This document shows positions 1 through 35,517 of a stretch of DNA of 35,517 nucleotides, one piece after another. Position 1 is the first letter of the stretch. Each line of letters opens with the position of its first letter. Origin of the DNA: Chloroflexota bacterium (GTDB lineage: Bacteria; Chloroflexota; Limnocylindria; Limnocylindrales; CSP1-4); contig JANYJG010000076.1 of NCBI GenBank assembly GCA_025358515.1, forward strand, positions 1 to 35,517, written 5' to 3'. The translations under genes and the position numbers were made by a program. The notes beneath the pieces are model-generated. The model searched no databases. It was not told where the DNA came from and worked only from the letters and a program-made list of their open reading frames with translations.

Positions 1-990
1 CCCGTGGCCGCGCCTGCGGCCGAACCCGCGGCCGCGCCTGCGCCCGAACCCGCGCCGGAACCCGAGGCAGCGGCGGCGCCCGACCTCGTTCCGATGGCCG
101 GGATCGCGGACCTTCCGCTACCCCATCTACCGACCGATGCAGCGCCGCCGGATGCAGCGCCGCCGGCCGCAGCGCCGCCGGATGCAGCGCCGCCGGACGA
201 CCCCGAGCTTCAGGCCCGCTTGGCCCACATCCATCTTCGAACCGGATCGATGGCGATTGCTCGGGCTCAGCTGGAGGCCCTCGCCGGGCGTGACCAGCTG
301 AATGTGGCCGACAGGCTGGACCTGGCCGAGGTGCGGTGGCGAATGGGTGACCTTCACGGGGCCGGAGAGGCAGCGCTCGCGTATCTGGAGGCCGACGGGG
401 ACGAGGCGCTCGGGTTCGTTATAGCCGCCGAAGCCGCCTCCGTGGCCGGCCATGACGCCGAGGCGCGATTGCATGCCGGTCGGGCGCTGGAGCGAAGCCG
501 GATTTCGCTCGATGCGCATTTCGCCGGAGTGCCGCGACGTATGGCCTGGCCGCAGGGGGCACAGACCGTGACTTCCGCCCCCGAGCCCGAACTCGCGGTA
601 ACCGAGCCAGCGCCGCAGCCTGCGCTCGAACCGGTGGGCAGTGTTGAGGTTGAGCGCCAACTGGGAATCCAGGAGCCGCTCGCCGATCGAACTGAAGCGA
701 AGGCCCGAGCGGCACTCGCATCTGGCACCCAGGCGCTCGCGGCCGGCGACCAGGTCCTAGCCGCGCTCCATTTTGCCCTGGCGGTTCGGATCGATCCTTC
801 GGTGGCCGCATCTGTGCTCGAGGCGATCGGGGAGCGGCACGACATGGTTATGCAGCTGGTCCGCGGCGATGCCCTCCGCATCCTGGGTCAAGATTGGGAC
901 GCAGGCGACGCCTCTCCGTCCGCTGCGGCCACGCCCGACGGAGGCGAAGGCCCGCCGGCCCCGGAGCCTCCGCCCGATCCGCAAGGCTGA
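1..990 (+). CDS. TPR-like repeat protein, 5' end outside window
   Basis: The reading frame is open from the first base, so the GTG at 4 is probably internal and the true start lies upstream. Residues 1 to about 68 are a Pro/Ala/Glu-rich low-complexity linker. It includes four copies of a 15-base unit at 136-195 that encodes a D/A-A-A-P-P pattern. From about residue 68 to 155 the protein has two helix-turn-helix pairs of tetratricopeptide type (PELQARLAHIHLRTGSMAIA, then RLDLAEVRWRMGDLHGAGEA and a further helical pair). A second helical block follows at about 230-290. No catalytic motif is visible. TPR modules usually hold protein partners, but no partner can be named here. The C-terminus is again Pro-rich and ends 57 bases before ndk. 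Confidence 0.7.
   Translation, partial: PVAAPAAEPAAAPAPEPAPEPEAAAAPDLVPMAGIADLPLPHLPTDAAPPDAAPPAAAPPDAAPPDDPELQARLAHIHLRTGSMAIARAQLEALAGRDQLNVADRLDLAEVRWRMGDLHGAGEAALAYLEADGDEALGFVIAAEAASVAGHDAEARLHAGRALERSRISLDAHFAGVPRRMAWPQGAQTVTSAPEPELAVTEPAPQPALEPVGSVEVERQLGIQEPLADRTEAKARAALASGTQALAAGDQVLAALHFALAVRIDPSVAASVLEAIGERHDMVMQLVRGDALRILGQDWDAGDASPSAAATPDGGEGPPAPEPPPDPQG
136..195 (+). repeat. 15-bp tandem repeat, four copies, in coding sequence
   Basis: The unit gatgcagcgccgccg occurs at 136-150, 151-165 and 181-195, with one variant copy (gccgcagcgccgccg) at 166-180. It stays in frame and lengthens the Ala-Pro linker of the TPR-like protein. Confidence 0.9.
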
Positions 991-1004
991 CACGGTCGTC
1001 CCGC

Positions 1005-1010
1005 TACACT
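1005..1010 (+). promoter_or_regulatory. Candidate -10 box upstream of ndk
   Basis: TACACT lies 37 bases before the ndk GTG and matches the TANACT form seen before many genes in this window. No convincing -35 box stands at 16-18 bases. The expected start of transcription, near 1017, would leave a leader of about 30 nt. Confidence 0.45.
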
Positions 1011-1047
1011 TCGGGCGTCATCAACTCCTCGCCATGGGATCTGAACT

Positions 1048-1509
1048 GTGATCGAACGCACTCTTGTTCTCGTGAAGCCCGATGGCGTGCAGCGTCTGCT
1101 CGCCGGCCGAATCATCTCTCGTTTCGAAGAGCGCGGCCTCAAGATCGTCGGGCTAAAGCTCGTCAGGGTCGATCGTGACTTGGCGGAACGCCACTACGCA
1201 GTCCACAAGGGCAAGCCCTTTTTCGAGGGCCTCGTGACGTTCATTACGTCCGGTCCGCTCGTTGCTCTGGCTCTGGAAGGCCCCGATGCGATCTCGCTTG
1301 TGAGGACCATGAACGGCGCCACGAAGCCGGGCGAGGCTGCCCCCGGCACCATCCGCGGCGACCTTGCCGTGGAGATGGGCCAGAACCTGGTGCACGCCTC
1401 CGACAGCGCCGAATCGGCGACGATGGAACTGGCCATCTGGTTCGGCGCCGACGAGCTCATCTCCTACTTGCGCGAAATCGATCGATGGGTCATCAGCCCC
1501 AAGAGCTGA
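1048..1509 (+). CDS. ndk: Nucleoside diphosphate kinase
   Basis: Transfers the gamma-phosphate of ATP to NDPs through a phospho-histidine intermediate, balancing cytoplasmic NTP pools. The 153-residue length is typical of the family. The N-terminus [14 protein letters not shown] is the classic NDK opening. The active-site segment is NLVHASDS, with catalytic His116; the usual HGSDS is HASDS here, a variant known in other prokaryotes. RTMNGATKP matches the nucleotide-binding loop. The start is GTG at 1048, and no strong Shine-Dalgarno sequence precedes it. The gene stands alone on the plus strand and converges with the NuoN-like gene, 70 bases away. Confidence 0.96.
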
Positions 1510-1579
1510 GGCCTTGCCGCTCAGGCTCCGACGACAGGCCCCCAAGACGCCGGGCTTCGACCGCTTGGGCCGCATTCAG

Positions 1580-3226
1580 TTAGTCGCCGGTCGTCTGCCC
1601 TGGCGTGGACGACGCGGCCGAACCCGATGGCGCCGGAGTGGCCGCCCCAAACGGTGCAACACTGCGGGGCGCCGCGCTGGGCGTTTCGCCGGGCAGTGGT
1701 GATCCGCCCGCTGACGGCTGCGCATCTCCGCTGTCCACCGGACCTCCTGGGGCTGGGGCAAGCGCCTGATCGAGCGCGATTCCGGTCTGGGTGGCACCCG
1801 TTGCGCCAAACCCGCCAACCGAAAGCGCGAGTGCCAGGGCGCCCATGGCCAGCACCAGAAGACTTGCCCCGATCGTGCGGTTCATTCGCAGGACGCCGGG
1901 AATCCGGCGCACAAGATCGGCAGCGTGGCGGGTTCGAGAAGTCACACCCTCCGCTACCGGAATAGCCGGCCATTGCGGACGCTCACCAACAGCAGCCTGG
2001 ACCAGGCCCGTCGGTGCCAGCAGGCCGATGCCTAAGAGTCGAGCGTAGTAGGCCAGCGACAGCACGATTGCGATCGAGCCGAGCGGGCTCAGTTGGGACG
2101 GCAAACCGAGACGGATAAGCGTGGCCCGGGCTTCAAAGACGGGGTTGCCGGGCCAGCCGAGCGTGGCCACGACCACCGCCACCAGTCCCAGACCGAGGAT
2201 TGGGGCGCGGCGCAGCCAGCCTCGCAATTGGGTCAGGTTAGATGACCCGAACGCCCACGAAATCGCCGCTATCCATGCCACCAGGCCGAACTTGGCCGCC
2301 ACGAAGACAAGCAGCCAAACCCTCGTCGGTTGTTCCGCGGCGGGATCGCGGGCGGCGAACGCAAGCAACACGAATGCCGCGTCCTGGATGATCGAATAGG
2401 CGCCGATCTCCTCGACTTCATCGTGGAGCAGGGCACCGACGGCGCCGAGAACGAGCGTCATGACCGCGATGACTTGGATCACCCCGACTGCCGCGTTGAG
2501 CCAGTCGCCGGACAAATCATGCCGGCCGCTGCTCCAGGAAACTGCCACCAGTCCCAACCCGGCCGGGATCAAGACAAGGACCAGGGCCGGGGCGAGGCGA
2601 TTGGCGGTGCGACTCAGGCGCGCCGTCGGGACGTGGAACGGCACGGCCCCGCTTCGGACGGCGAGAGCCACCCCCAGGGCCAGGAAAGCCAGCCCGATTA
2701 CCGGCGTCGGGTCGTCGCTGTTCCACGCCAGTCCAAAAACCACGACCGCGGCGAAAAGGGTGCCGGCGACGATGAGTGCCAACGTTCGAAGCTCCGCGAG
2801 CCGAACGTCGGCGAGCAACGACACGCGGCCGGACCGGGCGGCGACGAGTACGGCGGGCGAGGCCGAGGCGGCCGCGGCCACCAGGGCGACCGCAGGATCC
2901 GTGGCGCACAACGCGATCGCCAGACCGCCCAATGTGGCCAGGGCGGCGGGCGCGAGCCGCTCAGGCCAGCCCACTGTCAGACCAAGGAGGCACAGGGCCA
3001 GGCAGCCGGCCGCAGCAAGGGTCAGGAAAAGCCCAACGTACCAGGATGCGAACAGGTCGCCCCCGCCGGCGGTCAGCGTGTCGGACGGTCCGATAAACAG
3101 GGCCGCGACGAATGCTGCGGCAAGCCCCGCCATTGCCACGATGCGGGCGACTCTGTGGTACTGCTGAACCAGCAGGCTCAGCACGGAGCCGCCGCCGCAA
3201 ATGGCGACGAACGCGAGGAGAGTCAT
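1580..3226 (-). CDS. NuoN/HyfB-like proton-antiporter-type membrane protein, degenerate
   Basis: A 548-residue protein with about 12-13 hydrophobic helices and a Pro/Ser/Ala/Gly-rich tail (about 480-548). The order of motifs recalls the Proton_antipo_M family (complex I ND2/NuoN, HyfB, MrpD). An AVPFHVP segment (195-200) stands where the family has PFHxWxPD. A GAYSIIQ segment (275-281) stands where it has AYSS. LRGWLRRAPILGLGL (334-348) precedes a loop like the TM12 broken helix. Key residues differ: the expected Phe-Lys before PFH is Val-Arg191, no Lys is seen in the following helix, and the TM12 Lys is absent. It may therefore not pump as NuoN does. The start overlaps the upstream HyfE-like gene by 4 nt (ATGA), so the two are surely co-expressed. 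The true function is unknown. Confidence 0.75.
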   Translation of the reverse strand: MTLLAFVAICGGGSVLSLLVQQYHRVARIVAMAGLAAAFVAALFIGPSDTLTAGGGDLFASWYVGLFLTLAAAGCLALCLLGLTVGWPERLAPAALATLGGLAIALCATDPAVALVAAAASASPAVLVAARSGRVSLLADVRLAELRTLALIVAGTLFAAVVVFGLAWNSDDPTPVIGLAFLALGVALAVRSGAVPFHVPTARLSRTANRLAPALVLVLIPAGLGLVAVSWSSGRHDLSGDWLNAAVGVIQVIAVMTLVLGAVGALLHDEVEEIGAYSIIQDAAFVLLAFAARDPAAEQPTRVWLLVFVAAKFGLVAWIAAISWAFGSSNLTQLRGWLRRAPILGLGLVAVVVATLGWPGNPVFEARATLIRLGLPSQLSPLGSIAIVLSLAYYARLLGIGLLAPTGLVQAAVGERPQWPAIPVAEGVTSRTRHAADLVRRIPGVLRMNRTIGASLLVLAMGALALALSVGGFGATGATQTGIALDQALAPAPGGPVDSGDAQPSAGGSPLPGETPSAAPRSVAPFGAATPAPSGSAASSTPGQTTGD

Positions 3227-3816
3227 GAATTCGACCCGGTCGTGTCGAGGTCGCCATCTGCTCCGTCCGCACGCCCGATGAGCACGCTGGTGGCGCCGCC
3301 GATTCCGACGATCAGCAAGACCAAGGTGTAGTGGGTCAGCGGCAGCAGGGCTCCAACCCAGGCGTTCATAAGCAGTACAAGGCCCAGGGTCAGGAGCACG
3401 ATGCTCAGTCCCAATCGAAGCACGTCGCGTCCCATCATCGGAACGAGCGCCAGCACCAGAATCGCCAGTCCAACAGCTTGCGCCACGGGACCTTCGAGCG
3501 GATCAACCGGTTTGACGTTGAGGCCGACGATGAAGGCAGCGGCAGCAGCTGCCGCTGCTGCAGTCGGGCCGATCGCGGATCCGGGACTCTCGAGGCTTCG
3601 GGCTCGCGCCGAGGCCCAGACCAGATATGCGGTCAGGGCCGCGCCAATGCCCCACGCTGCCAGGGGCAGCGGGTCGGGCAGGGGAGAGGCGACCAGCGGT
3701 GAGGCAAAGATTGCCACTAGCAGGCCAACGGCCATCAGGCGGGCATCTCTGGTGGAAACCGCCAGCAACCCCCCGGCAACGACCGCCAGAGCCGCGCCTA
3801 CGGCAGGATCGATCAC
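3223..3816 (-). CDS. HyfE/NuoK-like membrane protein
   Basis: A 197-residue, very hydrophobic protein with about six or seven predicted helices. The last three helices (about 110-182, with an RDVLRLGLSIVLLTLGLVLL core) resemble NuoK/MrpC. The extra N-terminal helices and overall length are closer to hydrogenase-4 component E (HyfE). A run of nine alanines lies near residue 90. The start is GTG at 3816, 40 bases after the lepB stop. The stop overlaps the NuoN-like ATG. The pair looks like a two-subunit membrane module, but no other complex I, hydrogenase or Mrp subunit is present in the window. Assignment rests on topology and weak similarity only. Confidence 0.65.
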   Translation of the reverse strand: MIDPAVGAALAVVAGGLLAVSTRDARLMAVGLLVAIFASPLVASPLPDPLPLAAWGIGAALTAYLVWASARARSLESPGSAIGPTAAAAAAAAAFIVGLNVKPVDPLEGPVAQAVGLAILVLALVPMMGRDVLRLGLSIVLLTLGLVLLMNAWVGALLPLTHYTLVLLIVGIGGATSVLIGRADGADGDLDTTGSNS

Positions 3817-3856
3817 CGTGCTAACAGCGAGCCGGATGCGAGGACGCGCGACTCGG

Positions 3857-4477
3857 TCACCGGGTCGCGCTCGGGGCGGAAGACGCGCTCGGGGCGGAAG
3901 ACGCGCTCGGGATGTTCGGCAGCTTGGCGGCGGGCAGAAGCCCTAATTTGTCTAGCGGCCAGTAACGCAGCAACGCTCGGCCGATCACGCTCGACTTCTC
4001 GATGAGTCCGAACTCTCGTGAGTCCTGCGACGCGGAGCGGTGGTCGCCCATGACGAAGAGTTCGTTGTCCTTGAGGGTCCAGGACTTGCCGGCGAGACCA
4101 GGCATCTGCGTGGGCTCGCTATCCAGGACGTAGCTCTCGTCGAGCTGCACGCCGTTGATGAACACGTGCCCAGAGTGAATGTCCACCGTTTCCCCGCCGA
4201 CGGCGATAACGCGCTTTATGTACGGCGATCCGGTCGGGTTGTCTTTCCAGGATGCGGGCGGGTTGAAGACAATGATGTCGCCGCGGTGGTAACCGTTGAA
4301 CTGAGGCGACAGCTTGTCGACCAGCACGTACTGCTTCGGTTGCAGTGTGTTCTCCATCGACCCCTGCTCAACCTGATACGGCTGGGCCACGAACAGCTGG
4401 ACGACGAGAAAGACGATGAGGGTCAAGAGCAGAGTCTCGAGCACCTCGAATAGACAGCCAAGCGTTCGACGGTTCAC
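3857..4477 (-). CDS. lepB: Signal peptidase I
   Basis: Membrane-bound serine protease that removes signal peptides from exported proteins. One N-terminal transmembrane helix (about 13-31) leads into box B, VEQGSMENTL, with nucleophile Ser40. Box D, YIKRVIAVGGE, carries the general base Lys88. Box E, GDHRSASQDSREFG, is at 144-157. Length is 206 residues. The start is GTG at 4477, with a TATACT -10 box only 9 bases upstream on the same strand, so the mRNA would be nearly leaderless. The C-terminal tail of Ser/Ala/Pro (190-206) is encoded by an 18-bp tandem repeat and is unlikely to be catalytic. The HyfE-like and NuoN-like genes follow on the same strand, which suggests one transcript. Confidence 0.95.
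   Translation of the reverse strand: MNRRTLGCLFEVLETLLLTLIVFLVVQLFVAQPYQVEQGSMENTLQPKQYVLVDKLSPQFNGYHRGDIIVFNPPASWKDNPTGSPYIKRVIAVGGETVDIHSGHVFINGVQLDESYVLDSEPTQMPGLAGKSWTLKDNELFVMGDHRSASQDSREFGLIEKSSVIGRALLRYWPLDKLGLLPAAKLPNIPSASSAPSASSAPSATR
3867..3912 (-). repeat. 18-bp tandem repeat, about 2.5 copies, at the 3' end of lepB
   Basis: The unit gcgctcggggcggaagac is at 3867-3884 and 3885-3902, with a partial copy from 3903. It stays in frame and encodes the repeating Ser/Ala/Pro tail of signal peptidase. Confidence 0.9.
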
Positions 4478-4486
4478 AAGTTCGCG

Positions 4487-4492
4487 AGTATA
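4487..4492 (-). promoter_or_regulatory. -10 box of lepB
   Basis: On the minus strand this reads TATACT, 9 bases before the lepB GTG. It lies within 11 bases of the divergent TATCGT at 4503-4508, so the two promoters are back to back. Confidence 0.5.
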
Positions 4493-4502
4493 GGGGCTGT
4501 GC

Positions 4503-4508
4503 TATCGT
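4503..4508 (+). promoter_or_regulatory. -10 box of the Ig-like/propeller gene
   Basis: TATCGT is followed by 8 bases and then GTG at 4517. This geometry fits a leaderless mRNA and favours 4517 over the in-frame GTG at 4499, which would lie upstream of the transcription start. Confidence 0.4.
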
Positions 4509-4516
4509 CCTGCCCT

Positions 4517-6571
4517 GTGGAACTTCCGAACCGACTGGGCTGGCTGAAGAGCGGCCGCTTTCTCAGGCTGCTTTTCGCGGTCGTTGGGATCGCCCTGCTC
4601 GCTGCCCTCCTGTATAACGCCATGACCGTGGACCGGGTCGCGCCCACGTTTTCCCTGCACCTGAGCAGCTCGAACTCTAGCGGGCTCGGTCTGACCCTCA
4701 CGTCGGTCGACGTGGACTTCTCAGAAGGCGTGCGACAGGCCACGGCCGAGGGAGCTTTTTCCGTCACCCCCGCGGTCGACGGTACGTTCCATTGGCAGGG
4801 CCAGAAGATGATCTTTACCCCCTCATCCAAGTTGCCACTGTCCACCACCTTCCACGTCCATATGAACAGCGGAGTCCAGGACCTGGCCGGGAACGTCCAG
4901 CGCAGCGGCAGTGATCTGACCTTCACGACCGTTGGCGCCCCCATTGTCAGCGCTGTCGTGCCCATCACCGGGGCCAACGATGTCGCCGTCAATAGCACGA
5001 TCCAAATCACGTTCGACCGCTTCATGGATACGCAGAAGGTTCTCTCGGGCCTGACCATTGAGCCGAGCGTGAGATATCGGACGTCTTGGAACGGGCTTAC
5101 GCTCACGATCACACCTAACAAGCCACTCCAGTTCAGCACCGAGTACACGGTCAAACTGGGGGACCCCGCGGTCGATACGGATGGCACCAAGGTCAAGGCG
5201 TTCGTCTCTACCTTCGACACGGTTTCGGTTGGCCTGCAGGTAACCGCCCTAGTTCCGACTCCAAACGTGGCGGGTGTCAGCGTCAGAAGCCAGATCGAGG
5301 TCGTCTTCGACGGCTCGATCGACCCGAGTTCAGTTGCCGGCGCCATCACCCTGACCCCGCCCGTCAGCGGGTCCACCAAGACGCTGACTCTGCCTGATGA
5401 CCGGGTGCCGGCCCAGTCGGCGAGCGCGACCTCCGCCGCGTCGGATCAGCAGACCCTCGTCTTCACCCCGGATCAACCGCTCGCCGCCCACACAACTTAC
5501 TCAGTCGCCATGAGTGCGAGCGTGCACCGCGTCGGCGGTCAGGTTTTGGCCGGGCAGGCCTGGTCATTCACGACCGGCGAATCGCCTGTCAGTGCCTTGA
5601 ACCAGGTTGCTTTTCTGTCGGATCGGAGCGGCGTGGCCAACGTTTGGCTGATGAATCCAGATGGGTCCAATCAGCGCCAGGTGACCTCGGAACTGGTCCC
5701 GGTCAGCGGTTTCGACTTCAGCGGCGACGGCACCACGATCGCCTACGCTGCAGGTGGCGTGGTCGAGAAGATGTCGGTAGGTGGTAGCAACCTGACGACG
5801 CTTACCGCGAGCGGAAACATCGAGTACGCCCCTCTATTCACGCCCGACGGCACCCGCCTCGTGGTTGCTCGGCGGGACGCCACAGGCGCAGACCTGGGCT
5901 ATTGGCGGATCCCGCTGACCAGCGGGGACGAGGCGAAACAGATCGTCCCCGACGGTGCGCCCGGCCTCGGCAGTGCCGCCATGATGGGCGAGCAGCTGAC
6001 GGGTCAGCAGGGCGCATCGCAATGGGCGACGCGGGCGGCGGTCTCGGCGGATGGAGCGACGATGCTGGTCGTCCGAGGACTGGACAACGCTGTCGAGGTC
6101 GTCGACCTGAGCGGTGCCCATCAACCAACGAAGGTGAACCTGGTCGGCAATTCACGACCGATCTGGGTTGCCTCAAGCGACGCCTTCCTCGTTACGGCCA
6201 CCGACAGCCAGGGTGTCATTTGGTCCAGCTGGCGAATAACGGAAGCCGGGGAGATCTCCCGCGTTCTGCCAAGTGTCGGTGACCTGTCCGGATCCGGAGC
6301 GGGTCTGGCGTTTGTCGTGGAAACTTCCGACGGATCGGCGCATCTCACGTACTCGGCGTCGAGCACGAGCGCCGACTCGATCGTGCTGACGACCGATTCG
6401 ACTTGGAACGAGTACTCGCCGTCAATCTCACCGGATGGCGCGAAGATAGTTTTCGGGCGAGTCCTGTCCCAGATCCCGACCATGTCGGCAGGCATCTGGG
6501 TCGTGAACAAGGACGGCTCCGGCCTTACGAACCTGTCCACTGACGGTGCTTATCCGCGCTGGCTCCCCTAG
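4517..6571 (+). CDS. Membrane-anchored protein with SbsA Ig-like repeats and TolB-type beta-propeller
   Basis: About 684 residues from GTG 4517; an in-frame GTG at 4499 would add six. A hydrophobic helix (about 17-38) anchors the protein, with the rest probably outside the membrane. Three Big_5/SbsA Ig-like domains follow at about 42-134, 142-238 and 245-352. They show the repeated pattern of V-x-F-(S/D), TFT and L..TTY/STEYTV. From about 360 to the end, WD40/PD40 blades recur (NVWLMNPDGSNQRQVTSE, FTPDGTRLVVARRD, ISPDGAKIVFGR, GIWVVNKDGSGLTNL), as in TolB and related propellers. No enzyme active site is visible. A surface binding or scaffold role is likely but not proven. The gene is divergent from lepB. 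Confidence 0.85.
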   Translation: MELPNRLGWLKSGRFLRLLFAVVGIALLAALLYNAMTVDRVAPTFSLHLSSSNSSGLGLTLTSVDVDFSEGVRQATAEGAFSVTPAVDGTFHWQGQKMIFTPSSKLPLSTTFHVHMNSGVQDLAGNVQRSGSDLTFTTVGAPIVSAVVPITGANDVAVNSTIQITFDRFMDTQKVLSGLTIEPSVRYRTSWNGLTLTITPNKPLQFSTEYTVKLGDPAVDTDGTKVKAFVSTFDTVSVGLQVTALVPTPNVAGVSVRSQIEVVFDGSIDPSSVAGAITLTPPVSGSTKTLTLPDDRVPAQSASATSAASDQQTLVFTPDQPLAAHTTYSVAMSASVHRVGGQVLAGQAWSFTTGESPVSALNQVAFLSDRSGVANVWLMNPDGSNQRQVTSELVPVSGFDFSGDGTTIAYAAGGVVEKMSVGGSNLTTLTASGNIEYAPLFTPDGTRLVVARRDATGADLGYWRIPLTSGDEAKQIVPDGAPGLGSAAMMGEQLTGQQGASQWATRAAVSADGATMLVVRGLDNAVEVVDLSGAHQPTKVNLVGNSRPIWVASSDAFLVTATDSQGVIWSSWRITEAGEISRVLPSVGDLSGSGAGLAFVVETSDGSAHLTYSASSTSADSIVLTTDSTWNEYSPSISPDGAKIVFGRVLSQIPTMSAGIWVVNKDGSGLTNLSTDGAYPRWLP

Positions 6572-6595
6572 AACCGGCAGCCGCGCGGGCCAAAT

Positions 6596-6656
6596 GTCCC
6601 GAGCGGTCGGGACCTATCGCCCCGCTTCGGGTGTCCTCAATGCATACTTTGAGGAC
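6596..6656 (+). terminator. Two hairpins between the propeller gene and hppA
   Basis: The first has a 6-bp stem, GTCCCG (6596-6601) with CGGGAC (6608-6613). The second is a perfect 8-bp stem, GTCCTCAA (6633-6640) with TTGAGGAC (6649-6656), around an 8-base loop. There is no T-run, so termination is only likely. They sit just before the hppA -35 box. Confidence 0.4.
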
Positions 6657-6666
6657 CTTCCGCAGT

Positions 6667-6696
6667 TTGACCCGCCCTTTAGGCCGTTGATACACT
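6667..6696 (+). promoter_or_regulatory. Promoter of hppA
   Basis: TTGACC (6667-6672), an 18-base spacer and TACACT (6691-6696) form a good sigma-70-type promoter. Transcription would start near 6703, giving a leader of about 105 nt before the ATG at 6809. Confidence 0.65.
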
Positions 6697-6808
6697 CCGC
6701 GCGGCCCGAGTATGCAGTTGCTGTATCGGAGTTATGGGCCTTGACACCCGGTGGCGCCGTTCCGCCGCGCTTCCGCTGGGCCCCAACAGAAGGAGCCGCT
6801 CTTCCCAC

Positions 6809-9043
<2,235 letters not shown>

Positions 9044-9062
9044 CCCGAACCTCGCGTGCGGA

Positions 9063-9094
9063 GCCGGCCGGCGGTCCTTCAACCGCCGGCCGGC
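9063..9094 (+). terminator. Strong hairpin after hppA
   Basis: A perfect 13-bp GC-rich stem (9063-9075 with 9082-9094) around a 6-base loop, 20 bases after the hppA stop. No T-run follows, so it may terminate poorly or mainly stabilise the hppA mRNA 3' end. uppP begins 45 bases on. Confidence 0.6.
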
Positions 9095-9139
9095 GTGCAT
9101 TCCGGGCCCTGATACCGGCACTGACCAAGGAGACACCGC

Positions 9140-9979
9140 GTGGACCTGTCCATCCAGGCGTTGATCATGGGGCTCGTTCAGGGTCTCACCGAGTTCATTC
9201 CAGTTTCCAGCTCCGGCCACCTGATTTTGGTGCCGTGGCTGTTCGGCTGGAAGGATCCGTTCATCGACTCTCTACCGTTCAGCGTCATGCTTCATATGGG
9301 CACGCTGCTTGCGCTGCTCGTGTACTTTTGGCGTGACTGGGTCACGCTCGTCCCCGCAGGTCTGGCTTCTATCCGGGACCGCTCGCTGGCGGGCGACCCC
9401 AACCGCCGCCTAGGCTGGCTCCTCATCGTGGCCACGATTCCGGCCGTCCTGGCGGGCCCACTGGTCAGCGGCACTATCGAAAACATGGTTCGCGATCCCG
9501 CACCAGTCGCGGCGATGCTCTTGGTGGGCGCCGCGATACTTTGGCTGGCCGAGCGCTGGGGATCCAAGGCGAAGGAAGTCGACTCGCTCACTTTCGCCGG
9601 CTCGCTCGGCATCGGACTGGCCCAGGTGCTGGCACTGGTTCCGGGCATCAGCCGATCGGGCGTAAGCATTTCGGCCGGACTCTTCCTGGGCCTGACCCGA
9701 GAGTCGGCCGCGCGCTTCAGCTTCCTGATGGCGACTCCGGTCGTTGCCGGGGCCGGGCTCTGGGAGGCGCGCAAGCTGCTGAGCCACGATCCGGCCGCTC
9801 CCAATCCGCAGGCGCACCTTATCCTAATCGGGTTCGTCGCGGCGGCCGTCTCAGGCCTGCTGGCAATCCGCTTCATGCTCGCATTCCTGCGCCGCCGCCC
9901 CGTTACGCTGTTCGTGGTGTATCGCGTGGCCCTGGCGGTGCTTGTGTTTGTGGTGCTGCTTTCGCCCCATGGGGCATAA
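9140..9979 (+). CDS. uppP: Undecaprenyl-diphosphatase
   Basis: Integral membrane enzyme of the BacA family. It dephosphorylates undecaprenyl pyrophosphate to recycle the lipid carrier of cell-wall synthesis, and is linked to bacitracin resistance. It has 279 residues and about eight hydrophobic helices. The first motif is QGLTEFIPVSSSGHL, with Glu18, Ser23-25 and His27. The second is PGISRSGVSISAGLFLGL from Pro168, with the catalytic Arg. The start is GTG at 9140, preceded by AAGGAGA (9127-9133). It follows hppA; both enzymes act on a pyrophosphate bond, but joint transcription is uncertain because of the hairpin between them. Confidence 0.96.
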   Translation: MDLSIQALIMGLVQGLTEFIPVSSSGHLILVPWLFGWKDPFIDSLPFSVMLHMGTLLALLVYFWRDWVTLVPAGLASIRDRSLAGDPNRRLGWLLIVATIPAVLAGPLVSGTIENMVRDPAPVAAMLLVGAAILWLAERWGSKAKEVDSLTFAGSLGIGLAQVLALVPGISRSGVSISAGLFLGLTRESAARFSFLMATPVVAGAGLWEARKLLSHDPAAPNPQAHLILIGFVAAAVSGLLAIRFMLAFLRRRPVTLFVVYRVALAVLVFVVLLSPHGA

Positions 9980-9989
9980 GGAGGGGTTC

Positions 9990-10025
9990 GTGTCTGCCGA
10001 CAACGGTGGGAGGCGTTCGGCCTGA
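9990..10025 (+). CDS. Putative 11-residue leader ORF before argR
   Basis: A GTG at 9990 follows an excellent ribosome-binding site, AAGGAGGGG (9978-9986), that overlaps the uppP stop. It opens an 11-codon frame, MSADNGGRRSA, whose TGA (10023-10025) shares its A with the argR ATG. Two adjacent Arg codons (agg cgt) lie at positions 8 and 9. The spacing and TGATG junction suggest translational coupling to argR. Whether the peptide is made, or senses arginine, is inference. Confidence 0.4.
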   Translation: MSADNGGRRSA

Positions 10026-10501
10026 TGGAGGTCATCAAGCAACTCCGCCAACGCGAGATCCGCGATCTGCTCGGTCAGCGGCCCATCCGGACGCAGCAGG
10101 AACTGGCGTCCGCCCTGCGCGATCGCGGCTTCCGCGCAACCCAGGCCACGATCAGCCGCGACGTGGCGGAGCTTGGCCTGATCAAGTCCAACCGGGACGG
10201 CGTGCAGTCATACGTCGTTCCGGCCCGAGTGGCCGAGGCGGAGACAACCGGCGAGGAGCGGCTCCGGGCCCTCCTCCACGACCTCCCGGTCGAGGTTCGC
10301 GAGGCCGGCCTTATGCTCGTCCTGAAGACGCTGCCGGGCTCGGCGCACGCAATCGCAGCCGCCCTGGACCGCACCCGCTGGCAGGAGATCGTCGGCAGCA
10401 TCGCGGGCGACGACACGGTGTTCGTGGCCTTTGCCGATCGAATGTCGATGCAGCGCGTCCGAGGCCGGCTGCTCTCTCTGGGGAGCCAGCGGTCCGGCTA
10501 G
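10025..10501 (+). CDS. argR: Arginine repressor
   Basis: Hexameric transcription factor that uses L-arginine as co-repressor to control arginine biosynthesis and catabolism. Length is 158 residues, normal for ArgR. The N-terminal winged helix (1-75) contains TQQELASALRDRGFRATQAT and the ISRDVAELGL recognition segment. The C-terminal oligomerisation and arginine-binding domain (80-152) has PGSAHAIAAALDR and GSIAGDDTVFV with the ligand-binding Asp pair. ATG 10025 is preceded by GGGAGG (10008-10013) inside the short leader ORF. No arginine biosynthesis gene is in the window, so its targets lie elsewhere. A family paralog with another ligand is possible but less likely. Confidence 0.95.
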   Translation: MEVIKQLRQREIRDLLGQRPIRTQQELASALRDRGFRATQATISRDVAELGLIKSNRDGVQSYVVPARVAEAETTGEERLRALLHDLPVEVREAGLMLVLKTLPGSAHAIAAALDRTRWQEIVGSIAGDDTVFVAFADRMSMQRVRGRLLSLGSQRSG

Positions 10502-10645
10502 GCAGTTCATCGAGCCGTCCGAACTCGATCAGACAAGGACCGACCCCGCTGCTCGGGGAGGAGGAGGAGTATCCGAGCGACGGGGCCGGTATTGCGTGCT
10601 TGTTGTATTCGAATCATGATCGATTGCCACAAGAATCACAGGCCA

Positions 10646-10674
10646 CATTGGTCCCGGCCCGTTCGGGACCAATG
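10646..10674 (+). terminator. Hairpin, likely argR terminator
   Basis: A perfect 10-bp stem, CATTGGTCCC (10646-10655) with GGGACCAATG (10665-10674), around a 9-base loop. No T-run follows. It could alternatively be an operator palindrome upstream of the greA promoter. Confidence 0.45.
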
Positions 10675-10744
10675 TTCTGGTCCATTCGCGGGGGCTCGCA
10701 GCCACAGTTTTCCGTAGGCGGTTCGAAACGATGGAATTCGCGCT

Positions 10745-10773
10745 TTGACACGCGCGTGGGCGACGGCTAGCAT
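10745..10773 (+). promoter_or_regulatory. Promoter of greA-lysS
   Basis: TTGACA (10745-10750), a 17-base spacer and TAGCAT (10768-10773). The -35 and spacing match the sigma-70 consensus exactly. The leader is about 140 nt long. Confidence 0.75.
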
Positions 10774-10922
10774 ACGCGCCGGCCGAACTTCAGGGCGCTG
10801 CGCAGCGCCTTCTGGAGTTCGTTCTCTTATCGCAGTGAGGGCCGAGCCCTCTGGGTAGACGAACAGCGAACCAGTAGCGTCGACCGGCTCGCGCCGGTGC
10901 CTAGAACGGGAGCCGCTTCGCG

Positions 10923-11387
10923 GTGAACAACAAGACTCAATACATCTCGGAAGATGGACTTGCCAAGTTGCGGGCTGAACTCGCGGAGCTGGTCAACGCC
11001 CGTCGGGCCGAGATCGCCCAGCGCATCCACGACGCCAAAGAGCACGGCGATCTCTCGGAGAACGCCGAATACGAGGACGCCAAGAATGAGCAGGCGTTCG
11101 TCGAGGGTCAGATCCAGCGGCTCGAGTCGCTGGTGAAGAACGCAGTCATCATCGATGAGGTTCACGGTACCGAGCACGTCCAGATCGGCTCGACGGTCAA
11201 GGTGGAGGGCTCCGACGGCAAGGAGCAGTTCACGATCGTTGGATCGACTGAGGCGAGCCCGCGCGAAGGCCGAATCTCAAACGAATCGCCCGTCGGACGA
11301 GCACTACTCGGCAGGCACAAGGGCGACAAGGTGGATGTCCGGGTTCCGGCCGGCGACTTTTCCTACAAGATCCTCGAGATCAGTTAG
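10923..11387 (+). CDS. greA: Transcription elongation factor GreA
   Basis: Binds the RNA polymerase secondary channel and stimulates cleavage of backtracked RNA. Its 154 residues are standard. The N-terminal coiled coil (about 8-75) carries the tip loop GDLSENAEYEDAKNEQ, with acidic residues Asp43 and Glu46 that coordinate the catalytic Mg2+. The C-terminal FKBP-like domain holds ISNESPVGRALLGRHKGDKV. The start is GTG 10923. A long structured leader and consensus promoter precede it. The stop is 10 bases before lysS, so the two genes are probably co-transcribed. Confidence 0.97.
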   Translation: MNNKTQYISEDGLAKLRAELAELVNARRAEIAQRIHDAKEHGDLSENAEYEDAKNEQAFVEGQIQRLESLVKNAVIIDEVHGTEHVQIGSTVKVEGSDGKEQFTIVGSTEASPREGRISNESPVGRALLGRHKGDKVDVRVPAGDFSYKILEIS

Positions 11388-11397
11388 TCGGGCCGCC

Positions 11398-12993
11398 GTG
11401 TATTGGGCCGACGAGCTAGCCGCCTCGGTTTCCGGACCGCAGATCGTCAACGACTCCAAATCGCCTTCTGGCACCGTCCACGTCGGTAGCCTGCGTGGAG
11501 TCGTGCTTCACGACGCGATTCATCGGGCCCTGGGAAATGCCGGCCTGGCGGCTAGGTTCCTGTACGGCGTCGACGACATGGACGCCATGGACTCACAGGC
11601 GCTCCTGACGCCGGACGCGGTCGAGCGATACATGGGCGCGCCTCTGTCACGCGTGCCGGCTCCAGCGGGGAGCAGCGCTGCCAACTACGCTCGTCATTTC
11701 GTCGGCGAAATATTCTTCCGGACGTTCGAGCCGCTCGGAATCAGGCCCGAGTTCTACTGGGTCAGCGAGCTGTACGCGGCTGGCCAGATGGACCTCTACG
11801 TTAAGCTGGCGCTCGATCGGGCCGATCGGGTCCGTGACATCTACCGGCGCGTCAGCCATGTCGAGCGATCAAGCGGCTGGCTGCCGATCCAGGTCATCTG
11901 CGAACAGTGCGGCAAGATCGGCACGACCTACGCCACCGACTGGGACGGCGCCACGGTTTCCTACGAGTGCCAGCCGGCCATGGTTGCGTGGGCTCGCGGG
12001 TGCGGTCACGAGGGCCGGGTGTCGCCACTGGGAGGCCAGGCCAAGCTTCCGTGGAACCTCGAGTGGGCCGCCAAATGGGGCCTTCTGGGGGTCACGATCG
12101 AAGGCTGCGGCAAGGACCTGGCCACCGCCGGCGGCTCCCGTGACCGCTCCGACGCGATCAGCCGTGAGGTCTTCGAGGTCGAGCCGCCGCGCAATATCGC
12201 CTACGAATTCCTCAACGTAGGCGGCAAGAAGATGTCCACGTCCAAAGGGCAGGGCGCAGCCGCTCACACGATTGCCGAGGTATTGGCTCCGGAACAGCTC
12301 CGCTTCCTCTTCCTGCGCCCGCGTCCGAGTCAGGTCATCGAGTTCGACCCTGAGGGCGACACGATCCCGCGGCTTTTCGACGAGTTCGATCGTATCGCCG
12401 CTGCCACCGCGGGGCGGGAGGTCAAGGGCGAGCTGCCGGCGGACCACGAGCAGGTGTTCGCCTATTCACTGCTCAGCGGGAAGCAGGACGTCGCCGCGGC
12501 TGCCGCGGCGTTCCGACCGGCTTTCGGCCATCTGGCGCTGCTGCTGCAAATCCCGGGCGTCGACATTCGCGAGCGTATGGAAGCCGAGAAGGGCGCACCG
12601 CTGTCCGAGCTGGAGTTCGGGATTCTGGACGAGCGCATCGCCGCTGCAGAGGCTTGGCTGGAGTCCTACGCGCCGGAGCGGGCCCGTCTGGCAATTCAGA
12701 GGGACGCGGTACCGCCTGGGGTGAGCGGGCTCGACCTTGCCCAGCGCGGCTACCTTACCGCTCTGTCGGTTGCCGCAGACGAGCGCAAGCCCGGATCTGG
12801 GGTTTCCTGGCAGGAGCTGATTTTCGCGGTGGCGGCCCAGACCGACCTTCCATCCGGACGTGCCTTCGGGGCCCTGTACCTGGCGTTCCTCGGCCGAACC
12901 AATGGCCCACGCGCCGGTTGGCTCCTCGCCAGCCTGGAACCGGCCTTCGTTGTCGAGCGACTCCGCGCCGCAGCGGCTCTCGCCCCGGCTTAG
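11398..12993 (+). CDS. lysS: Lysyl-tRNA synthetase, class I (archaeal type)
   Basis: Charges tRNA-Lys with lysine. It is the class I Rossmann-fold form found in most archaea and scattered bacteria, not the class II LysU/LysS form. The frame is open upstream, but GTG 11398 gives a product starting VYWADELAASV, 532 residues long, which fits the family. The HIGH-type signature is PSGTVHVGS (His28 to Ser31). The KMSKS loop is KKMSTSKG, with KMSTS at 278-282. Zinc-type cysteines begin at CEQCGK (168, 171), with a later GCGHEG. The C-terminal helical domain (about 340-532) would bind the anticodon. It lies 10 bases after greA. No class II enzyme is in the window. Confidence 0.93.
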   Translation: MYWADELAASVSGPQIVNDSKSPSGTVHVGSLRGVVLHDAIHRALGNAGLAARFLYGVDDMDAMDSQALLTPDAVERYMGAPLSRVPAPAGSSAANYARHFVGEIFFRTFEPLGIRPEFYWVSELYAAGQMDLYVKLALDRADRVRDIYRRVSHVERSSGWLPIQVICEQCGKIGTTYATDWDGATVSYECQPAMVAWARGCGHEGRVSPLGGQAKLPWNLEWAAKWGLLGVTIEGCGKDLATAGGSRDRSDAISREVFEVEPPRNIAYEFLNVGGKKMSTSKGQGAAAHTIAEVLAPEQLRFLFLRPRPSQVIEFDPEGDTIPRLFDEFDRIAAATAGREVKGELPADHEQVFAYSLLSGKQDVAAAAAAFRPAFGHLALLLQIPGVDIRERMEAEKGAPLSELEFGILDERIAAAEAWLESYAPERARLAIQRDAVPPGVSGLDLAQRGYLTALSVAADERKPGSGVSWQELIFAVAAQTDLPSGRAFGALYLAFLGRTNGPRAGWLLASLEPAFVVERLRAAAALAPA

Positions 12994-13016
12994 CTTTGGC
13001 GTAGGCCCCCACCGGC

Positions 13017-13022
13017 TAAACT
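13017..13022 (+). promoter_or_regulatory. Candidate -10 box of serS
   Basis: TAAACT with a weak TTTGGC (12995-13000) 16 bases upstream. The predicted leader is about 55 nt and contains a GC-rich inverted repeat of GGCCGGGC type. Confidence 0.45.
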
Positions 13023-13081
13023 CAGGGGCAGTTGCGCGGCCGGGCGGCCGGGCCGCCGGACGGACCACGGGAGAGCGACGC

Positions 13082-14407
13082 ATGAGCATCGGGCTGGCAA
13101 GGCTGCGCGAGGAGCCGGATCGCATTCGTCAGGGCGCAATCGACAAGGGCGAGGATCCGTCGATCGTCGATAAGGCTCTGGCGCTGGAGGGCCAACGGCG
13201 CACATTGCTCGGTGATTCGGACCGGCTTAAGGCTGAGCGCAACGCCGCGTCCAAGACGATCGGCGAGGCAATCCGGGGCGGGGCCGCACCCAAGGGCGCC
13301 GAGGTCGCGGCCCTGCGGCAGGCCTCCACCGATGCCGGCACGCAGATCGAGACATTGAACGCGGAACTGGCCGCCACCGAGAAGGCTCTGGACGAACTGC
13401 TCCTGCGTATCCCGAACCCAGCTGACCCGGACGTGCCGGTTGGCGACGCCTCCTGCAATCAGGTCGTGCGGACGTGGGGCGTCGAACTTCCCAAGGAGGC
13501 ATTGCTTCCGGATGGTGGAACGTGGCAACGCCGGCCACATTGGGAGATCGCCGAAGAGTTGCGCATGATCGATCTGGAGCGCGGCGCCAAGATCACCGGC
13601 TCCGGATTCCCGGTTTACACCGGCCAGGGTTCTCGCCTTCAACGCGCCCTTATCGACTTCATGCTGGACATCCATACCGCCGAGCACGGCATGACCGAGA
13701 TCTGGCCGCCGGCCATGGTGAACGCGGCGTCGGCCCGCGGCACCGGCCAGATACCCGACAAAGAGGACCTCATGTACGTCGTCACCCGCGACGAGTTGTA
13801 CCTGGTCCCGACTGCGGAGGTTCCGGTCACGAATCTCCACCGCGATGAGATCTTCGAGGCGGACCAGCTGCCGATTCGCTACGCCGCCTACTCGCCGTGC
13901 TTTCGTCGTGAGGCCGGGGCGGCCGGCAAAGACACCCGCGGCATCCTGCGCGTCCATCAGTTCGACAAGGTCGAAATGGTCTTCTTCGAAAAGCCTGAAG
14001 CGTCCGCGGAGGCGCTCGAATGGTTGACCGGGCGAGCCGAAGTCATCCTCCAGCGTCTCGGCCTGGCCTACCGGGTCCTGCTCATGGCGACTAAGGACAT
14101 GGGTTTCGTCCAGTCCAAAAAGTATGACCTGGAAGTCTGGTCGCCCGGCGTCGAACGCTGGCTCGAGGTCAGCTCCTGCTCGAACTTCCGCGACTACCAG
14201 GCTCGTCGGATGGCGATCCGCTACCGGCCCGAACCCGGCGCCAAGCCCGAACTCGTGCATACCCTCAACGGCTCCGGCCTGGCCCTGGCTCGCACGGTCG
14301 CCGCGATCATGGAGACCTACCAGCAGCCCGATGGCAGCATGGCCGTTCCGGAGGCGCTCCAGCCCTACATGCACACGGCCGTCGTCATGAAGAGGAGCGG
14401 TGGATGA
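13082..14407 (+). CDS. serS: Seryl-tRNA synthetase
   Basis: Class II synthetase that charges tRNA-Ser. From ATG 13082, preceded by GGGAG at 13069-13073, it has 441 residues. The frame is open upstream to 12860, but that part overlaps lysS and lacks similarity. The N-terminal coiled-coil arm (about 30-105) contacts the long variable arm of tRNA-Ser. Motif 2 includes FRREAGAAGKDTRGILRVHQ from Phe274. The serine-binding segment is YLVPTAEVPVT. SSCSNFRDYQARRM lies before motif 3, which is NGSGLALARTVAAIMETYQ near residue 396. The stop overlaps the next ATG by 4 nt. A cognate tRNA-Ser(UGA) gene is in the window at 25124. Confidence 0.97.
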   Translation: MSIGLARLREEPDRIRQGAIDKGEDPSIVDKALALEGQRRTLLGDSDRLKAERNAASKTIGEAIRGGAAPKGAEVAALRQASTDAGTQIETLNAELAATEKALDELLLRIPNPADPDVPVGDASCNQVVRTWGVELPKEALLPDGGTWQRRPHWEIAEELRMIDLERGAKITGSGFPVYTGQGSRLQRALIDFMLDIHTAEHGMTEIWPPAMVNAASARGTGQIPDKEDLMYVVTRDELYLVPTAEVPVTNLHRDEIFEADQLPIRYAAYSPCFRREAGAAGKDTRGILRVHQFDKVEMVFFEKPEASAEALEWLTGRAEVILQRLGLAYRVLLMATKDMGFVQSKKYDLEVWSPGVERWLEVSSCSNFRDYQARRMAIRYRPEPGAKPELVHTLNGSGLALARTVAAIMETYQQPDGSMAVPEALQPYMHTAVVMKRSGG

Positions 14408-15294
14408 ACACTAGTGACAACCGAGGCAACCGCCGTATCGGTATTCTGGCGAGCTTCGCGCTCTTCGCGTCATTTGCCGCCGTAGCGTGCTCCGGTAGCA
14501 ACCCGACCCCACGGATCGTCTATTGGACGGACTCGCCGGCGCCCGCAACGGCCACGCCCGCGGCAAAGTCCACTCCAACGCCGACGCCCACGGAGACCGC
14601 GACGCCCACGCCCTCGCCCACGCTATCGCCATCGCCGGGCCCTACGCTCATCGTCAGCAGCGTCCTCGTCACCTCGAGCGCGTCGAATGGGCGCTGGACC
14701 ATGACGTTCCACAAGCCCGTGGTGTCCGGGATTCCGTCGGCCACGGCAGCGACTATTAACGCCGCGATCAACGTCAAGGTGAACGCGCTGATCCACGGCT
14801 TCAACGGGTCCAGTCTGCCGATTCCGGCTTCCGGTGACAGGCCAAGCACATTCGACGGTAACTTCACGGTGGCCCTCGCGTCACCGACGCTGCTCAGTTT
14901 GCAACTGACGGTGGATCAGTACATAACCGGTGCCGCGCACCCGAGCCACCTCGCCGCCAGTGTCAACTTCGCGGTTGCGTCCGGCTCGGCGATCGCCCTG
15001 CCGGATCTGTTCACGAACACGCCGGGGGCGCTCAGCGTTCTGTCGCTGCGGTCGCGCACGCTGCTGGTGACCAAGCTAGGGGCAAGCGAGGCGGCCACCA
15101 TCAACGGCGGGACCACTGCTGTCCTGACCAACTTCGACGAGGCTTGGGCATTCACCACGGGCGGCTTGGAACTGACGTTCCAGGAGTATTCGGTGGGTCC
15201 GTACGCGGACGGCTCGCCGAATATCGTAATTGCCTGGTCTGATCTGGCGGCCAACATCAGGCGCGATGGTCCTGCGGGCGAATTCCTGCCCTGA
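14404..15294 (+). CDS. DUF3298/RsiV-like lipoprotein
   Basis: A 296-residue secreted lipoprotein. The signal peptide (about 10-28) ends in the lipobox FAAVAC, with Cys29 as the lipidation site. A Thr/Pro/Ser/Ala-rich linker (44-80) leads to a folded domain (about 82-290). This shows the DUF3298 pattern: an ALPDLFTN segment followed by LELTFQEYSVGPYADGSP and a final IAWSDL. Such domains occur in RsiV and in many extracytoplasmic proteins of unknown role, and no sigma factor is adjacent here. The start overlaps serS by ATGA, so it is translated from the serS transcript. A paralog lies at 26407-27303 with the same GL.(V/L)TF.EYQVAPYADG core. Confidence 0.75.
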   Translation: MNTSDNRGNRRIGILASFALFASFAAVACSGSNPTPRIVYWTDSPAPATATPAAKSTPTPTPTETATPTPSPTLSPSPGPTLIVSSVLVTSSASNGRWTMTFHKPVVSGIPSATAATINAAINVKVNALIHGFNGSSLPIPASGDRPSTFDGNFTVALASPTLLSLQLTVDQYITGAAHPSHLAASVNFAVASGSAIALPDLFTNTPGALSVLSLRSRTLLVTKLGASEAATINGGTTAVLTNFDEAWAFTTGGLELTFQEYSVGPYADGSPNIVIAWSDLAANIRRDGPAGEFLP

Positions 15295-15308
15295 TAGCCG
15301 GACATCCC

Positions 15309-16010
15309 CTAGGCGTAGTCCTGCGCGGCGAAGAACTTGCCGCTGCTGCCGTCCTCCAGCAGCACGGGAACCAGGGCGCCGGGCAGCACGGATTCCACGG
15401 CGTTGGGAGCCTGTGGTCCGCCGAGATCCGTGCGCAGCCAGCCGGGATCCAGCAGGTTCATGGTCACGCCGGTGTCCTTGAGGTGAGGCGCCATGTCGTA
15501 AACGTACTTGTCCAGGGCAGCTTTTGAAGCGGCGTAGGCCATGAGCTGGGGCTGGTCCTTGATGCCCGAGGTGAGGTTCACGACGCGGCCGAACTTTCGC
15601 TGCATCATGCCGGGCAGCACCAAGTTGCAGAGAGTGATGGGCGCGACGGTATTCACTTGGAAGCTGAGCGCGTACTCGCCCGCTTCGGTGATGAAGATAT
15701 CCTCGTGAAAGGGCGCCATGATGGCCGCGTTGTTGTAGAGGATGTCGATACCGCCGGAGATGCGCAGGGCCTCTTTGCCCAGTGCGATCACCTGCTCCTG
15801 GTCTGAGAACTCGGCTTCCAGCGTGTGAACAGTGAGGCCCCGAGCCTGGAACTCAGCGACCAGATCGGCAGTGTGTTCGCGGTTGCGGCTGTGGAGGATG
15901 AGATGGCAGCCCTTGTCCGCCAATGCCCCCGCCACCTGCCGGCCGACGCCGCGACTCGCACCCGTGAGCAGCACCCACTTGCCGGCAATATCCAACATGC
16001 GATCTCCCAT
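15309..16010 (-). CDS. Short-chain dehydrogenase/reductase
   Basis: A 233-residue classical SDR fold. The nucleotide-binding motif is TGASRGVG (16-23), with a following SRN (41-43) that favours NADP(H). NNAA (93-96) is followed by catalytic Ser148, Tyr159 and Lys163 in the YAASK motif. The C-terminus DPGWLRTDLGG is the usual PG-containing loop. The substrate cannot be told from the sequence. ATG 16010 is used, though an in-frame ATG four codons later (MLDIAGK) is equally possible. It converges with the DUF3298 gene, 14 bases away. It is the last of four minus-strand genes with gaps of 65-165 bases, so operon membership is uncertain. Confidence 0.9.
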   Translation of the reverse strand: MGDRMLDIAGKWVLLTGASRGVGRQVAGALADKGCHLILHSRNREHTADLVAEFQARGLTVHTLEAEFSDQEQVIALGKEALRISGGIDILYNNAAIMAPFHEDIFITEAGEYALSFQVNTVAPITLCNLVLPGMMQRKFGRVVNLTSGIKDQPQLMAYAASKAALDKYVYDMAPHLKDTGVTMNLLDPGWLRTDLGGPQAPNAVESVLPGALVPVLLEDGSSGKFFAAQDYA

Positions 16011-16148
16011 AGTGCGTCCCAGGTCGGTGGCGTCATGATGCCATGGCCTGATGGTGCCTGGGGGATTGCCGGCTCGCAGTTGCCCACAGACCAGCTGAGA
16101 CCGCCGGCGCGGGCGATCTCAGCTTTGGACCGCGAGGACTGGGACCCT

Positions 16149-16349
16149 CTAGATCGGTTCGTTGACCTCGCGCACGAGTAGAACTGGGAGCGGCTTCGCC
16201 TCGAACGATGCGTGCACCGTCAGATCCACGCTCACTACGCGCCAGCCTTGTTTGGCGAAGGCGTTGAGCTGTTCGATCAGCTGGTCGTTCCGGGATTCCA
16301 GATCGTCCGTCCAATGCACTTGCTCGACCTTATATTCCAAGCGACCCAT
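16149..16349 (-). CDS. Small DUF4177-like protein
   Basis: A 66-residue protein from ATG 16349, which has GGAGG 8 bases upstream. A longer frame to 16415 exists, but its start lacks such a site. The sequence LEYKVEQVHW, then LIEQLNAFAKQGWRVVSVDL, matches the small DUF4177 pattern: an EYKV strand, an amphipathic helix and a GWR/ELV strand. Function is unknown in the family. A different small protein with a related GGWRIVS motif is encoded at 26006-26260. Confidence 0.7.
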   Translation of the reverse strand: MGRLEYKVEQVHWTDDLESRNDQLIEQLNAFAKQGWRVVSVDLTVHASFEAKPLPVLLVREVNEPI

Positions 16350-16448
16350 GTCCACTACCTCCAACGGCGTGATGAGTTGGTTCGAGGGCTCCCTAGGCAC
16401 GCGGATGCGGGCCATTCGGGCCCATCGTTTCCATTCTTTATGCTAGAT

Positions 16449-16468
16449 CAGCACCTGCAAATGTGCTG
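16449..16468. promoter_or_regulatory. Palindrome upstream of the DUF4177-like gene
   Basis: CAGCAC (16449-16454) and GTGCTG (16463-16468) are inverted around 8 bases. It lies between the DUF4177-like gene and the DUF3558-like lipoprotein stop. It could be an operator or a weak hairpin; nothing ties it to a known regulator. Confidence 0.25.
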
Positions 16469-16512
16469 CATTTGAGAAGGTAATCTCGACCTTCGGATCG
16501 ATGGCGCGTCGG

Positions 16513-17028
16513 TCAGATCCGGCCCGCGGCTGTGGCGGCCAGAGCCTGGAACTTGGCGGCGCTGATGATCGCCGGTCCGTCGCCGGTGCCGATGGTTACG
16601 AGCGTCGTGCCCTTTACGAACTCGAGGATGCCGGCCACCTCAAATGCTGCGTCGCCGACGCCCGCCACTCCGACGTTGGCGCCGTAGAGCGCTTGGGCCG
16701 CCTTGATAGCCGCCGCGCTGGAAGGCCTCGAACTGACGGACATGGTCAGGTCCAGACCGCCGGACTGATTCGTATAAGTGCAGGTCGAGTCGCCGTGTTC
16801 GACGGTGGCTACGGGAGCGAGCATGGTCTTGCCGAAGGCGGCCTCCACCTCGGCTTGGGTCAGCAACTTGCAGGCATCCAAAGAGGCCGGCCCCTGCTGG
16901 GAGGCTGCGAATGTCGCCCCCTGAACGTTCGAGGTTGCACCCGGCACGCTTGCCGCCGAGCACCCACCGAACAGCAGTGCCATGCCTAAACCGAGAAAGA
17001 GGTGTTTGACCTTGAGTCCTGTCGGCAC
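16513..17028 (-). CDS. DUF3558-like lipoprotein
   Basis: A 171-residue putative lipoprotein. GTG 17028 follows AAGGAGA by 9 bases. The signal peptide (about 8-22) ends in LLFGGC, with Cys23 as the lipidation site. After a Ser/Ala linker, DACKLLTQAEVEAAFGKTM (about 51-69) followed by a CTYTN segment matches the DUF3558 type of exported protein, common in actinobacteria and relatives. The two mature cysteines, in DACKLL and STCTYT, could form a disulfide. Function is unknown. It is downstream of the SnoaL-like gene on the same strand, with a 65-base gap. Confidence 0.75.
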   Translation of the reverse strand: MPTGLKVKHLFLGLGMALLFGGCSAASVPGATSNVQGATFAASQQGPASLDACKLLTQAEVEAAFGKTMLAPVATVEHGDSTCTYTNQSGGLDLTMSVSSRPSSAAAIKAAQALYGANVGVAGVGDAAFEVAGILEFVKGTTLVTIGTGDGPAIISAAKFQALAATAAGRI

Positions 17029-17093
17029 GTGTGGTTCTCCTTGCGCTGCGCGCGATTTGCGTTGATGGGTGGATGGGGCGTTGTGGTTTCAGT

Positions 17094-17501
17094 TCATAGG
17101 AGCTGCCTCCGAATGGCCGACATGTCGTTCCAGACCGTCTGTCGCACGATCCGGCCGTCTCGGACCTCGAGGAGCCACAGCACTCGGTAGCTGATCCAGC
17201 GCCCGTGGCCGTCGATGTCGAAGGCTCGGCCCGTCAGCCGGCCATGCCAGGCGTGCTCTTCCAGGACGAAGTCCCGCCCATACAGCCGTCGAATGGGAAC
17301 GTCCCGTTCGTGAACCGTCGCCGCCGACCACTCCTGGTAACGGCGTCGGACTGCCTCGAAGCCCTGGATGGGGCCGTCGGCCGAGCCGACGACGTCGTGG
17401 ACGATGTCATCGGCCATCGGGGCCAGGATCGCCTCGAGGTCGCCGTCATGCTCGGCACACAACTGGGCGTCGACGATACGATCGAGTTGCTGGGACGTCA
17501 T
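17094..17501 (-). CDS. SnoaL-like/NTF2-fold protein
   Basis: From ATG 17501 (MTSQQLDRIVDA) the protein has 135 residues. A GTG start at 17555 would add 18. Neither start has a clear ribosome-binding site; 17501 is chosen because the NTF2 fold begins there. The pattern of an N-terminal helix, then DLEAILAPMADDIVHDVVG, GFEAVRRRYQEW and a C-terminal VRDGRIVRQTVWNDM strand is typical of SnoaL-like polyketide-cyclase/isomerase relatives. The substrate is unknown, and many members are uncharacterised. It is divergent from the SARP regulator 138 bases away. Confidence 0.8.
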   Translation of the reverse strand: MTSQQLDRIVDAQLCAEHDGDLEAILAPMADDIVHDVVGSADGPIQGFEAVRRRYQEWSAATVHERDVPIRRLYGRDFVLEEHAWHGRLTGRAFDIDGHGRWISYRVLWLLEVRDGRIVRQTVWNDMSAIRRQLL

Positions 17502-17600
17502 GCGACGCACGATGTTCCAGGCCGCTGACCAAACGCTGATGGCGCGAGGTTGCACCGGAACAGGATTGACCAGCGCCGGACGCCGGCCTGACTGGCGACT

Positions 17601-17639
17601 ACCCTTCAGCCAGCCACAGGCTTACACGAAAGGAAGGGT
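17601..17639 (+). promoter_or_regulatory. Inverted repeat covering the SARP gene ribosome-binding site
   Basis: ACCCTTC (17601-17607) is the exact complement of GAAGGGT (17633-17639). The 3' arm overlaps the AAAGGAAG Shine-Dalgarno segment just before ATG 17640. If it folds, the stem would hide the ribosome-binding site. The 25-base loop makes this tentative, and a protein-binding site is also possible. Confidence 0.3.
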
Positions 17640-20462
17640 ATGGGCCTTGACTTCCTGGTCCTCGGGCCGCTGGAAGTGTTCCAAGACGGCGTGTCGCTGC
17701 GCCTCGGAGGACCCCGGCCGCGGGCTCTGCTAGCCGCACTCCTGGTCGAAGCCGACCGCTTCGTGTCGAGGGACCGACTCATCGACGAGCTGTGGGGCGA
17801 CGAGCCCCCGGCAACTGCCGAGAACGCCTTGCAAGCTCAGGTCGCGGGCCTCCGCCGGATACTCCCAGGGCGGATCCTCACCTCCGGAACGGCCTATCGC
17901 CTGGTGGCTCGGCCCGAGGAAATCGATGCTCGCCGGTTCGAGGCGGCGGTCCGGGAAGCGCACGGGTTGCTGGAACAGCAGCCGGAAGTCGCGGCCTCGC
18001 AGCTTGCCACTGCGCTGGCTCTGTGGCGGGGTCCCGCCCTCGACGGCGCCGCAGCGGGGCGGATTGCCGGTGCCGAGGCGACCCGCCTGGACACTCTCCG
18101 ACGGGCGGCCCAGATAGATCGGGCCGACTCGTGCCTGGCCCGGGGGCAGCATGAACTCGTGGTGTCTGAACTAGTCGGGCTGGTTGCCGGGGATCCGACC
18201 GATGAGCGACTGGCCGGCAGGCTCATGCTGGCCCAGTACCGCAGCACCGGATCGAGCGACGCCCTCGCCACTTTCGATCGAACGCGGGCCGCGCTTGCGG
18301 ACGAACTCGCGACCACACCCGACGCAGCCTTGCTGGAACTTCGGCGAGCTATCGAGCGACACGACCCGACCCTCGCGGGGCCGACCGCCGGGCTGCCCGC
18401 TGCGACCAGTCGCTTCGTGGGGCGTGAGCGAGAACTGCGCGAGGCTCACGATCTGCTGGTCCGCTCCCGGTTGCTCACCCTCGTTGGACCGGGAGGCTGC
18501 GGCAAGAGTCGCCTCGCGCTCGAGCTGGCGCGCGCCGTCGCGGCACAGGGGCCGGCAGAAGTGCATCTCGTTGCGCTTGCCGCACTGCCGCCGGGTGGGT
18601 CAGTTACCCGTCTCATCGCCGAGGTTCTCGATGTCCGCGAGCGACGCGGCGAGTCCTTGGTCGCCAGCATCCTGTCGAACCTGCAGAACCGACGCAGCCT
18701 CCTCTTGCTCGACAACTGCGAGCACGTGCTGCCGATGGTCGCGGGGCTGTGTGCGCAGCTCCTGGCCGGCGCTCCTGGGGTGCGGATCCTGGCCACCAGC
18801 CGCGAACCGCTGGGTGCGCCAGGAGAAGTCACGTGGACCGTCTCGGGCCTCGAGTTGCCGTCCCGGACCGCCTCGGACGCCGAGATCTTGGCCGCCGACT
18901 CGATGCAGCTCCTGGCCGATAGGGCCCTCGCGGCCCGACCCGGGTTCGTACTGGCTGGGGATGCCGTTGCGATTGGGGCGGCGTTGTGCCGCCGACTCGA
19001 TGGTCTCCCGCTGGCCATCGAACTGGCCGCGGCCCGCCTGCGGAGCCTCTCGCTGGCCGAGATCCTGGAACGCCTTGAAGGGCGCATGGACTTGCCAATT
19101 CGACACGGAGAGGCGGCCCTGGAGCGCCACCGGACCATGCGTGCCGCGATCGACTGGAGTCACGATCTGCTCGCGCCGGATGAACGCCGAATGCTTCGCC
19201 GGCTCGCCGTGTTTCGGGGCCGGCTGGACGTTGGCGCGGCCCTCGCCGTATGGGGCGACGCGGAGCCCGACGACGATCCATTCGCCTCGCTGTGTCGCCT
19301 CGTAGACCAGTCGATGGTTGTTGCAGAACCCAGCCTGGAGGGTCCCACCTCGTACCGGCTCCTCGAGACCGTCCGGCAGTATGCGGAGGAGCGGCTTGCC
19401 GAGGCAGGAGAGGGCCAGGTAACAAGAGCCCGTCACGCGGCCTGGTGCGCCGGTCTGGTCGCGGCCGCACGAGACTGGGGCGGCAGTCGACAGGAGTTCT
19501 GGCTGGCCCGCCTCGCCGGCGCCCACAACGACCTGCTCGCGGCCCTGATCTGGTCTCTCGGCGATGGAGCCGATCCAGACGGGGCGCTCGCGATGACCGC
19601 GGACCTGTGGTGGTACTGGTACATGGGCGGCCACGTAACAGAAGGGTTGGCGTGGCTGCGCAGGACGCTGGCTGCATCTACGCCGTTGGCCTCGAGAACG
19701 CGGGCCTCTGCTCTGCGAGGCGCGTCTGCGCTCGCCCGCAGTAGCGGCGACTACACCGAAGCCATTCTCTTCGGCGAGCAATGTCTCGCGATGTGCCATG
19801 GCCTGGACGACCGACAAGGCGTGGCCGGCTCCCTCAACAGCCTGTGCGCTACTGCGTTGGCGATGGGCTGCTTGGATGACGCAGTCCGGTACGGCGAAAA
19901 CGGCCTGGCCGAGGTCCGAGGAACGGGCAACGAGCGCGGCCTCGCGGCCTCCCTGACGAACCTCGGAACCGCCCTTCGCAATCTCGATCGGTTCGACGAC
20001 GCCGATTTAGCGCTGTGCGAGGCCGCCGGCGTATTCCAGGGGCTGGGCGATCTTCGAGGCGAGACGTCGACAATCATCAATCGGGCCATCCTGGAGCGAC
20101 GACGCGGCCGGCTCGAGGACTCACGCTTGTGCTGCCTGGAAGCCTTGAGGCATTGCGTCGCCCTGGGGCACGCTGAGGGCCAGGTCGATTGTCTCGATGT
20201 CGTGGCCGCCATCGACGTTGCGGAAGGGCGGATGGCGGCCGGACTGCGGCTGTTCGAGGTGGTCCGAGCGGCGCGGCGCCGGCTTGGCCTGCAAGTGTCG
20301 ACGCCCGACGAGCGGCGCGACCGCGACGCGGCGATCACGTTGGCCCGAGCGTCGCTCGAAATAGCTACGATTGCAGCCGTCGAGGTCGCGGCCGGCCAGA
20401 TGGACCTCACGTCGGCGGCCATCGAAGTTCTAAATTCCGCGAAGAACGGCGGTCGTCAGTGA
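17640..20462 (+). CDS. SARP/BTAD-family transcriptional regulator with NTPase and TPR domains
   Basis: A 940-residue AfsR-like regulator. An OmpR-type winged-helix DNA-binding domain (1-90) starts LDFLVLGPLEVFQDG and includes SRDRLIDELWGDEPP. A bacterial transcriptional activator (BTAD) domain follows (about 95-245). The NB-ARC/STAND ATPase has Walker A GPGGCGKSR (283-291), Walker B LLLLDNCEH with Asp358, an ATSREPL sensor, and GLPLAIELAAARL. A long TPR region (about 590-930) is the likely signal-sensing part. ATG 17640 has AAAGGAAG upstream. The stop overlaps the GNAT gene by 4 nt. Related proteins activate specialised metabolism in streptomycetes, but no biosynthetic cluster is adjacent, so the target is unknown. 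Confidence 0.93.
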   Translation: MGLDFLVLGPLEVFQDGVSLRLGGPRPRALLAALLVEADRFVSRDRLIDELWGDEPPATAENALQAQVAGLRRILPGRILTSGTAYRLVARPEEIDARRFEAAVREAHGLLEQQPEVAASQLATALALWRGPALDGAAAGRIAGAEATRLDTLRRAAQIDRADSCLARGQHELVVSELVGLVAGDPTDERLAGRLMLAQYRSTGSSDALATFDRTRAALADELATTPDAALLELRRAIERHDPTLAGPTAGLPAATSRFVGRERELREAHDLLVRSRLLTLVGPGGCGKSRLALELARAVAAQGPAEVHLVALAALPPGGSVTRLIAEVLDVRERRGESLVASILSNLQNRRSLLLLDNCEHVLPMVAGLCAQLLAGAPGVRILATSREPLGAPGEVTWTVSGLELPSRTASDAEILAADSMQLLADRALAARPGFVLAGDAVAIGAALCRRLDGLPLAIELAAARLRSLSLAEILERLEGRMDLPIRHGEAALERHRTMRAAIDWSHDLLAPDERRMLRRLAVFRGRLDVGAALAVWGDAEPDDDPFASLCRLVDQSMVVAEPSLEGPTSYRLLETVRQYAEERLAEAGEGQVTRARHAAWCAGLVAAARDWGGSRQEFWLARLAGAHNDLLAALIWSLGDGADPDGALAMTADLWWYWYMGGHVTEGLAWLRRTLAASTPLASRTRASALRGASALARSSGDYTEAILFGEQCLAMCHGLDDRQGVAGSLNSLCATALAMGCLDDAVRYGENGLAEVRGTGNERGLAASLTNLGTALRNLDRFDDADLALCEAAGVFQGLGDLRGETSTIINRAILERRRGRLEDSRLCCLEALRHCVALGHAEGQVDCLDVVAAIDVAEGRMAAGLRLFEVVRAARRRLGLQVSTPDERRDRDAAITLARASLEIATIAAVEVAAGQMDLTSAAIEVLNSAKNGGRQ

Positions 20463-21364
20463 GCTTCGGCATCAGGCCACTTCGCAGGGAGGACGAACCC
20501 GCACTGCAGCGGGTCATGGAGGCGACGCTCGAGGTCGACGCCTACCCCGGCTTCAACGCCTGGGACCTCGACCGCGAAGCGGACTCGATGCTCGGGGCAC
20601 CCGACGGAGTTGCCGTGGCCCTGGAGGATGACTTTGTGTGCGGTTTCGTCAGCCCGCACTGCGGCAATCTAACCGTCCATCCCGAGTTTCGGCGACGAGG
20701 CCACGGACGGCGGCTCTTTGGGGCCGGCTTGGATCTGGCCGCCAAGGCGGGCGCGGACGAGCTTCGCCTCTACGTGCCCCTTAGCGGCGCCGGGCGGGCG
20801 TTCGCTCCGGCGATGGGCCTGACCTACCGCTCCAGCATGTGGCTCATGTACCTTGCGCCCGAGACAGCCGTACCGGTGCCGGCTTTGTCGGCCGGCGTCG
20901 TCGTGCGCACCTTCGGCGATTGGCTGCCGCTGCCCAGCTTGGTGGCCCTGCTCAATGCCGCCTTCGTCGACCACCCCGGCGGCACCTCTTGGGCCCTGGC
21001 GGAGATCGAGCACGCCCACGCCCGTCTCGATTTCGACCCTTCCACGCTAACCCTGGTCGCACCTGCCGATCGACCCGACGATCCGATCGCATTCGTGCGA
21101 GTGGAAGTTGGGCCGCCAGAAGAGGGCGACCCGGCGCCAGTGGGCGACGTCCTTCTCGTCGGCGTTCTTTCAGAGTGGCGCGGCCGTGGTCTGGGCCGCG
21201 AGCTCCTGCGGTCGGGCGTGGCCCAATTGCGCGCCCGCGGCGCCGGCCGCGTCAAGCTTAGCGTCGAGGCCGAGAACGAACTGGCCCTGGGTCTATACCT
21301 CCGCACCGGCTTCAAGCCTACCGTCGAGTGGCCCCATTGGACGAGCCCGTCGCAGCGCCTCTAA
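20459..21364 (+). CDS. Double GNAT-domain N-acetyltransferase
   Basis: GTG 20459 overlaps the SARP stop by 4 nt (GTGA) and gives about 301 residues. The frame is open upstream, but that part lies inside the SARP gene. Two GNAT folds are in tandem. The first (about 3-135) has the acetyl-CoA motif VHPEFRRRGHGRRLF. The second (about 145-297) has VLSEWRGRGLGRELLRSGVA followed by ENELALGLYLRTGF. This tandem layout is shared with mycothiol synthase (MshD), but specific identity is not supported. Close coupling to the regulator suggests that the enzyme is its target or partner. The acceptor substrate is unknown. Confidence 0.88.
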   Translation: MSFGIRPLRREDEPALQRVMEATLEVDAYPGFNAWDLDREADSMLGAPDGVAVALEDDFVCGFVSPHCGNLTVHPEFRRRGHGRRLFGAGLDLAAKAGADELRLYVPLSGAGRAFAPAMGLTYRSSMWLMYLAPETAVPVPALSAGVVVRTFGDWLPLPSLVALLNAAFVDHPGGTSWALAEIEHAHARLDFDPSTLTLVAPADRPDDPIAFVRVEVGPPEEGDPAPVGDVLLVGVLSEWRGRGLGRELLRSGVAQLRARGAGRVKLSVEAENELALGLYLRTGFKPTVEWPHWTSPSQRL

Positions 21365-21664
21365 GTCGTGTCTCGGTTGCGCACAATCCAGTCAGCCGCC
21401 GGGTCTTTTGGTCGCTAGCAGGGGGCACTGTCTGTGCGAGGGTCGCTGCAGGGCGTTTCAGGACTGGAAAACGCCCGCCTCACGCCTGCGAACCACCGTC
21501 CCATGCTACGGCGACTGCTGTTGAGCAGCCGGGTCGCCGGGCCGTCGGCGAGCCCTCTCGGGTGAGCGGACGCGAGACGGTACTGCTCGGCTTCGTGGAT
21601 AAGCTCCGCCTGTGCTGCTTCGCGAGCCAGAGGGGCCAGGGGTCAGGCGTTTCCATGGGCCTCA
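21365..21664. other. 300-base region without a supported gene
   Basis: Lies between the convergent GNAT and DUF4242 genes. Overlapping open frames here lack recognisable protein features. The only structure seen is a hairpin of GGGCGTTT (21451-21458) and AAACGCCC (21469-21476). Confidence 0.5.
21451..21476 (+). terminator. Hairpin after the GNAT gene
   Basis: An 8-bp perfect stem around a 10-base loop, about 90 bases after the GNAT stop, in a convergent intergenic region. No T-run follows. It may terminate from either side. Confidence 0.35.
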
Positions 21665-21916
21665 TCACGCCACCTCCACCGTGAGCTCATATATTTCGCT
21701 CGTGGGATGGCCTGCGCGCTCGTGGATTCGTAGGACCGCCTCGCGGCTCGGTCCGCTGGCCAGGCAGAACACCTTGCCCGTCTCTTGATCGAGCCAGGCG
21801 CGCTCGAAATGCACGCCCTCGTCTGCCTCGATCGCGAGATCGCGTTTGTGGGCCTCTTCCAGCTGCTGCTCCGTCACGCCCACGAACCCCGAATGAACAT
21901 CCATGAACCTTGCCAT
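21665..21916 (-). CDS. DUF4242 (SCO4226-like) small protein
   Basis: An 83-residue protein from ATG 21916, with AAGAGGAGAG a few bases upstream; a longer frame to 21967 is not needed. MARFMDVHSGFVGVTEQQL, then GVHFERAWLDQETGKVFCLA and a REAVLRIHERAGHPTSEIYEL tail, match the DUF4242 ferredoxin-like family. One characterised member (SCO4226) binds nickel; the His residues here would allow metal binding, but that is inference. A monocistronic minus-strand gene, convergent with the GNAT gene and divergent from the LuxR regulator. Confidence 0.85.
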   Translation of the reverse strand: MARFMDVHSGFVGVTEQQLEEAHKRDLAIEADEGVHFERAWLDQETGKVFCLASGPSREAVLRIHERAGHPTSEIYELTVEVA

Positions 21917-22089
21917 CGGTCTCTCCTCTTGCGGATCGCTTCGGACAACAGAGTGGCGATGTCGCAACCCGCGGTCATCGTGATTCCGGCCGAGGAGCCC
22001 GTGTTCTCCCGACCGATATGACGCAGCAATCGGCGACGTACCAAGCGGGACATAGGTCGTTCAACCGATGACCGCCCGGCTCAGCGACG

Positions 22090-22095
22090 TAGACT
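22090..22095 (+). promoter_or_regulatory. -10 box of the LuxR-family gene, leaderless
   Basis: TAGACT is followed by 7 bases and then ATG 22103, so transcription should begin at or next to the start codon. A partial -35 (ATGACC, 22068-22073) lies 16 bases upstream. Confidence 0.55.
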
Positions 22096-22102
22096 CGGGC
22101 TC

Positions 22103-25024
22103 ATGACACGCCTGGGTCCACGCCTATCACCGACCCTCATCGGACGCCAGGACTTGCTCGACCTGGCTGATCGTCGTCTTGCCGAGACGGCGGCGGGTCA
22201 CGGCCAGTTCCTCTTGCTCGCCGGAGAAGCCGGCGTCGGCAAGTCGCGATTCATGGCGGCGATCGAGACCATGGCCCACGGTGCGGATTTCCGAACGGCG
22301 GCCGGTTTCCTGGCTCCACAGGACAGCGACGTGCCGGCGGCGTCGCTGCTCGACATGGCGCGCTCGATGACGCGTGAGGAGGCGTGGGCGGATCTAGGAC
22401 GCAAGCTCCTTGAGCTCGTCGATGCGACAGCGGCGGCTCCGCAGCAAGGGCGCCGAGCCCTCACCCTCAAGGCCGTCGATCTGATTGTGGGCGCGCTTGA
22501 CGGGCCGACGGTGCTTTCTTTTGACGATCTACAGTGGGCGGACGACCTGAGCCTCCATATAGTCACCGAGCTCGCGCGGGCTACTCGCGATCGACCGCTG
22601 TTGATCGTCGGCGCTTATCGCACCGACGAGCTCGCCCCGGGCGCCCTCCTGCGGGAGTGGCGGGCCAGGCTCTTGACACAGCGCATCGCCGAGGAGGCGC
22701 GACTCGCACCCCTGACCCTCGAGCAGACGGCGCTCATGACGACGCTCATTCTCGGCACCGGTCTGCCGGCTCCGCGCGACGTGGTGGCCGCGATCTACGC
22801 GCGGACCGACGGCGTTCCGCTTCACATCGAAGAGCTGCTCGGGGCGATCTCCCCGGAGGAACAAACGGACAGCGTTGCGATCCGCAACGCTGCCGTCCCG
22901 GACACCCTTGAGGATGCGATCCTCCAGCGCATCAGCCGGCTCTCCCCGGATGCCCAAGCAGTCGCCCTATCCGGCGCTGTGATTGGGCGGTGCTTCGTCC
23001 CCGAGGTTCTTGCGGGCATCATGGAAGTGCCCGCCGAGTCCCTCGACCGACCGCTGCGCGAACTCGTCGACCAGCACGTGCTCGCCCCACCTGGGCCTCG
23101 CGGGCTGTTCGACTTTCGCCATCAGCTGCTGCGCGATGCTCTCTACCGCAGCCTGCCCGAGGGCCAGCGGCGCCGACTGCACGCTCGCGCCGGTGAGTTC
23201 GGGAAGGAGCTGGAGGGCGCGTCGGAGATCCATGCCTCGCTCCACTACGAGCGGGCACGGATGCCGGTCCAGGCATTCGGTTCGGCCCTTAAAGGGGCCA
23301 GGATGGCGGCTCGGCTGTCATCGCACCGCGAAGCGTTCGACTTGTACCGCCGTGCCGTTGATAACATGCCCGCCGACCTCCCTCTGGCCGAGCAGGCGGA
23401 GATCCTCGGGGCTTTCTCCGTCGAAGCCGCCGCGAACGAGGAGATCGACGCCTGCGAATGGGCGGCCGGGGAGGCGCGTAAGCGCTACGCTCGGGCAGGA
23501 GACCCGATCGGCGCGGCAGGTCAACTGGTGACCCTCGCCTGGATGGCACGCCGCAGCGCTCGGCCGGTCGGAGCGCGCCTTGGGGCTATCACGTCGGCCC
23601 TTGCCGAAGTGGACTTGCTCCCGTCCGGCCCGCCTGCGAGCCGCGTACGCGGCGCAATGTTCATGGAACTCGCCCAGGTCTTGATCGAGATGCTTGATCT
23701 CGAGGGGGCTCGCGCCGCCCTCGAATCCGGTCGGCACGCCGCGCAGGAGGCAGGCGACGGGGACGGACTCCTACAGGCGTCCTCGCTCGATGGGATGGTC
23801 GACGTGGTCGAGGGGCATGTGCGCGCCGGACTCGATCGAATGGCTGCGGTGGCACACGAGGCGCAAAATCGGGGCTTCGAGGATGCCGGAATCACCGCCT
23901 ACCGGGACGCTGCCGTCGTGGCGACGCGGGTCATGGACTATCGCCGCGCCGCGGGTTGGATCGACGCTGGACTTCGCTACGCCGACGCGATCGAGCAATC
24001 CCACTGCGCCCACATCTTGGCCGCGACCGGAGCGCTGGTGGCATGGGCGGACGGACGGTGGGATGAGGCCGTCACCCTCGGGGAGCACGCCCTCGCCGAC
24101 CGAGGGTGCAATCGCGCGGCCGGCATGGCCCGCTGGCCCCTAGGCTACACTTCGCTCGGTCGGGGTGAGGTCGAACCGGCGACCAGGCATCTGCGGACGG
24201 CAGAGGCGTTCGGCGAGGCGTTCGGCGCTCCCGATTTCATACTGGCCGCTACCTGGGGCCTGGCCGAATTGTCGATCCTCGTGGGTGACCATGAGGACGC
24301 AATAGTACGCAGCGAACGAGCCCTAGAGCTCGCCCGACGCACTGGCGAGCGGGGGAGATTTGCGCCGTTCGTGGTAACAGGAACCCGAGCCCGAATCACC
24401 GCCGGACGTCGCGGCGAAGCTGAACGCTGGCTGGCCGAAGCGACCGACTTCCTGGGTCAGAGCGAGTGGTACATTTCGCCGGTTCTCGACCACGCCATGG
24501 GTTTGCTGAGCCTTTCGGGTGGTTCGACCGTCGCCGCTCGCGAGTCGCTCGAGCGGGCCGTCCGCGGCTGGGATGCACGGACCCGGGTCTGGGAGTTGCT
24601 CTGGGCGCGCCTCGATCTCGCGGGGTGCCTGATGCACTCCGGTCGATTCGTCGACGCGGCGAGTCTGATTTCGGGTGTCCGCGAGGCCGCGAAGCGATTG
24701 CGGAGTCGGCCTCTTCTCGATCGGGTCGAGGAGCTCGGCCACCTCAATCGCCGGCATGACGCCGGAGCATCTGCCTGGCACCCGCTCACCGCCCGCGAGT
24801 TCGAAGTCGCGCAGCTCATTGCCACTGGTCTGACCAACTCGGAGATCGCGGCGGAGTTGTCGGTCGCGCCCAGAACCGTCGGCGCACACGTGGAGCACAT
24901 CCTTGCCAGGCTTGGTGCCGGACGCCGGACCGAGATCGCAAGCTGGGTTGCGACGAGGACGCACGCAATGGCGGTTGCGGGCCACCCTCACGGGTCTGAG
25001 GATGCCGAGAAGGCTACGCGTTGA
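22103..25024 (+). CDS. LuxR-family giant ATPase regulator (LAL type)
   Basis: A 973-residue regulator. The N-terminal AAA-type ATPase (about 10-330) has Walker A GEAGVGKSR (41-49), Walker B VLSFDDLQWAD with Asp141-Asp142, and a GAYRTDEL sensor. A long helical TPR-like middle (about 380-870) follows. The C-terminal LuxR helix-turn-helix (about 893-950) reads LTAREFEVAQLIATGLTNSE, with a VGAHVEHILARL recognition helix. The architecture matches MalT/LAL regulators, which bind ATP and an inducer and then activate transcription. The ligand and targets are unknown. The ATG is 7 bases after a TAGACT box with no ribosome-binding site, consistent with leaderless translation. It stands alone, upstream of tRNA-Ser. 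Confidence 0.93.
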   Translation: MTRLGPRLSPTLIGRQDLLDLADRRLAETAAGHGQFLLLAGEAGVGKSRFMAAIETMAHGADFRTAAGFLAPQDSDVPAASLLDMARSMTREEAWADLGRKLLELVDATAAAPQQGRRALTLKAVDLIVGALDGPTVLSFDDLQWADDLSLHIVTELARATRDRPLLIVGAYRTDELAPGALLREWRARLLTQRIAEEARLAPLTLEQTALMTTLILGTGLPAPRDVVAAIYARTDGVPLHIEELLGAISPEEQTDSVAIRNAAVPDTLEDAILQRISRLSPDAQAVALSGAVIGRCFVPEVLAGIMEVPAESLDRPLRELVDQHVLAPPGPRGLFDFRHQLLRDALYRSLPEGQRRRLHARAGEFGKELEGASEIHASLHYERARMPVQAFGSALKGARMAARLSSHREAFDLYRRAVDNMPADLPLAEQAEILGAFSVEAAANEEIDACEWAAGEARKRYARAGDPIGAAGQLVTLAWMARRSARPVGARLGAITSALAEVDLLPSGPPASRVRGAMFMELAQVLIEMLDLEGARAALESGRHAAQEAGDGDGLLQASSLDGMVDVVEGHVRAGLDRMAAVAHEAQNRGFEDAGITAYRDAAVVATRVMDYRRAAGWIDAGLRYADAIEQSHCAHILAATGALVAWADGRWDEAVTLGEHALADRGCNRAAGMARWPLGYTSLGRGEVEPATRHLRTAEAFGEAFGAPDFILAATWGLAELSILVGDHEDAIVRSERALELARRTGERGRFAPFVVTGTRARITAGRRGEAERWLAEATDFLGQSEWYISPVLDHAMGLLSLSGGSTVAARESLERAVRGWDARTRVWELLWARLDLAGCLMHSGRFVDAASLISGVREAAKRLRSRPLLDRVEELGHLNRRHDAGASAWHPLTAREFEVAQLIATGLTNSEIAAELSVAPRTVGAHVEHILARLGAGRRTEIASWVATRTHAMAVAGHPHGSEDAEKATR

Positions 25025-25100
25025 CACTGCTGTCTCCCGACGCTAGAGCGGTCATAATCCGCGAAACTGTGACAGGCGAGCCGCCACACGTATCGACGCG

Positions 25101-25106
25101 TAAACT
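25101..25106 (+). promoter_or_regulatory. Candidate -10 box of tRNA-Ser
   Basis: TAAACT lies 17 bases before the mature tRNA 5' end. No clear -35 is seen at normal spacing. Confidence 0.35.
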
Positions 25107-25123
25107 GATCACGGCCCCCCCGC

Positions 25124-25209
25124 GGAGAGGTGGCAGAGTGGTCTAATGCGGCGGTCTTGAAAACCGCTGGACGAGAGTCCCGTGAGTTCGAATCTCACCC
25201 TCTCCGCCA
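25124..25209 (+). tRNA. tRNA-Ser (anticodon UGA)
   Basis: The 7-bp acceptor stem GGAGAGG (25124-25130) pairs with CCTCTCC (25199-25205). The anticodon arm GCGGT-loop-ACCGC carries TGA at 25158-25160. A long variable arm is typical of serine tRNAs. The T arm GTGAG-TTCGAAT-CTCAC is at 25182-25198. Discriminator G25206 and a gene-encoded CCA (25207-25209) follow. It reads UCA and other UCN codons by wobble. Its synthetase, serS, is at 13082. Confidence 0.97.
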
Positions 25210-25224
25210 ACAATTTGAGCGTGA

Positions 25225-25580
25225 ACTGGCCGATTTGGGCCCCGTGGGCGGCCGCCAACCACATCGACGATCAACTTCCCCAAGGGCGACGCCCGTTCCA
25301 GCGGGGTCAACGCGCCCTTGGGCCGCGGCGGCAAGTTGGCCAAGACCTTCAAGTCACGGGACGCGTCCCAGCCGATGCCCGGCGCAACGTGCAATGTGCC
25401 CGCCTCGGCGGTCGCAGTCACGGGAACCGTCACCGTGGTCAACGAGAGCGCGCCCGGTTTCTTCACGCTCCAGGCGATTATGCGTGCCGGAACCCCGACG
25501 ACTGGCTGGCTCTACTTCCCCAAGGGTGACGTTCGAGCTACCGGGCTCACGGTGATGCTTGGGGCCGGCTACCAGGCGCG
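25225..25580 (+). pseudogene. Remnant of a surface-protein repeat, no start, cut at both ends
   Basis: One frame without a stop from 25225 encodes two copies of an extracellular repeat, 80 codons apart. The first copy includes PPTTSTINFPKGDARSSGVN and then APLGRGGKLAK. The second includes CNVPASAVAVTGTVTVV, GFFTLQ, then PTTGWLYFPKGDVRATGLTV and MLGAGYQARI. The two share an 18-base direct repeat with one mismatch (25274-25291 and 25514-25531). This type of repeat is found in large secreted proteins. No ATG/GTG with a ribosome-binding site and no signal peptide precede it. Two stop codons (25216, 25222) lie just upstream, and its end runs into the opposite-strand PPOX gene. It looks like a decayed fragment beside tRNA-Ser. 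It accounts for the 360-base gap after the tRNA. Confidence 0.45.
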
Positions 25581-26009
25581 GATCCGCGCAGGCCAAACCC
25601 GGACCGCCACCGAGTACGTGCGCGCTTCCGTCTCGTCCATCTGCCAGTGGGCGAGCGCGTCGCGGAATTTCGCGGCGTAGGCCTCATGGCGGTCGATAGG
25701 CAGAACCGCCAGATCCACCTCGGCGGTGCCCTCAATGACCAGGGCATGGTCCGCATAAGGGTCTGAGTTCAGATTGAACGAAACCTCCGCGTGGGCGGCG
25801 ATGTTGCGCAGCTTCGGGGTGTTCGGCTTGCTGTAGATGAGGATCGTGCTGCCATCCCATAGGAACGAGATGGGCGACGTTTGGACCCTGCCGTCCGGGG
25901 CGAAAGTTGTCAGCCAGCCGACCAAATCGTCGGCCAGATGCTGCCTGGCCCATGTCCCGGCTTCGGCCTGGAGGCCGGCGAGGACCGATTTGTCCGCGGG
26001 GGTCGTCAC
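25569..26009 (-). CDS. PPOX-class probable F420-dependent oxidoreductase, Rv3369 family
   Basis: A 146-residue split-barrel protein of the pyridoxamine-phosphate-oxidase superfamily. WLTTFAPDGRVQTSPISFLWDG, followed by ILIYSKPNTPKLRNIAAHAEVSFNL, is characteristic of the Rv3369-type F420-binding subfamily. Members of this group bind deazaflavin F420 or flavin. The substrate is unknown. GTG 26009 overlaps the upstream small gene's stop by 4 nt (GTGA), so the two form an operon. Cofactor choice is inferred from family only; no F420 biosynthesis gene is in the window. Confidence 0.88.
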   Translation of the reverse strand: MTTPADKSVLAGLQAEAGTWARQHLADDLVGWLTTFAPDGRVQTSPISFLWDGSTILIYSKPNTPKLRNIAAHAEVSFNLNSDPYADHALVIEGTAEVDLAVLPIDRHEAYAAKFRDALAHWQMDETEARTYSVAVRVWPARIRAW

Positions 26010-26260
26010 GCGAGTGCGTACACGACGGCGACGGCGGCCTTCGTCTCGTAGCCGCTGCCCTCGCGACCCATGAAGGCCTGAGCGTGACGCGTTGGGACGG
26101 CTGCGGTCGAGACGATTCGCCAGCCGCCGACGGCTCGTTCTTGGGCGTCTTGCGCGATCTCAGCGAAGATTTGCGCCGGATCGATCTCGGCGGCGTTGTC
26201 CTCGGAGAAGTAAACGACGATTGTCTGATTCGGGCCCGCCTGAAATTCGGTTCGCTGCAT
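26006..26260 (-). CDS. Small conserved-looking protein with a GGWRIVS motif
   Basis: An 84-residue protein from ATG 26260, which has GGGAGG 7 bases upstream. A longer frame to 26614 is rejected, since it crosses the divergent gene's start. NQTIVVYFSEDNAAEIDP, then IFAEIAQDAQERAVGGWRIV and a YETKAAVAVVYAL C-terminal strand, give a beta-alpha-beta pattern. The GGWR(I/V)VS segment recalls DUF4177-like proteins, but full-length similarity is not clear. It overlaps and precedes the PPOX gene, so it may act with that enzyme. Function unknown. Confidence 0.7.
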   Translation of the reverse strand: MQRTEFQAGPNQTIVVYFSEDNAAEIDPAQIFAEIAQDAQERAVGGWRIVSTAAVPTRHAQAFMGREGSGYETKAAVAVVYALA

Positions 26261-26394
26261 AGGGTTTCCTCCCAATCGGCAGTCGTAGTGACTGCATCCG
26301 ATAGACAGTTTGCGCCATCCGACGAGCCCGCGCGCAGCCTGAGTTCCGCGCCGGCCAACGGTACCGTTGAGTGGCGTCTGCAGCCTCGCTCCTG

Positions 26395-26400
26395 CATACT
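26395..26400 (+). promoter_or_regulatory. -10 box of the second DUF3298 gene, leaderless
   Basis: CATACT ends 6 bases before ATG 26407. No ribosome-binding site is present, which fits leaderless translation. Confidence 0.45.
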
Positions 26401-26406
26401 CCAGCC

Positions 26407-27303
26407 ATGCGAAGCTCCATCGCCCAGCGGATTTTGGACGTCCTGCCGATCGTCGGCATCGTCGGTCTGGCCCTGGCGGGAGTGTTCGTGGCGATGACCC
26501 TCCTAGTTTCTGCGGTTCCCAGCGACGCTTCGCCGGTACCACCGAGCGCGATTGCCGCCGGATCGCCGACGAATGTCCCGGAACTAACGCTCCCTCCGGC
26601 ACAGCCGACCGCAACTCCCACTCCGGGTGTAACCGTCGTGCTCCCGCCTAATGCTCCGGCCATCCGGAAGGGCGTTGCCCAGGCCAAGGATCCGCGAGGG
26701 GTGTGGTCCGCGGTCCTGTACTACCCGCAGTTCGCGCCGTCGAGTACGCCGCTGGCCGATGCCATGAATGCGGAAATCGCCTCCGAAGTGCAGGATCGCC
26801 TAGCCCAGTGGCAGGTCGGTCCCGCTGCGGTGAAATCGGGTTCGGGCAAGGTCAACCAGCTCACGGGCAACTTCTTCGTCGAGATGGTTTCGCCCACGCT
26901 CGCCAGCTTCTCGTTGACCTGGGTCGACAACGTCTCAGAAACCGCTCCCACGACGAACATCGAGACGATCACCTACGACCTAGGGACCGGGTCGCGGATG
27001 GGGCTGGCCGATGTCTTCGCCGACACGGGTGGGGCGCTGGCGATCATGTCCGATCGATCTAGGACCTTCCTGGCGACTTACCTCGGGAGCCATTACGACC
27101 CGGCCACGGTGGAGTCGGGCACGTCGCCTTCGCCGTCCAACTTCTCCAATTGGTCCCTGACGACGGCCGGCTTCAAGGTCACCTTCTCCGAATATCAGGT
27201 CGCGCCGTATGCCGATGGGAGGCCGGTCGTGGTCGTGCCCTGGTCGGCCTTCGAGGGCGTGATCGCGGCGTCGGGGCCGGTTGCGAAGCTGGCCGGGCAC
27301 TAA
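26407..27303 (+). CDS. DUF3298/RsiV-like membrane-anchored protein
   Basis: From ATG 26407 the protein has 298 residues; a start at 26371 would precede the -10 box. A transmembrane helix (about 16-38) is followed by a Pro/Thr/Ala linker (about 40-80) and an extracellular domain. This domain has VWSAVLYYPQFAP, FFVEMVSPTLASFSLTW, then YDLGTGSRMGLADVFADTGG and FKVTFSEYQVAPYADGRP. The last two segments are the DUF3298 core. It is a paralog of the lipoprotein at 14404, but is anchored by a helix rather than a lipid. The role is unknown: it may be an anti-sigma-like or sensing domain, or another exported protein. It is divergent from the small GWR-motif gene. Confidence 0.75.
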   Translation: MRSSIAQRILDVLPIVGIVGLALAGVFVAMTLLVSAVPSDASPVPPSAIAAGSPTNVPELTLPPAQPTATPTPGVTVVLPPNAPAIRKGVAQAKDPRGVWSAVLYYPQFAPSSTPLADAMNAEIASEVQDRLAQWQVGPAAVKSGSGKVNQLTGNFFVEMVSPTLASFSLTWVDNVSETAPTTNIETITYDLGTGSRMGLADVFADTGGALAIMSDRSRTFLATYLGSHYDPATVESGTSPSPSNFSNWSLTTAGFKVTFSEYQVAPYADGRPVVVVPWSAFEGVIAASGPVAKLAGH

Positions 27304-27350
27304 CCCGGCGCCGGCCAGCGTCAACGGCGACATAAGGTCCTTCCCGTCGG

Positions 27351-27356
27351 TAGACT
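27351..27356 (+). promoter_or_regulatory. Candidate -10 box of the ferredoxin-NADP+ reductase gene
   Basis: TAGACT with a weak GCGACA (27327-27332) 18 bases upstream. The leader would be about 60 nt, and GGAGAG (27412-27417) serves the ATG. Confidence 0.45.
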
Positions 27357-27422
27357 TGGGCGCGCGGACGTACCGTCGAGGCAGACAGGACCCGGCCCGC
27401 AGCCGGCGCATCGGAGAGCAGC

Positions 27423-28346
27423 ATGGCGGCCGAGTACAACGCAACTGTGTCGAGTCGGGTGGAAGTCGCACCCGGCCTGGTCATCATGCGAGTCGTCCCG
27501 GACAAGCTGCCGTTCGAGTTCAAGGCCGGCCAGTATGTCGTACTGGGTCTGAAGGCCTCCGAGCCGCGTATCGATGAATCCGACCCGGACGCCCCGAGCG
27601 TCGAAGCCGGCGGCCACATCTACGCTCCCGCGGCAAGGGTTGTCGCCACCGAGATCGCGGGCACTGCCGAAAGCCGCGCTGCAGTGGACGCCCAGGCCGC
27701 TTCGGTCGCTCGAGCCTCCGCCGACCCCGAACGCATGATCCGCCGCGCCTATTCCATCGCCTCGGAGAGCCGCTCAGACGAGTACCTGGAGTTTTATCTG
27801 ACCGTGGTCTTAAGTGGTGACCTGACGCCCCGTCTGTTCAAACTCAAGGTCAAGGATCGGGTCTACGTGGGGCCCAAGGCAGTCGGCGTCTTCACTCTGG
27901 ACAAGGCCGTTGGCAAGCACATCCTGATGATCGGGACCGGCACCGGCCTGGCGCCGTACATGTCGATGCTACGCAGCGAGTTGGTCTGTAATGGGCCGCG
28001 CCAGTTCGTGGTCGTACACGGCGCCCGCTTCTCGTGGGACCTGGGCTATCGCACCGAGCTGACCGGCCTGGCCCGGCACTGCCCTAACTTCCACTACATT
28101 CCAGTGATCACTCGGCCCCAGGAAGACGTGACCTGGAAAGGCAAGAGCGGCTACCTCCAGAACTTGATCGCCTCGGGCGCGATCGAGGAGGCAACCAGCC
28201 TGCCGCTTACGCCGGACCACTTCGACATCTTCCTGTGCGGCAACCCCGGCATGATCGAGACGGTTATCGGCTGGGCCGAGGCCCGCGGCTTCACCCGCGA
28301 TAAGGGCCACGATATCGGCACTCTCCACACGGAGGAATACTGGTAG
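27423..28346 (+). CDS. fpr: Ferredoxin-NADP+ reductase
   Basis: A 307-residue flavoprotein that moves electrons between NADPH and ferredoxin or flavodoxin. The FAD site has RRAYSIAS from Arg107 (the RxYS motif). The NADP site has GTGTGLAPYMSML from Gly171 and CGNPGMIE from Cys272. The C-terminus EEYW ends in Trp, as in the bacterial Fpr subclass. Between the first FAD-domain strands (GQYVVLGL, about 36-43) and RRAYS lies an extra acidic and Ala-rich segment of about 55 residues (46-104), absent from typical Fpr proteins of about 250 residues. Its role is unclear. The gene has its own promoter and is followed by the trp promoter. Confidence 0.9.
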   Translation: MAAEYNATVSSRVEVAPGLVIMRVVPDKLPFEFKAGQYVVLGLKASEPRIDESDPDAPSVEAGGHIYAPAARVVATEIAGTAESRAAVDAQAASVARASADPERMIRRAYSIASESRSDEYLEFYLTVVLSGDLTPRLFKLKVKDRVYVGPKAVGVFTLDKAVGKHILMIGTGTGLAPYMSMLRSELVCNGPRQFVVVHGARFSWDLGYRTELTGLARHCPNFHYIPVITRPQEDVTWKGKSGYLQNLIASGAIEEATSLPLTPDHFDIFLCGNPGMIETVIGWAEARGFTRDKGHDIGTLHTEEYW

Positions 28347-28372
28347 GGGTCCCTCACCTTGCGCGACGCCAT

Positions 28373-28402
28373 TTGACACCCTGCCGCCGTTCGCCCTAGA
28401 CT
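28373..28402 (+). promoter_or_regulatory. Promoter of the trp operon
   Basis: TTGACA (28373-28378), an 18-base spacer and TAGACT (28397-28402). A strong sigma-70-type promoter 27 bases after the fpr stop. Transcription would begin near 28409, just before the T-box leader. Confidence 0.75.
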
Positions 28403-28408
28403 CCCGCC

Positions 28409-28742
28409 ACATTACGAATACGGGCGATGATCGGGACGAGTACCTCCCGTCTGCCGAAACAGAGACCCAGCGGTTGGTGGAAGCTGGGACGGCGACAGGA
28501 GTGAATGGCCCCGTGAGCCTCCGGACCAAACCGCGAACTTCCAGGGTTCGCCAGTAGGCTCCGGCGCAAAGCGCCAGCGATAAAGGGCAGCACCGATCGG
28601 CGGGAGTCGCGCCGGCAGGAGCGGGAAACCGCGCCGGAGCCGCAACGCGAGAGCCCGGCCCGTCGGCCAAGAGAGCGGCATCGCCGAATGTGGGTGGCAC
28701 CGCGGAAGGATTGGCCTTTCGTCCCTGACGAAGGGTCTTTTT
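28409..28742 (+). promoter_or_regulatory. T-box riboswitch, probable tRNA-Trp sensor
   Basis: The hallmark T-box sequence GGGTGGCACCGCGG is at 28692-28705, followed by CGTCCCT in the terminator arm. Upstream, stem I shows an AGAGA bulge motif and a GGTGGAAGC apical motif (28470-28500 region), as in transcriptional T-boxes. CTCCCGTC and GACAGGAG can pair, with one mismatch. They enclose a specifier loop with AGTA on the 5' side and GTGAATGGC on the 3' side, and TGG at 28506-28508 is the likely Trp specifier. Uncharged tRNA-Trp would pair with the bulge and favour antitermination. The specifier choice is inference, but the trpE context supports it. Confidence 0.9.
28715..28742 (+). terminator. 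T-box-controlled intrinsic terminator
   Basis: CCTTTCGTC (28715-28723) pairs with GACGAAGGG (28727-28735) across a 3-base loop, with one G-U pair, followed by TCTTTTT (28736-28742). It is the clearest T-run terminator in the window, and it ends 48 bases before trpE. Confidence 0.88.
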
Positions 28743-28790
28743 GATTCCCCGCCACCCGCGGGGCCGGGGCACGAGAAAGGCAACACGGCG

Positions 28791-30512
28791 ATGGCATCAA
28801 CCGATCCGCTCAGTCTCGGCGAGGTCCGGCGCTTGTCCGGTTCCGCCGATACCATCCTGCTGACCGCAACCCGGAACGCGGATCTGGAGACGCCGATGAG
28901 CGCCTTCATGCGCTTCGACGACGGCGGCCCGGCCTTCCTGCTGGAGTCCGTCGAGGGCGGCGAGCGGCTGGGCCGCTACTCGTTCATGGGCGTGGGCCCA
29001 CGCCGGCTGCTGACGGTCCGTGACGGCATGGCCACGATCCAGACCCGGCCCGTCGGCGTGACCGACTTCTGCCCCGACCTCCCAACTGAGACGATCCCTG
29101 GCCCGGATCCACTGGTGGCGCTCCGCCGCTTCCTTCCTAAGCGCCGCATCCTTCCCAACGAGGACATTCCGCGGTTCCCCGGCGGCGCGGTCGGCGCCCT
29201 GTCGTACGACGCCGCAGCCTGCTTCGAGCCCAGCGTTCCACTGCCGGACCGAGACCCCGTCGGCGTGCCAATGGCCGCGTTCCAGGAGACGGATCTGGTC
29301 CTGGTTTTCGATCATCTGACCCACACCCTCTCTGCCGTTGCGGCTCTGCATGTGGAGACATCCGACCTGGAAGGCCGATACGCCATCGCCGAGCGGGCCA
29401 TCTTCGAGGCGCTCGAACGAACGGGTCGACCGACCGAACTCGAGATGGCGAGCCTGACCCGGCGCAGCCAGGCCGGAACGCTCGACGGTGCAGCAGCCGC
29501 CGGTGCCGTGGCCCCCGACGAGAGGGGCGGCCCGGGGCTTACGCAAATCGAAGTCAGCATGGAGCGGGACGAGTACGAATCGGCCGTTCGGACGGCCAAG
29601 GAGGCAATCGCGGCCGGCGAGGCGATCCAGATAGTCGTGGCCCGTCGCCAGACCTTCGAGCGCCCCGTCATCGATGGCGCGCCGCTCGATGCCGTCGAGG
29701 TGTACCGCGCTCTCCGCCGTGTGAACCCCAGCCCATACCTCTTCTTCGTCCGGATGCCGGAATTCTCCGTCGTCGGGGCGAGCCCGGAGCTGTTGGTTCG
29801 CGTTGAAGGCGATCGTATTACCACTCACCCGATCGCCGGCACGCGGCCCCGCGGCGCTACCCCGGCCGAGGACGACGCCCTGGCCAATGCCCTGGAGCGC
29901 GATCCAAAGGAAAGGGCCGAGCACGTGATGCTCGTGGACCTGGGCCGAAACGACCTCGGCCGCGTGGCCCGGGCCGGCACGGTGGCCGTGACCAAGTACA
30001 TGGCAGTCGAGCGCTACAGCCACGTCCTGCACCTGGTGAGCAACGTGGAAGCGCGACTCAAGCCCGGTCTGGACGCTCTCGACGCCTTGCGCAGCATCTT
30101 CCCGGCCGGAACGCTCTCGGGCGCGCCCAAGATTCGGGCCATGCAACTCATCGCCGAGGCGGAGCGCGAGCGGCGCGGTCTGTACGGCGGTGCCGTCGGC
30201 TACCTTGGCTACGACGGCAACCTCGACACCGCCATCACGATCCGATCCGCGGTCATCAAGGGCGACCTGATTCACGCCACCGTCGGCGCCGGCATCGTTG
30301 CCCATTCCGTTCCCGAGCGCGAGTTCGAGGAGACGGAACACAAGGCCGGCGCGATGAAACGCTCCCTGGAGATGGCGATTGCCGAAGCCCGGGGAGAGGC
30401 AGGCACTCACTCGGATGGGGCCGCTCGAGTGGCGGTTGGCGTGGCGGTTGGCGTGGCGGCCGGCGACGTGGCGGGCCGGCCCGGCGCAGCCCCAACGGAG
30501 ACGTCCCGATGA
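28791..30512 (+). CDS. trpE: Anthranilate synthase component I
   Basis: Converts chorismate to anthranilate with ammonia delivered by TrpG. Length is 573 residues, about 50-70 longer than usual because of a C-terminal tail. The N-terminal feedback site includes FLLESVEGGERLGRYSF (about 43-60), with the LLES motif used to bind tryptophan. The C-terminal chorismate-binding domain has NPSPYLFFVRMPEFSVVGAS, then HPIAGTRPRG, DLGRNDLGRVA and FPAGTLSGAPKIRAM. The tail (about 545-573) has three 4-residue repeats of VAVG/VAAG type, encoded by a 12-bp tandem repeat. ATG 28791 follows the T-box leader. The stop overlaps trpG by ATGA. Confidence 0.96.
   Translation: MASTDPLSLGEVRRLSGSADTILLTATRNADLETPMSAFMRFDDGGPAFLLESVEGGERLGRYSFMGVGPRRLLTVRDGMATIQTRPVGVTDFCPDLPTETIPGPDPLVALRRFLPKRRILPNEDIPRFPGGAVGALSYDAAACFEPSVPLPDRDPVGVPMAAFQETDLVLVFDHLTHTLSAVAALHVETSDLEGRYAIAERAIFEALERTGRPTELEMASLTRRSQAGTLDGAAAAGAVAPDERGGPGLTQIEVSMERDEYESAVRTAKEAIAAGEAIQIVVARRQTFERPVIDGAPLDAVEVYRALRRVNPSPYLFFVRMPEFSVVGASPELLVRVEGDRITTHPIAGTRPRGATPAEDDALANALERDPKERAEHVMLVDLGRNDLGRVARAGTVAVTKYMAVERYSHVLHLVSNVEARLKPGLDALDALRSIFPAGTLSGAPKIRAMQLIAEAERERRGLYGGAVGYLGYDGNLDTAITIRSAVIKGDLIHATVGAGIVAHSVPEREFEETEHKAGAMKRSLEMAIAEARGEAGTHSDGAARVAVGVAVGVAAGDVAGRPGAAPTETSR
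30429..30464 (+). repeat. 12-bp tandem repeat, three copies, at the 3' end of trpE
   Basis: gtggcggttggc at 30429-30440 and 30441-30452, then gtggcggccggc at 30453-30464. It encodes V-A-V/A-G repeats in the extra C-terminal tail. Confidence 0.9.
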
Positions 30513-31192
30513 TCCTCATGATCGACAACTACGACTCGTTCACGTTCAACCTGGTCCAGGCTCTGGAGGCGACCGGCGCCGACGTCCGCGTGGTGCGCAA
30601 CGATGCCATCGACCGCGCCGGCATCGAAGCCCTGGCGGCCGACCCGACGGCCAACCTGCGCGGCATCATCATTTCGCCCGGGCCCGGCGACCCGGACTCG
30701 GCGGGCGTCTCGATGGACGCCGTCCGCGTTGCGCTGGACCGCAAGATCCCGCTCCTGGGCGTGTGCCTGGGAATGCAGGCCATGGGCCAGGCTCTGGGGG
30801 CGCAGATCCGGCGAGCGCCGACGCTCGTCCACGGCGAGGCATCCAGTGTTCGCCACGACGGCAAGGGTCTGCTTGCAGGTATGCCCAACCCGTTCATGGC
30901 CGCCCGATACCACTCCCTCAGCGTGGCCCCGGAAACCCTACCGGCGGACGTGATCGTCACGGCCCGCACCGAGGAGGACTACGTGGTCATGGGAATTCGG
31001 CACCTCAATGCGCCTATCGAGGGCGTTCAATACCACCCCGAATCCGTTCTAACGCCGCAAGGCCCGCACCTCCTTGCCAACTTCCTGCGCCTGGCGGGCG
31101 AGGGCGGGGCAGCCGTGCTGGATCACGCGTCGGGCTCATTCGCGCTGGCCGGGCTGGCCGGTCTGGCCGGTCGCGCGGAGGTCGTCCGATGA
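30509..31192 (+). CDS. trpG: Anthranilate synthase component II (glutamine amidotransferase)
   Basis: Supplies ammonia from glutamine to TrpE; in some bacteria the same protein also serves PabB. It has 227 residues. The start DNYDSFTFNLVQAL is typical. Nucleophile Cys86 is in GVCLGMQAMGQ, and His176-Glu178 in the HPES motif complete the triad. The C-terminus carries an extra GLAGLAG stretch encoded by three copies of a 9-bp unit (31145-31171). It overlaps both trpE and trpD by 4 nt, so it belongs to the trp transcript. Use also in folate synthesis cannot be excluded. Confidence 0.95.
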   Translation: MILMIDNYDSFTFNLVQALEATGADVRVVRNDAIDRAGIEALAADPTANLRGIIISPGPGDPDSAGVSMDAVRVALDRKIPLLGVCLGMQAMGQALGAQIRRAPTLVHGEASSVRHDGKGLLAGMPNPFMAARYHSLSVAPETLPADVIVTARTEEDYVVMGIRHLNAPIEGVQYHPESVLTPQGPHLLANFLRLAGEGGAAVLDHASGSFALAGLAGLAGRAEVVR

Positions 31193-32265
31193 GCGAGTTG
31201 GTGAAGCACGCCCTGGCCGCAATCATCGAGGGCAAGCTGCTCTCGATGGAGGAGGCCCGTGCGGCCATGGGTTCCGTGATGGACGGCGAGGCCACGCCTG
31301 CACAACTGGCGGCGATGCTCGTGGCCCTGCGGATGCGAGGCGAGACGGTCGGGGAACTGGCGGGTTTTGCCTCGGCTATGCGTGAACGCGTCGTGCGCGT
31401 CCAAGCGCCGGACGACGCCATCGATACGTGCGGCACCGGGGGCGACCACAGCGGCACATTCAACATCTCCACCGCAGCGGCGCTAGTCATCGCCGCCGGT
31501 GGCGTTCCGGTGGCCAAGCACGGGAATCGGGCCGTAACCTCCGCCTGCGGTTCCGCGGACGTCCTCGAAGCGCTCGGGGTCCGAACCGACCAGGACCCGC
31601 AGGAAGCGGCTCAGGCGTTGGGTACGGACGGCTTCGCGTTCCTCTTTGCCCCCGGCTATCACCCGGCGATGAAGCATGCCGGCCCGACTCGCCGAGAGAT
31701 CGGTGTGCGCACCGCATTCAACCTGCTCGGCCCGATAACGAACCCGGCCGGCGCGCGGCGTCAAGTCGTGGGTGTCGGCGACGCCGCCGCGGCCCCACGT
31801 CTGGCGGAGGTCCTGCGGCTGCTCGGGGCCGAGCGAGCCCTGGTCGTCCACGGGGACGGCATCGACGAGTTGCCGCTGGACGGCACCGGCGTCCTTTACG
31901 ACGTCACTCCATCCGGCGTCACGCGGCATGCGGTCGTGGCCGCGGATCTGGGATTGACCCCGGCGCCGATGTCCGCACTCAAGGGCGGCGGGCCGGCCGA
32001 GAACGCCGCCGCTATCGAGGCAATCCTGGGCGGTAGACACGGTCCGGGTCGCGACGTGGTTCTGCTCAACGCCGCGGCAGGTTTCCTGGTTGCGGGTCGG
32101 GCTTCAGGGTTGAGGGAGGGTTTGAGGCTGGCCGCCGCGGCGATCGACGGCGGCTCGGCAACGGCGCTGCTGACCAGGCTGCGCGGGGCGAAGATCGCCA
32201 ACGACGCGACCCAGGCCCAGCCGGCCGCACCGGACACTCGAGCGACGGAGGCCACACCGGCATGA
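31189..32265 (+). CDS. trpD: Anthranilate phosphoribosyltransferase
   Basis: Joins anthranilate and PRPP to make phosphoribosyl-anthranilate. It has 358 residues from ATG 31189, which overlaps the trpG stop. The open frame extends upstream, but that part covers trpG in another frame and is not used. DTCGTGGDHSGTFNISTAAA holds the PRPP-binding glycine motif. KHGNRAVTSACGSADVLEAL is the second conserved segment. NLLGPITNPAGA and a VVHGDGIDEL metal/anthranilate region follow. The Ala/Thr/Pro-rich tail (about 338-358) is nonconserved. The stop overlaps trpCFB by ATGA. Confidence 0.96.
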   Translation: MSELVKHALAAIIEGKLLSMEEARAAMGSVMDGEATPAQLAAMLVALRMRGETVGELAGFASAMRERVVRVQAPDDAIDTCGTGGDHSGTFNISTAAALVIAAGGVPVAKHGNRAVTSACGSADVLEALGVRTDQDPQEAAQALGTDGFAFLFAPGYHPAMKHAGPTRREIGVRTAFNLLGPITNPAGARRQVVGVGDAAAAPRLAEVLRLLGAERALVVHGDGIDELPLDGTGVLYDVTPSGVTRHAVVAADLGLTPAPMSALKGGGPAENAAAIEAILGGRHGPGRDVVLLNAAAGFLVAGRASGLREGLRLAAAAIDGGSATALLTRLRGAKIANDATQAQPAAPDTRATEATPA

Positions 32266-35264
32266 CCATCGAAAGCCCCACTCGCAAGTCCAAGCCCCGC
32301 TCGGGCGTGGTGGCGGAGATCGCCGCGCGGCGTCTCGCCGACGTCCAATTGGAACTCGGAGTGCGCACTTACCGATCTCTCGCTCAGGATGCGGCCCAGT
32401 TCTCCAAGAGTCCCGGCGGTGCGCCACGGCCGATCGCGGAACGCCTTGCGGGGCCCGGCCTGCACTTGATCGCCGAAGTCAAACGCCGCTCGCCGTCCGT
32501 TGGGGTGATCGCCGCCGATGCGGATCCGGTCGCGCTCGCCCGCGCCTACGAGGCCGGTGGCGCCTCGGCCATATCCGTGCTGTGCGAGCCGCATTGGTTC
32601 GGTGGCTCCGTGGCTGATGTGCGCGCCGTTCGCGCGGCGGTGACGCTGCCGGTGCTGGCCAAAGAGTTCGTCGTCGACGAGCGCCAGCTGCCAGTGCTCC
32701 GAGCCGCCGGCGCGGACATGGTCTTACTACTGGCGTCGGTGCTGCCGGCCAGGAAGCTGGCCCGCTTCGTGACTCTTGCCTTCAAGCTGGGCCTGGAGCC
32801 GCTGGTCGAGGCCCACGACGAGCGTGAGCTCGCGGCCGCCCTGGCCACGGATGCCCGCCTCATCGGGCTCAATAACCGCGATCTCCGCAGCCTGAGCGTG
32901 GACCCGGAGCGATGCGTTCGATTGCGGGCGCGCGTGCCGAACGATCGGCTGGTGGTGGGCGAGTCGGGCGTTGGCGAGCCCCGAACGCTGGTCGGCTGGC
33001 GGGCGGTCGGAATCGATGCTGCCCTCATCGGGGAGGCCCTGATGCGCTCGGCCGACCCGGCCGCGGCGGCCCGCGCATTCGTGAACGCCGGGTCGGTTCC
33101 ACGTGACGTGGCGGCAAAGGCGCGCCTTCCGCTCGTCAAGATATGCGGCGTAACCGACGTCGAGGGCGTGCTGGCGGCGATCCGCGCCGGTGCCGATGCC
33201 ATCGGCCTTAACCTGGTTCCGGGCTCTCCTCGATGCCTGACATTGGCAGAGGCCAGGCAGTTCGCGGCGTTGATCCGCGCCGCTACCCCCGCCGGCAAGC
33301 GGCCCCGGATAGTGGCAGTGCTGGCGGATGCCTCCGCCGCCGACACCGCCGCGGCAATCGCGGCCTGCGACCCGGACGCGGTCCAACTCTCCGGGGACGA
33401 GCCCGTGGCGGCTGTCGCGACCGCCGGCCGGCCGGTCTGGAAAGTGCTGCATCTGCCGGCCGAAGGAAGCCGGGCTGCCGACCCGACCGGCAACGACTCC
33501 GCGGCCGCCAGCGCCGACTCAGCGGCCAGTGCCGACTCAGCGGCCGCCAGCGCCATCGAGGCAGGCAAGGCGTACCTGGCGGTTGGCACCGAGCGCCTCA
33601 TTCTCGATACTGCCGGCGGTCCAATGCCGGGCGGTACCGGCATAGGCGTCTCCCGCCAGATCGCGGCCGCCGTAGCTCGCGAGATCCCCGTGGTCCTGGC
33701 CGGCGGCTTGGCGCCCGCGAACGTCGGCGACGCCGTGCTGGAAGTGCCGGCGATCGGCGTCGACGTGGCCTCTGGCGTGGAATCGCCGCGCCGGCCGGGA
33801 AAGCGCCCACTCAAAGATCCTCTTCGCGTGGCTTTGTTCATCAAGCGCGCCCGGGCCGCTCGCTTCGACCGTCCGCACGTCCGTGTCCGGCCCACGCCGA
33901 TCCCAGAGCCGCTCCTTGAGCCGGACACCGCCGGCAAGTGGGGCCTCGATCGCGACTTCGGTGGACGCTACGTACCCGAGACCCTGGTCGCGGCGCTGGA
34001 TCAGTTGGAAGCGGCTTGGGCCCAAACGCGCCAGGACCCGCGCTTCTGGGCCGAACTGCGTGAGATGCAGTTCTCGTATGGCGGCCGCCCCACGCCCATC
34101 TACCGCGCCGATCGACTCGGGGCGGAAATGCTCGAGGCAGCGCGGGGGCTAGCGGGCGACCGCGATCGTCTGCCGGATCGGATCCACCTCTACCTCAAGC
34201 GCGAGGACCTCAACCACACCGGGGCCCACAAGCTCAACAACGCCCTGGGTCAGGTTCTGCTGGCGCGACGTCTGGGCAAGAGTCGCGTCATCGCAGAGAC
34301 GGGCGCGGGAATGCACGGCGTAGCCACGGCAACGGCCTGCGCCCTGCTCGAGATCCCATGCGTCGTTCATATGGGCGTTGAGGACATCGCCCGCCAGGCC
34401 CCCAACGTCCTTCGGATGGAGGCGCTGGGAGCGGAGGTTCGGCCGGTCCACGGCGGATCCGGCACGCTCAAGGATGCCGTCAGCGAGGCATTGCGCGACT
34501 GGGTGACGAACGTCGAAACCTCGCACTACTGCCTGGGCTCCACGATGGGCCCGCACCCGTACCCGATGCTTGTCCGAGATTTCCAGCGTGTCATCGGCGA
34601 CGAGGCGGCGGCTCAGCTCATGAGCGTCGAAGGACGGCTGCCCGACCTGGCGATCGCCTGCGTCGGCGGCGGTTCGAACGCCCTCGGCCTGATCAGCCGA
34701 TTCATCGGCGAGCCGTCCGTCCGACTCGCGGTGGCCGAGGCGGCGGGGGAGGGGCTCGATTCGGGACATCACGCGGCGGCGTTGCTCGGCGGAACGCCGG
34801 GCATCCTTCACGGCTCGCGGTCCTACATGCTCCAGGACGCGGACGGCCAGGTCATCGAGGCGGTCTCGATCTCCGCGGGTCTGGACTACCCCGGCATCGG
34901 CCCACAGCTGGCTGCGCTCATGCAGGCCGGCCGAATCACGGTGTCGTCCGCGACGGACGTGGAGGCGATAACCGCAGTGAGGCAGGTCGCCAGAACGGAA
35001 GGGATCCTGGCCGCGGTCGAATCTGCGCACGCGGTCGCTGCTCTTCCGGACGTTCTGGCACGAACCGCGCGACGTGCGGCTTCTCGCGGCGGCGGCGGCG
35101 CCGGCGGACGGGACGGCGAGCTGCCCCGGGAAGCGGTGATCGTCCTCGGCCTCTCGGGCCGCGGTGACAAGGACCTAGCGGCGTTGGGCGAGACCCAAAG
35201 CCGAGCGACGTTGGGCGAGACCCAAAGCCTAGCGGGACTGGGACTCAAGGAGGCGAAACGATGA
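32262..35264 (+). CDS. trpC/trpF/trpB: Trifunctional TrpC-TrpF-TrpB fusion protein
   Basis: A single 1000-codon frame joins three enzymes. Indole-3-glycerol-phosphate synthase (about 20-275) has HLIAEVKRRSPS with Lys74 and GESGVGEPRTL. Phosphoribosylanthranilate isomerase (about 290-527) has VKICGVTD with Cys295 and LILDTAGG with Asp449. It carries an Ala/Ser/Asp insertion (about 402-436) and reads VQLSGDEP where most have VQLHGDE. Tryptophan synthase beta (about 555-975) has KREDLNHTGAHKLNNA with PLP lysine Lys657, AETGAGMHGVATA, GGGSNALG and LSGRGDKD. The frame shows no stop or shift. TrpC-TrpF fusions are well known; adding TrpB is unusual. The tail has a 27-bp tandem repeat. The start overlaps trpD and the stop overlaps trpA, both by ATGA. 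Confidence 0.93.
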   Translation: MTIESPTRKSKPRSGVVAEIAARRLADVQLELGVRTYRSLAQDAAQFSKSPGGAPRPIAERLAGPGLHLIAEVKRRSPSVGVIAADADPVALARAYEAGGASAISVLCEPHWFGGSVADVRAVRAAVTLPVLAKEFVVDERQLPVLRAAGADMVLLLASVLPARKLARFVTLAFKLGLEPLVEAHDERELAAALATDARLIGLNNRDLRSLSVDPERCVRLRARVPNDRLVVGESGVGEPRTLVGWRAVGIDAALIGEALMRSADPAAAARAFVNAGSVPRDVAAKARLPLVKICGVTDVEGVLAAIRAGADAIGLNLVPGSPRCLTLAEARQFAALIRAATPAGKRPRIVAVLADASAADTAAAIAACDPDAVQLSGDEPVAAVATAGRPVWKVLHLPAEGSRAADPTGNDSAAASADSAASADSAAASAIEAGKAYLAVGTERLILDTAGGPMPGGTGIGVSRQIAAAVAREIPVVLAGGLAPANVGDAVLEVPAIGVDVASGVESPRRPGKRPLKDPLRVALFIKRARAARFDRPHVRVRPTPIPEPLLEPDTAGKWGLDRDFGGRYVPETLVAALDQLEAAWAQTRQDPRFWAELREMQFSYGGRPTPIYRADRLGAEMLEAARGLAGDRDRLPDRIHLYLKREDLNHTGAHKLNNALGQVLLARRLGKSRVIAETGAGMHGVATATACALLEIPCVVHMGVEDIARQAPNVLRMEALGAEVRPVHGGSGTLKDAVSEALRDWVTNVETSHYCLGSTMGPHPYPMLVRDFQRVIGDEAAAQLMSVEGRLPDLAIACVGGGSNALGLISRFIGEPSVRLAVAEAAGEGLDSGHHAAALLGGTPGILHGSRSYMLQDADGQVIEAVSISAGLDYPGIGPQLAALMQAGRITVSSATDVEAITAVRQVARTEGILAAVESAHAVAALPDVLARTARRAASRGGGGAGGRDGELPREAVIVLGLSGRGDKDLAALGETQSRATLGETQSLAGLGLKEAKR
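35183..35229 (+). repeat. 27-bp-period direct repeat at the 3' end of trpCFB
   Basis: Two exact 20-base copies of gttgggcgagacccaaagcc start at 35183 and 35210. Each contains the short inverted repeat TTGGG-cgaga-CCCAA. They encode two LGETQS units at the protein C-terminus, just before trpA. Confidence 0.9.
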
Positions 35265-35517
35265 CCGGTCGAGCGGGGCAACCTTCGTCGCCCGTCATCG
35301 GCTCCGTCGCAACCCATGGCGCGGCCGCGGTATACCCCACAAACGCGGCCGCGCCTACCCTCTCCGGACCCAACGACACCGCCGGCGCCGGCCGGATCGG
35401 GGCTGCGTTCCGGCTGGCCGCGGCGGACGGCCGCGCGGCGCTCATTCCATATGTTGTGGCCGGCTATCCGGACCACGAGACATCGCTGGCGGCAGCCCTG
35501 GCAGCCGCGGATGCGGG
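35261..35517 (+). CDS. trpA: Tryptophan synthase alpha chain, 3' end outside window
   Basis: Cleaves indole-3-glycerol phosphate to indole, which passes to TrpB. Only the first 85 codons are in the window. ATG 35261 overlaps the trpCFB stop by ATGA and has AAGGAGG (35247-35253) upstream. The first 44 or so residues are a Thr/Ala/Gly/Pro-rich extension without similarity. The family's start then appears as RIGAAFRLAAADGRAALIPY (about 45-64), then VVAGYPDHETSLAAAL, with the typical (A/T)G(Y/D)P motif. A later start would remove the extension, but the ribosome-binding site supports 35261. It completes the trp pathway. Confidence 0.9.
   Translation, partial: MTGRAGQPSSPVIGSVATHGAAAVYPTNAAAPTLSGPNDTAGAGRIGAAFRLAAADGRAALIPYVVAGYPDHETSLAAALAAADA

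Follow-up and report, generated by a model that had tools for sequence, protein, structure and literature searches.

A putative trifunctional TrpC-TrpF-TrpB protein in the tryptophan operon of an uncultivated Chloroflexota lineage

A gene of 1000 codons in an uncultivated Chloroflexota lineage is predicted, from its sequence and those of its relatives, to encode a trifunctional tryptophan-synthesis enzyme, which would have arisen by stop loss between adjacent trpC, trpF and trpB genes (probability about 0.9). The window analysed here, i.e. the whole stretch of 35,517 nucleotides, is a complete contig of a 264-contig MAG assembly and contains an operon of the order trpE-G-D-CFB-A. To the known two-domain fusions, this adds a three-domain Trp architecture that is fixed in the lineage.

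Results

Upstream of the fused gene, all on the forward strand, lie trpE for anthranilate synthase component I (28791-30512; an ORF of 573 aa that scores 463 bits against TIGR00564, under the cut-off of 518), trpG for component II (30509-31192; 227 aa, TIGR00566 passed with 223 bits, cut-off 121) and trpD for anthranilate phosphoribosyltransferase (31189-32265; TIGR01245 passed with 381 bits, cut-off 199). The start of trpD overlaps the trpG stop and has a GGAGG 7 bases upstream, trpCFB begins at an ATGA that spans the trpD stop, with a GGAGG 10 bases upstream, and the start of trpA, the gene for tryptophan synthase alpha, overlaps the trpCFB stop and follows an AGGAGG 7 bases upstream. As the window is the whole contig, which ends there, trpA is cut after 85 codons (35261-35515, forward strand); it was recognised by a BLAST match to TrpA of genome G030 and is too short for an NCBIfam match. 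In an Rfam scan of 25000-35517, a tRNA at 25124-25206 was the sole match.

The fused gene itself (32262-35264, forward strand) is, in the ORF list and its translation, a single open frame from ATG to stop with 1000 codons for 1000 aa, in agreement with the uninterrupted frame described in the initial annotation. The ATGA start recurs in 10 of the 14 trpCFB rows among those listed, window included, so this start is likely right and the N-terminal tail free; over the first 15 residues, substitutions in the relatives' alignment show no codon bias. Three Pfam families follow one another along the chain, namely IGPS (PF00218; residues 54-272, 231 bits, cut-off 27), PRAI (PF00697; two stretches, 72 bits, cut-off 22.7) and PALP (residues 607-931, 116 bits), and this domain search of the full frame, which had been proposed from the start, thus recovered all three parts. 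Each of the 38 aligned members likewise matches all three families. Pfam, the structure model and a sequence search against solved structures delimit an indole-3-glycerol phosphate synthase (TrpC) domain at residues ∼16-286 (32307-33119); Pfam, the PRAI search and the model place a phosphoribosylanthranilate isomerase (TrpF) domain at residues ∼290-535 (33129-33866); and Pfam, NCBIfam and the model a tryptophan synthase beta (TrpB) domain at residues 566-975 (33957-35186), which scores as TrpB1 (TIGR00263; 516 bits, cut-off 392). Residues 976-1000 (35187-35261) form a C-terminal tail that is unconserved as judged from the model and the alignment. Among the 25 NCBIfam models listed, no TrpC equivalog (best 238 bits, cut-off 260) and no TrpF equivalog exceeded its own cut-off. 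Since only the TrpB model did so, automatic naming may say TrpB, which may make trpC and trpF seem absent.

Within TrpF, residues 399-440 (33456-33581) make up a low-complexity, Ala/Ser/Asp-rich insert with block-mean pLDDT down to 48. Its length varies among relatives: in 70 distinct fused proteins (69 of family f1, that of the window, and one, L122, of family f4), WKVLHLP and LILDT lie 27 to 71 residues apart. Across these proteins, TrpF has the lowest mean identity to the window (60%; the other two domains 73% and 75%).

We took TrpC to be marked by an IGPS domain that has the catalytic residues Glu/Lys/Lys/Glu/Asn/Glu/Ser, TrpF by a PRAI domain with the catalytic Cys and Asp, TrpB by an equivalog score above the cut-off together with the PLP lysine and GGGSN, and a separate TrpA by its catalytic Glu and Asp and a beta-contact Asp/Pro; the roles of the TrpC, TrpF and TrpB residues are assumed from the enzymes of E. 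coli, Sulfolobus, Thermotoga and Salmonella. The window keeps E72, K74, K134, E183, N204, E234 and S235 of TrpC, C295 and D449 of TrpF, and H656, K657, E679 and S965 of TrpB. The intact motifs of three enzymes pointed out in the initial annotation are also kept through the 70 proteins: the TrpC residues are conserved in 69-70 of them, the missing one being a contig-edge row, the TrpF Cys (KICG) in 70/70 and its Asp (LxDT) in 69/70, with Glu in L122 and the glycines after both motifs kept, and the TrpB Lys and the Ser of GGGSN in 70/70 each.

A trpA gene directly follows trpCFB in 66 of the 70 loci, and the other four lie at sequence ends. The window's own TrpA stops short of E49, D56, P57 and D60, and the residue test for alpha2beta2 membership rests on its relatives, in which a separate TrpA keeps all four in 64/64 readable rows. 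By analogy with the Salmonella tryptophan synthase, D56 and P57 presumably touch beta, and we take K737 of TrpB, which is invariant in the 38 aligned rows, to be the partner lysine.

The TrpF-TrpB junction had rightly been put between these two domains, yet at residues ∼527-555, which we correct to ∼536-565 (33867-33956) on the basis of the start-codon scan, the model and the alignment. Residue 548 of the chain pairs with residue 6 of M. tuberculosis TrpB (5tcf), and from there onward the alignment follows the N-terminal arm of that protein, which leaves about a dozen residues for the spacer proper. Among 17 close relatives, residues 536-565 contain no gaps, and the differences per site at codon positions 1, 2 and 3 amount to 0.198, 0.106 and 0.506 (TrpC core: 0.118, 0.080 and 0.438; TrpB: 0.107, 0.065 and 0.440). 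P538, P544, D555, G558, W560 and G561 are near-invariant (68-70 of the 70 proteins), and the last TrpF helix (515-535) is conserved above the rest of TrpF. In an AlphaFold2 model built from the 38-row alignment (mean pLDDT 84, pTM 0.87), the junction is modelled as ordered, with block-mean pLDDT values of 94, 88, 86 and 79 over residues 531-570. Low-confidence stretches are residues 1-13, 406-417, 829-858, 862-875, 944-950 and 977-1000, with pLDDT mostly under 50 over TrpB residues 829-875. The best structural matches were between the TrpB part and tryptophan synthases (TMt 0.84-0.87 among the best ten rows).

The fused gene was seen in f1 in both surveys (61 genomes; 151 genomes of the class). 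Tallied by hand from match rows, the 151 genomes include 84 of f1: 66 with one match through the C, F and B domains, four with match pieces inside one frame (G008, G014, G121, G143), four with pieces on different contigs and breaks at contig ends (G005, G028, G131, G150), one with broken frames (G023) and nine without a trpCFB match. Rows of G034, G089, G139 and G142 include a TGA (4/66), and each reads as one C-F-B frame (L020, L205-L207). The survey of related genomes called for by the initial annotation thus finds the fusion in one frame in 70 of 75 matched f1 genomes, the other five being contig breaks (four) or broken frames (one), which is not the general split of trpF and trpB that would have spoken against a fusion. 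In two of the unmatched genomes, G062 and G102, the contig ends at trpA and would cut off trpCFB; G007, G031, G124, G133, G147, G152 and G155 also lack a trpA match.

A scan of public contigs returned 78 loci, 67 of which belong to this lineage by sequence, including the frame-broken L094 and several contig-end cuts. The remaining 11 come from Lachnospiraceae, Veillonellaceae, Ruminococcaceae and other groups; in 10 of them the frame with TrpB measures 397-411 aa, and in L100, a Lachnospiraceae record, TrpB is part of a 616-aa TrpFB frame. The 70 distinct complete proteins were retained from 104 rows, leaving out the edge-cut L030/L044, L083/L111, L095 and L128 and the broken L094 and L136. 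In L094 the frame is broken inside TrpF, part of which is missing, and L136 (G023) has several frame breaks; in both we presume an assembly error or decay.

The fusion also occurs in a second family of the class, f4: G065 carries it on a 978-kb contig and G081 on two partial contigs (C7 and C154); in G098, F-B is read through and cut before, and an f4-like contig binned with G032 also carries the fusion. In G079, a C-F frame runs into the end of a contig, and the TrpB frame lies on another one, with trpA behind it and no TrpF in front, an arrangement that may be a chimera or a real split. Six other f4 genomes gave no match at 1e-40. The Asp of the TrpF LxDT motif is Glu in five of six f4 or f4-like rows (L122, L123, L124, L127 and L128, two of which come from one bin) and Asp in L125. 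The two copies of G081 (L123, L124) are similar, overlapping and partial, and lie in one bin; perhaps they are strain variants.

Families f3 and f5 differ in that trpC is directly followed by trpB (six loci, L129-L134). None of the 78 genomes matching PRAI (PF00697) is f3 or f5, in a survey that apparently used the same genome draw as the class survey, where 26 f3 genomes and one f5 genome match TrpB or TrpC. The TIGR01919 (PriA-type HisA) cut-off was passed by 0/18 genomes in the test of the TrpF-less families and by 1/14 control genomes, and the HisA-TrpF model stayed below its cut-off in 8/8 f3 and f5 genomes examined. The class therefore offers, within one operon, a compact case of fusion (two families) and possible TrpF loss (two others).

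Of 20 Chloroflexota loci outside the class, 18 have the order C, F, B, mostly unfused; C and F share one frame in three of these 18 (L173, L180, L182), and L178 and L186 have TrpB alone. Across 301 genomes of the phylum, no C-to-B stop-free run occurred outside the class among the matches listed, and the only C-to-B spanning row there among these matches (L135, from G357) reads as separate genes. At E <= 1e-130, a threshold that may overlook more divergent fusions, no trpCFB fusion was seen in 299 genomes of the G421 phylum, the spanning rows of G614 and G516 being separate genes, and 188 genomes of the G426 phylum had one fused contig only, which is probably misbinned; the latter phylum also has three TrpFB fusions alongside a separate TrpC. 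Outside f1, the fusion was counted from read frames, as a long open-frame value is no proof of it: G335 has an open-frame value of 963 aa, yet its TrpB reads in a frame of 413. Of 165 records in a plasmid search, 10 were listed, and the annotation gives separate genes for the three whose cover exceeds 80%. A trifunctional CFB with a separate trpA is thus indeed rare in the sampled genomes of the three phyla (301, 299 and 188). One contig filed under a Myxococcales MAG (L076, PNAM01000004.1) carries a Chloroflexota-type trpCFB operon; it is probably misbinned, because a further trpF and trpB are present at another place in this MAG.

In each of the three domain trees (TrpB, TrpC, TrpF), one branch sets the f1 rows apart from all others, and another does so for the f4 rows (20 f1 proteins were used; L183 and L185 were left out for TrpB, as a second TrpB-like gene had been picked there). 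In the TrpB tree, f1 and f4 group together (branch support 83/91, not starred). When a single origin of f1 and f4 was tested, TrpC leaned against it (p-AU 0.066) and TrpF did not reject it (0.28); one or two fusion events are possible. The C-F-B order is already present in the phylum, and therefore only loss of stops is needed for the fusion: the adjacent trpC, trpF and trpB of a C-F-B operon would have lost their intervening stops and become one gene.

Discussion

CF, FB and CB fusions are already known, each with an NCBIfam model, and CFB is one more joining of adjacent operon genes, uncommon yet simple to account for. TrpCF, rightly cited in the initial annotation as a known bifunctional fusion (NF006945), has no TrpB and shares two domains in the same order with the window protein, which scores 258 bits over residues 42-514, below the cut-off of 380; the solved relatives of TrpCF, 1pii and 7etx, were found by sequence search with the window protein. 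TrpFB (NF010376) has F joined to B in the same way but lacks TrpC; the window protein reaches 556 bits over residues 290-979, below the cut-off of 819, and examples of TrpFB were read in three genomes of the G426 phylum, with a separate C, and in L100. The IGPS/TrpB fusion (NF010375) shares TrpC and TrpB in one chain (573 bits, below the cut-off of 1386), yet its model is named without TrpF activity. The TrpB part is structurally like that of alpha2beta2 tryptophan synthases (M. tuberculosis 5tcf and 6ub9; P. furiosus 1wdw), whereas the window beta subunit has about 535 extra N-terminal residues.

In excerpts of the published work, the TrpFB fusion is described as rare and as occurring in bacteria and archaea (PMC11237513), C-F and E-G fusions are reported from Sargasso Sea data (PMC2395257), and eukaryotic Trp fusions are listed (PMC3942023). 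By its description in an excerpt, the Euglena multifunctional tryptophan enzyme likewise has several pathway enzymes per chain, yet with five catalytic domains and in a eukaryote (PMC2395257). An excerpt on the class Limnocylindria, which lists the families P2-11E, QHBO01, CSP1-4 and the small-genome Limnocylindraceae, does not mention the fusion (PMC13212565). Fusion names occur as a gene list in PMC9745158 and as an operon order in PMC12452182. The searched literature, which took in few subscription journals, contained no recognisable description of a bacterial TrpCFB fusion.

In the predicted enzyme, the TrpF part would convert PRA to CdRP and the TrpC part CdRP to indole glycerol phosphate (IGP). 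The separate TrpA would dock on the TrpB part, make indole from IGP and pass it via the usual alpha-beta tunnel, and the TrpB part would form tryptophan from indole and serine and dimerise, giving an (A)2(CFB)2 complex. What is expected from the sequences is an ordinary alpha-beta tryptophan synthase with a large N-terminal extension on beta. How a fused beta subunit forms an alpha2beta2 complex is a weaker puzzle than initially stated: N-terminal TrpB fusions (TrpFB) exist and a trpA with the key residues follows the gene, and therefore TrpA probably docks as usual. The gain of the fusion would probably lie in a fixed stoichiometry and the co-localisation of TrpC and TrpA rather than in obligate channelling; the sequence itself gives no sign that intermediates pass along the chain. 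Doubtful, on the other hand, is a rigid-scaffold metabolon in which the conserved junction, ordered in the model, would fix TrpC, TrpF and TrpB, so that the TrpB-docked TrpA would receive IGP directly from TrpC and the four activities would hand over intermediates from PRA to tryptophan. Either way, the protein is a natural covalent CFB unit for asking whether TrpC tethered beside tryptophan synthase alters flux.

Three other explanations bear on whether one chain with three activities is made at all. That a lost stop or a frameshift artificially joins separate genes could be suspected of a 264-contig MAG, particularly as a few relatives have broken frames, but the chance of this is negligible given 70 distinct fused proteins whose record names suggest an origin in fen, palsa, groundwater and other samples, some of them encoded on contigs as long as 238 kb and 978 kb, and the codon-like substitution throughout the junction. 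For the family as a whole, conservation and codon periodicity rule out an assembly artefact. It also appears improbable that the one frame yields free TrpB (or TrpC-F) in addition, through processing or internal re-initiation. The junction does have GTG codons, and a start with a 4-base SD-like match occurs in 29 of the 70 rows; in 21 of these it is the same GTG, within the last helix of TrpF. We attribute such matches to chance and to the conservation of Lys-Asp codons. In none of the 70 proteins does an SD of 5 or more bases precede a junction ATG or GTG, and the stretch is without any ATG in 55 of them. In the window, the in-frame starts at residues 505-575 (GTG, GTG and TTG) lack even a 4-base SD, which agrees with the earlier reading that no internal start with a good ribosome-binding site lies there, whereas trpD, trpCFB and trpA are all preceded by GGAGG or AGGAGG. 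An internal start for free TrpB is thus unsupported, and a junction that is conserved and ordered in the model speaks against processing as well.

Very improbable, too, is a TrpF domain that persists as an inactive structural relic, with the isomerase supplied elsewhere. It is the fastest domain and carries the variable insert, its catalytic Asp is mostly Glu in f4, and the families f3 and f5, without a TrpF match, indicate that loss is possible; yet the Cys of KICG and the Asp of LxDT are retained in 70/70 and 69/70 proteins along with the following glycines, and the PRAI matches of f1 sit on trpCFB contigs, barring a paralogue in four genomes and the f4-like contig in G032. A single chain with all three activities remains the preferred reading.

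The TrpF-like paralogue occurs in the f1 genomes G021, G125, G148 and G154; where read (L139:2829-3638 and L140:2331-4790), it keeps LxDT and is without KICG at its start. Besides, an additional TrpB2-type gene is present at G000:C108:56989-57903 (L002), with 545 bits against NF009057 (cut-off 366).
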